A stretch of DNA of 64,000 bases, taken from Protonemura montana. Its lineage: Eukaryota; Arthropoda; Insecta; Plecoptera; Nemouridae. How positions within the stretch are numbered: position 1 is the stretch's first letter; every line of letters begins with the position of its first letter. The position numbers were made by a program, and so were the translations under genes. Positions 1-64,000 of this stretch are shown here, piece by piece. Location of the stretch: the NCBI GenBank assembly GCA_947568835.1, contig OX387608.1, positions 12,500,001 through 12,564,000 on the forward strand. The letters are read 5' to 3'. The notes beneath the pieces were generated by a model. The model searched no databases, was not told where the DNA came from, and saw only the letters and a list, made by a program, of their open reading frames with translations.

Positions 1-563
1 CGCTAAATCGATGTCGGCCGGTACGGTAACATGACAGAACTCGGAATGCGCGCTAGACTTGCTCTACCGACTGTACCTACTCCAAGCTACAGCTGCTTGG
101 CTTTGGAAAGGGCCTCGCCACTATATAGATATACAGTGGCTGGCTGAGAAATGTTATATAGGTTTAGTGGGAACGAGGCTAGTCGATGTGCAGGTACGAA
201 AAGGACCTGTATGTAAAATGTCGGTTGGCTGAAGAGATTCTCGAATTTTGATTTGTTACCAAACGTTGTTGCAAATGCAAGCGCAAAGGTTATGGGACAA
301 CGAGCCGAAATTCGAGAAGTATTCGGTGTAAATGTATGGGATAGAAATGTGCGCGATGGGAACCCAAAAAAAAGAGTCGTATTTTGGATTCCAGCGAGAT
401 AAATGAGGCTAAGAATTTCTTAAAAACGACTGCGGCTGAGATGCAATGACACAAATTACGGCTGCAGAAATTTATTTTTCCTTTTAGTCAGACCAGACCA
501 GTCTGAAAATGATTCGTATATTACGAAAGATCGTAGTAAATCTAGCTGCAGCGTAACTCAAAA

Positions 564-959
564 GTGTTGCAAATTATTTTATTTATAAATCGTGTCCGCC
601 AAGGCCAACATAATGTTTATGAGGCAATATTGACAAATCAATTTTCTCTCTTGTTGGCACAACTGAATCGGAACGATAAAGGAACAATGCCAGAACAAGT
701 AATTCATGTTATCACAGCTCAGAATCGAGTCAACATGCTGCTCAACAAGATGTCTGCCATGCACACTAAACAGGCCTTCACCGTGTTAACCTCATGGTGG
801 ACTGTAAAAGAGTATACCTATGATCCCGCGCGCACGGCTACACCACGTTTCACCTCACAACTGACGTCAAACGTATCTAGACAATATTTTAAACAAACTC
901 TAAACTTACACCGGATCACTATATTTGACGCGTTGACGGGAGCGACTACGTTGACGTGA
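564..959 (+). CDS. possible coding segment, unknown product
   Basis: An open frame of 131 codons ends in TGA at 957-959. It opens with GTG, so if real it is more likely a terminal exon than a complete gene; the first ATG is at 690. The central part reads like protein: mixed codons, many Gln, Asn and Leu, helical character, and a Trp-Trp pair near the middle. I recognise no domain, and no convincing acceptor is visible at its left edge. It could be a chance frame. Confidence 0.2.
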   Translation: MLQIILFINRVRQGQHNVYEAILTNQFSLLLAQLNRNDKGTMPEQVIHVITAQNRVNMLLNKMSAMHTKQAFTVLTSWWTVKEYTYDPARTATPRFTSQLTSNVSRQYFKQTLNLHRITIFDALTGATTLT

Positions 960-3870
960 CCGTCCCGGCTGAGGCCGTTGTTTGATTGAGTTCCTAACCG
1001 CTAGGGTCGGTCGTCTAGCGGGCAGTGTTGCAGCGGTGGGGCGACAGAATGGCAACGTTGCGTTCTCGTGTGAGCTGTGGGCGATATTGGGTTATCGTGA
1101 TCGGTTATATACTGGGAAGATATGAAATTATTGTGATTATATTTTGTTTTGTAAATAATGTATTTTTGACACCGAATGTATCCCAGCCCTGAGTCAGCCC
1201 AACAAGCAACCCAAAATTCGTAAAAAAAAAATGTATATATACTTCGTATGTACTAAAAACTGCTGATGAATGGTGAAATGTTTTTTTTTTCTTTTCGACA
1301 ATTTACGAATTGCATTCATATTTGTGACAATATAATAACAATGATATAAATAATATTTGATAGCAAAAGCGACAATCATAATTGCTGAATATTTTGAGGT
1401 AGTACCATTTTTATCTTGTCGTATTGGGTCCTTTTGAAGTGGTAACAAAGTATGCAAACTCTACCAGAATTTAAACTGTATATATATATATATTTTTTTT
1501 TTTTTGAGGGGGGGGGGGAAGATACATTTATTTGTAGATGAGCGTAAATAGCATTACATTACGATTACGGATTACATTACGAGACCGTACGCACCCATAT
1601 TCGTCAGGAACAGAACGCACCAAAATCTCCTACCAACTCAACGCCTCCGTAGTAGCAACCGCTACTTAAAATGGTTCCGGCAATGCGTCTCATCAAATCA
1701 ATATCTGTGATCAATCCCGGAGCAATGACAGGAGGGCCCGCGGATGATGGATACACGCGCGCTAAACAATTGCAATTATTACATCAAATAATCTTTCGTT
1801 CGCTATCTACTCGTCAAGTTGTGGCTAAAAGCCCAAGACCGTTGACCGATGTCATTCCGGCTTAGATACGACGGCCGCCATTTACTGTATTCATTATTGT
1901 GGTCCTCGCGCGAGGCTACAATACGGCTGGCTCCCTACGCTCCGTGCGGCTGTGACTGAAAACTGAACAATCGAGACTCATTTATATTTAATAATGGCGG
2001 TGATATTTGCTGTCAATGAAATTACAGCTCATACATTCAGTTTCACTGGTTGTTTTTGTAATCGTTATGTGTAGCACTTGGAATATGTTGTGTGTGCATT
2101 TACTATAGACGTAGACATGCACATACTGTACAGTACGTTGAATGAATCCGACTGCGAACAGAGTTGCGGTAAATCTATTTTGTTTAAGTAAAAAAAAGGG
2201 TCTCAAGAACAAAACCATTCTCTATGAGAGTAACTGTGCGAAAATGTAGTTAACAGATTATCAAAATCCAAAATAAACACAGGTCTCTTGAAAACAAGGT
2301 GAACACAAGACTATTAACTGATCCATGAATCTACAGTTTACTCCACAAAAAATGCATTGCTTAGGAGGAGGTGAAAAATAAATTAAACTTTATCCTAACA
2401 ACTTTGTCACTTTGTTATGACAAAAGTTTCCAAAACAAAAAATGTTCCAACCAGCAATCCTTGCATAGAGCTCAAAAGCTGCGCGCGTCGATGCCGCGGC
2501 AGGTTGTTTTCGACACTTGCATCGCTAGTCTCGTGCCGGGTTACGCAAAAGTCGACCCTACCGAGTTGCCGTAACTTTGCTAAAAAGCTTGTTCTGAGTT
2601 TGACCCGATTCCCGTTCTAGGAAGAGACTACGATAGAATGTTCCCTTATTTAGGGGGCGCACAACCCTACGAAACACCCTCACAACCCTAAGAAAGTTGT
2701 GACGGAGCCCTGGGGAGGCCTGAAGGGTAATAATTATCAGCGGAATTAGTGAAGTATGGTTACCCAGATCATTACGGAACCCCTTAACCACTTGAGACGA
2801 GCCTTTAGAAGCACCATATTCTTAGTTTTCAGATATCAATTGGAAACATTCCCTACAACATGGACTCTGAATAATTTACCTTCGGGCGATAGGTATTTGG
2901 TTGAAGTTTCTGAGCAAATTTTTGACGGTAGTAGGCCGGGAGGGGGGGGGGGCTGTATGAATAAGGGTAGGCTGCGATTATCTCCCCCCCCCCTTCTCTG
3001 CTGAGTCCCTATTGTCAAAATTCCGTAGAAAGAGAGGACCTTTGTTGGGAAACGTTGGATGTTAATTTCCAGGTTTTTGGCGAGAGCAGGTACTCGCAGA
3101 TTGACGTACCTGTCGTACACGTCAGTATGGAAGTATAGGTACATTTTTTTTTCGTGTAGGTAAATAGTTACTTAAGGAACCTATGGTAGCTTGTCAATCA
3201 TACTCCAGCACGGCTGTAAAAAGTACGATTCGGTAATGGTTTTGTTAGCAGCTACACCAAGAAAATCGATAGGACATTTAAGCAATTTTTTGTCAATCGC
3301 TGCCGTAGTTGTTTGCTGATATAGATCTCCTTTGTGTATGGATGCATCCAGTAAGCGTTCTTACAAAAAAAAATAAGTGAGGATTCATCCAGAAATTGTC
3401 GACAGGTCTAAAACGCTAATATGTAGGAATCAGCCTGAAGTGAAGGTGCATTTAGCACTCAACGGTAGGAATCTCATCGTAACGGCCATGCCGTTGACCC
3501 CAAGTTACTACCGCTCGGCAAGACCAGGCTGCTGCGTATTATAGACGTTATATATACAAAACATTACGACCACGTAAAAGGAGCTAAGTTATGTATGAGC
3601 ACTGTTTTAGAATTGGTTTAGCTGGTAACTTTACGAAAACAAAATGGCAACCAAAGGCGGCCCAAAATGGCCTGTGTTAGCCAATCCCTCTAACATTGTA
3701 CTGGCTGTATATAACGGGACGAGCTGTGCGGAGCATGTGCACAAACTAGTATTTTTAATACGTTTAAAATACCCATTTTGACAGTGGGAAACATTCTTTC
3801 AGGTCATAGACAATCAAAGAAGGGATGCTAGTAGAAGGTCAGAGTTATGGTAACGACGACAGGCTCTGCG
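960..3870. other. unassigned stretch left of TEFM
   Basis: No gene is recognisable. It holds a (TA)n/T-run/G-run patch near 1480-1520, short GC-richer blocks (about 1860-1940 and 2480-2780) with small unconvincing frames on both strands, and a G-run/C-run pair at 2942-2993. Confidence 0.5.
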
Positions 3871-3901
3871 CTAGTCAACTGAAATAAGAATTGTCGCTCA
3901 C

Positions 3902-4617
3902 CCGTGTAGAAACAGTTGACGGTGCTCGGAGGTTCAGTATAGAATATGCGTCTGACAAAATGGCGGTTGGTGAACTGCAGTGCCATGGATGAGAGAAAAC
4001 CGAACTAACCAACATCATTGTGATTTCCAAATTTGGGTCATCTTTCATGGTAGAGCGTGCCTCTGGGTCAACCATAGAAATAAGGATAATGCATTGGTGC
4101 ATTTTTGTAATTAATCAGCAATCTCGGACACATATATTGAGCTATTTGCAAAGTTTGTGACGACGATAAAATGGAATTAAATCAATGATGTATTTCTTAA
4201 CTATATCGTGATAACCTACACAAAAAAAACGTCCCTTTTTATTCCGCCATACTTTAAAATCTACCAAATCTACTCGCTTATTCGATCGTCTCCACAGATC
4301 TTATAAGCATGAATTGGACTTGAACAGAAATATGCTCAGTGCTAGTGCACCTACGTTTGACAATCAAAAATTGCATTGTTCAATTATTGTGTTGACGACT
4401 GTACTGCTCGCAGTAAATTTGCTTCGGCCGTTACACAGATGTGGTGTAACGCAATGGTACAAGATCTACCATTACCAGTGCGCATTTTCAACTCTGTTTT
4501 TTTTACGTGCGACTTGTTTTGAAAGCACGTGGATTCCATCTTACCCATATGCATTGTGTCGTGCCCGAATTCTTTCACGTTTAGTTTGTTTGAGGACGAC
4601 GGCAAACTGGCTTGCAA
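3902..4617 (-). CDS. possible divergent gene, first two exons
   Basis: On the minus strand an ATG at 4617 opens 24 codons and a donor (ATGG|GTAAG) ends the exon at 4545 in phase 1. A candidate acceptor (CCCAG) starts a second exon at 4062 that continues open in the matching phase to a donor (CACGG|GTGAG) after 3902. The joined peptide, about 78 residues, matches no family I know. If real, it would lie head to head with TEFM, with about 230 bases between the two start codons, suggesting a shared promoter. Phase agreement by chance is one in three, so support is thin. A 174-codon plus-strand frame at 4314-4838 overlaps this region; it also has no recognisable domain. Confidence 0.2.
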
Positions 4618-4844
4618 TGGCCAGTGGCTACTGGGCCTTCTTTATAAACCTTCGCCGTACGCCGGTAGGCGGCAGAAATCTCGTCTGTCAGCTGTTTTAT
4701 GTTGTCATGTTGATCAGTGGTACGCGGCCGACTTTCGGGTTGCATAGTTTCGCTAGTTGTGGGCTGGCAATGATCTTGAAAACTACCGAATTTACAATCA
4801 GTTATGGTCAATTGCTGACAAAAGAAGTTGTATCTTAACTGATC

Positions 4845-7800
4845 ATGAAACATTTAAGCGCCGCGAGAGGCTTGATGATTGGTATCTACGGCCTGCGTTC
4901 AACAAGAATGTGTGATGTACGATTTCTTAACACAACTAGGTTAGGGTTTCCTCTGAATTTCATGAAACATGGCATGTGGGTAAAGTTGTTTTGTTTTACT
5001 TGAAGGGGTGTTGGGGAGCATTTAGGGTGGCTAGAGAAGCTTCGAATACTTCTTCGATTAAGGAAAATAATCTCCAATATTCACCGAACGAACAAACTAG
5101 AATTCTTAGTATTCTCAATGATTCCTCTAGCTCAGCGCTTTCATGGTAAGCATTTTGTTCACTTTCTGCAAAATAAATGTACGTAAGAAAATCTCTCAAC
5201 TAAAAGAGAAAGAAATTATTTTTTTGGGCCTTCCTAACAGTCTCCTTTCATTTCAGTTATGATCTGTCCAAACAACGAGCCTTAAATCTGGAAAGTGTGC
5301 GACGTGAGAAGGGTGCATTTGGTTCTCTAGCTGATGTCCTGACAGTACCAGGGATTGGATCTCGGTGTCTTGAAAGACTGTGTGATAGCATTCTTCACGA
5401 TAATGCAGAAACTGTTGGTCTAAAACAAAGTAAAAAAATCATCAAGAGCACCAGTCGAACACCTCTTTTAACTCCAGCCATGAATAGAAATGAATTAGAT
5501 GTATGCTGTTAAGTTTCAACTCTATATTGTATTCATTGATGAGTTGTCTTGTTGGTACATTTTGCTATTTTTTTAAATTAATTTGTTAATGTATTTCAGA
5601 ATTTAAACATGGTAATAGGAATTCACCTTGGAATAAATACGGTATCGTGGGCAGGCATTAGCCGAGATGGAACTCTGGAACATTGGGACTCCCTTCCTGT
5701 TCATGGAGAAATTCGTAAAATTCACCCAACTGTTATTCTTAATACGGTAAGTTGAATGGTAAAACGGCAACTGTTTTGAGAATCAATAAAAGTTGAGTAA
5801 TTTGCTATTCTGAGGCTAGATATTGCCTTAGAAAAACCTATTATTTTTCAATGATTTAATCAAAATCATGCTGATGACTTAAATGATGAAGATTAAAACA
5901 AAGAAAAAATATTAACAGCAACAAATGTAAACTTTTTTGATGTGACAGAACAGTGCCTTCTTGATTTTTGTATAACTATCAAACAATAAAAATCTGTCAG
6001 TTAAATCTAGTTTAGCTCCTGTTAAATAAATCAGGATAAACTGTTTATTTGGCTACTGACAAGTAAACAGTTAGTACTTTGCCATTCCAAGTACAGAGTA
6101 GTTGTATGGACCATATTATAATATAAATGTATAGATAAATAAGATGATAAAGAATAAAGCAATAATGGTTTTATTACTACACCTACCGGGCCAAGTTTTT
6201 TACTATAACCGTAGGTTTTGGAATGCCTAAATCAGTGCTCGTTGTAGTATACAGTATCCATTTAGTTTTGATGAGATAAAAGTACAAAATAACACAAAAT
6301 AAACTTAATTACAACCTTATGTTAGTTGCTTTGGAAGAGACATCTAGTCTTTGTTTAATTTCTTTTACATGTCATTTTGTTTCATAAACCACCATTTCAA
6401 AGCCACCCAGACAATTTTTTTGCCTACTGCAACCATTTCATACAGAGGGCTTTGAAATTGATGATTTGAATAAAACACAGAATATTGGAACTTGAATAAT
6501 ATTCTGCCCTGCGGTAACGGCTATTGATCCCGCCATTCAGTCGTTATATCTGCTCGTTTTTAAATTAAGCTTAAAAGCTGTGACTTCTAAAGAAGCAGTA
6601 GCATATTTTCAGTTCCTAGGTGTTTGATGATACAGAGTTCCAAATTAAAAAAAACAACCTTGAAATATTCTTTTATTTTCTATGTATAGTCCTGGTAGGA
6701 TAAGAAGGTAATCTTTAAAAGCTCTGTCAGGCGATCTAAGCATCTCCATTGCTACCAAAATTTGTTCTACCATTGAATATCATATGCTTGAAAGGTTTTT
6801 TGTTTTCAAAGTTAGCAACGAAAATGACCTTCTTAGAAAAACCAGTGTAGGTTTAAATTCAATAATTTATATTTTCTAGATTTAACTTTTCTTTGTTTAA
6901 TTATTTTTCAGGCGATAGAAATATGTCGTGCTCTACCGAAGAGTGACGTTTACATTCTGGAAGATGCCTTGGCGAGTAACAAAACGACGCAGCAGCAAGT
7001 CAGTGCGTTGACGCTGCAACTTCAGAGATCACAGCTCACTGTGATGCTGATGGCTCTTCTCAATACGAGCTTGGAAAGCAGTAATCAGGGTGCGTAAAAT
7101 TTAGGTAGTCAAAACCATTTGATAGTTGTTTGGTCAGGATGGAAAATAAATTCAACAAAATCTATATCTGTGTCTTAGAATTTTTTACTTAACAGAGGGC
7201 TGCCAACGCCGTTTATTACGCTCGTAAACGTTTAGGGGTGATTGTAACCAGCGCAGTAATTTGCTTTTAAATAATAGCTTGGCAACAAAATTCCTAGAGC
7301 AAAAGGAACATGGAACATGACAGTTAGATCATTTGTAGTGTTTTTTAAAATTACAGTTGGCCCGATATCACCTCAAAACGACCAGTGGCGCCTTTACCGG
7401 AAAACTATATTCTCTCGCTAAACGGAGTGTAAACAGTTGACTCCGTTTTAATACCAATACACACTTTCCAAGTGATGTGCCACCAGTCTTTTTGGTAATT
7501 TAAAAAACCCTACAAACTATCTCTATTGATAACTGCTATTTTCTTTTTGCTGTAAGACTTTTTTCATGCCAAGATGGTTTGTTTTTTGAGCTATAACAAT
7601 CTTGGGAATCCTTTTGGATATATGAAATCCCACTACAGAAATCACTACTGTAATATCATTGAGTAGCAACACAGTAAGTCCTTGAACAGGCTTCCTCTCT
7701 CGCACTGAACTGTAAACAAATAAATTTGATTCTAGACTGGCCGACGAACAACAACCGGGTCTTCTTCCTTCGATCACGAGTAGCTGCAAAGCTGTTTCAC

Positions 7801-8049
7801 ACGCTCGTGGGTTCAGAGAGAGTTTCTGCGCAGGCGACCGTCGACGATATAATCTCGTCGCAACAAACCGAAATCGAGGACCGTCACTACACTCCAATTT
7901 CTGTCGACTGGGAGACACAAGCAAGATTCAAATCCAAAGAAGCGACAGTTCGGGAAAACATGTGTCAGTCGTTGCTGCTCACGATGGCTTTTTATGACCT
8001 AGTCGTCCACTGCAGGGCACAGAGTTTGGCGGTTGTTAATTTTAGATGA
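4845..8049 (+). CDS. TEFM: mitochondrial transcription elongation factor TEFM
   Basis: TEFM binds mitochondrial RNA polymerase in the matrix and makes elongation processive. Six exons join in phase: 4845-4975, 5026-5145, 5257-5500, 5600-5746, 6912-7089 and 7736-8049 (377 residues; human TEFM has 360). Residues 1-43 are Arg-rich and nearly free of acidic residues, as in a mitochondrial presequence. Residues about 62-140 resemble the TEFM helix-hairpin-helix region, beginning YSPNEQTRILSILN and including VPGIGSRCLERLC. Residues about 166-375 form the RuvC-like pseudonuclease: the first strand reads VIGIHLG, with His174 where active RuvC enzymes have Asp, and the C-terminal helix contains LLLTMAFYDLVV. 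Donors and acceptors are canonical. The start exon and the 50-base first intron are the least certain parts; exons 2-6 are firm. Introns 4 and 5 contain repeat fragments. Confidence 0.88.
5890..6000 (+). repeat. fragment of TIR element M1 in TEFM intron 4
   Basis: The stretch around 5945-5975 (GACAGAACAGTGCCTTCTTG) matches the interior of the M1 copies near 24.95 kb and 8.43 kb. It is a diverged remnant with no clear ends. Confidence 0.45.
6715..6860 (-). repeat. single 114-bp satellite unit with element flank in TEFM intron 4
   Basis: Bases 6718-6790 match one unit of the 114-bp satellite that forms arrays at 53.3, 59.3 and 63.3 kb (shared AGCTCTGTCAGGCGATCT). The next 60 bases match the flank that follows the 59.2-60.1 kb array at 60125-60190 (TTTTCAAAG, then GCAACGAAAA). 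The satellite therefore occurs here as one unit inside a dispersed element. Confidence 0.7.
7190..7480 (+). repeat. M1 and M3 repeat fragments in TEFM intron 5
   Basis: Bases about 7205-7280 match the left end of M1 at 8085-8165 (AACGCCGTTTA, then GTGATTGTAACCAGCGCAGT). Bases about 7330-7430 match M3, also seen at 35.3, 39.9 and 54.6 kb (ACAGTTGGCCC, then AAAACGACCAGTGGCGCC). The insert lies wholly within the intron. Confidence 0.65.
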
Positions 8050-8070
8050 AAGTGAGTTTGTAATGCTTTA

Positions 8071-8704
8071 GGGCCGAATTCACCAATGTCGTTTAAAATT
8101 CTCTTAAACGCGGTTAAGGCGTGATTTTAACCGGTGCAGTTATCTGCTTTCAAACAATGATATTGTAATAAACGCAAACCAAAAAATTGAGACAATACAT
8201 GAAGAACAACAAAATATTAGTTTTTGAAAATGTGTTCGCTTCATAATGGAATGTTTGGTTACTTGAAAATACAGACAAAATACTAACGGGACTTCTTCCT
8301 TTGACCTCAAAATGGCAGCTTAGAAATTAAACCCCCTTCCTTCCAATTTCAAATATTAACGTTGATTAGAGCAGAGAGAAGATAGTGACGGCTACTAAAT
8401 AACATTTCTTTTCTGTGATAGGACAAAGCCTTCCTGAATCATCACCAAATTTAAATTTAAATTTAAATTTACATCTATTTTGTGTATTGTTCTTAACATG
8501 CTCAACTTCCTCCACACAGCAATACCGTAAAGCACATCTCAACATCATACCACTACTCTGAAAATAACCATCTTAAAACAAAACTATCTTCCCTTTCAAA
8601 CCTTTCAAAATATCAGGGGTAAATGAGGAAAATAAATTTTTGCCTAAAAACCTCCGTTAAACGCTGATTAAGCAAGATTTAAACGGCGTTGGTGAAATCG
8701 GCAC
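8071..8704. mobile_element. non-autonomous TIR element M1 (MITE-like)
   Basis: The left end GGGCCGAATTCACCAA and the reverse complement of the right end, GTGCCGATTTCACCAA, pair as imperfect terminal inverted repeats extending roughly 45 bases inward. The element is about 634 bp with no coding capacity, and holds a short (AAATTT)n run at 8446-8472. Related copies lie at 7.2 kb, 24.7-25.06 kb and 5.9 kb. I could not identify a clear target-site duplication, so the superfamily is open. Confidence 0.75.
8167..8172 (+). terminator. poly(A) signal for TEFM, inside M1
   Basis: AATAAA, 118 bases after the TEFM stop, with a TG-containing stretch about 60 bases further on. It is the first canonical hexamer after the stop and lies within the inserted M1 element. 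Confidence 0.55.
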
Positions 8705-11700
8705 GAAGATATAAGACAATAAATGTGACATATTCCGATTAGTTGTAGTTTTATTTTTTTCATGTCCGTGACAGCTTAATGGAGCTTTAGATAGAAAATG
8801 TTTTGCAGGATGCAGCACCCTGATTTGAGAAAGACTTACTAAAAGTGCCGTGCCTGGTTTGAAATGGAATGTGTGACTTTTGGAAGTGAGATGTAAGGGG
8901 AACGACACCTAGTGATTTCAACCAATCTTTTCAGTATTTCCAGTATTTGAAGTTAGAGGTACTTGACATACTTGATTTCTAAAATTCTAATTGCAATGGT
9001 ATGGCAAAAAGTCTGAAAATATTGGCCTATTTCTTGACATTTTCATTCTCACTTTGAGCCTTTTTCTCCCTAAAATTCACGTTGGTGATAGGCGTATAAG
9101 AAATAATCGACCCCGAATACGAAAAATTACCAATTGTTGGCTTAGGGCTGTATAAAGTATGAGTCAAATAAACAAAAAAGTAAAAAAATACAGTGATCCT
9201 TAATACAATTTAACTGTATTTTGGCAAATCAGAAAAGCTGTCTGCCAAATTTTTATTTGACTGGCTTAGCTGTACCACGACTTGTCACAAATGATGAGAA
9301 AAGGTGGAATCTCTCTTAACCTAACAGGGTTCATTCGGATGTGAAATCGAGGAAGTGGAAAGAAAAGGTCAAAATTATTACACCTAGTACGACACCATCT
9401 TCCTGTACAAGTCTTCAATATTTTTTTATTGATTTTTTTTTTTAGTTTTGTTCAATCATTTTGGGGTAAAACAAACAACTATTTTCTTTTTAAATAGAAG
9501 AGAAAAATGGATGTAAATATAATGATTCATTTTTTTACATTTCATGTTGTACGTAGTTTAGAGAATTAGTTGTACTCGGTAGTTGTACGACTGGGGAGAG
9601 GCAAAAGTTATCGATTTGTTTGCTTTAATCGTTTGAATCCGGACTTAACATGATATCGGTTTTATCAATCTGTAAACTTAGAAATTGAAACAACAAAGGC
9701 TTAACCCCAATTGCCGCTTTTCTCATTGTCGCTTTAGGAACCAATTTATTAGTTCATTCGCAGGACCATTATCATCACCGCTGCTTATTCAAACGAGGAA
9801 GTTCAAACGTGAAAATCCCCGCCGTTCTAACCTTTTAGTGGCCGTAGTAACATAACACCAGCCATCTCAAAGACTCGTCTATTCACACAAATTATTGCCA
9901 TACAAAAATTATTCATATTTAATATCATATACTGTATAATATATTTATATGTATGTGTTGTTGGTGGTGGGAGGAGGGGGTGGGGCTTTAAAGAATAACC
10001 TTGATTGCTTACAATTAAAACAGTTGATTGCAAGTTCTGATGTTTTCCAAAACTTTGGGGCAGAGGAGCAGAAACTGATCAATAAAAAAAAATTAATGGA
10101 GGTGGTCAAAACGATCCACATACAATGAATCCATTGCTGATTCGATAAGAACCGAAAAATTGTTGTGCCTGTGGCATTCAGATGCTACAGAATACTGAAA
10201 TTGAGCGAGTGTGCGACGATATTACGAGGTATTTTCTTCTGCTTTGAAGACAGAACAACAACGACAACAAGAAGGTATTATTATTGCAATAGCGCACGGA
10301 GCTAGACAGAGACAATTCACGGGAGATTGTTGCGTCAATAGACGAGATTCGATTGCGTTATTCAGAGCTCGCGTCATTTTTGAAGCAACAAACTCCCAAA
10401 TTTTTTTTTATAATTTTACTGTTTTAAAACGGTCCAAGTTTTGCTTTGAAGTGGATGAAAAAACACGTAGAAAAACTTAACACTGATATCCCTGTATTGT
10501 ATTTATTTATATATTGTGTGATTTATATCGGAAAACACAAACGAGTACTTAATTATTGTTGCGAGACGATTGCGAATTCATATCGATCGAGGAGCGTCTA
10601 CGTTCGAAATCCCTGGTTGTCTCACGTTGCATTTTTTATACGATACTGTCTCAACGATTCTGTTAAAATATTATTTTATCATGAGGAACTTTCAACAGAG
10701 CTGTATTTATAATGAATAACAGTATTTATAACATTACAATCTTCGTTTCTTAGGAACATATCAACGCAAGGGTTTAAAACACTGGCGCCGTTCGCCACCG
10801 ATTCCGTTAGAGTTTTACCGAACTCGGCGGCTTTGAGCGTAAATGCACAGTGTTGAAAATCATAAAAGTGCCGTGAATGAACAAAGTTCCAAAACATGAG
10901 ATTCCGTTTTTCCCGGACGAAACGTAAAAAACCACTAGCTGGTGAGGAGAGTATTTATTTTTTGTTGTTATCGACGCATCTATTTAGTGATTGAGAAATA
11001 GATACGAGTCGATCAAATTTTGGAATTAATAACCATAACACACGTAGAGTTAAAATTGGCGAGCCTTTTACGGTGTGCATTGAATTTTAATGCTATCTTC
11101 TGTCAGCAGTTCCCAAAAACTTTATTAAATAACAATATCTTGTCTCTTTAGTATTCTTTGTTAAAATTACGATTATTTATTTTATAATTCTCTACCTTTC
11201 GACCACGTTATTATTTTTTTTTCTTCAATTAAACATCATGCATACACGTTTCGCTAAATATTCTGGAGATAAAGAGAGCTATGTCACTCGATTTTCGGCC
11301 TCGCGATATTTTGCAGAGGAGTTTGACAAACGTTTCCTTTGAGCCTGCAAGTTTTCACACAGACGGCTAAAAATTAACGTTCCGCTCTCTTAAGTATCGC
11401 TATTCCTCTGCGACTTAACGTAGCCTTTAGCAAATTATTTAACGGATTGTTAACGATCAGACCGTCTGTTGTAAAAACCAGCGTTTGTAGTATTTTAAAA
11501 TGGGACTACACTGAAAAATGTCTTTTCAAACAATTCACGCACACACCGCATCACTGGTTCAACTATGTTCCCGTTTGGCAGCCGCGGGAATATTCTATCA
11601 CAGAACGCTATCAGTCCTTTGCCATTTGGGAACTGCCGACATTTTTAATGCACGTAAAAAAAGACACCTCCCGCAATAATCGTATCGCTCGGTATTATTA

Positions 11701-14196
11701 TTAGTCAATAACATATCAATTTTTTGAATATCAATCGTTTTTACCTTATATACGTATTATTTTATATTATATACAATTGGAAATCACTTTTTAAATATTA
11801 CACTAAGTTGTCATTTTATTTAGATTTAAAAAACACACATCGTTAACGTGGACGAAATAGAGCTGCGTATTTATTTACGCAGATTGTCACATATTGTGTT
11901 TTTCCTCGTTCAAATAATCTCAAAGATGCAGGCCGCGATCTCACTTGGGGCAGTTAATTACGATGTTTGCGGAAAAATTTGCTTTCGGTCAATGATCGAA
12001 GGGCATGAAAATGACGAGCGCTTTTGAATGCTAGCTCCAGACGCATTTTTCTCACGGACGTAAAAAAATTCGTTGTCAGCTATCGAAATGCAATCGAAAA
12101 CAAAGATTGAACAAAAAACGAATTTCTTGTATTCAGGAATTGCTGTTGTGTGCAATGCTTCTCTAGGACATTTACGTAAAACAAAATTACTCAAACTGGT
12201 AATACAAAAGTAAAATACAATTCAATTCAAATTCACTTAACAGCTAAGGTTTTGTACAATGCAAGTACCTAGTTTAAATTCTTGGGGGAAAGAATAAAAT
12301 ATTTGATTTTGTAAAATTGTCACACCTTCCATTGAAAAAAATCAGAAAACTGGTTCAAGAAAGACCACATTTTCTTCAACAAAATATCCAAAACGGAAAA
12401 ACAAATTTATAAACAAGCTTTAAAAATTGAAAAAGAAAAAAATTTATATTGCACACGAATTATTACGATTCATTTTGAATGAATTTTTTAAAATTCTTTA
12501 TACTAATAAACGACGATTGATTGAAGCAATTTGTTAACGTCTACCTCAATGCCGAACAATTATTGCACATTTGGGCCTTGTGAATTAGAAAAACATGTGA
12601 GCTATTTTTTTAGCAAAAGATTAAATTTGGTCCTCCCATCCAGCCAAGTGGCACGCGATTCGAGTTTGTCGCCTGCGAAGCTTTGAGCGTAGACGCGAAG
12701 AATTACGACCGAAGAAAGAAATTAAAGATTAAAAAAAAGATGCACAACAACAATCGAGAATCTACGACAAATGCAGCAGAGTCGAACAAATAGACAAATG
12801 GTATACTTTATCTTGCCTAGTTTTTATCACTGATAAAACCTGACCCTCGTGATTTTAAAATGTCTGAAGTGACAGTCGTTTGACAGCCTGTTGGTTATGT
12901 TCGGTCGAACGAAAAAGCCGAGAGGACCACATTACTACGAATGCAACCATTCAAATATTTCATCAAGTTGTCAGACAGATCTCGGTAGTGACAAAAATTA
13001 GACAAAATAGATCAAGAATACCTTTAAATAGACATTTCTTTTACATTAATCAACTAAGTTGGCATCGACTACGAGGTATATATAAAAATCTTAAGTAGAA
13101 CAGTGTACATCTCATGTACTCAACCGTAGGGAAAAAAAATAATAACAGCAACTTTTCTATCAAAATATTGCAACACTCGCGTCGAAATATTTGCTTTTAC
13201 GTAAAACTCGTTTTAAAGCCGGAACCCTGTAAATCTCATTCGCAAATCGTTTCCCCGGTTTCGACATTTTGTGCTTGGGAGTACGTTATCTCAGTAAGTC
13301 GTACTCAAAACTCAAACTTTTTGGTGACACCACTCAATAAAAACGTTTTTGTCGAGCGTAACGTGCTCTCGATAATCCATCTCATGGCGGGTTTAAAAGT
13401 CTCGGAGGTAGTTTCTTCGCCAGCTAGATTTTGTGTTTCTTTTTCTTTTTAAGAGATCAAACCATTATAATATGTAACATCTTGGAAATAAAAACTACAC
13501 TTAGTTAATGAACATTATAAAGAGAGACAAGTATTGCCAATGATTGCATTGAAAAATTGTGAGACATCCACATACACGCATACGCACGTCAAACCGTAGT
13601 CCTCTAGAACCGGCAAGTACCGAAAATATCAACACCGCTCTTTACAGAACCATTCACGTCATACAGAGAGCACCTCATGAAAATCACATAAAATATATTT
13701 TCGTTTATATATTTTCATCTCTACGTATCGCGGCTCCATGTAAATTACCTCGCCCGAAAATCTGTCCGAGCGAGGACAATTTTCATTAAAAAACTTATTC
13801 CTGTAACTATTCTCGTATATCTATAGCTGCAATAGTACCTTATATAGTATTCATTGTAAATATTAGTGAGTGCCTTTTCATTTCCTTTTCAAGACACTGG
13901 TATTTACAAATCATTGACATAATTCTTTCTTATAAATTCTCCGTTTTAGTGTTTCCGTTTTATCTATCACAATACTAAATCAGTCCCCACGACCGATCGC
14001 TTCTAGAATCTTACAACTCGCAGACATCATCAGTTGAAACAATCGTGGTAAACACAGAAAGATTAACTGGAAAAGTCGAAACGCAACGTGACTTTAAAGT
14101 CAGGTTGCTTCTTAATAAGTGAAGTATCGTAATACTAGATCACTCTGCTATAAGCCGAATCGGCTCCCTTGCCGAGAGTCATTTGTCGTGGTCCGG
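8705..14196. other. AT-rich stretch between TEFM and the zinc-finger gene
   Basis: No gene is recognisable. Several plus-strand frames of 70-112 codons (near 10211-10712, 11447-11704, 12880-13452, 13559-13789) show no domain and no splice support. The part nearest 14196 should be 3' UTR of the minus-strand zinc-finger gene. I saw no canonical AATAAA on the minus strand in the first 1.2 kb after its stop; TATAAA near 13704 and AATAAA near 11870 are candidates, so that UTR may be long. Confidence 0.45.
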
Positions 14197-15362
14197 TTAT
14201 GACTTGGCGTTGATCGGCCAAGCCGTTGGCGCCGCCAACGCCAGCGGCTGAACCTGTTGCGGCGGCAATGCCAGCGGCTGAACCTGTTGCGGTGGCAGCA
14301 CCGGAGTCACCGACTTGAACTCGAGATTCCCGGGCATCGAGTTCCCGTTGGTTGTTTGGAACGGCTTGAACTCGCCGTTCCCTGGCGCCCCCGCATTCGG
14401 ATTCACCCCTGGGAACGGCTTGAAATCCCCGTTGCTCGCGCCTCCCGCGCCGTTCGGATTGGATCCCGGGAACTGCGCGCCTTGGTGCGTGAACGCCGCC
14501 GGCCCGTAGCACTGCGGGAAGTAGAGCTCCGGCTTGATGACAGCCGTCGGAGCGATGCTCCGCGACAGCACCGAGTTGATCTGGTGCTTGCTCTCAGCTG
14601 CAGTCCGCCGAGCTTTGCCAGCGTGCGGGTTCATGTGGTTGTCGATGTGCTTCTTGACCTCCGGCTCGGATGCGAATCGCCGCCGGCAGTTTGGCATTGG
14701 GCAGCAGAACGGCCGATCGCCTTGGTGCGTCCTCGTGTGCTGGTCGAGGATCGCCTTCTGCCGGAAGTCCTTGCCGCACTGTCCGCACTTGTACGGCTTC
14801 TCACCCGTGTGGATGCGCAGGTGCTGGTTCAGAATCGTCCTCTGCCGGAAGTTCCGGCCGCAGTAGACGCATCCGTATGGCTTCTCGTTGGTGTGGATCC
14901 GAAGGTGCTGCGTGAGGTGAGACTGTTGCCGGAACCGTTTGCCGCATTCGGGGCACGGATATGGCCTCGATTCAATGTGGATGCAGCCGTGCTGGAGCAA
15001 CGTCGACTTCTGCTTGAACTCTTTCTGGCAGATCGGGCACCGCACGTAGAGTGGCATGCCGGCGCTGCGACCATGCTGGATGACGTCCGGCAGGCAGCCC
15101 TTGCCCTTGTAGGGCATCGGGAAGCCGGTGCCATTGCCGAAGACTGAGTGGTTCATGCCTTTAGCGTCCTTGAAGTACGCCGGGTACTGCTGCTGCAGCT
15201 GCGACGTGTTGTCCGGGGAGAAGCACTGAGTGTCGATGCGTTCGCCGTTCTCGTCGTAAGTGGAGGCGGCGTCGTCTTTGACCACGTCGCCCGGGTACGG
15301 CATGTCCTGGGGCCAGAGCGTCGGCGACATCCCGTTCTTGAACACCAGGTGCGGGCTCACGT
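14197..15362 (-). CDS. C2H2 zinc-finger terminal exon with five fingers
   Basis: Terminal coding exon of a Krueppel-type zinc-finger transcription factor, acting in the nucleus. It starts after the acceptor AATTCTAG at 15363-15370, with a CTGAC branch-like motif about 30 bases upstream, and ends with TAA at 14197. In residues numbered from the in-frame ATG at 15387, the fingers are C117/C120/H133/H137, C145/C148/H161/H165, C173/C176/H189/H193, C201/C204/H217/H221 and a divergent fifth, C229/C234/H247/H251. TGEKP-type linkers join the fingers. Before them comes a conserved CLPDVIQ; after them a low-complexity tail with repeated NGEFKPF-like and PPQQVQPLAL units. The ATG at 15387 lies in the intron, so I take the exon as joined to 18092. 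Fingers 1-4 are close paralogues of those in 15994-17159. I do not assign an orthologue name. Confidence 0.85.
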
Positions 15363-15447
15363 CTAGAATTGGCATAACACAACGCATAAAGCCGACTGTC
15401 AGACGGAACGTATCGGGCGCTAGGCCCTCACTTGGAGAAATAAATAG

Positions 15448-15453
15448 TTTATT
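15448..15453 (-). terminator. poly(A) signal for the four-finger isoform
   Basis: AATAAA on the minus strand, about 540 bases past the stop of exon 15994-17159 and 86 bases before the next exon starts at 15362. It makes the upstream exon a self-sufficient terminal exon. Confidence 0.6.
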
Positions 15454-15993
15454 GATTGGTTTTCATAACAATTATACAATGAGATTGGAATCGATTTCTT
15501 AGCTAATGTACTAGCGTCCTTTGATGGCTAAAGTAATTTGCAGGACGTTCGAAAAATGAGCTTGGCCTTGCTAACATGCAAGTCATTCTGATTGGTTAGT
15601 CGTAGGTAGCCAGATTTTAAGACGCCGCCTGAAAGCTATTTGAATCTACCAATGCTTTTAGGTGAGTACGCTCATATCTCTGGGTCCGATCCAGTGTGCA
15701 AATTTCGTTCAACGTCATCCTCCACTCTCTCGACGGTCGCGTCGAGTGGAAGCCTTCGCTGAGCCAACAAACCTTGAGATTATTTGAACGCTTCGGCGCG
15801 ACATACAGCAACATTGCCTGTGTGCAACTCACCTACCTCTCGCCTCTCATTCGCCTCGCGGGTAGGGACAAGAAAAGAATAGTTAAGACGACTCTGAACC
15901 ACTCACTCTCGCGCGACACTATAACCTCCCCCGCCCCCATTTTGGCCCCGAATTAACACTTTAGCCTACCACACTGACTCCCGCCCCCCACCC

Positions 15994-17159
15994 CTAAGAA
16001 CCACATCTATCATCAGCCTTTTTCTTGATACCACCCACACCTGCAGTCACCTCGGCCTCCAACGTGACCGAACACAGATGCGCCTGCGACTCCAGCGTCG
16101 ACCCTTCCACATCGTCGTCACCGTTGCCGCCGCGCGAGTTGCCCTCCCCTGCACCATCTACCCCTAACGCCGTGTCGACCGTCGGTCCGCCGTCGACGTC
16201 GGCGATGTCTGCACCGCATTTGTTAAGTGGAGGAGGAGGAGGATTGCAAATCTGCTCGCCTTGGTGTGTTCGGACGTGCTGGTTGAGAATCGCCTTCTGG
16301 CGGAAGTGTTTCCCACACTCCGGACACTGGTACGGCTTCTCACCCGAGTGGATTCGGAGGTGCTGATTCAGGATCGCCCGCTGTCGAAAAGTGCGTTCGC
16401 AGTAAACGCACGCGTACGGTTTCTCGTTGGCGTGTATGCGTAGGTGTTGCGTGAGGTGCGACTGTTGCCGGAACCTTTTGCCGCACTCCGGACAGCCGTA
16501 CGGCCGGCTGTCGGTGTGGATGCGTTCGTGTTGCAGTAGAGTGGACTTTTGCTTGAAGTCTTTGCCGCAGGTCAGACATTTGAAGAGGCGCAGTTCGCCG
16601 TTCTTGCTCGGCGACTTGGCGCCCGGCGGCTGGACTATGTCGGGCAGCGAAGACGCCCGCCCGTCTTGAGGATACTCGCCGTTCTGTTCGATTGTGCCCA
16701 GAGAAGTGAGGAGCGGTTGTTTGAGATAGTGTAGTGCCGAGAAGCCGCCGGGAGGTAGCATGTGTGGTGGTATCTGATGGTGGCTTCGCCCGTAGTAGGA
16801 ACTTTGCTGCATGTCTTGCCCGCCACCGCCGCCCCCACCGCCGCCGCCTCCCGGAAAGCATCGTTCCGACTCGGGCGAATGCTGGATGGCGACGTCCTCT
16901 TCGTTGGGATGGACCTGCGGTTCTCCTTGCTGCGATGCTGGATAGGGCGACGGTACGGGCGAGGTCATGCTTTGTTGCTGGTCCGGTTCCGAGCCCGGAG
17001 GGCCGCATGGCTGCTGGGGGCTACCGGACGATGAAGAGCCTTGCTGTTGTGGGTGATAACCACCCTCTTGGGACGTCGCCGAACCCCATTGGCCGGTGAT
17101 TTGTCCTTGGGCAGGACGGTCCATGCCGTCCTTATAGATCACGTATGGCGCCCCAGTGT
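15994..17159 (-). CDS. C2H2 zinc-finger terminal exon with four fingers
   Basis: Terminal coding exon of the same locus. It begins after a strong acceptor (CCCTCTTTCTTGCAG) and ends with TAG at 15994. In residues numbered from the in-frame ATG at 17196, it holds a Gln/Ser/Pro-rich region (about 45-95), an 11-glycine run (116-126), a conserved LPDIVQ (184-189), and fingers at C207/C210/H223/H227, C235/C238/H251/H255, C263/C266/H279/H283 and C291/C294/H307/H311. A proline run and an acidic, glycine-rich tail follow. The first residues of both exons align (D-T-G-A-P-Y-V-I-Y-K-D-G-M against D-V-S-P-H-L-V-F-K-N-G-M), so the exons arose by duplication. The ATG at 17196 is intronic and probably not used. 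The role is presumably sequence-specific transcriptional control. Confidence 0.88.
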
Positions 17160-18091
17160 CTGCAAGAAAGAGGGCGTTGTTGAGAGCGCGGGTCACTGGG
17201 AATTGAGTTTACTGGATTCGGTTGAAATTATTTGTGAATGATTTGTCGCGTGTGATCGGTGAATGCGAATTGTGAGATGAGTGGGCGTCGAATGGTTATA
17301 ATTGGTGCGAATAGTTGGACTTCTGGTATGTGTCTTTCAACCTTGGCAGCATGCAGAGAGGCAAGCGGCAAGCAGTGTTACAGGTTATCGTTACTACCTT
17401 CAATGCCGCAGATAGACAGCTAAAAAGCAACCGAAATGGCTGATGAAAAATAGTTGATGCATTCGCAGAAGATGAATGAAGTGCATGCCAAATAATAGAG
17501 CGTTACATGTAGATAATAATTTGCTTATCGACATTGAATGAGCTGGTAATTTCAGCCGAGGAAATGTCCTGATAGTGCATGTGCGAATGGCGAACAGCGA
17601 AATTGTTTTTGTTGATGGAGCGAAACGGTTTGCCTCGGGAGGAACCATGCTTTAGTTGTCCTATTGTATGACAAACACAATTCAGAGGGAATTGCATCTC
17701 GGCAGGGAAATGTTGTTGAATGTTTAAAGTTTGGCCGTTTAATTAAATTAATTAGCTCATAGCAGACACTTTACGTTTTATCACTGTAGATATTTAGTTG
17801 TGAGTTAAAATACAGGCACGGCATTCAAGTCCAGATGTACCTACATGCAGCATGCACTTTGTAACACAGCAAGCATTCCAGAATGCAGGTCAAAGAAAAA
17901 TCAAAGAAATCTTTTGAGTTAGTAAAAGAGTCGGGTTGCGATGAAGTATCTTTCAGAACGCAACCCTAAACATTTAACGTGATTGCCCACAAACTCCCTG
18001 AACGCAACGACAAAACCACTGGAGAAACAAATCGACATAGCAAAGAGAACAATCTGCCTGTTTGTAAGTGCGAGTTTATTAATTTTCTTAC

Positions 18092-18179
18092 CCTGGGCAA
18101 TGCAGTACATTATTTGTCTGGGCCCCTTGAGACCCGCCGCTAGGCACGCCGCAAATGACGCCGAGAAATTTATAGCCAT
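18092..18179 (-). CDS. candidate start exon of the zinc-finger gene
   Basis: On the minus strand, ACGACAATGG gives a good start context (A at -3, G at +4), with an in-frame TGA 12 bases upstream. It codes for 29 residues (MAINFSASFAACLAAGLKGP and nine more) and ends at a strong donor, CAGG|GTAAGA, in phase 1. The last G plus the AC that opens either zinc-finger exon makes an Asp codon, so both splices stay in frame, and each predicts 417 residues. The evidence is sequence only. The peptide is Ala-rich and matches nothing I know, so another upstream exon could serve instead. Confidence 0.55.
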
Positions 18180-18540
18180 TGTCGTGTCTCATTTGCGCCC
18201 GGGGCCGCGATTTCGGAAGGTAGGTATCGACAATTAACAAATCTTGTCGGTGCGCCACCGTTATTGCCGAAATCAACAATTCAACCTGCTGGTAATTTTC
18301 GTTGCTTCGGATGTTTATCTCATACTAGCAACGCCTGTTGAAAAAGAACAACAATCAAAATCCCAAAACAAGATCGAGAACAAAATAAAACAAATGAATG
18401 TGTAAACAGAACTTTTCAAAAAAATCTGACAGCTAATTCTCATTCAAAAATATTAACATTCGCTCAGGGAATCGAACCCCAATCGAGAATGCAACGTTAA
18501 CTGTTAACAACTTAAATTTATCGAATTGTCAGTCTGTCTT
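18180..18540. other. probable 5' flank of the start exon
   Basis: A GC-rich block (about 18188-18215, CGCGGCCCCGGGCGC on the minus strand) sits just upstream of the ATG at 18179. No clear acceptor is visible between it and 18300, so it may be 5' UTR or near the transcription start. Confidence 0.35.
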
Positions 18541-18624
18541 TTGTTTTCTCACGAGTACTTTGTTGTCTTTGCTCGAGATTATTTTCGCGGTGAATTTGAA
18601 AATCCGAGCGCGCCGCCTGGCCGA

Positions 18625-18659
18625 CCAATCAAAGAGCCAGTTACCAATCGACGACCAAT
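18625..18659. promoter_or_regulatory. cluster of three CCAAT boxes
   Basis: CCAAT on the plus strand at 18625-18629, 18644-18648 and 18655-18659, inside a GC-richer block 450 bases upstream of the candidate start exon. Another occurs near 19110. Close CCAAT clusters are typical of NF-Y-bound promoters, which work in either orientation. Confidence 0.4.
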
Positions 18660-19383
18660 CGCAAGCTACACGGCCAGTGCAACTGCCGCGAAACTCTAAA
18701 ACCGCTGCAGCGACGTTAGATTTGAAAACGTGACAAATTTGTCTAACCCTGTCGGTGTCCCTGGCCTCGAGTTTATCCAGACACGACCGACGACGGACTG
18801 GTAACTGGCCAGGCATTAAATATTGGAACAGAAGCGCGAAATGGCATTGGAATGATGCAATTCTTTAGACACGGAAAAGTCTGTGCGCTGAGGTAAAAGT
18901 ACTCGATTGATTGACGGCGTTATCTTGATCGCACAACGTTGCGACGAAAATGCACCACGCCGACTGTTGTTTAGCTATTAAATTATTAACAAAGTCTGTC
19001 TGGCGACTGGCCTTATTATTAGACGGTACATTTATACTCGCACAATAGCGAATCGTACACGCGAGTGACACACTATAGCCAACATGTTATGGTTATTGAC
19101 GAGATCGACCAATCGGCGTGCATATAATGAACTCAACAATGCGGCGCCGTACGAAAATTGGGCACATTTTATGTGAATTATTTATCGGTGTAGCTACAAG
19201 TCTAAAGCCAGGGTGTGCACGGATTCAAAAATAGAAAGCAAAAATTGTCTAAAACTTTGTTCCAACAAGCAAAAACGATTTAAATCTAATTTTTTGTGTG
19301 CGTAGCAAGCAGAAAAGTACGTAAATAAGGGTAAAACATATTATTAAAATATAAATATGAAGCATGTAGGCAATTTAAAAATA

Positions 19384-20045
19384 CACAGACACACACACAC
19401 ACACACGGGTGGTTACAGAAATTAGAAAAAAAAATCGTCCTGCACATATAAAAAAAAAGCACTCTCAAAACAAACAAAAAATCGACTAAGGCAGCATGAT
19501 TCAACCATGCTGAACACCATGAGAGCTCGCATTCTGGATCTCTCCCGACAGAGACTCGCTATCTTTCTCGTTCACACAGACACCACACACACACTCACAC
19601 ACACACACCCATCACATAACGAAAATAAACTCACCAGAGCGATAATATTCCTTAAAATATCGCGAAGCAGCACGCTGCACTATTGAGTAGTATAGACTAA
19701 CGTAAGGTGTCGAACCGTTCGGCGCAAGAGCCATCTAGAAATCACTCGTTTCACAAGTAGTAAAACGTGAATTAACAACGAAAAGTGTCCAGCCTCCCTC
19801 TTCAAACACACACGGCCACACAGTCTCGAGTCAATTAACCAAAAAAACGCCCTCTACGTCGAGGGGAGAAAAAAAAACGCAGAAAACTTTACAACTTCGA
19901 AAAAAAAATGGAGTTCGGCGCTTAAAAAAAATCTACGTCAAATCCTCCTCAAAAAACGTATTCCCCGCAAACCGACGCCTTATCGCGATTTTTTTCTCTT
20001 CGCGTGTTTGCGACTAAAAAAAACACACACGCACACACACACACA
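19384..20045. repeat. (AC)n microsatellites
   Basis: CA/AC tracts at about 19384-19406, 19580-19610 and 20022-20045, in AT-rich sequence with no recognisable gene. Confidence 0.85.
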
Positions 20046-20400
20046 CTAGACACCAGCCGGCTCTGCGATAGAGAGTCGGTTCGCGGCCGCTGCCAGACAT
20101 AGTGTCCCGAACCTCATCATCGCGCGACGGGCTAACGCAGACTCACTAGGAGCACACGGGGCGCTCTCTGCTTCGAGCCAAGCGGCGAGACAGCGGGCTG
20201 GGTTGCCAGATATCGGCGCACAGCCAGTCTCAAACCTCCCACCGCCGCCGTCACGTGGTCTCTTCCCCCTTTTTCCCCTCGTCGCCCCCCCTCGTCGTCG
20301 TCGCGTCGGTGCAGTCGAACCGAGCGCCATCCAACACATATCCAGACCAGACGGTCGAAAACTAGACGACAAAATCTTCGGGTTTCGTCAGAAGATAAAA
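20046..20400. promoter_or_regulatory. CpG-rich block
   Basis: About 350 bases rich in CpG (GCGGCCGC, GTCGTCGTCGCGTCGG and the like) in AT-rich surroundings, upstream of the minus-strand zinc-finger gene. The short frames here have no domain. Candidate promoter or non-coding first exon. Confidence 0.3.
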
Positions 20401-21830
20401 AAAAATGTATGCGGCACATGTGATTATTTAGTGTTTTTTTCAGGGGTTTGTTGATTGGGGTGGTTCTGTTAATTAGCGTCTGGATGCGTCCCGTTATCCC
20501 CACCGTATCCCACCCCCGCACCCCTCCCGCGCGTCGTTTGGCGAATTGGGGTAGGTTAAACTACAGGAACTAGGCCAAACGGCGGGTGCAGTTGCTGGGC
20601 GTCTGGAATTTATGGCACAATGACACGAGGAGGATCGGGAAGAGATATCGGGCCTAGGATCGTGGGACACCGACCGATCGAGGTGCTGACGGAAATTATT
20701 GGGGTTCTTTTTATTTTTGGCTCTAGATGTGTTTTTTTTTTTGTCTTTCACGGCTTGCATCTCTGTGAGTAGTGGAAGTGGAGATGAGAGAGAAGACGTT
20801 TGCTAGAGGGGGCTAAAAAAGGAACGCGACGACGTGACTGTTCTGTTTGTGTGTTTATATGTATGAGTTTTTACTTTTTAGAATACGATTAAAAAGGCTA
20901 GCACAACTTTACGCTAGACAAGTTTGCCCGAGCACGGTGTGTATAGTAAAAGTGGTCGAGATCATTTAATGAACGAGTCAGTGTTGTACAAGTTGAAGGT
21001 GCATCAGAAATAAGAAAACAAAGAAATTATTGCAGAGAAGCGCGCTCGGCAAGGCTGTACTTCTCGGTTGCTAGAGAATAAAAGGAGTTATAACGTGAGC
21101 TTGAGGTGTGGGCGATATCGTGGCTTCTACAACATTGATAGACCGTCGCACTTGTAGGGCGGCATCGGGTTTGCTTGCCTTCAAGAAGAAGTTGAAACCC
21201 TTGAGAAGGTCGTCGAGTCGTCTTATATTATCATAACCACTTATGAATAAATTCAAAAAGCGTGTAATTCTCTCGCACGTAAATGATCGTTACGTAACTC
21301 GCATGCTTCGGCCGAGAACTTGTACACCGTGATCAATTTAGCGCGATCGAATGGCAAAGTTGCGGGGCAAGGAATTTTCTTGTTTGAGCTAAAAACATCG
21401 GTTGGTCGTCGTGTGACGCTGTCAGCTCAAAAATAGTCGGCCGACGCGCGCCGGGGCAAAAAAAGAAACGAATTCGCGCGCACCATCGAATGACCCCTTC
21501 TATCCCCCCCCCCCCCCGCACTCCCCCCCGGCGCCATGTGAGTGTCCCCGTTCAATTTGTCGACCTCAACGGTCATTTTTCAAACGAAAACCGTCCGGAA
21601 ACGCCACGCTGGTCCCATAGATACGCGACCGTCCAGAAAAACAAACAAAAAAAAAGTTTCCGGCCACGCCATCGACAGCAATTTGTAATTTCCAGCTTAT
21701 CGAGGAAAGATTTCGCGGCCGTGTGACCCTCCGTTCCACCTCCCACTCGGACATCAACACAGCCCAGAAAACACATTTATAAAAAAAAACGCGAATTTTT
21801 CCCAGACGTCGAAACGCTCCAAGTCCTGCC
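20401..21830. other. unassigned stretch between CpG-rich blocks
   Basis: Mixed composition, no supported exon. It includes a run of 14 C near 21506-21519 and a second C-run just after. It may be 5' intron or promoter sequence of the zinc-finger gene. Confidence 0.35.
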
Positions 21831-22110
21831 CCACTAAAATGCTGTACGCCCCCTTTCCCCGTCGCCAGCCACCGTCGTCGTCGGGGGCGTCGGTTCGGTT
21901 GGGGAAGGACGCGCGGGGGTGACGTCCACCATCACCGGCGCCGTCGCCGCGGAAAACACGACCAGGGACCCGGGTTCAGACCTCGACTTTAATTAATCAA
22001 ACCCCTTTGACATGTTAGCCTCGTGTTGGTTCGGGCTATGACGGCGCTGGCACGGCGGCGGCGACGGCGACGGCGACGGTGCTGCTGCCCCCGTTGTGCT
22101 ACCGCGTGCG
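21831..22110. promoter_or_regulatory. CpG-rich block with (GGCGAC)n
   Basis: Dense in CpG, with a short hexamer repeat CGGCGACGGCGACGGCGACG at about 22058-22078 and further GTCGTCGTCGG motifs. Candidate upstream promoter or 5' UTR exon; no coding exon with supported splice sites found. Confidence 0.3.
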
Positions 22111-24640
22111 CTGGTTACAGGAGAGAAGAAAGAGCCAGACGACTTCAATTATCTTTTACCCTTGATGACGATTAGCCACGGGTCTGTGCCGCTGGCTCTC
22201 TGCTCCATCGGATACCATGAGCAGGGGAGGACAAAATCCATGTGAATGCAGCTAGGTGGAAAATCTAGCGCTGCGCTTTCGGGGTTTCGGGGCTCGGTGC
22301 AGTGAGCCGCAGAGCAATGTGCATGGGAAATTGCGCGGGAAGCGGTCATCGGGGTTATTTTGTCGGTTTTCCTGGCGGGAATTTGCGATTTGGAAAGGTT
22401 AGGGGAATTTTGTTTGGATATGGCGTACTGTTGTGGATAGAGCTACAACTTAAAAAAAAGAAGAGTATCACAAATTGATATCTTAGCATAAACAACAACA
22501 CATGTGCTATTTGGTAGGAGTTATTTTGTTATTTTTTTTTTGAAAACTGTCACTATTCCATATGAAAAATCTGACTCCACGATTGGGTACACATTTTTGA
22601 GAGGATAGTCCCTTTAAGACAATATTTCAGTCCAGAACCATCCCCTGCAGTGCTTCCAGCTCCTAAATGAAATTTCTGTGCTGATTTCAATGGCAGGTTT
22701 TTGTAAGACTGATTACACAAGCAAAATTACATTTCAGAGATTGTTATTTACATGCTAATTGTATATATTTGACGGTTCATCAACCAATAAGGCGGATATC
22801 AACTAGGCACAGTTCACAGTTGACCCAAAAGTCAGTTCACCCTAGAAAGACGGGTGTGCGCGCCTCTGCCAGAAAAGTATAGATATTCTCTCGTTGAACG
22901 AAGTGTAGTGTTCATAATAACAAACAAACACTATGAGCTCTTCTATTAAATTTTCACGATTCATTGCAAATATTTTCACTTCCTCAGTAAGTTATATACA
23001 AAGTCAAAAATTCCCAATGCTAGTTGACATTGTAAGGTAGCTGGGTTTATATTTCTAAAAAAAAACTTCGTCGGTTCTGTACGAACTCATCGACATTCTA
23101 CTGCGAATTGGTCAACAACAACGAAAAAAGCCATCTTAAATTTCCCTCGCATTTTCTCCCCGAAAAGCCTCCCAGCCTCCAAGACGCCCCTGTTTTCTTT
23201 CCTGGCGTCGTCGCCGTCGGTTGCGTCGAGAGTCGCACAGAAAGGATCACGTCTTGAAAGGCGAAACGAAAGAAAGAAGGCACGCCAGACTCGATCTTAG
23301 AAACGGGTGCCCTCGGTCTGTCGATCCTTTGGGCGGCAGGGGGGCGGCACGGGGGCAGAGAGTAGAGCGGCAAGGGGGGCAGGCGGTTGTCGGGGGTGGG
23401 ATGGCTGCAACTTCGCTGGCATTCCTCTGCATTTCTCACGTCTCATCTCGCTCTGTTGTGCATCGATCCCGAATCTATCCTACTCCCACCCGTGTTTGGT
23501 AGATGCCCGAACCAGTAGCCGAAATGTAGAGACGGAACATCTAGAAAGAGAAGGGGGGTTCGGTTGAAGAGTTGGAAGCCCGCGATGGAAGTGCGGCAAC
23601 GATGTACAGTTTTTGTTTATGTTAGTGGCTGCGCGCGAAAGATGCCCGGCGAGCACCCGATGGTGGTCCATCGGGCGCTCTTTGTTCGGCCCGTGACAAA
23701 TTTTTCTCTGTCACATGAAACCAGAAGAAAATTTTCGGATTTTCCTCATATTTTTTCACTTTGTACGTTTTTTTTTTCTGGAAATTTCGGCCTTGAGGCT
23801 GGTCGGCGATAAGCTATAATGTATAATAAATTAATCATTGGGATTTTTTTTTCCAAAATTTCTGTTTTCATTTAGCGATAAATTTAAAAATTACTTTTCC
23901 TCGGAATCAAAATTGAACATGCATTACATATGGTGACACGGCGCCGGTGTATTTATTTAGAGGCAAAATGTACGGATACAGAAAATCAACACGAGCACAG
24001 TCTAAAAAAAATTATATAAACAATGAAACAATTAACAAAAATAAGTTACGTTGACATTCATGCCTGGAAAACCGTTTCAGAACATATAACAACCTAAACA
24101 TATATATATTTAAATTTGTCAACCTCTAGTGATAATTTTACTCCAATAATCACAACAGTTTGCTGCGATATAGAGTAGTTTTAAATTGTTTACCACGCAG
24201 CGAGCGCTATATGCTCTTCGAGCTGCATCGCTTAGGGCATTTCAATTAATTTAATTGTATGGAATTTTATTTTCTCAGAATAATAATAACAATAATTATG
24301 GCGGCCACTTCGTTTGACATTAAATTAATGAAATATCCTGCGGCTACAGACGCGCAGCAAAAGGACCGCGTAAAATCTACTGTGCATCTCTCATCACCCT
24401 AGACTAGAAAAGCTTTTTGCATGATGGACGTTACAACGTCCACGTACGGTGATTTTGTATGACAAGGAATACAATATGCAATCTCTCCACATGTATGACC
24501 ATACAGTTCTCGTAGTCGCATAACCTTTCATAACCTAAAAGAGGCTTACCTTATTTTATTATTATCAACACTGTAATACCCCGTATACTTTACCCCGCGC
24601 ATTGCAAGCGTTTGCAATTTAAATAAGATTTCATCCTATG
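22111..24640. other. unassigned; G-rich block at 23.3 kb
   Basis: No gene recognised. Bases 23200-23700 are GC-rich, with G-runs at 23331-23355 and 23373-23400 on the plus strand that could form a G-quadruplex. The rest is AT-rich with homopolymer A and T runs. Confidence 0.4.
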
Positions 24641-24649
24641 GCTTGCGTT

Positions 24650-25060
24650 AATTCACAACTTTTAACTGAATTTAACTTAAATGTGAATAATGAACTTAAT
24701 TAACGGTCATTTTTACCAACGACAGTCCATTGCGATTGTCTGTTTTATACTTAAAAAAAAAAAAAATTCGATAACATCGAAATTCGAACAAAATATTAAT
24801 GGGACTACTTACTTTCACCTTCAAAACACGGTTTAAAAGTTTAACATTTAATTATTAACACCAAGTTAAGTTATAAAGCTACAATTTGTGCGGAAATAAA
24901 TGGTGACAGTTGACTTTTTTTTTTATGAGACAGAACAGCGCCTTCTTAAATCATCACAATATTCAAATTCAAATGTGCGCCTTTTTGTGTATCAAAACGT
25001 TCTCTATTTCAAATCGTTCGAGCTTTCTGTTAAATTGTAAAAATAAATCTGGCCCAAAAA
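24650..25060 (+). repeat. diverged copy of TIR element M1
   Basis: It matches M1 in the same order: CAAAATATTAATGGGACTACTT at 24788 against the segment near 8279, then GACAGAACAGCGCCTTCTTAA near 24930 against the segment near 8425, then TTTTTGTGTAT. Ends are degraded. The quoted matches are approximate. Confidence 0.6.
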
Positions 25061-26119
25061 CGAAATTGTCCAGAAACCAACGGTTATTTACTTATATTAA
25101 AAGTACCATAGCAACTCAACAATGACAAAAAAAAAACTTGCTAAAATGATTTAATTGCTAGCATTCAGCTGTTTTATCAACAAGCTTAATTATAAATCGG
25201 CATTTCTGTAACAATAGGTAAATATATGAACATTAACCAAAAAAAGCGCACAAGATAAAATTGTCCAGCTATAAATGTGTTTAAAGTCGTATCTCTTAGA
25301 ACCTAAGAAGAGTCAACAGAGAATGAAAGAAGGCGTGAAGTGAAGAAGGTCTATTGGGTCCTCTGTGCATGTCGTGGTCAGACCACAGGTTCCTCGCTAT
25401 CTTCACTCAGCCTCAGACAATAATGCAACATTCCTTATCCCAGAAGACTCTCAGAGAGAATCTATTGGTTGGATGAAGGTCATTTTAGTCACGCCTTGCT
25501 TGACCATCATCAATCATGAAACGCAGAAAACGTTGGGTTTTCTAATTAAACGTGTTATTACGCTATTCAGAAATTAACTAGGTAACACGATATTGCGACG
25601 GCTTCAATGTACGCCGGATAAATTGAAAGAACTCAATTTATTTAGGTATGTGAAAGATTTCGGTGCTCAATTTTGTCATTTTGAATAAAAAAAAAGAGTT
25701 AAATTTCATGTAGCGCGGTGTAAAATTGAGCTCTTTTCAATTTGTTTCAGGGTTATGTGAAGCATTAAACTTTAAATCATATTTTCATCATATTTTATCA
25801 CATGATTTGATTATATTTATTTAATAACGAACCAGAATTCAATTTCGTTCCATAAAAACGCGGTAAAATTCAAAACTGATAGCTCATTATACTTCATCAA
25901 CGTAATTGAAAAAACGAGACCGGTTGAAAACAAATAAACTCCGACAGGATATTTTTTCAGCACTAATCTATAATTCAATCTCTTCCAGATCGTCTTCCCG
26001 ATGTCACCCCATCCTCCCCCCCTCACCACCTCGCGCATGACGGTCTGATCCATTCTGTTTCTAATTAACAGCCAGCTTTAAAGATAAATAAGCCATGCGC
26101 CAGTCGAAATTGTTGAGCT

Positions 26120-26350
26120 AGGCCGACAAGCTTGGTGACGTCATACCGTAGCGCCGCGACGTCGACGCTTGCGCACTAGAGGGCGTCGCGACGCATTTGC
26201 CCTACATCGATGCACATGCAAGTGGAACCCGCCCCCTGCCTTCCATCCCCCTCTCCGTCCCTCGCGCCCACGAGTTGCCGAGGGCACAACGTCTACCTTA
26301 CCCGACTGTCACGTCACTCTGTGCGTCCCAGACAAGGTCTCGATTCGTTG
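26120..26350. promoter_or_regulatory. CpG-rich island
   Basis: About 230 bases rich in CpG with GCGACGTCGACGC and GGGCGTCGCGACGC. Three overlapping short frames have no domain. A related motif lies near 32955-32990. Possible promoter or first exon of an unseen gene. Confidence 0.3.
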
Positions 26351-26829
26351 AAAACCGGGAAATGCCCGGTGACCGGGGAAAAATTTGAGCAAAATTTTGG
26401 ACGATTTTAAGTTTGTTGTTGATTTGGGTTTCATAGGTATTAGATACAAAAAGATATCCGTAGATGCAATATAGGTGATGGTTGTAGTTAGGCATGTAGG
26501 TCTAGGTAATGGGTAGGTTGTAAATTAGAGAAGGTACCTGTATATGGGAATGTATGGTTCTAGTTGTGGGCAAGATTGACCTATATCTTTGCCTATATGC
26601 CTAATTGGGTTACAAATTACTCTAGATTTATTAAATATAAATTAAGTTGTAGAAATAGAAGGGCGATTTGATGAAATACTAAGTTTTTCTTTACTACACA
26701 AAACGGTTTCAGCACTATTTCTTGTTTATAAGGGTTCAGACCGGTCTAAATATGTCGATTTTTTAGCCTGTTCAAAATGAATTTGAATTCTAGCCAATCC
26801 TCAAAGTCAAAATGGCATTGCCATTTCCT

Positions 26830-27300
26830 ATTTAAACCGCAACGTGACCCACGTCACGCATGATCATTTCCACGACCCCCATACGAATTTCCCGAGTCGC
26901 CACTTCCGGGTTTGCCCTGTCTGGCCATGGACCCGGACGGGAGCAACCGTCGTCCGGGCACCGACGCCGCCGACGCCGCCTCCAAAGCGTGCAGCGAGCG
27001 CCGCCGTTGCACCAGCATTGCACAAAGCATATATATAGCTCACCAACCAGCTAGACTCATACCCTGTGTACAAAACCCTTACCCGTCGCTGCTGCTGCTG
27101 CTGCTGCACATCCAGCTAGCCCTAGTAAAAATCGATCTTTTACATCCCAGCGCTATAACAGCGGCAACGTCGCGACGCCGAGCGTCGGGGTAGCGACGTC
27201 TCTCTCTGTCGGCGACGTCGACGTCGCTAGAGCATGCTCTTTTTCCCACGCGCTAGCTCTAGCGGGCGTCCCGCTTTACCCCTAGCTGGCGCTTCCCCAT
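26830..27300. promoter_or_regulatory. CpG-rich island with TATA-like motif and (CTG)n
   Basis: A CpG-rich block holding GCATATATATAGCTC at about 27028-27042, a (CTG)6-like run at 27089-27106, and the palindromic GGCGACGTCGACGTCG near 27210. It looks like a promoter region. No gene could be followed from it on either strand. Confidence 0.35.
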
Positions 27301-30157
27301 TTTTCTTTTCGCCCAGGAATGAAAAATGATCGTGTGAGAGAAAAAACTTGTGTCACTACATGGCGTATCGACCGACGCTGCCGACGCCGGCGTCGCTCGG
27401 GGATGGTTTGAAAGGGTTTTTGGCGGTGGGTGTAGGTACAATGTTGGATGGTTGGGTTAGGTCTTTGGTTTGGGGTTGTGTTGTGTGTTTTTTTCGGTGA
27501 GAAATCGATGGGAAATGTCCGTTTTTGCGATTTCGTGATGACGGTTAATGTTTTCACTGTGTGGGTAGGGTGAATTTCTGGGTGCTGGCACGCAAAGGAC
27601 TTTGCCAGTGAACTTGGGGCTTGAATTGGGCAAGCTATGAGGGCATTTAGGTTATTGTTTGTGTTTGTCTTCAGGGCCTAGCTTTTCAAAAAGGGTAGCG
27701 AACTTGAAACTAAACGGTATGCAGCTAACCGAAGTGTTTGTTGGACTGTTAGCAAATTTGCAACAGATGAGTGTTTGCGTTACATAATTTAAACCCAGAT
27801 CAACAGTTTAAAGATTGAATTAGACACAGGGAGGATAGCAATCATAACAAGTAAAAGAGCTATTTCTAAATAAAAAATTAAAATTTCGAGTAGTGAAGTG
27901 AGAGCCAGTTTTACAATTTTCCAGTTACAAAAAAAAAAGAAGTATCTGATTGGCTGTGATTAACAGCCCGTTATCTTTTAAACATGAGATTGTAAAACTG
28001 TCGATGATGTCACCGTCGCGTTGAGTGAATCTGACATCATGAACTTAATGCTATGGTTAAGAAAGGTTCGTCGATAATGAGTGGAAAAATAAAGGTGGGA
28101 AGAAATGTCGATTATTTTCGTTAATTAATAATGCATAGCTTTGGTAGAAAGCGACGGGAACAAAGCCAGAAGCTGTTTCTTTCTTTGCAGCAAGAGAAGT
28201 TGGCTGGCGTTTCCAAGGGTGGAAAGTAAGGAGATAAAGCTCTACTACCAAAAATAAGGCTCGAGTTGTTTTGCTGTTTTATTGTGGTATGATAATTCAG
28301 ACACTGTTATTATGAATCGCAGAACGTATTTAAAATAGAATAATAACGATTTATGAAATGAGTTTTCAAAATTTTATACGCATAGTCTAGATGGTGAGAG
28401 AAGATACATTTAAAAGCCCTTTATGAATTTATTTCCACTGGCTTGGATCTATTGGGCTTTAGTTTGGTATATTCTCTCACAGAATTACTTGTTTAATGTT
28501 TTTTATTTAATTTCATAAAAATAGTCTACATTCAGTAATAATTTCATAATTTAAGTATTTGAAATACTAATTCAAAAATAGCACACAAACTTAAACAGTG
28601 TGATTTTACGAAATTTTCTCGAACTTTGATCACTTTTATCGATCTGCTGTTTAAAAGAGCGATCTCGATCTCGATTAAATTCTAGAATCTGTGTGTTCAA
28701 ATCGTTTTTAAATTAAAATGATCAAGCACGCAGAAAAATGCCCGATTTTTATATTTCCCCCACGATATTTGATAAGAGAAATCTAAAAAATTCTGCATTT
28801 GCATATGGGCTAATACTGGTTAGCATAAGAAGGCATGGCTAGAAGAATCTGCAGAAAAAATTAACTCGAAGAAAATTTAGATGGGAATTCAATGACCAAA
28901 ATAGAATCTGGAAAATTAAAATTAAAAATTTGAGGACATGAAACGAAATTTTGTAATCGTTGAATCCAAACATTTTAATCTCGTTTGGTCGCTGAATTTT
29001 GCAGACTCACGCCTCATTTCCGATCCCATTAATTATTCGTTTTGTACTTCCTGAATTGACAAGGACTGTTTGTCAAGGTCAAACCAGCCACCAAGCATCA
29101 TGCAGTGATATTTCGTTAAGAAGCATTTCAATTATACCTAGGTATAAGTAAACATCAACCGCATTCAAAGTATTTTGAAAACTGTTACAATTGGTAACCA
29201 GTTTTGAGTGGACACAAACCTAAAAAATCCAGTACCTGAGACGAATTTAGCATTTAGATCTGTCTCAAAATTTTTTTTTTTTTGTTAAAAGTATCTTGTC
29301 TCTCAATATTATAAAGTCAAATTCAGACTCTCATAACCTGACTAGATAGTCTCTCCCCCCCCCCCCTCTCCAAATCCCAAGAAAAACCTAAGATAATGTG
29401 ATTTCTAGTTATATAAATAGCACAGATATAGAGAAATCTCTGATTGGTAAGTGATTTTTGTATTTTAGGAGTACATTGCAAACAAACGGCTCTAAATTCT
29501 ATCTGCACCATTTATTTTGTCATTTTGTTTGCCAGTAAAAAGCCTAACCAAAGGTAGCTGACATCCCTTGCCACGAGTTTCAATGTCTTAGAAAACAGGA
29601 AAGTACCAAAGATAGTTTAATGATTAAGAAGAATTGGATGGGCAAAGCGAATACTCAATTTGACAAGCCGAAAATAGATATCAGTTTTTTTTTTATTTGT
29701 ATGTTTTTTTGCTTTTTAACGGGCAAGTGGTTGGACCGGTTAAGATGAAATTTGCAGGAAATTTCTGAAATCTCTGATTTTTTTTTCGTTTTTGTTGATT
29801 TTGTTTCAAACCAAGATTTACGAAATTTTCACTTAAAAATACAGACACATTGTTATTCACAGATTTTCGCACATTTTTACAGTGCAATTTTAAAGAGTGT
29901 CAAAAGAAGCATCAGGTGACTACAGCCCTTTAAAAAAAAAAATTAAATTAATTAAGTAAAAAAGCGCTTTCCTACAACGCAACTCAAATAACGTTCGTAA
30001 AAACCCAGTATAAATAATATTTAAAATACCGGGGTAATTAAAAACCTGTCTGGATTGTACTCAGAGACGATCGAAAGAAAGAAACACGTTCCAATTTCGG
30101 GGTTGTACCAGCAAGTACCTTATTTCCGTGGCAATATCCCAACTGTTTACCGAACAG
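27301..30157. other. AT-rich stretch without recognisable gene
   Basis: Homopolymer runs and short chance frames only; a C-run at 29355-29366. Nothing identified. Confidence 0.5.
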
Positions 30158-30166
30158 ACGAAGCAC

Positions 30167-30619
30167 ATTATTATTATTTTATTATTATTTGTGGTGTATA
30201 ACGACGCACTGTTTTGACATCTGGCCATGCGGCACTGGTCTAATGGCGTCGGTGAATGAGTGGATGATGACGAGGATGATGATGAACCTAACATAGCCTA
30301 GAAGGGAGGAGGGGAAACCCGGTGCCGGCACGTAGCCTACTCCTGTCGAAGAGCACCAAGGGGACCACCGGCTTCACGTCCCTTCCGAAGGACGGTACAA
30401 CTCGAACAACAGAATTCCTCCACAAATCCATGCTGTCGAGAGGTTGATAAGCAAGGCGAGTGAAGTTGCTGTCCTAACTTTCATCCCTCCAACCTCTCTC
30501 CCGAACAGAACTGGCCATGTGTATAATGGTCACCCATTCAATACGTGACTCAGCGCAGTGTTGCTTAACTTCGGTGATCTAACGAGAACTGGTGTTTCCA
30601 ACACGCCAAACCGTTCGGT
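30167..30619 (-). mobile_element. 5S-derived SINE, copy 1, full length
   Basis: Minus-strand SINE of about 453 bp. The head (right end) carries the 5S rRNA-like promoter segment: GAAGTTAAGCAACACTGCGC, then a GGGTGACC-type C box. The tail (left end) is (AAT)n. A perfect 9-base target-site duplication, ACGAAGCAC, lies at 30158-30166 and 30620-30628. This is the hallmark of LINE-driven retrotransposition. Confidence 0.88.
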
Positions 30620-31439
30620 ACGAAGCACAAATCGAACATCTTCGATACATGTAGTTAGTAGGTGAATATACTATGTACGTTATACATATTAATAATAAAT
30701 AGTTTGGGAATTTACGCTAGCAATATCATATAGATGACCAAAAGGTAGCGAACATAATTATAATTATAATTACTATTAGGTACTATTACAAGTATAAATT
30801 AATCTTGTTATTTTTCTCAATTAATGTTAATTCATCTCTTTGGGGGTGGAAGGCATGGAAAGGCGATAGATTGAAAAAGCAAAATTTAGAGGTAAAAATG
30901 ATAATGAATCTTAATTCACCTTTTCCGGTCCACATTAGACTTACAATATTCAAAGGGAATCTAATGTATTATTGAAAAAAACGATTTTTAGTATTTAATA
31001 AAAATTTATTTTCGAAATATATGCAATAATTGGCTCATTATTTATCATTTTAAAAACCTTTTAAGTGAAATAACTGTGAAAGCATTCGCCAATATTTTTA
31101 CTATCATTGAAAAAAAAAAGAAGAAAATGTCGAATGACACTCGACACAGGACCAGAAAGAGTAAATACGAACACAAATAGAAAAGAAATGGATTGGGGTC
31201 ATAGAACGAGGCGTTGAAGAGTGGAATGATGAAGAATGGCTAAAGTTTTAGAGAATGGATAAAAGAGGGTTTAAAATTTAAGAAGCAACTACACAGACAC
31301 GATACAAAAATGTATACATCTTATAAAATTTATAAGTATGTAAATCAATATAGTGATATTCACTTCATTAAACCATTAAAACCCACCTAGAAAAAAAATA
31401 AAAAAAAAACATCCAAATAGAAAATCGCGATTATATCTG

Positions 31440-31720
31440 ACGATATGAGGGGGTAGGTGCGCAAACCCGCGTGGGCACCCCAGCCAGACGGTCTGCCGCT
31501 CAGGACGGCACGAGGGGTGGGACGGGACGGGACGGGGGAACGCAGAGAGTACTGACCTGGGGCAACGCGACAAAGGGTAGAGGTCACACGTGACACGGCG
31601 CCGCGCGTGCGACCCCTGTGCACATGCGATAGACCCCCCCCACACACCCTCTATACACCAATTGCGAAGAGCGTAGCGGTACTGTCTGTGAGTTGGTTTG
31701 GGGTGGGGTATAAAAGTGTT
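31440..31720 (+). promoter_or_regulatory. CpG-rich block ending in a TATA box
   Basis: About 220 bases rich in CpG and G-runs, followed by TATAAAAG at 31709-31716. The layout resembles a promoter firing rightwards, but no exon is recognisable downstream before the SINE at 32.5 kb. A strong G-quadruplex motif lies at 31513-31537. Confidence 0.3.
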
Positions 31721-32510
31721 AATTTTTGTCAAGGGAAATTTGATCATAGACGATAATTTTGTTACGTTTTTATCTTTGACAGGAGAGTTTCATCTCATCT
31801 CATAGTGAGAAAATGTTGCTTAATAGCCAATCCTGCTGTACTGGACTGGAAGTAAATTTTGGATAAAATATCAGTTGAATTTAAAAACTTTTTAGATATA
31901 TACAGTAATATTTTTCGACTGTCCCTATAAGATCAGTAAGATTTTTAAATTTACTCGGTATCTCAAGTAAAATTTCTCAACTCTATCACAAGTTCTAATA
32001 AGATTTTTAATGTGAACTCATCAACGACATCACTGATGTATAAAATTACAGTGAAATTCATTGAAATTCGTCGTATCTAATGCTTCATCAGTAAAAACCG
32101 TTCTTGTGGCGGCATTTTATACACAAATCGATCCGTTTTCGAGTTTCACAATGGGACTAGCGAAATTGAAGGAACATACTTGAAAGTTACTTATTCTAAA
32201 ACAAACACTGCATAATACGAACGGTTTTGTTCACAGAATAAAAATCACTTATGTTATTATTAAATTAAAATTCTGCGTTAGTGTTTTTATTTTTGAAAAT
32301 TGAAAAAATATATTTCCAGGCAGCTTTACATGCCATTAACAAGGAGCCAAGAGCCAGTAGAAAGGTCAGACTTGAGAGTCTTGGCAAAATTTATTTTAAG
32401 GATTGCTTAGTATTTAGATCACAGTCTAGATATTTTGTATGCAATCCCGAGGTTAAACCAAAATATTGCATTCATTTTTTGTTATTTATTCACAGTTTGG
32501 TTAGGCTATC
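31721..32510. other. AT-rich stretch without recognisable gene
   Basis: No supported feature. A plus-strand frame of 82 codons at 32281-32529 has no domain and runs into the SINE. Confidence 0.5.
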
Positions 32511-32521
32511 AACTGACCTGC

Positions 32522-32934
32522 CTCGTTAGATCACCGAAGTTAAGCAACACTGCGCTGAGTCAGGTATTGGATGGGTGACTATCATACACATGATCAGTTC
32601 TGTTCGGGAGAGAGGTTGGAGGGATGAAAGTTTGTACAGCAACTTCACTCGCCTTGTTTATCAACCTCTCGATAGCATGGATTTGTGGAGGAATCCTGCT
32701 GTTCGAGTTGTACCGTCCTTCGGAAGGAACGTCAAGCCGGTGGTCCCCTTGGTGTTGTTCGACAGGAGTAGGCTACGTGCCGGCACAGAGTTTCTCCTCC
32801 TCCCTTCTAGGTTAGGTTAGGTTCATCATCATCATCCTCATCATCATCCACTCATTCACCGACGCCATTAGACCAGTGCCGAATGGCCAGATGTCAAAAC
32901 AGTGCGTCGTTAAACACCACAAAACAATAATAAT
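32522..32934 (+). mobile_element. 5S-derived SINE, copy 2, 5'-truncated
   Basis: It starts inside the 5S-like head, just before GATCACCGAAGTTAAGCAAC, and ends in (AAT)n. A perfect 11-base duplication, AACTGACCTGC, flanks it at 32511-32521 and 32935-32945, so truncation happened during insertion. Confidence 0.88.
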
Positions 32935-33487
32935 AACTGACCTGCATGGAGAGCGACGCTATGTTTGCGTCGCGACGCCTAGAGGGCAAGGGTAGGGGTG
33001 GAGAGGAAGTTTTTGAGGTGGGCGTCATGTTTTGATAGGCATATAATTGTTATTTTCCACGTATCTTTTCTATTATCGATGCTAAACAGTTGGCGACAAC
33101 GGTATTTTATTCTCGTGTTGTTGGTAGAGCTGAATTGTATAGTCAAAAATGGTAAAATTTGTAAAATTGTACACATAGTTCAATTTTGTCATTTTGTGGG
33201 CAAGTATGGTAATTAGTTATGAAACAATTATTAGTTCACTAGTTATTAGTTTAGTTAGTTCATTATTGTTAGTAGATTACCTAACCTTAATAGTGCTTTA
33301 AGATTGGTACCTCGTAGCATTAATATATATATTTTTTTTTTTTTGATAAGCCATACATACAAGTGTAGCTTATGTGGGATTTTTCTTAACTTCATTTTTA
33401 GTTTCTTTGTATGAATCTTAACTGTATAATATGTAAATCTTCCATTTTGCCAATTGTCTCCCCTGAAAATTAATATCACAAATCACA

Positions 33488-33925
33488 GCGTGTTGGAAAC
33501 AACAGTGATCGTGAGATCACCGAAGTTCAGCAACACAGCGCTGAGTCAGGTATTGAATGGGCGACCATCACACACATGACCAGTTCTGTTCGGGAGAGAA
33601 GTTGGATGGATGAAAGTTAGTACAGCAACTTCACTCAGCTTGCTTATCAATCTCTCGATAGCATGGATTTGTGGAGGAATCCTGTTGTTCGCGTTGTACC
33701 GTCCTTCGGACGGGACGTTAAGCCGGTAGTCTTTATAGTTCTCTTCGACAGGAGTAGGCTGCGTGCCGGCACTGGGTTTCCCCTCCTCCCTTCTATGCTA
33801 GGCTAGGTACCCTATTAGCATCATCATCAACATCTCATTCACAGACACCAGTTAACAGGTACCACAGGGCCCTTTGTAAAAAAACAGGCAATATAGTTAA
33901 ACCCCACAAATCAATCAATCTATCA
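33488..33925 (+). mobile_element. 5S-derived SINE, copy 3
   Basis: Head GCGTGTTGGAAACAACAG, then GATCACCGAAGTTCAGCAAC; the body matches the other copies; the tail is AATC-rich rather than pure AAT. Target duplication not clear. Confidence 0.8.
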
Positions 33926-34591
33926 GTAAATAAGCTTGTAAACAAGAGATAGCCACTCTTTCGACATCGTTGGCGCTCGTTTCGTCGCCGTCTACCGACA
34001 GACCGATATTGAACGCGTTTATGTTAAACACACGCGTGCCCTCCCCCCCACCCCACCGCCAACCCTTCGCACAATTTCAATGTCCCACGATTATCGCGTG
34101 AATGTTCGACTCTCGTGAGTGTAAAAATGTTTTTTGTTGTCTACTACTGATGTTGTGTCTGTGTTCGGCACGATACCATCGAGTTTATAAGTATTGTCGG
34201 AAGGTCAGCGTAAATGTTAAACTTTCTGCTAAGCAACTAGGTAACGGTACTGAAGCCACACGATGGCGCTTGCGGGTGTCTTTTGTAATAAACCTCTAAA
34301 ATTAAATCATTTTTACTCAAAATATCGAAGTCTTATTTAATTGCAAACGCTTGCAATGCGCAGGGTATTTTATTATTATAAATACTGTCACCGTCTCAAA
34401 AATTGATGCCCAGACGGAGACTGTAAAACGTACTAAGATTAAAAAGTAATTTTTTTATGCTTACTGTCCTTTTAGGTAGAGAATGACCGAATTAAAACCG
34501 AAAAAAATTATTTCTGCTATAATGGCTAGGGAAAAAAAAATCATTAGGAGGGTTTTGAAATTGTATATTCTTTTACAGGCAGGACGCAGGA
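33926..34591. repeat. includes an M2 fragment at 34205-34290
   Basis: Bases 34205-34290 (AAATGTTAAACTTTCTGCTAAGC-like, then GGTAACGGTA) match the M2 dispersed family described at 38.2 kb. The rest is AT-rich and unassigned. Confidence 0.5.
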
Positions 34592-34976
34592 CCGTAGCGA
34601 CGCTCTGTTTTGACAACGGCCCTGTGGCACTGGTTAATGGCGTTGGTGAACGAGTTGGTGATGGTAATGATGATGAACCTAACCTAGCCAAGAATGGAAA
34701 ACCCGGGGCCGACATTTAAACTTCTCCTGTTGAAGAGCACCACCTGCTTAACGTCCTTTCGAAGGACGGTACACTACAAAACAACGAGATTCCTTCTCAA
34801 ATCCATGCTGCCGAGACTTTGGTGAACAAGGTGAATATAGTTACTGTACTTAATTTCATCCCTCTAACCTCTATTCTGACCAGAACTAGTCATGTTTATG
34901 ATGGTCACCAATTCCATACCTGACCCAGCGCAATGTTGCTGAACTTCAGTGATCTCACAAGAACATGTGTTTTTAA
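34592..34976 (-). mobile_element. 5S-derived SINE, copy 4, diverged
   Basis: Minus-strand copy with a degraded body. The head (right end) retains the reverse complement of GAAGTTCAGCAACATTGCGC and a GAACATGTGTTTTT end. The left tail is lost or replaced. Confidence 0.75.
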
Positions 34977-35204
34977 CTTACTTACTGTTCGGCTGATCTG
35001 ATTTTAATCTGTCTTTAATGGTAACGTATAAGATACTTTGAATATCCTCAAGGCTACAGGCTTCCCCGCGAGAGAAGTTCTTAGCTAACTTACTTCCCCT
35101 GCTAACTTACAGCCCCTTTCTCCTCCTCCAGCATTGCTTCCAAATTGTGAAAACAATTTTAGTTAAGATTCAAGTGGCAGGATTTCAAAGATCTTTCCAA
35201 GAAA

Positions 35205-35410
35205 GTGATAATAGCTCGAAAAATAAAACATCGCGGCAACGAGAAACATTTCAGAACTAAAGAAAAATGGCGGACATCAGCGCAAATGATTTGTAGTGTT
35301 TTTTTTCAAATGACAGTTGGCCCACGTGTCATCCCAAAACGACTGGTGGCGCCTCTGTCGGTAAATTATATTCTCTATTTGAACGCAGTTAAAATGTCAG
35401 ACACCAAACG
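35205..35410 (+). repeat. dispersed repeat M3
   Basis: Matches 7330-7430: GATTTGTAGTGTTTTTT, then ACAGTTGGCCC, then AAAACGACTGGTGGCGCC, then TATATTCTCT. Upstream, at about 35060-35150, are traces resembling a degraded 54-bp minisatellite unit (GCGAGAGAAGTTCTTA, then CCAGCATTGC). Confidence 0.6.
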
Positions 35411-36378
35411 AGTTTATATTCATTCTAGAAATTGCCGTTTGCTCATGTTTGACGTCATAGCAATCAATGTTCAACTGTCTGATAAATCGAACAGTTATTG
35501 TAAGTAGTTTTTAATCCAATTCCAGAATTTCAAGTTGCTCGTTGATGAGAGGATCAATGTCTATAACTTGCCGAAATGTTGAAGTGGCCATATCGTCGAA
35601 CTGTACTTCTGTACCTTTATACTACTGTGTCGAATTCAATGACCCTGTAACTTTCGATCGAGTCTCTGCCCGTAAACGTTTGTAAATAATTTTCACGTCG
35701 AATAGCTTGTTGGTATCGCTAATGACAATTTATGTGCTCAGGTGTTTGCAAAAATTATTTATTATTTGTCGGTAAACTTTGGATTTGGATTAAAAAATAA
35801 TTCCATCAATTAGTTTTGTTTATTTAAGAGCTTGCCATGTGTTTATCACTTTGGATTATTTTTTGTATGTTTTTTTTTAGGTCTTGTTTCAATGAATAAT
35901 AATGATTTTATGTAATGATTTTAGCTACCAACCCCATGTCGATCGACTGCCCTTTATTGATTCAGAAACATGCAGTCGTATTTTTAAACAAGTTTATACC
36001 TACTCGGAAAGTCACATTTATTTGAATACGTAATGAGCAATACCATTAATTTAAAATGGCTAGAAAGACTAAGTTTTCAAAACTTTTCGTGCATGTTTAC
36101 GCCATTTGTTACCGTTTCTAAATCGCTTGCAAACTGCATCATGAAAAAACGAATAAATAAACTATGAGCAGGAACTTTTGACGTTTGCAGGAAACTTTTA
36201 ACAAATAAGGTCAACCTTTGCCAAGCATTTCATTGCCATATTAACCTTGTTTAGCTATAAATTAGCTGTTTCATGTTTTCATTATTTGTTTAAAATGTGT
36301 CATAGAAACTCATCTCAGAGATTTGAGTTGCTGATTGTTTTTAGACTCATGTCTACTTTATCTAACTTTAGCACTAGT
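35411..36378. other. AT-rich stretch without recognisable gene
   Basis: Nothing supported beyond chance frames. Confidence 0.5.
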
Positions 36379-36780
36379 TTTGACAAAAAAACTATTTGAA
36401 GTGGGTTTTGAATGCTAAGTGAAGAACAAGTAAATTTCCCAACGTTTCGTAACTTGTACCTGTTACTTTATCAAGGGTAAGAGCAGTCCTAACAATTTTC
36501 CAATAACAAAAGAACCACATAAAATTATAACAATTACCAAGTTCAAGCTTCCTAAATGCATCTTAATAAAATAATCAGGGTCAATAACTAAAAAACTAAC
36601 GTATTATGTATTTTTTGAAATAAAATCCCGAACAAATTGGCGTTTTTTACTAACTAACTAATTATGTGTATGGAAAACCCTTACCCTGATAAAGAAACAG
36701 GTACAAGTTACGAAACGTCGGGAAATTTAGTTGTTCTTCACTCAGCATTCAAAACCCAATTTAAATAGTTTTTGTCAAGT
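36379..36780. mobile_element. inverted-repeat element M4 (foldback/MITE-like)
   Basis: Two arms of about 103 bases (36379-36481 and 36679-36780) are inverted copies of each other with few mismatches. The left arm includes GGGTTTTGAATGCTAAGTG; the right includes its near complement CACTCAGCATTCAAAACCC. About 200 bases of AT-rich sequence separate them. One more arm lies at 55540-55640. Confidence 0.8.
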
Positions 36781-37530
36781 GTGAGTTACTTTTTTTTTAC
36801 ATTATTTTACACAAATTATCAAACTTCTCGAAAACAATGTACGTTCGTGTGTCTGATCAATGAGCGTAGCGAGCGAATTGATGATACATTTTCACTGGTC
36901 ACACAAATGGTGTATTTTTTAGAGGTTCGTTTGTTTGTGCTCTAATTTTGAATAAATAGTCAAGATATCTCGTGTTTTGAACTTCAAATAACTGCGTTTT
37001 TTCAGAAAAATCGGTCAAAATTGTCTGAATCTATTCAAAGTCATATGTCTATACATTTTTTAATATAAAGCAACATTATTTTAATATTTTTTTCATCAAA
37101 AATAGAAACATTTAAAAAACTGAGATAGACCCCATAGGCTAGATAGAACAGAAATAAAAAAAGATCTTCTGATTTCAGCCAATTACCTAATCACGTTCTC
37201 ATTGCAATTTTGAATCATATATTTTTTTAAATTTTGATATTATTACTTGTGAAGTTTTTGCATTACACTTCCCAACTTCATCTGGATCTACATTTAAAAT
37301 TGTTTTACATTTTCAATTTACCCCGCAGTAAGAATTCACGCTCACCCTCAACGACTTTCCAAAGCCCAGTAATCCAAAATTAAATTACCAAAACATTTTT
37401 TCCACCATCACCCAATCCCTCAGAAAAAAAAACCAATACACATCCCTAAAACATTTCCCCACCCACAAAAAAAAAAAAAAAACCGAACGAAAATATTTAC
37501 CCAACCGATCGGAAAAACGCTTTCCCACTC
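36781..37530. other. AT-rich stretch without recognisable gene
   Basis: A-runs and T-runs; nothing supported. Confidence 0.5.
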
Positions 37531-37539
37531 TTCCAATTT

Positions 37540-37800
37540 CCCCCACCAAAATTTTCCGGCATCGAAGCCCGTGCCATCGTGTGTCGTTGACCGCCGCTTC
37601 CACTGACGTAATTCGGGTGACCGCTTAGATCGCCCGAGGTCTTACCGGCCAACACTGACGTATGTTCCAAGGGATGTGAGATCGAAGCCCGGGCACCGGT
37701 GCTACCAGGCCGCCGACGATGGTTCGGGTGCATTCGAGATTCGAACACAAGACCGATGACCATGTCCATACTGCATCTTTGGTGCGACGGCTGTGTTCTC
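37540..37800. other. GC-rich island, unknown
   Basis: A GC-rich island in AT-rich surroundings, containing two near-copies of ATCGAAGCCCG (about 37560 and 37681). A minus-strand frame of 90 codons spans it without a recognisable domain. It could be a decayed coding exon or transposon piece. Confidence 0.3.
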
Positions 37801-38179
37801 TAGAGATGCACCACTGGATTTATAGTTGTTTTGTTTATTTATTGTTGTCAAAGGATCCGTTAGAATGTTCAAACACGCCAGTTTTTGTAAACATATGTAA
37901 AAGTAAATTTTTATTCAGTCAAATATTATTTTTCTTGGGTAATATAATATTTTAATATTTTCTCTAACAGACTGGTAAAATTCTTTAAATTTATCGGGGC
38001 TCAAAAATTAAAATTTAATTAGTACTTTTTTAATATTCTAAAAAAACCTTTGTTAACGCATTAAATAGTTTAAATCTTTGATGTTTCACTTCGGTCCAAG
38101 CTTGTGATCTTCTTTTGAAATCAATACCAAAGTGTCCTTTGTTTCTAGTTTGATAACTATAGTAAGAAGCTTGCCAAGA

Positions 38180-38530
38180 TAGTTGACAAAAGAGTCCAAG
38201 CGTTAGTGTTTAACTTCCTGCTGAGCAAACGAGCCGGCAACACGTGGTAACGGTAGGTGCCACCAGAGCGCTTGCAGCCGTTCTTTGTAAAAAAAAAAAC
38301 TTTACAATTGAATAATAACGACTCAAAATGTTGATTCATGAATATTAACTGTTGAGGTAAGCATTAATATAGAATTAATGAGCGGGCAAACCAGTCTTAA
38401 ATCTTAAAACTCAAAACTACAGTGACTCCACCTTTTGGTGATCATAATTTTTACCGAGTTATAAAGTTATCAGTCGGTATTTCTCGCAAAAACACTAGCG
38501 CCGTGACTCTGACTAATAACTGTAAATCCA
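38180..38530 (+). repeat. dispersed repeat M2
   Basis: Core CCTGCTGAGCAAACGAGCC, then GGCAACACGTGGTAACGGTA. Related cores lie at 34.2, 41.9, 47.7, 50.6 and 60.4 kb, some inverted. Downstream similarity (GCAAACCAGTC.T-type motif) continues to about 38530. Confidence 0.65.
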
Positions 38531-39890
38531 ATGGATACACCAAAGTGCAAAGGCAAAACTGGAGAAAATCGAATATGACAAAGATTTTTATGGCCATATT
38601 TAACGCTTTGGATTTTTGTTTGTTTTCCATACCCCTTCCCCGCTCTTTGGTATTGTACGAAGCCCCTGTTTTGGTTGCAAGTACCGACGCTTAAATGATG
38701 TTTATTGATCGGCTAAGAATCAATTACATCCACAAAAAGGTAAAAATGCACGGAAGGGAGGGTACAATGCGAAAAATATTCAACTGCAGCCAAACGAATT
38801 TGCTGTCTAATGAATAAAATTTCTCTTGAGTATATGCTATAGTAAGTAATGTAAATAGAAGATCAATAAAAGGTGAGATGGACACACAATTACGACAAGC
38901 GATCAATCATTTTGATCATTTTATGCCAGTAAGAAAGGAATAATTTGAAATAAAAATAGAGAAATGAACAAGATTGTTACAGTAAAATAACAATTTTAGT
39001 TATAAATAAGAGTCAATGCCTCAACTACTGTTTTAAGATTAATTTGAAATTTTTTGTTGCTAAATTCGCAACACTTCCTGATGCCCACATTCAATCGATG
39101 CACAAAATGCACTTGGGTCTGAAGTCAACTGTCCATGGCAGTTGTGTATTTTGAGTCGTCATGGAAATTTTGACTAAAATGAACTAGAAACAGGTACAAG
39201 AAATATAAAAACATAAAATGTTTACCCTGAAGTTAAACAGCTGTTTGGTGTGACATTTTAATTAGTACTTGCTTCCCAAGTCATATTTGTTAGGTTTTTG
39301 ATAGAGATCTTCTTCATTAGATAATTTACAGTTGGGAACAATTATCGAACTGAAGCAATATCGAAAGACAGCTGATGACAGCTGAGATTGCATTACCACT
39401 CATTACAAGGCATTTTTCCTGCATTATTTTAGAATTTAAAGATAAGTTAACAATACCATTTGAAGTGAAAGCACTGTAAGCACTGCCATCGCTTATGGAT
39501 AGCTAGCCCAAAAATTCAGCAAATATTCAGCAACATAAAATAAAATATGATCATACAAGAATCCATTAATTCTTTGAAATTCAATTTTACAAGTTCAAAT
39601 CATAAGAAAACCATTTACTAAATATCACATTAAACTAAGTTTTCGTGATAATCAGTGTGATTTGTTTTTAAGCAGTCAAAACCACTAGATTTGTCTGTGC
39701 GTTTCTCGAGAAGACAACAGCACAGGGGGGGTCAAAGGTCGCAGACGTTCAGTTTTTTGACAGGACCCAGCGTTATCATAGCCTGGCATTTGACACGCAC
39801 GAGATTTATGACCTATCGATGTGACGCGTTGCTTTTTTTTATGCGATTTAAACGATACACGACGTCAAACCAGGCACCTCCACTTGACTG
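38531..39890. other. AT-rich stretch without recognisable gene
   Basis: Nothing supported beyond chance frames. Confidence 0.5.
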
Positions 39891-40159
39891 GAACATATAC
39901 GCATTGTTCAGCGAGAGAACATACTTTTACCGTTAGAGACGCCACCGGTCGTTTTGGGGTGACGTGCGGGCCAAATATCATTTTTAATAACATTACAAAT
40001 AATTTCTACAATCTTGCTCTGAACCTTTTGTCCTGCCAATGTGTTTAGTTTATTGAGACATTATAAAAAAAAAAAAATAGCAATCATACATGGGATTTTT
40101 CAGATAAAATTTAAAAATCACCCCACTAAAATCATAACTGAAATTTTATTCATGAGTTG
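39790..40159 (-). repeat. dispersed repeat M3 with leader to minisatellite
   Basis: Bases 39895-39985 are M3 inverted (CAGCGAGAGAACATACTTTT, then GCCACCGGTCGTTTTGGGGT). The following 170 bases up to the minisatellite are shared with 54690-54850 (CCACTAAAAT, AACTGAAATTT, GTTGGTAG). Confidence 0.7.
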
Positions 40160-40739
40160 GTAGTAATACTGGAGGGTAGTTCTTGCGCTAGTATCTTCTC
40201 TCACGGGCTAGACTGTAGAAATGCTGGGGCGCAGTCCTTGTGCTGGTATCTTCTCTCACGGGCTAGACTGTAGCAATGCAGGGGCAGTCCCTGTTCTGGT
40301 ATCTTCTCTCACGGGCTAGACTGTAGCAATGCTGGGGTGCAGTCCTTGTGCTGGTATCTTCTCTTACGGGCTAGACTGTAGCAATGCTGGGGGCAGTCCT
40401 TGTGCTGGTATCTTCTCTCACGGGCTAGACTGTAGCAATGCTGGGGACAGTCCTTGTGCTGGTATCTTCTCTCACGGGCTAGACTGTAGCAATGCTGGGG
40501 GCAGTCCTGGTGCTGGTATCTTCTCTCACGGGCTAGACTGTAGCAATGCTGGGGTGCAGTCCTTGTACTGGTATCTTCTCTCACGGGCTAGACTGTAGCA
40601 ATGCTGGGGGCAGTCCTTGTGCTGGTATCTTCTCTCATGGACTAGACTGTAGCAATGCTGGGGTGCAGTCCTTGTGCTGGTATCTTCTCTCATGGACTAG
40701 ACTGTAGCAATGCTGGGGTGCAGTCCTTGTGCTGGTATC
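40160..40739. repeat. 54-bp minisatellite, array 1
   Basis: About ten units of 53-55 bp built on GGGCTAGACTGTAGCAATGC, then TGGGG, then CAGTCCTTGTGCTGGTATCT, then TCTCTCAC. Length varies by the number of G. Frames on both strands here are by-products of a unit divisible by three. Confidence 0.95.
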
Positions 40740-42856
40740 GAAGCTATACCTGCCTTAATATGAATCGATAGAACAGTTTTGAATTTTTAAAAGTTCTAAA
40801 CTTGCTGTTACATTGATTTCGTTTTATCACATTTTTTTTCAAGGTTAAATTGTATTGCATCAAAACCGGGACCTCGTTTAATTCTGAACCAGTATATTTG
40901 ATTAGCAACAAACGCTTTAAGATATACTATGCATATACAGGATAGCTAAATTTTGATTCAAGAATACGTTTGTGATCTATCATGCCGTTCTTCAACGTTT
41001 AGAAGTTCCCACGTATCATGTTTTTGTCAAACAAAAATGTCAAAAATGTCACATGTCAAAAATGTACAAACACATAACCTAGAAATGGAGATTTAAAATA
41101 ATGACTCCGTAAATGTGAACCAACTTTGAAGAAAAATGATCAAGAAAATATTGTGTAACAGCTTTTCTACCTCTAGGTAACTTATTTTTTGCGTGGGAAG
41201 GTATTAAAATTTCCTTCCCTGTCTGAGATATTACAGTTTACCTAGAGTACCTGCTCCACTAAGCTCCACACTTTGCACTCCAGACTCTAGACTTTACATC
41301 CAGACTTTTAGCAAAGCTGTCTACGTGGTCTTGTATCTAAGAGAGTTTAGGCCTCGACATCTTTACTCTTGCTAATCGTCATCTGAACATGCTCACAACT
41401 CTGGGACAGGTCCCAAGGAAGATGTACCCGTAGGAGATCGAAGCAGGCAAACTAATTGATCAAACATCTCAAGGGATAGATTAAAACGCAGTGTACACGA
41501 CTAGCTAAGTTCACTTGCACTAATCGACATCACGGGAATAACGTTTTTTTTTTCGTTGCGGGTGAAGGTAATTTTTTTCTAGATGAAAATTTTGAGCAAA
41601 TTCGCTGTATGAGGAACGCGAAGAAAATAATTAACAAAACAAACTCTTTACTCCAAATGTTTTGTTTAGTTTTGGCAGGGTTTATTTTTTCTTTAGGCGT
41701 TTTGACTTCGCTCATCAAACTCATACGAAATTTCAATAACGATAAGAAAACTTCATTTTAGCAATTTTCGTTAATATCTTTAGGCGTGAACGAGCTGAGG
41801 TCGAGGTAACTAATTTAAAATAGATAGGTCGGCTGAAATTAATAGAAATATTAAAATAAATGTTACCTCTTGAAAAGTTAATGAAAGCATTGAGTTTATA
41901 TGGATATTAAGAGGGCCAGCGTTAATGTCAGCCGCCAACAAGTGGTAACGGTACATCCCACTGGTCATTTTTAACAAACATCAACAATGAAATAATCACG
42001 GCTTGAAAAATCGAAACAAACGCATTTATCGTTGAAGTTGACATTAATTAAGTTTCATTCAGCGTAAACCAGCCTCAAATGCGAGAAATCTACCAGAAAT
42101 AATGAAATGATTATCCGTTTTACATTCTCCATTTTTGTCTCTATACATTAGTAATTTATCGGTAGTTAAACACTTGCGCTAGTGCGGTGAAAGGTAAGGA
42201 CAAATTTGAATACGGGGAACAAGAATTGGAATACGTCGAGAGTACCTTAGGGAAGAACTGGCAGATGTGTGGAACCGTATACAATATCAATCAAAACTAC
42301 CACCCCCGTTAAAGAAACAAAAAAAACATAACATATTCTAGACTAACAGATGACTTCTAGTGCACTTGCAGCTGCACTTTTTGACAACCGTGGGAAGAAC
42401 CACACGCCGAAGGTAGGACCTCAGCAGTATGGGAGGCTAATTAAAGATTAAGATCAAAATCACAAAAATCTGACAAGAAAATTGAGCAGCACTCAATCAC
42501 ACTGCCGAAACCGTCATCGTAAACTATCAAACATCTCAATAATCCGCGAATTATGCAAAACAACCTTGATCAGAGAATGGTTCTTTTGAGGGGAGGCGGG
42601 AGGCGCCGTTGCGTTGGAGCTGCGCCGTATTTTGCCCCGGGGCAAGCGTCAAACTCAGGCCTTCTGAATCTAAGACAAACGCTGTACCGAGCTCAACTAT
42701 GGAGTGTAAGAAGTTAGAGCTAGAGATTGTGTAAAGGGAACAAATATATTTACCAAGAAGGAACTAACGCGAACGTTTGAGATTTCTGTTCGAGACGGGA
42801 GGCTGAAAAATCTTTCCAAATTAGGCGTTCTATAACAAGAAGGACCGTAGAGTAAT
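40740..42856. other. AT-rich stretch with an M2 fragment
   Basis: Bases 41905-42120 match M2 (GCCAACAAGTGGTAACGGTA, then GCGTAAACCAGCCTCAAATG). The remainder is unassigned. Confidence 0.5.
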
Positions 42857-43119
42857 TAATTGTGTTTAACGACGCACTATTTTGACAGCGGGTTCTGTGG
42901 CAATGTTCTCGTGGCGTCTCAATTAGTGGATGATGATGAGGATGATGATGAACCTAACCGTGCATAGAAGGGAGGAGGGGAAACAGGGTACTGGCATGTA
43001 GCCTACTCCTGTCGAAGAGCACCAAGGGGACCACCGGCTTAACGTTCCTTCCGAAGGACGGTACAACTCGAACAGCAGGATTCCTCCACAAATCCATGCT
43101 GTCGAGAGGTTGATAAGCA
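42857..43119 (-). mobile_element. 5S-derived SINE, copy 5, 5'-truncated
   Basis: Minus-strand copy keeping the tail-side body (TTTAACGACGCACTATTTTG, then GATGATGATGAACCTAACC). It breaks off at GAGAGGTTGATAAGCAG, so the 5S-derived head is absent. Confidence 0.85.
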
Positions 43120-43790
43120 GCGAGAACGTCCTGCTTAGATAAAGTATGCTTTAATTTTACAATAATTGAAACAACTGTTTAGGAATCACTGTCAATTATA
43201 AAGTGGAAGTTGATTAAATCGATGGAGCACACTAAAAAAAAAAAATGATTGAAACTATCGACGGAAAAAAGATAAAGAATCTGGTCACCTCATTTCACTG
43301 AGTGATATTTCCAAAACTCACCATTTTCGTGGGGAAAAACAAAAAAAACCTGGAATCTGAATCTAACAGACAACTGATATGCCAAAGGGAACCGTAATTT
43401 TTTTATTTTTAAGTGATTTAAAAAATAAATTCCAACAACCCGTACAATTGTGATATTATTTTTTAACCTCAGTTAGAAATGGCAGAGTTATGCTGGTATT
43501 TCAAAGGCACGTTAAGTAATTAACGGATCGTTAACAAACGAACTTTCGCTTGAGTGTTGCCAAAAAATAAAAATAAACCACTGTAAAACCAGCCCCTAGA
43601 AGCCCCAAGGGTCTTTGATTTTGTTTCGAATTTCATTGAGACACCTTGAACTTTCATTCCCTAAAAAAGTGCAAGCAAATAGCCTCCTAGAATCGTTCAC
43701 TTAAGAAGGCCATTCTTAGCTGGTACAGAACCTAAACCAAAACATAAAAATACAAATCCAATATCAAAAACTCGTACCACGGTTTCAAAA
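43120..43790. other. AT-rich stretch without recognisable gene
   Basis: Nothing supported. Confidence 0.5.
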
Positions 43791-44014
43791 CGTGCGCCAC
43801 TGGTCGGTCCAGCATCGCGGCGATGAACGGCTGCTACCTCTGCAGATTCTTGACCATCCGCCCGGGCGCCCGGGGGCGATCTACCAGCGTCCGACTGGGC
43901 GACTCCCGATGTGCAGCAGCTAGTTTATGTGTACGTCATCGTGGTCTGGCCCCGGGCCACAGACCAGACACCACCGCGTAGCTTCCATTTGGCGTACTAG
44001 AGCGAGAGGTGCTT
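43791..44014. other. GC-rich island, unknown
   Basis: A GC-rich block with the palindrome CCCGGGCGCCCGGG near 43862. No frame with a recognisable domain. Possibly a fragment of an older element. Confidence 0.3.
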
Positions 44015-44025
44015 GCGTGGATGGT

Positions 44026-44466
44026 ACAGAATGGTTTGGCGTTTTGGAAACACCGGTTCTTGTTCGATCACCGAAGTTAAGCAACACTGCGCTGGGTCAG
44101 GTATTGGATGGGTGACAATTATACACATGACCAGTTCAGTTCGAGAGAGAGAGGTTAAAGGTTGAAAGTTAGTACAGCAACTTCATTCGCCTTGCTTATC
44201 AACCTGTCGACAGCATGGATTTGTGGAGGAATCCTGTTGTTCGCGTCCTTCGGAAGGGACGTTAAGCCGGTGGTCCCCTTGGCGTTCTTCGACAGGAGTA
44301 GGCTACGTGCCGGCACCAGGTTTCCCCTCCTCTTTTCTAGGCTAGGTTAGGTTCATCATCCTCATTCTCATCATCATCCACTCATTCACCGACGCCATTA
44401 GACCAGTGCCGCATGGCCAGATGTCAAAACAGTGCGTCGTTACACTCCACAAATAATAATAATAAT
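44026..44466 (+). mobile_element. 5S-derived SINE, copy 6, full length
   Basis: The best copy, 441 bp. After the short leader TTTGGCGTTTTGGAAACACC comes CGGTTCTTGTTCGATCACC and then GAAGTTAAGCAACACTGCGC and TATTGGATGGGTGAC. These match the 5S rRNA region from about base 30 to 97, with box A, intermediate element and box C. A body of about 280 bp and a CATCATCATC-rich segment follow, then an (AAT)n tail. A perfect 11-base target duplication, GCGTGGATGGT, lies at 44015-44025 and 44467-44477. Confidence 0.92.
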
Positions 44467-44493
44467 GCGTGGATGGTGGACATTGGATTTGAT

Positions 44494-44925
44494 TTGTGGT
44501 GTTCAGCGACGCACTGTTTTGACAACGGGATCTGTGACTCTGGTCTAATGGCGTCGGTGTATGAGTGGATGAGGATGGTGATTAAACCTAACCTAGCCTA
44601 GAAGAGAGGAGGGGAAACCCGGTGCCGGTACGTAGCGTACTCCTGTTGAAGAGCACTAATGGGACTACCGGCTTAACATCGCTTCCAAAGGACGGAACAA
44701 CGCGAACAGCAGGATTCCTTCATAGATTCATGCTGTCGAGAGGTTGATAAGCAAGGCGAATGAGGTTGCTGCGCTAAATTTCATACCTGCTACCTCTTTC
44801 CCGAATTAAACTAGGCATGTGTTTGATGGTCACCCAACCAATGACTGAGCCTGCGCAGTGATGCTCAACTTCAAAGATCTTACGAGAACCGGTGTTTTTA
44901 ACGCGCCAGTACTTTCGGTATGGAC
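44494..44925 (-). mobile_element. 5S-derived SINE, copy 7, inverted neighbour of copy 6
   Basis: Nearly full length on the minus strand. The tail-side body starts at GTGGTGTTCAGCGACGCAC and the head ends in GAGAACCGGTGTTTTTAACG. It lies tail to tail with copy 6, about 27 bases apart. Its target duplication is uncertain. Confidence 0.85.
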
Positions 44926-45662
44926 ACTAGGGTTAGATTTGATAACAATTCTTTCCATACTATTCTTTTAGTATTTTTTAGTTTTGTAACCTTTGGTTTT
45001 AATATTCTATTTGCCATCATAATGGCACCAGGTATAACCAGGTATAAATGGCATCGGTTTTTTCCAGGGGGATCTAGTGAACAACATGTTATTTTAATTC
45101 TATATTTTGGGGTTGGTATATGAACTATTTAATCAACTAAAAAATCTCTTTCAGTGAAACTCATTCAGGGAAATTTTTATAATTTTCCGACACGGGATTT
45201 TACTACAAAGGGAGGCTTTTCAAAATTGTTGGCTCCTGTATTTTTTTTAGGTGAAGTTTTTTTAGTGTTAATGAATTGACCAAATTTAGGATCCACAGCT
45301 GCTATGAAAACTCAGATTTTATTGGGAAACACTGGAAAAACGAATTGGACAGGCCACTTTTCCAAACCTTTCTAAGTACAAGACAATTTTATATTTCCGA
45401 TTGGGAAAGAGTCAATCCACTGCTAATAATGTGATAAATCATCTTCTTGATATTTTGTCGCGATCAGACGAATGGTGTCAGCGCCTAATAGTATCCAGTA
45501 AGAGGTCATTTCTGCGAGAAAATAGACCTGAGTAAACTCGACTTAGATTAGCTATAAAGCTTAAAGAGATATAACACCATCTTATGGGGCACAGATGTAC
45601 CACAAATGTACCTTATACAGGTATATTACGTCCTTATCTTTGCAGTTAAGCATCGTGATGAT
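44926..45662. other. AT-rich stretch without recognisable gene
   Basis: A plus-strand frame of 67 codons at 44920-45123 has no domain. Nothing supported. Confidence 0.5.
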
Positions 45663-46030
45663 TGATTATTGAGGTTTAATGACTCACTGTTTAGACATCT
45701 GGCCATGTGGCACTGGTATAATTGCGTTGGTGAATGAGTGGATGATGATGAACCTAACCTAGCCTAGAAGGGAGGAGATGAAACTCGGTGTCGGTACGCA
45801 GCCTACTCCTGTCAAAAAGCACCAAAGGGGCCACCGGTTTAACGTGCCTTCCGAAGGACGGTACAACGCGAACAACAGGATTTCTCCACAAATCCGTGCT
45901 GTCGAGAGGTTGATAAGCAAGGCGAATGAAGTTGCTGTGCTAACTTTCATCCCTCCAATTTCTCTCCTGAACAGAAAGCGAATTTCTCTTAAAATTGTAT
46001 TGGTAGATGATCTCACGAGAGTTCTTCTAT
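45663..46030 (-). mobile_element. 5S-derived SINE, copy 8, head degraded
   Basis: Minus-strand copy with an intact body to about 45978. The head is largely replaced; only GATCTCACGAGAGTTCTTC at about 46010 recalls the 5S-like end. Confidence 0.8.
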
Positions 46031-47660
46031 CCCCCATATCGTATTTGATCAAATTAAAAAAAAAAATCTGATAAAAAAGGGCTACCACAGTTGTGTTAAA
46101 GTTAAGATCCAGAATTTAAACCCTCTTAGCTTAACAGAAGCTCAAGCAGAAGCAACAGATTGGTCGATTCAAGTCATTGATGAAATACTGGTCTCTTCGC
46201 ATCTCAGCTTCGCTATCTTCATCCGCTATCCACGTAAGAATTCCGAAGTCGTGGCAGCGTCAATCCTTGGAACTTTGGTATCCTTTGAGCATTGTTGGAT
46301 GATAATTAGCAATTAGAGGTAGCAAGAATATTGTAGAGGTAATGCAGCAGAGGAGGCACACGCGAGTAGGAGCTGGATTTTGGAACGATTGTGTGTCTAG
46401 GGGTTTGGGGGGAAAAGACCTACCCGATGTACTTTTAATTACTCTTGCGAGTAAGTGAAAGCAACTTGAAACTTTACTCTCTTGTAACATGATATTTGGG
46501 ATGTCTATGGCTGTCAGCTCTTGAATCTACGCTTTTCTAACACTGTTTTAACATTTGGTTATGAAATATTCGGTTCATATCTTACGAAATGTCAAGCAAC
46601 TGAACTTTGGTTATGTTTATTGAGTCATTTAATTTGAAAATTAAGTCTCATGCATAAACATAAAAATGATATTCACAACAAAATAGGGTACTTTTTGGGT
46701 TTATTTTAATAGTAATTAAAATTGCTTAGGGGTTGATTTTTTGATACTGCATGGCATGTTTTTGTCTAAAATTTTAACGTTTTTTGATTGGTTATCGGAC
46801 CTTTTAAATTCTGGTACTTTTTCGAGCGCAAACTTACTTTTACTACAAACAGGAAATTGGTCTCTGAATTGCGTTATAGCACGGTAATGATTATAGCTTT
46901 TACAAATAAAATAGGAAATTTGACGATGAAAATGATTACATTTGGGTCTGATTTAATTTTGATTTCATATAGTCGGTTTGTTATGCAATTTTAATTAACT
47001 TTTCTGCGAGCATAGATTTTGAAAAAGACAATACGTAGTTCCTATCCTTTTGACATTTCTCTCAGGCGACAATGGTGGGTGGATGAAAAAACGCATTGAA
47101 TTTCACGGTGAAATACGAAGCATCACAATAATCCCACAGGAATTATATAAACACGTGGTTTATCTATGAGAGTGCCCCTAGAATATGACATATTATGAAA
47201 GTAGGTAATGTATACACATGGCATTGTTTAATGTATATTTATATATTATATACCCCTGTATTTGAACGAGCAGTGGCGTAGTAAGCTAGACTTATCAATG
47301 TAGCTCGAAAAAAAAAAACGAAATGGTCAAGCAAATTAACAGAAATTGTCAACCACTCCAAAAAAAATGTATAATCTTGAAAGTATTCATGTCGCAATAC
47401 GAATAAGTTCACATGTATAAATGCCGTACTACCACAGCACAGTGCCGCCAAAAAAAATCTGCCAAATAACCACTTAACCTATAAAAATGAAGGATACTTC
47501 TATGGTGGTCATTGTCGATTTTAACATCTTTAGAAATTACAAGTCGTTGATTCTCGCATTCTGACACCGCATTTGGCACTGGTTTAGGCTGAAGTATTAT
47601 TGTTTCACTGCTAAACACAAAGATTAAAATACATGTATCGATATTTTGAGTTTATTTTAT
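46031..47660. other. mostly AT-rich, unassigned
   Basis: A short plus-strand frame at about 46138-46320 has coding-like composition but no recognised domain and no convincing splice sites. The rest is unassigned. Confidence 0.4.
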
Positions 47661-47669
47661 TTAATTGTT

Positions 47670-47815
47670 GAGGTTTGTTAATATGTCGGCCGCAAACGCC
47701 ATCGGATATCATCCTCCCTTACCAAGTGTTGCCGGCTCATTTGCTCAGTAGGAAGAGTAACATTAATAGTGGCCCTCTTGACTGTCTATGAACCCAATGT
47801 TAACACTTTTAAAAC
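47670..47815 (-). repeat. dispersed repeat M2
   Basis: GTTGCCGGCTCATTTGCTCA, then AGTAACATTAATAGTGGCCC, inverted relative to 38.2 kb and closest to the copy at 60.4 kb. Confidence 0.65.
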
Positions 47816-48504
47816 AAACCAGAAACTTGTAACACTACTCAAGACTGAAGATTCCGGAGTTTGACGCGTTTCAATTTTCACTAATTAGAACATAATATTA
47901 CGAAAGTCTAACAGAAAAAATGGCTTAAGTCTTTCATAAGTTTGCTTTAACTTTAATGAAAAAAACCCAAGGTAGAATATAAGGTGTTGAATACAAAGTG
48001 TGTAAAGACAAAAAAAATATCTTGTCTTAAATATCTCACCCTCGAGTGATTTCAAATTAATTATTTCTTAAAAGTTCTTTCTTATTGTCTGCTCCTGAAC
48101 ACAGCAAAACATTTGGTAAACATATTTAAACCATATTCCACGTAAAGTCTATCCTAGTTAACACCCGAAGGGTGCAATTTCCTTGGGTCGAGCCGTCAAG
48201 CCGCCGAGCCAGCGAGGTGGATGCGCCACTGTAACTTGGCAAAACAGCAATGTGTCTTTTTGCAACGCGCGTGGTTTTACGTCAAATCGAGTTAATTGCA
48301 GGACCGCAGACGAGCGCAGAGTTGTCACGACGATAAGCCGTGGTCTAGACAACAGTCGAGCACGGGAAGGGGGAGGAGGGATTGTAGGTTTGGGTCCCAC
48401 TAAATGAGTCCGAAAACAAATACGAAATGTCAATTATTAGATTTCAAATTTTGTTTTGGAGTATTCGACTGGCTACCCCGGTGCGCCCCGGGTGTTCACT
48501 GGAA

Positions 48505-49165
48505 GCGATCCGGGTGTTCGACTGGGCATGTGACTCTGCCCAAGTGCAACTTTCATGTGTTCGACTGGGCATGTGGCTCTGCCCCAGTGCAACTTTCACG
48601 TGTTCGACTGGGCATGTGACTCTACCCCAGTGCAACTTTCACGTGTTCGACTGGGCATGTGACTCTGCCCAAGTGCAACTTTCACGTGTTCGACTGGGCA
48701 TGTGACTCTGCCCCAGTGCAACTTTCAAGTGTTTGACTGGGCATGTGACTCTGTCCCAGTGCAACTTTCACGTGTTCAACTGGGCATGTGCCTCTGCCCC
48801 AGTGAAACTTTCACGTGTTCGACTGGGCATGTGCCTCTGCCCCAGTGAAACTTTCACGTGTTCGACTGGGCATGTGACTCTGCCCCAGTGCAACTTTCAC
48901 GTGTTCGACTGGGCATGTGACTCTACCCCAGTGCAACTTTCACGTGTTCGACTGGGCATGTGACTCTGCCCCAGTACAACTTTCACGTGTTCGACTGGGC
49001 ATGTGACTCTACCCCAGTGCAACTTTCACGTGTTCGACTGGGCATGTGACTCTGCCCCAGTACAACTTTCACGTGTTCGACTGGGCATGTGACTCTGCCC
49101 CAGTGCAACTTTCACGTGTTTGACTGGGCATGTGACTCTGCCCCAGTGCAACTTTCACGTGTTTT
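48505..49165. repeat. 43-bp minisatellite with E-boxes
   Basis: About 15 head-to-tail units of 43 bp: TGTTCGACTGGGCATGTGAC, then TCTGCCCCAGTGCAACTTTC, then ACG. Thirteen units contain the palindrome CACGTG, first at 48597 and last at 49156, always in register. Degenerate units flank both sides. Open frames of 63-92 codons across it are repeat artefacts. Confidence 0.95.
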
Positions 49166-50280
49166 ACTAGGCAGAGTGGCTCGCTCTCGGTGCATTTTGA
49201 ACGCCGTAAGTGATAAGAGATATCACGTATTGACGTTTTCGACTGGCTTGCACCAGATGAAAATTTCCATTACATTTCCACGCTGAACTCCAGCAGGAGC
49301 CTCATTCGCCCACCGCTGTACAATGTCATCTTAATCATTCCTTTTTCACCCACGCATGTTGACTTGACTTGTTTGCACCACCAAATGCAGCAAGCACCCT
49401 GCCCAACCCTAAAGGCCCCACAGCGCTGGTGGTCTGGTAAAACAAGACAATAAGATGAGTTGCAATAAAATCTTACAATGACCGAAATGATCCAACTGAC
49501 GGTCTCATCGAAATTTGAGAAAATTTAGCGAGCAGGTTCTAGAAAGCGGCTAAAAAACTTTGTAACATTTCTTGAACAAAATAAACGTTTATTCCCTGCT
49601 ACGCAAACACTGTTCAAACAGTAAAGGCCTGAAAAATCAATGAACTTCTTATTAAATAACCATTTTACTTCAACAGACTTAAATTATACTTTTTTAAATA
49701 AACTGTAATAAATAAACTGTGAGATATCTCGTTAAATTTTGCGTTAAAAATGGCTAAACGTTACGAAATACCAAAATTGGTTTAAACTTACAGTGTCGAA
49801 AGTTCAATGCTCATTCTGGTATTCTTTCTGGTAGCTATCAAATTGATTGTTGGAATGCTTTTCGCCAAATGTAGGGTACAAATCCATGATTTTTTTTTTT
49901 TCGAAAAACATTCAATCTAATTGCTCTGTCAAATTCGGTGTTTACGGCGTGATCACATGCCAATTGAAAACGATTTCCCACTAGATGGGTATTTCCAAAA
50001 GGTCCTCTCGGCCCCGAACATATTCAGCCGCTGCAGGCCTAATAATAGTTTTAATTTACTTGCAGCGTGAGATTTCGAAGAAACACCTGGTGATTATTTC
50101 ACCGATGACGTCAATGGCTCATTTTGTAATTGTTGCATGATTGTAAATACTTTTTTTTTAATACATTTTTAAATATAGTGCGTTTTCCAGATGATTTTTA
50201 ATTTTAAGGGTGTGGTTTGGAAAGCGCATTTAAATGCTAATTGTTTAATTGAATCCGGCAGTGACCACCATTTTATAACC
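49166..50280. other. AT-rich stretch without recognisable gene
   Basis: Nothing supported. Confidence 0.5.
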
Positions 50281-50329
50281 AGGCTAAAAATGTGTACTAC
50301 ATGCTAGTGATGTATTTTCTACATCAACA

Positions 50330-50715
50330 TAGTACCGTAACATGCGCTTATGTTAAACTGCTTGCTAAAAATGACCGCCAAATGACTTCCTTACCGCGAC
50401 AAAAATTGGTACTTGCAACTAGATAGAGTAACCGTCTTTTCTAGTGTTAAAAAATGTAATTTCGTTATTTCTCGCAGATTACTACCATTTGAGACTGGTT
50501 TACGCTAAATTAATCTGTAATAATAACGATTGTTAAAAATAAATCAGAGTCTTAAATATTTAATTGTAGTTTTTTTTTTATTAATAACTGTTGCTTATAG
50601 TGCCAACGTGTATCGTCCATCGTTACTACTTGTTGCCCGGTTCGTTTGCTCAGCAGAACGCTTAAAATTAGCTCTGGGTCTCTGACTGTACCTATAAACT
50701 CAATGATTGTACAAG
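50330..50715. repeat. dispersed repeat M2, related segments
   Basis: Bases 50590-50715 carry the M2 core (CGGTTCGTTTGCTCAGCAGA). Bases 50440-50510 carry GAGACTGGTTTACGCTAAAT, related to the downstream part of the 41.9 and 38.2 kb copies in the other orientation. Confidence 0.55.
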
Positions 50716-53300
50716 TTTCTGAAAAATAATATAACAGGGGTGCGATGGGTGGGTACGGGGGTGGGAGGTCAATTTTCACACAAAAACTAATTACGTTGCA
50801 ATTAAAAATTTGACACAACGCAGCACAGTAGCTGCAACCGATGTTTCAAATCGTCACAGAATTTTTCACGCCCAATGAAAACTATTTTCTTTGCACCAAT
50901 GGAAAAGAAAAGCCATTTCCTCGGCAGGCGACGGCGGTTCGGGCAACGTGAAAAACGCCTGCCAAAGAAAACACAATTTTCATTCGCCATGTTCCGATAA
51001 TATTATGACAGGCGCGCGCCGGAAAAACAGCACTTGGGAAATTCGTGAGGAGGACGAGATAGAAGAGGATCAAATTTTACTTTCAAATATTGCACCATGT
51101 TTTTTTTTCTGTCTTGTGTGGATATTGATCGTGTGCTTGCAAGTTTCCAACTATTTTTGAGTTAACCAAGATTACCCATCGAAATCCAAAAGGTAATTGG
51201 CTGAAAGTATTTCCTTGTGTCACCTGGGATAAGTTGTGTGGTATACGGCATAAGTTTTCAGAGAAAAATGTATATGACAATGTTATTTAGTATTACATTT
51301 TTAAGGTTTACAGAGCCCATGGTAGGTGAAGATAGTTGTTTTTACGGTTTTAGCTCTTTTATATAATGTTTCTTCTTAGTCTTAATAAGAACTTGATTGC
51401 CAATTCAAATTTAATTTAACCTAACCTAACTTTCATAGAAGACTTGCAACAGCGAAACTGCTATCTATAACATTTTTTTTTAATTTTAACAAAACAGATA
51501 ACACCATACCTAATTAATTTCACTTTGACTTACCACCCATGGCTAAAATCGATAGATTTCGGAAATAATTTTTCTTCGCCCTAGCAAAAAAACCGCTGGG
51601 GCAAAGGTAAGTTGAAAACTGTATGCAGTATTTTCGGTCTAAAGAACTTGAGAATATTTTGATTGGATGTGATTGAATGACGGTTTTTAGACTCATGACA
51701 ATTTTATCTTACCAATTAGCACTAGTTTAAACAAATATTAAAAAAACTAGGTTTTTTAATGATGATTTTTCGGAGGTTGTCTCAGTGTTCAAATCTCAAC
51801 TCCAAATGGTGTCAGAAGCAAAATACTGATCAATGCTACTTCGACCTGAGAATATCTTACTTTTCTGAAAATTTCATAAAAGCGGCTAGTTTTCGGTGTT
51901 TTATGGAAAATATACAACAACAACATTGTGTCTGTACTTCATAACCTCCTAGTCGGTAATTTATAAAATTTGAAAATATTCATACATTTTGAATAGTTTA
52001 AAAACTATTGAACCGATTTTTTTGAAAATTAAACTCAAAAATGTGCCCTGTATTCGGTCCAAATCGGTGCCGGCGTTTGGGCGCTAGAACGCAAACTAAC
52101 ACGCATACAAAAAAAACCCAAAAAAACAACAAGTGATTTTTTTCTGCAGTAAGTGAAATTTGAGCTTTCAATAATCAGTAATAAAAATCACATGCCAATT
52201 TCGAGAATTATCAATTTTAATAAGAATTATCAAATATTGTAATGGTTTTTTGAGAAATCGCATTCTTTCTTAGATAAATCCCAGATATTTTTAGTTTTCC
52301 CACAATTTCATATACTGGCAAATTTTCTTTCGGGGTGTAAGGCATGGAAAGAGACGACTCTTTAAAAACAAACAAACAAACAAACAAAAAAAAAACAAAC
52401 AAACAAACAAAACTACACGAGTAATTTTTTTGGGAGTTTATGAATTTTTAGATTTCGCTACGTTCATCAATGAATGAACAAGCGATGATATATTAAAAAA
52501 AAATATTTTGAAAAATAAGAAATTTGTAAGATGTTCAGCGATAAGATGCCACTCAGGTACGATACAAAATGTACAAATCTGATTTAAAAATAGGAATATA
52601 TTTCACATTACATCCTTGTCCTCAAAAAATATTGGAAAGGAGAAAAATAGCCAACGTGCGTGCAAAATAATTGTCGCCTTCGGTATTAAAATGCATCTAA
52701 AACGGCGAGACCAGCATTTTTAATTGCGTCTTCTGGTAACAATTTTATGCATTATTATAACCAAGCCCCTGCAACTCTTAAAAAAGATTGCAAAAGAGTT
52801 GCATCCAATTTAGACCGAGCGAGTTTTTTTTTAGTTTTTCAATATTTAGAACATCCAATTAGGCATTTAATCATCTCACACTCGCATGATACTGGTCGCG
52901 TGTTTTTCGATTTTTACTGGTACCTAAAACAGACTTCGGTGCAGAAACCAGATGCTTTACCAGAGGAAAAGAATTAAGATTTTACTCACATACATTTGAA
53001 AATAACGTTTTTATCACCATGGTAACAACCCCTGAAAATCTGGAAACACTGTCTGTGATTGACTGATCATTTTTAAACTTACAGGTTAAATATTAACTCT
53101 CTTAAGTTCCGGTTTTACCAAAATCTCGCCTCCTAGTTGAAGTGTTAGTTGAAACTATTACCATGGCGACTTCCAATCATTTGCAGTGAAATTCAGATGT
53201 TTCTGTTGAGATATTGTGTTCAACAAGGACCAGTTTTACCAAAAATTTCAGCTGTAAGTTGAACCTCTAGCGTACAGAATAACTAACTAACTCACCAACT
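50716..53300. other. AT-rich stretch; (CAAA)n at 52363-52413
   Basis: A tetranucleotide repeat (CAAA/AAAC)n at 52363-52413 is clear. Bases 51680-51740 resemble the sequence just left of element M4. A frame at 52747-52977 has no recognised domain. Confidence 0.5.
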
Positions 53301-53304
53301 AACT

Positions 53305-53725
53305 CTTATTAGCCATGGAGATGCTGAGATCGCCATCACAGAGCTTCTCAATTCTGCTATCTTATGTTACCACGGGTATATCATGGCCTACCATAGGAGG
53401 TTCAATGGTAGATTCAACGTTTGGTAGCCATGGAGATGCTGAGATCGCCATCACAGAGCTTCTCAATTCTGCTATCTTATGTTACCACGGGTATATCATG
53501 GCCTAGCATAGGAGGTTCAATGGTAGATTCAACGTTTGGTAGCCATGAAGATGCTGAGATCGCCTGACAGAGCTTCTCAATTCTGCTATCTTATGTTACC
53601 ACGGGTATATCATGGCCTAGCATAGGAGGTTCAATGGTAGATTCAACGTTTGGTAGCCATGAAGATGCTGAGATCGCCTGACAGAGCTTCTCAATTCTGC
53701 TATCTCATGTTACCACGAGTTTATC
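53305..53725 (+). repeat. 114-bp satellite, array A
   Basis: Four units, starting at 53311, 53426, 53541 and 53655, with period 114-115. Each contains AGCCATG.AGATGCTGAGAT, CAGAGCTTCTCAATTCTGCT and GGTAGATTCAACGTTTGG. The first two units carry ATCA where the others have TG. Confidence 0.95.
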
Positions 53726-54589
53726 GCCCGTACTACATAGGTATAATTTCTTGCATTCCTGTGGATTTAGGAAAATTTCAGAAAAAATCGATCCTACGCC
53801 AAGTATGAATCTAAATCAGTTTGGAAATGTTTAGGCGAGATTTACAAAGATTTTATTTGATTTCCCCTGCGTGGGGAGAAAATATCAACTTTCATACTCC
53901 TCTTATTCTTGCTGTATTTTTTTTCCAAAACATCCAAAATATATTACTGAAATTAGATCACAATTTTTTTACACTGATCCGGTAAAACTTGAACATTTCA
54001 GTCTTTAATCACGCACAGACAATCGTCATGAAAAAAAACGGCGATCAAAATTTTAACGGTCCGCCAATTTCAAAAAAAGAATGCTACAAATTCGGACATC
54101 TTCGAGCGTTTTTAGATCCCTTCGGCTGGGAAAAGATTGTTGTTTAGTAGGTCCTTGGTTCGAATCTTTCTTGGGGCAAATCAGTGGCAGAAACACCGTG
54201 TACTTAGTGTCACAGTTAGAAGTGACGCACTTCGATGAATACTTTTACTATTTGTAGACGAAAATATTTAATGGGCCGCAATCACATCACTATTTAATGA
54301 TTATTTGCTTGAGATGCAGTTTTTTTTTCCAATGCACTGCCACATAAATCGACATAAGAAGCAATTATTTGTACCTGTAATTGATCATAATTCATGACAT
54401 AGAGAAAAAAATATAAATAATGAAAAACAATGCTATATTTGAAAGTGCGTGTGTTTTTTTTTGGTTGTTGTTTGAAAGTAGAACGTTTTGAAAATATAGC
54501 GTGACCATAAATCTGAAAGGTATTTTTAAAAAGTATGTCTTGAATGACGTCTGTACGGTTGGTATTTAAGAAAAAAAATTGTTTTACTA
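53726..54589. other. AT-rich stretch without recognisable gene
   Basis: A GGTTCGAATC motif near 54160 resembles a tRNA T-arm but no A box or cloverleaf accompanies it. Nothing else supported. Confidence 0.45.
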
Positions 54590-54842
54590 AACTCCGTTTA
54601 GCGAGAGAACATACTTTTACGTCAGAGGCGGCACTGGTCGTTTTGAGGCTACATGCGGGCCAACTATTGTTTAAAAAAATACAAATGCAAATCAACCTTA
54701 CTGATGTGCAAAGATGCGTTTTTTTGGAGCTGTTATAATCATTTTTCTATCAATTATTATAATCTCGGAATTTATTTTTCAGATGTAATAAGTATTTTGA
54801 AATTTTGCCACTAAAATTACAACTGAAATTTCACTCGTGCGT
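54590..54842 (-). repeat. dispersed repeat M3 with leader to minisatellite
   Basis: GTTTAGCGAGAGAACATACT, then CACTGGTCGTTTTGAGG, inverted as at 39.9 kb. The spacer up to the minisatellite is also shared with that locus. Confidence 0.7.
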
Positions 54843-55390
54843 TGGTAGCAATGCTGGGGGACAGTCCCTGAGCTGGTATCTTTTCTCACGGGCTAGACTG
54901 TAGCAATGCTGGAGGGCAGTCCTTGTGCTGGTATCTTCTCTCACGGGCTAGACTGTAGCAATGCTGGGGTGCACTCCTTGTGCTGGTATCTTCTCTCACG
55001 GGCTAGACTGTGGCAATGCTGGGGGGCAGTCCTTGTGCTGGTATCTTCTCTCACGGGCTAGACTGTAGCAATGCAGGGGGACAGTCCTTGTGCTGGTATC
55101 TTCTCTCACGGGCTAGACTGTAGCAATGCTGGGGGCAGTCCTTGTGCTGGTATCTTGACTCACGGGATAGACTGTAGCAATGCTGGGGGCAGTCCTTGTG
55201 CTGGTATCTTGACTCACGGGATAGACTGTAGCAATGCTGGGGCAGTCCTTGTGCTGTTATCTTCTCTCACAGGCTAGACTGTAGCAATGCTGGGGGGCAG
55301 TCCTTGTGCTGGTATCTTCTCTCACGGGCTAGACTGTAGCAATGCTGGGGGCAGTCCTTGTGCTGGTATCTTCTCTCACGGGCTAGACTC
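54843..55390. repeat. 54-bp minisatellite, array 2
   Basis: About ten units of the same repeat as at 40.2-40.7 kb and in the same orientation. Two adjacent units share a private variant (TTGACTCACGGGATAGACTG), a sign of local unit duplication. Confidence 0.95.
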
Positions 55391-55539
55391 TTGGAATAAC
55401 CAACCCCATAAATTGGAATCTTTGCTTGAACTAATTTTGTAGAAATTGCGTCTTAAGTCACAGGATTTCTTTTCACTTCTGGGGTTAATGATACAAATTT
55501 GAAGAAACTGAAATCTGAATCAGAAATCAGGACCGCTTT

Positions 55540-55640
55540 TACCCTTTGATAAAGTAACAGGTACAAGTTATGAAACGTTACAAAATTTAGTTGTTCTTCA
55601 CTTAGCATTCAAAACCCAGTTGAAAGATTTTTTTTCCATC
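55540..55640. repeat. single arm of element M4
   Basis: GATAAAGTAACAGGTACAAG, then TTGTTCTTCACTTAGCATTC, then AAAACCCAGTTG match the right arm at 36679-36780. No partner arm found nearby. Confidence 0.75.
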
Positions 55641-56390
55641 TGAAATTTGAATCTGTTTGTGAGCTACACATAAAATTAGAAGTAAAAACTAAATTTAGTT
55701 GAATAATGTAATGGAAAAGTTGGAAAAAAAAAGAATGCCGTAGGTATAAAGTTATATATTAAAAAAGATTGCGGCATTTAAATCATTTTCACATTAATTA
55801 AATTAGGCTCTTAAACAAGTAATTCCATAACCAAAAAAATTCTGCCCAAAAAAAAATGTGCTTCATTGTAATAACCTTAATTTGTTTTTGCGCCAGCTCA
55901 TGAGCATGGACGCAAATTGGAATCAGATTTGGCACCTCTTGCGACTATAGCATGTAAATGAAATAATCATCAGCATGCATATGCAGAATTACTGCAGTGA
56001 CCGATAATAATAATTTCACGTTTTACAATTGAATTAATTACTAATTGGATGAGTATCACAATGAGGTAGACAGATTCATGTGTCACGAGTGAATTTGCAG
56101 AATAATGCAATTAAAAGGTTTCATACACGTAATTGTACTACGACGGTAAAGGCTTATGTGGAATATGAAAAATAGTTTTAGGTCTATTATTTCGATAGGA
56201 ATTCTAGTTATAAATATACTTTGCTAATGACGTTATTGGAAAATTATATAAAACCATTTTACGAGAACTCGATTAATTAATTTTTTAGACATGAAACTAT
56301 TAAAAAAGGGAAAAAAAGGTTTTTGTTAACATAGTTTCTATACACAAAAAATCTTAATAGGATCCTACCCCACGAAGCTGTAATCTGTGT
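55641..56390. other. AT-rich stretch without recognisable gene
   Basis: Nothing supported. Confidence 0.5.
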
Positions 56391-56462
56391 GCCCGGATAG
56401 CTCAGTTAGTAGAGCACCCGACCGGCAATTGGCAGATCCCGGGTTCGCATCCCGATTTGGTT
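56391..56462 (+). repeat. tRNA-like sequence, pseudogene or SINE head
   Basis: GCCCGGATAGCTCAGTTAGT opens like a tRNA with a good A box, and GGTTCGCATCC is a B box with one mismatch. The fold fails as a working tRNA: position 33 is C not U, the anticodon stem ends mismatch, and the acceptor stem is weak at its ends. It shares GAGCACCCGACCGGCA with 63.16 kb. Confidence 0.6.
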
Positions 56463-56839
56463 TATTATTTTTCCTTCGATGACGAAACACGTTATACGTT
56501 CGATGAATATATTTGTATATTTTAGCCCAAATTCGAGGTTTTAAGCAAGTTATGAAAAATATGAAGTTTATTTTTAAGTAAAATTTAAAAGAAAAATTTG
56601 AAGTAATTGTCGAAAAGTTGTCACGCGATTGTCTGTCACTTCAATTTTAATTTTGCTTTAATTTTCGGTTTCAATTTTACCAAAGCAGAGAAAATATGTG
56701 CCAGCTAATTCAATATTATACAATAACTTAGTTCAATTTCAATAAACCTTCCAACAAATTATATACATTTAACAAATAATGCATGGATAATATAAACAAA
56801 TATGCAAAATATCCTACCTGCAATTGCAACTGCAATTGC

Positions 56840-56875
56840 AATATTCTAGATCACTACTTAGTGATCTAGAATATT
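56840..56875. other. perfect 17-bp hairpin
   Basis: AATATTCTAGATCACTA and its exact reverse complement are separated by only two bases (CT). Repeated CAATTGCAACTG-like sequence lies immediately to its left. Confidence 0.9.
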
Positions 56876-56888
56876 TTAAAGTAGAAAT

Positions 56889-57170
56889 GTGTGGATTTTA
56901 CTTTCGGAATATTACAGTACCTGTGGCAAAAATGCCAGTAAAGACCAAAGCGCAACCCTGATTCTATGCTTAAAGAAGCAAATCGTTGGTCAGAACTTGA
57001 TTGATCTTCAGCTGCCTGGCATGAGGTCCAAACGTCCTCGCTGTGTTAGTCGCTCACTAATGTCTGTCTACACCGAAGATGCCATGGGATTGATCGGCAG
57101 TTATCTAGCATTTGATCAAAACGTCCTCGGCTGCCTAGACTCTGTCCACTCCGAAGATGTAATGGATTGA
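56889..57170 (+). CDS. small open frame, unknown
   Basis: A 93-codon frame whose second half has an internal near-repeat: AAACGTCCTCG, later CACCGAAGATGCCATGG, recur about 80 bases on as AAACGTCCTCG and CTCCGAAGATGTAATGG. No family recognised. It may be a chance frame in a locally duplicated segment. Confidence 0.15.
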   Translation: MWILLSEYYSTCGKNASKDQSATLILCLKKQIVGQNLIDLQLPGMRSKRPRCVSRSLMSVYTEDAMGLIGSYLAFDQNVLGCLDSVHSEDVMD

Positions 57171-57896
57171 CATCATCACAGTCTTACTGCTTCGCATTTG
57201 TTCAGTTTCCTTATACATTTTTTGTTCGTTTTATTTTAGGTCCCTAAAACTGATCTGTCGATCATTTTTTACCTGTGATTCCATACTGGCTAAAAATGTA
57301 CCAATACAATGTAAATAAAATCTGAGACAACGTAAATGAGGTATTAATCACTAGTGATACACAAAGCCACTAGTTGGAAACGTTTAAAATATACATTTTT
57401 GAAAAATTTGGGATTGTTTTCAGCTACGCTCTACCCCCTCACCTTTATTAACTCCTTAGTTTTCAATGTCGATCAATCGATCATTCATTCACTTCGTTCA
57501 ATCGTGCATTTCATCAAGCTCCTGAATTCAAGCGGTTCTTTTAAATTGATAGGAAACCCCTAAAGCAATTAAAATCACTTCTTCGTCAATCATCAGTACC
57601 TCAAAGTATGCCAAATTTGGTGACACTTTTCTTTAACCCCAAGCCCAAACAAACGAAGTCAAATTTTTTTAATTAAAAGTTCGTTTCGTTCTTAATTATA
57701 AAGCTTTTTTTTTTTCAATTCTTATTTTGACCATCTCAAAATTTTGCCCCTGCTGGTCGGTCCATACCTGACAATGTCCTATTTAATAAGAAACCAGAAA
57801 TCAAGATACAAATAAAAGTACCTAAATGGCTGTTACCATTGAGATGAATCTGTAAGAGTCATATTTTTAACCAGAAATGATCAAACTGTCACTAAA

Positions 57897-58175
57897 TCAC
57901 CAACTGTATTGTTTCTCAACAGCCACCCGAGTACAGCTACTCGTTGTGCCGGTAATGGTTTGCGAAAGCCTCTCGTGGCTTCGTGCGAAACAGCCTTGAT
58001 CCTGGTCCATGGGATGCTGGGACCACTGTGTTGGTACAAGTCCCGCCAAAACGCTGTCCTCGTTGCCGATCGCCCACACGTGGACAGCGCAGGGATGCAG
58101 TGGAGTAGACGTGGGGACCGATAGGAACAGCGACGAGGGCCGAAAAGTGCATGAGGTGGGGGAACGATATTCCAT
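57897..58175. other. GC-rich island, coding-like but unassigned
   Basis: A sharply GC-richer block, open on several frames of both strands (minus 57897-58175 and 57937-58299; plus 57909-58124). No domain recognised in any of them. Could be an isolated exon or a decayed gene copy. Confidence 0.3.
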
Positions 58176-59239
58176 TTATAAGTATTATCTTAAATTTAAA
58201 ATATTGTGGTAAAGTTTCAGATCTGGGAGATATGAAATCGTTCCAATGTTTTTGCAAAGATAAGATCAAATTTACTTTGGTATGGGAGGAAATACCCAAA
58301 GAATAGTCGCCAAGGTATCTAAAAGAATTATGAATATTATTTATGAATTATGAATAAGGTACACTACGATCTTAAATATATTTCAGACTCTACCTGAGGA
58401 CGATTGAGAAATCAAATTACGTTTAAAATCACAATTCTCGCCTTATTTTGCTATTGTACCTTCATGGAATTTTTTTAGCCGAAGCGTGGGATTTTGACTT
58501 TTTGAGGGCGCGATCGAATTTCCGAAACTCCTCTTTTTGACAGTTCGGTTTTGGTTCCTAGTGCTATCATTTTCCTTTTCTTCAAAGGTAAATAATGGAT
58601 GCTGGTATCAACATTGGTTTTTCTGCTAAGTCAGGGGGTTTCTTACCCGTCGTTATAGATATCTGTGGCTATATTATTCAAGCGGGTCTTCCTCAAGAGC
58701 AAGAAACGAAAAAATGAACGTTACCTAACAAAAGGAATTGGTGCTAAAAAAAAACATGCTCCCTGCGCCACTGGTCGCCGTATGACCTCGTATTGGTCTC
58801 AAAGCGATCACCATCACCAAGCAAAATTGACAACAAAACAATCTGAATTTTCACAACTTTTCCGCCCTAGAGCCAAAAATGTTTTCAACTATTTCACAAA
58901 CTTTTCAAATGCATAGGACTTAAATAAAGATTGTCTGAAGTTTTGACCCTGTACCTCTTTTCCTTCTCTCTTTTTTCGATTTTTTGTGACAATGTGCAGT
59001 GACATTTTTAATGGAATTTAATTTTGTAATGCCTATTTTCGGTGCACTGAAGAAAAAATGCATCAGAACAGTATTTATTAAAATATATCAAACTTATCAT
59101 AAAAGATTCGTAATTACAGGCTTGTTCTGCTCTCTATCTCGACATGCCTTTACTTTTAATTAACCACAGACAAAAAAACCTATGCTCAACCACAACGCAA
59201 CTTACATCGCGTTCTCGACACTCGGGCACATGATTTACG
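58176..59239. other. AT-rich stretch without recognisable gene
   Basis: An 83-codon plus frame at 58665-58916 has no domain. Nothing supported. Confidence 0.5.
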
Positions 59240-60125
59240 TGTGGTAACATAAGATAGCAGATTTGAGAAGCTCAGTCAGGCGATCTCAGCATCTCCATGG
59301 CTACCAAACTTTGAATCTACCATTGAACCTCCTATGCTAAGCCATGATATACCCGTGGTAACATAAGATAGCAGAATTGAGAAGCTCTGTTAGGCGATCT
59401 CAGCATCTCCATGGCTACCAAACGTTGAATCTACCATTGAACCTCCTATGCTAGGCCATGATGTACCCGTGGTAACATAAGAAAGCAGAATTGAGAAGCT
59501 CTGTCAGGCGATCTCAGCATCTCCATGGCTACCAAACGTTGAATCTACCATTGAACCTCCTATGCTAGGCCATGATATACCCGTGGTAGCATAAGATAGC
59601 AGAATTGAGAAGCTCTGTCAGGCGATCTCAGCATCTCCATGGCTACCAAACGTTGAATCTACCATTGAACCTCCTATGCTAGGCCATGATGTACCCGTGG
59701 TAACATAAGATAGCAGAATTGAGACGCTCTGTCAGGCGATCTCAGCATCTCCATGGCTACCAAACCATTTAACCTCCTATGCCAGGCCATGATAAACCCG
59801 TGGTGACATAAGATAGCAGAATTGAGAAGTTCTGTTAGGCGATCGCAGCATCTCCATGGCTACCAAACGTTGAATCTACCATTGAACCTCCTATGCTAGG
59901 CCATGATATACCTGTGGTAACATAAGATAGCAGAATTGAGACGCTCTGTCAGGCGATCTCAGCATATCCATGGCTACCAAACGTTAAATCTACCATTGAA
60001 CCTCCCATGCAAAGCCATGATATACCCGTGGTAACATAAGATAGCAGAATTGATAAGCTCTGTCAGGCGATCTCAGCATCTCCATGGCTACTAAACGTTG
60101 AATCTACCACTGAATCTCACATTCT
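59240..60125 (-). repeat. 114-bp satellite, array B
   Basis: Eight units with AGCAG anchors at 59256, 59370, 59484, 59598, 59712, 59815, 59929 and 60043. The period is 114 except one 103-base unit with an 11-base loss. It is inverted relative to array A. The right flank, 60125-60190, matches the sequence beside the single unit in the TEFM intron. Confidence 0.95.
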
Positions 60126-60379
60126 AGATAGTATTTCTAGTTTTCAAAGCTGGCAACGAAAAAGATTTTCTTAAAAAATGTCGGTTTATTTTCAGGGTAA
60201 GAATGGCCATCTTGCCTATTACCGTGCCACAATAGCGCCAAGTTTTACTATCTTCGCGAAAAATGGCCGCCAAAATGAAAAATTCACCGCTCAATGAACC
60301 TTTACCACTGCTAACCTCAACGATTGATTTACACATATCGACATTTTGAGTATAATTGTTAAATTTTAGAAGTTTATGA

Positions 60380-60500
60380 AAAAGGACGGCCGCAAGCCCC
60401 ATCGGGCATCATCTACCGTTACCACTCGTTGCCGGCTCGTTTGCTCAGCAGAAAGTTTAACAGTAACTTTGGCCCTCTGATAAACGCAATGCTATGAGCT
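60380..60500 (-). repeat. dispersed repeat M2
   Basis: GTTGCCGGCTCGTTTGCTCA, then GCAGAAAGTTTAACAGTAAC. Same orientation as 47.7 kb. Confidence 0.65.
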
Positions 60501-62500
60501 ACGTATTTTTCACAAGAAACCCGTTTGTCATCCGCTTTTAGTCATGAAAATGTTGTAATCGCCTCGATATTTTGCTCGATTTTGCATTCTGAACGCCCAA
60601 TACACAAAGCACAACGAGTAGCTATGACTCCCTAAACATGATCATCGCTGTGCAAAGCCAACGTCTGCCCGTGCAACCCGAAGGAATCCATCAAGACATC
60701 GGCAAAACGTATGACAGATCTTTGGAAGTTTTCCAACAACCGGAGACGGTGCCAAAAACCCGTGACTCTCGAAAAAAACCGTCTGACACTCGTGAGCAGT
60801 TAGATACAAGAAAAGAAGTGCAGGAGTTTTAATGCCAAGATTGACTTGCTTATAAACTCTAGGGAACTGAGTTTTTCTTGGTGAGATAAGCCGTTATAGA
60901 CAAGAAGGCGGTGTAAACATGTTTCTAATTGTTCGCTCTTCACATAAACAACGGTGGCTTTTTTTGTTTTTTTTTGTGTTTTTTTTTGGGACGTATCAAT
61001 CAAGTGACGAGAGGACTCAGGGCAATCATTCATTATTTGGTAGGTTTTATTTTCCATTAAGAGGCGCAAAAAAGAGAAGGCGAACAATGAGCAAGAGGCA
61101 AGAGGCGATGCTTTATGCAAACAATTGACTGAATGGGCGTATCGAGGTGCATTTTGATCCATTTTTAATTCTTGGTGCAGACAGTCTTTTATTAAAATCA
61201 ATGTTTTCTGAAATACATTATAGTAAATCAGGCAAACTAAAAAAAGAAGGCAAAACATGCGTATAAATGCGTACTAGCTAATCTAACATTTCTATGCAAT
61301 AAATTAATTTTCAATATTTTGTGAATTTGTAGTTTTTTAAAGCTAGGGATTTATAAAAGTTTAAAATCTTCAAAATCTTGAAAATTTCGTCAAAATGTAT
61401 TTAAGTAAAATCTAGTATTGTTATATTACTAAATATAAGTAGTACTGATATTTTCCAAAAATGTTGCTGGTTTCAGCTGAGAGATTGAGGGATTCTGATA
61501 TTTTCTTCGAAATCGGTCCAACTGTTAGGTCTGTATTACACAGCCATGAATTATTTTAATTTTTTCTATATTTTTTTATCATATTGGTTTTCTCGAAAAA
61601 CTGCCTAAGACTTGACAGATTCGTTTCTAGTTCGTTTATGGATTGCTATTGGAAATGAGTTTACCAGGGAGTATAACGGAAAATGTTTTTTTCTCCCAAT
61701 GCTTGAAAAATGAAAAAATAGCGAGTCTTCTAAAGATGAAGTAATGATTATCCTGACAATTTAAATGAAATCATAATATCTCTTCGAGGAATATTATTAC
61801 AATGCTCTCTCTCCATTACAAAGTATTTAAATTTTTCGTTTGATAACTTCCCATATTTTTCATGAAAAAAAACATAAAAAATGTTCATAAAAAAACTTAA
61901 AATCCCGAAAAAATTTGTCTGTGGTCCCCCTCGACTCTTCCCTCCCCACCCCACCCTCGCGGCTAAAACACAATAGGGCAACCGGTGCAAATAGCCAATG
62001 TCCAAAATCAAAATTTCCAATGTCACAATGTCCAATGTGTAAGCAAAACAACAACAACAAAAATCAACCTCAATTATAAAAAGAAGACAGGCTAGAAGAA
62101 AACGTTTGAATTAACTCCGAATCAGAGTCTGGAATTCCCTGCATGAAATTTAACTTCCAGTCACTCAAATTAGTAGCAAAATTAACAAAATGTTTGAATA
62201 CAAATCCCACGATCTCTCGTTTTCGTACATAAATCCCATATTAAACCAACTGGGTGGGTTTAATACCTTGGTATTAACAAGGTATTGGGGTCACCATACC
62301 TTGGTTTTGATTTTTACCATATTGACGAATTCCATAGGATATTGATCTAGATTGTAATTTAATTTTAATTTTACATGACGAATGATAACATTTTTATTAT
62401 TATCTGTTCAAAATTTGACTAGTCAACAAAATTGACTGACCAAAATTCTACCAGTCAAAAAATTCAACCTACGGAAAGACTTTAAAAATGTTGATTCGTC
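60501..62500. other. mostly AT-rich, unassigned
   Basis: Plus frame 60638-60832 and minus frame 60800-61258 have no recognised domains. Nothing else supported. Confidence 0.45.
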
Positions 62501-62506
62501 AAATTT

Positions 62507-62800
62507 TTAACCAGATATAACACTCCCAAAACAACCCAAATGATATCCAATCGCCAGTCTTTCTAATATATCCACCTTACGCCAGGTAAGACCGAGGCAG
62601 CCAGGCGGATCTACTAGCTCTACTCTCCAGCTAGGTGTGAGATCGTGCTGGCGGTGGCTGTGTCGTGGCCTTGGCCACCAAGACACTGGTCCACGGCCTT
62701 CCCTCCGTTGCACTGCGTTGCCCTTGGAGACGCCGACTGCCGAACTCACGGCTTTGATCGCGTCTTACCCGGCCACAGAGATGCATGATAAGTAACCACA
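62507..62800. other. GC-rich island, unknown
   Basis: A GC-richer block with a minus-strand frame of 80 codons (62507-62749), no domain recognised. Composition differs sharply from both flanks, as at 57.9 kb. Confidence 0.3.
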
Positions 62801-63139
62801 GATCGAGGAGGCTCTGGTCCAGTGGCGTAGTTTGGTGTTGGTCATATTTTTGTGATGTCTACACCGTGAGAGATGGTAACTTATCAAAGAAGTATGAAAG
62901 TGTTTTCTCTCGGTCTTATGGAAAAAACAGCTCATAGTGTTCTGATTTTGTATTCATCTCGAACTAAATTGACAGTAAACAGGATTCTTTCGCTCTTTTT
63001 GCTCAATTTTTATTGTAAGACGTTGAAAATAGGGAATTAAACAATCAATTTGGTTTATTGCAGGGTTTTTCTGGTAATTTAACAAGGAAGCTGAAACCAG
63101 CAAGCGATAGATGGAAAGGGAACTAGACTGGAAAAATGT

Positions 63140-63203
63140 GCAACCTAACCGGGACCACCCTACTGCCGGTCGGGTGCTCTACCAACTGAGCTACCCGGTC
63201 ACA
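63140..63203 (-). repeat. tRNA-like fragment on the minus strand
   Basis: On the minus strand, GGGTAGCTCAGTTGGTAGAG forms an A box followed by CACCCGACCGGCA, as at 56.4 kb. The B-box region (CCCGGTTAGGTTG) is degraded. Probably a decayed tRNA-derived SINE head. Confidence 0.55.
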
Positions 63204-63284
63204 CATATTCCAGTTATCACGGGTTTTATTATTTTTATATTTAACTTTATTGTTTTCTGTTCTTTTCACACTATTACATCGATA

Positions 63285-63725
63285 GCATATCCGTGGTAAA
63301 GCAGAATTGAGAAGCTCTGTCAGGCGATCTCAGCATCTCCATGGCTACCAAACGTTGAATCTACCATTGAACATCCTATGCTAGGCCATGATATACCCAT
63401 GGTAACATAGGATAGCAGAATTGAGAAGCTCTGCCAGGCGATCTCAGCATCTCCATGGCTACCAAACGTTGAATCTACCATTGAACCTCCTATTCTAGAC
63501 CATGATATACCCATGGTAACATAGGATAGCAGAATTGAGAAGCTCTGCCAGGCGATCTCAGCATCTCCATGGCTACCAAACGTTGAATCTAACTTTGAAC
63601 CTCCTATGCTAGGCCATGATATACCCGTGGTAACATAAGATAGCAGAATTGAGAAGCTCTGTCAGGCGATCTCAGCATCTCCATGGCTACCAAACGTTGA
63701 ATCTACCATCGAACCTCCTATACTC
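63285..63725 (-). repeat. 114-bp satellite, array C
   Basis: Four units anchored at 63300, 63414, 63528 and 63642, period exactly 114, same orientation as array B. It begins within 90 bases of the tRNA-like fragment. Confidence 0.95.
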
Positions 63726-64000
63726 AGTCTGTTTATATTTTTTGTTTGATTTTGAGATAGGTAGGTAAAAAAACGTGGAAAACTTGAAAATATTTTAGTT
63801 TAACCTAATTTTGTTAGACTTTGTTAGGAAGAGTTCGCAATAGTAAAAAATTTGTTGAAAATAAAAAAACATGTACAAAAAATATTAAAAAAATTCCTTA
63901 AAATATGATTTTATACTAAATTGAATATAGTATTCATTTCCTCATTTTTAAGATTAGAAAGCTCCTCCCCTCGCAGACAAGAACACTTGAAGATGGTCCC

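Follow-up and report, generated by a model that had tools for sequence, protein, structure and literature searches.

The window analysed here, a stretch of 64,000 nucleotides from Protonemura montana (contig OX387608.1), very probably contains a jim gene on its minus strand, with two start exons, a zinc-finger exon A joined in series to a second zinc-finger exon B via two donors, and an old whole-exon duplication behind the two finger exons. By sequence comparison the locus is the insect jim gene, a name we use because NCBI titles relatives from Leptinotarsa (P0020) and Bemisia (P0070) jim. It is a strongly conserved and already known gene, and its layout is instructive. The features of the locus are the following, with slashes marking splice junctions:

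19734-19635, minus strand: exon 1a, a first coding exon of 33 codons and a final G, predicted alternative to 1b
18179-18092, minus strand: exon 1b, a first coding exon of 29 codons and a final G, ATG at 18179
17159-15994, minus strand: exon A, which has two internal donors besides its four C2H2 fingers; the read-through stop codon ends at 15994
16578-16264, minus strand: the four fingers of exon A (sequence reading)
last exon base 16344, minus strand: GT donor after finger 3 of A (RIHS/D), CGG/GTGAGA
last exon base 16260, minus strand: GC donor after finger 4 of A (RTHQ/D), AAG/GCGAGC
15448-15453, minus strand: AATAAA between the A stop and exon B, possible poly(A) signal for an A-ending form
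15362-14197, minus strand: exon B, terminal, five C2H2 fingers
15039-14635, minus strand: the five fingers of exon B (sequence reading)

The minus-strand positions that an earlier note on this DNA had assigned to exons 1b, A and B (18179-18092, from 17159, and 15362-14197) hold up. Exon A opens at 17159 directly after CTTTCTTGCAG, and exon B opens at 15362 directly after CCAATTCTAG, an acceptor whose pyrimidine tract is, by eye, only modest. Both exons are open in their reading frames, and Pfam finds zinc-finger families in each of them. They had been said to share a single phase, and indeed both open with AC, G/AC gives Asp, and all joins are of phase 1. The donor of exon 1b at 18092 (CCCAGG/GTAAGA) ranks 18th of 3650 GT sites by a weight matrix with hand-set frequencies, which was applied to 3650 GT and 2828 GC sites of the minus strand and gave all donor ranks reported here. 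The broader proposal of one gene, in which an upstream exon is shared and the finger exon is duplicated with both copies in the same phase, is supported as well.

The orthologue search in insects that the earlier note had called for returned, as best matches, insect proteins with the same exons. These protein searches covered the best 120 of 1171 matches for exon B as query and the best 120 of 1465 for exon A, and 216 proteins were fetched for comparison from this best-scoring part together with all 26 matches of a third search, built around a direct 1b-B junction. Exon 1b, MAINFSASFAACLAAGL..MYC, is 93% identical to the Tribolium N-terminus over 29 residues (tblastn, E 6.6e-15), and the two finger sets stand in the order A, B both in the window and in insect jim proteins. 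The three-finger core of A is identical at 81/81 positions in eight beetles (Anoplophora, Tribolium, Onthophagus, Aquatica, Harmonia, Anthonomus, Photinus, and Leptinotarsa), and that of B at 82/82 positions in seven of these eight (98.8% in Onthophagus) and in the bee Eufriesea. This comparison used only B rows for Diaphorina, Eufriesea, Frankliniella, and Polyplax and only A rows for Mischocyttarus and Eretmocerus, and Planococcus was dropped with neither finger pattern matched. The start exon, finger exons A and B, and the predicted series junctions are those of jim (Drosophila CG11352; Leptinotarsa P0020, Bemisia P0070), a likeness judged on the 216 fetched proteins, to which the Drosophila protein does not belong. 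Tribolium P0137 seems by eye to retain an intron within exon A, whereas exon A of the window has none. A tree of exon B, which covered 31 of 33 rows chosen from the 216 proteins, does not settle the placement of the window among Frankliniella, mayflies, Blattella, and holometabolans; the row most alike to exon B of the window is P0001 (82% over 314 columns), which groups with Blattella.

Besides 1b, sequence matches indicate that 1a is a second first coding exon that had been overlooked earlier. It matches the moth proteins P0022 and P0026 with 56% identity over 34 columns (blastp, E 3e-6), and the moth N-terminus maps to 19734-19645 in tblastn with E 2.4e-6 for this piece alone and 0.002 for the whole protein. 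The donor of 1a at 19635 (CTG/GTGAGT) ranks 5th of 3650 GT sites by the hand-set matrix and has the same phase as that of 1b. The two exons would presumably stand under separate promoters. A third start exon, 1c (ATG at 22241), was considered and rejected as unsupported, with a donor rank of 158/3650 and a best blastp E of 5.2 among the 216 proteins. The N-termini of Onthophagus, two Dendroctonus, and an aphid have no convincing counterpart in the window by tblastn (lowest E 0.24), and for the aphid N-terminal piece none was listed at all.

The main correction to the gene model concerns the relation of the two finger exons, which the earlier note took to be strictly alternative terminal exons, holding that their joining in series would argue against this. 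Among the 216 fetched proteins, 38 carry A then B within one protein, and these come from beetles, moths, Hemiptera, flies, and both mayflies. RIHS/D is the junction in 21 of them and RTHQ/D in 11, together 32/38 with a variant B start allowed (19 and 11 under a stricter junction pattern). The relatives' proteins are largely database gene models, and the sample was drawn from the best-scoring matches, so that the counts favour long joined proteins. Neither junction is seen in 6 of the 38; of these, P0007 and P0011 run through, and in P0027 and P0032 additional residues separate A from B. A clear A/B junction is absent from the remaining two, the psyllid proteins P0043 and P0057. P0028 (bee) and P0092 (plant bug) are series-joined in appearance and stand outside the 38 for missing one finger pattern.

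Both junctions have their donors in the window. By the hand-set matrix, the GT donor at 16344 ranks 34th of 3650 GT sites and the GC donor at 16260, GC being a rare donor type, ranks 4th of 2828 GC sites, each in the right phase. They are spaced by 84 nt, the length of one finger, and each falls in Gly-Glu codons just after a finger. All four series models are open, two coding for 8-finger proteins (689 and 693 residues) and two for 9-finger proteins (717 and 721 residues), and tblastn alignments of the relatives' proteins to the window break at the exon ends and at both A donors. With 32/38 A-then-B proteins of relatives joined in series and both donors present in the window, strictly alternative terminal exons are not borne out, and the series arrangement that had been named as contrary evidence is what the relatives' database proteins, largely gene models, contain. 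Exon B is thus most likely read after A rather than as an either-or ending, and we infer from these sequences that the same junctions are used in Protonemura montana. In the proposed mechanism, first exon 1a or 1b, each ending in G, would splice onto exon A, whose donor after finger 3 (GT) or finger 4 (GC) would splice in phase to terminal exon B, giving a protein of 8 or 9 fingers; with neither A donor used, the transcript would continue to the stop and encode a protein of 4 fingers.

Four entries omit the A fingers and run from the A start into B (P0070, P0201, P0202, and P0203, with P0201 and P0203 lacking the B fingers too), so either other forms exist or these entries are misannotated. 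A further strong GC donor-like site lies in phase at 16680 within exon A, before the fingers, and linking it to these entries would be speculation.

Mutually exclusive use of the terminal exons, with 1b joined to A or straight to B as at lola, is an unlikely account of the locus. The exon phases would fit it and joining 1b straight to B leaves the frame open (417 residues, five fingers), but the direct 18092-15362 junction occurs in 0/216 fetched proteins, and a search designed around it returned 26 matches, of which 0 have the junction (79 candidates scored, proteins of about 186-593 residues only). The series joining in 32/38 A-then-B proteins likewise speaks against exclusive use. More in keeping with such endings are 11 fetched proteins that contain A only and stop 8 to 132 residues beyond finger 4; 12 fitted this pattern, and P0085 was dropped as having no simple A-tail end. 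Four of the tails start with GERPS and two with GEHFSLP, which points to some within-group likeness, and the others are unlike one another and unlike GEQICNPP of the window. The 88-codon A tail of the window is open, though so are 396 of 5000 simulated stretches. The AATAAA at 15448-15453, the only AATAAA or ATTAAA within 17000-13000, is weak evidence because one such hexamer in 4 kb does not exceed chance expectation. A protein form ending in A is therefore best regarded as a possible product alongside the series-joined forms.

Two separate genes, with exon B under its own promoter and start, are a highly improbable reading. Many fetched entries do consist of B alone (e.g., P0030 and P0034), but they diverge just ahead of DVSPHL, as reading frames called on unspliced DNA would, and A and B share one protein in relatives. 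Serial use of A and B within one gene remains the preferred reading.

Loci of the lola type, for which broad is cited as an example, have a common start feeding finger exons in one phase, as does the window. At lola itself, cis- or trans-splicing is described as linking common exons that contain a BTB domain to a single C-terminal exon out of about 20, each of them unique (PMC1947980). In contrast to lola, the locus in the window has a pair of finger exons, which are mostly used in series in relatives. Pfam lists no BTB domain in exons A and B, the two exons scanned, and 1a and 1b with 33 and 29 codons are too short to hold one.

That A and B are paralogous, as the earlier note proposed, is clear from their LPD motif and fingers 1-4, which are identical at 94/140 aligned positions (E 2e-64). 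Among the matches listed in their own genome (196 matches from 150 scored candidates out of 1360), exon B ranks second against the A fingers with 79% identity, and no other exceeds 53%. The view that the two are recent duplicates is rejected. A tree of 50 rows (27 of them different) separates 24 A rows from 26 B rows by one branch with 100/100 support, in a bootstrap that had not settled. The A and B fingers have the same residue at 85/107 aligned positions, and the codons at these 85 positions are identical in 46 cases compared to 44.1 expected from independent codon-usage draws, i.e., silent sites are at chance level. Because of this tree, these silent sites, and A and B cores that match those of several beetles, the duplication is an old one; both A and B are present in mayflies, Hemiptera, moths, beetles, and flies.

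The duplication probably took in the whole exon, since the non-finger parts of A and B align as profiles as well (hhalign, probability 82.3, E 1e-5), with a score of 37.7 compared to a best score of 17.4 in a column-shuffle control (n=20). This alignment spans residues 96-173 of A and 42-104 of B, and because it begins further in, the likeness of the starts APYVIYKDGM and SPHLVFKNGM is judged by eye alone.

C2H2 fingers touch DNA with helix positions -1, 2, 3, and 6. At these positions of fingers 1-4, A and B agree in 15 of 16 contact residues, suggesting that the two halves probably read nearly one DNA sequence and that the joined protein would read a longer or doubled site. Tentatively, and with a chance that we place just short of even, the tandem-doubled finger exon would predate the split of the sampled winged-insect orders, and donors in linker codons would choose 4, 8, or 9 fingers behind two starts, changing the DNA site finger by finger. 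These results correct the gene model of an insect DNA-binding protein that is strongly conserved, and two questions become testable: does the choice of linker donor add or remove one finger, and does a protein with two almost identical sets of fingers read a doubled DNA site? When over-expressed, Drosophila Jim is described as enhancing heterochromatic silencing (PMC2936522), so jim isoforms could matter for chromatin, and a dendrite gain-of-function screen lists Jim as well (PMC2503983).

Elsewhere in the window, a dispersed repeat of ~400 bases lies in both orientations at 30179-30628, 32502-32931, 33488-33909, 34660-34977, 42921-43250, 44017-44454, 44489-44906, and 45658-45976. Two copies have a 5S rRNA match at their beginning, so this element is probably a 5S-derived SINE. 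Genome-wide it has 4232 candidates, of which 40 were scored, and full-length copies besides the query are 89-91% identical. Positions 56391-56463 give an Rfam tRNA match (37.3 bits) without a corresponding ARAGORN call and may be a pseudogene or a repeat, and 40173-40772 hold a tandem array with ~54-base spacing.
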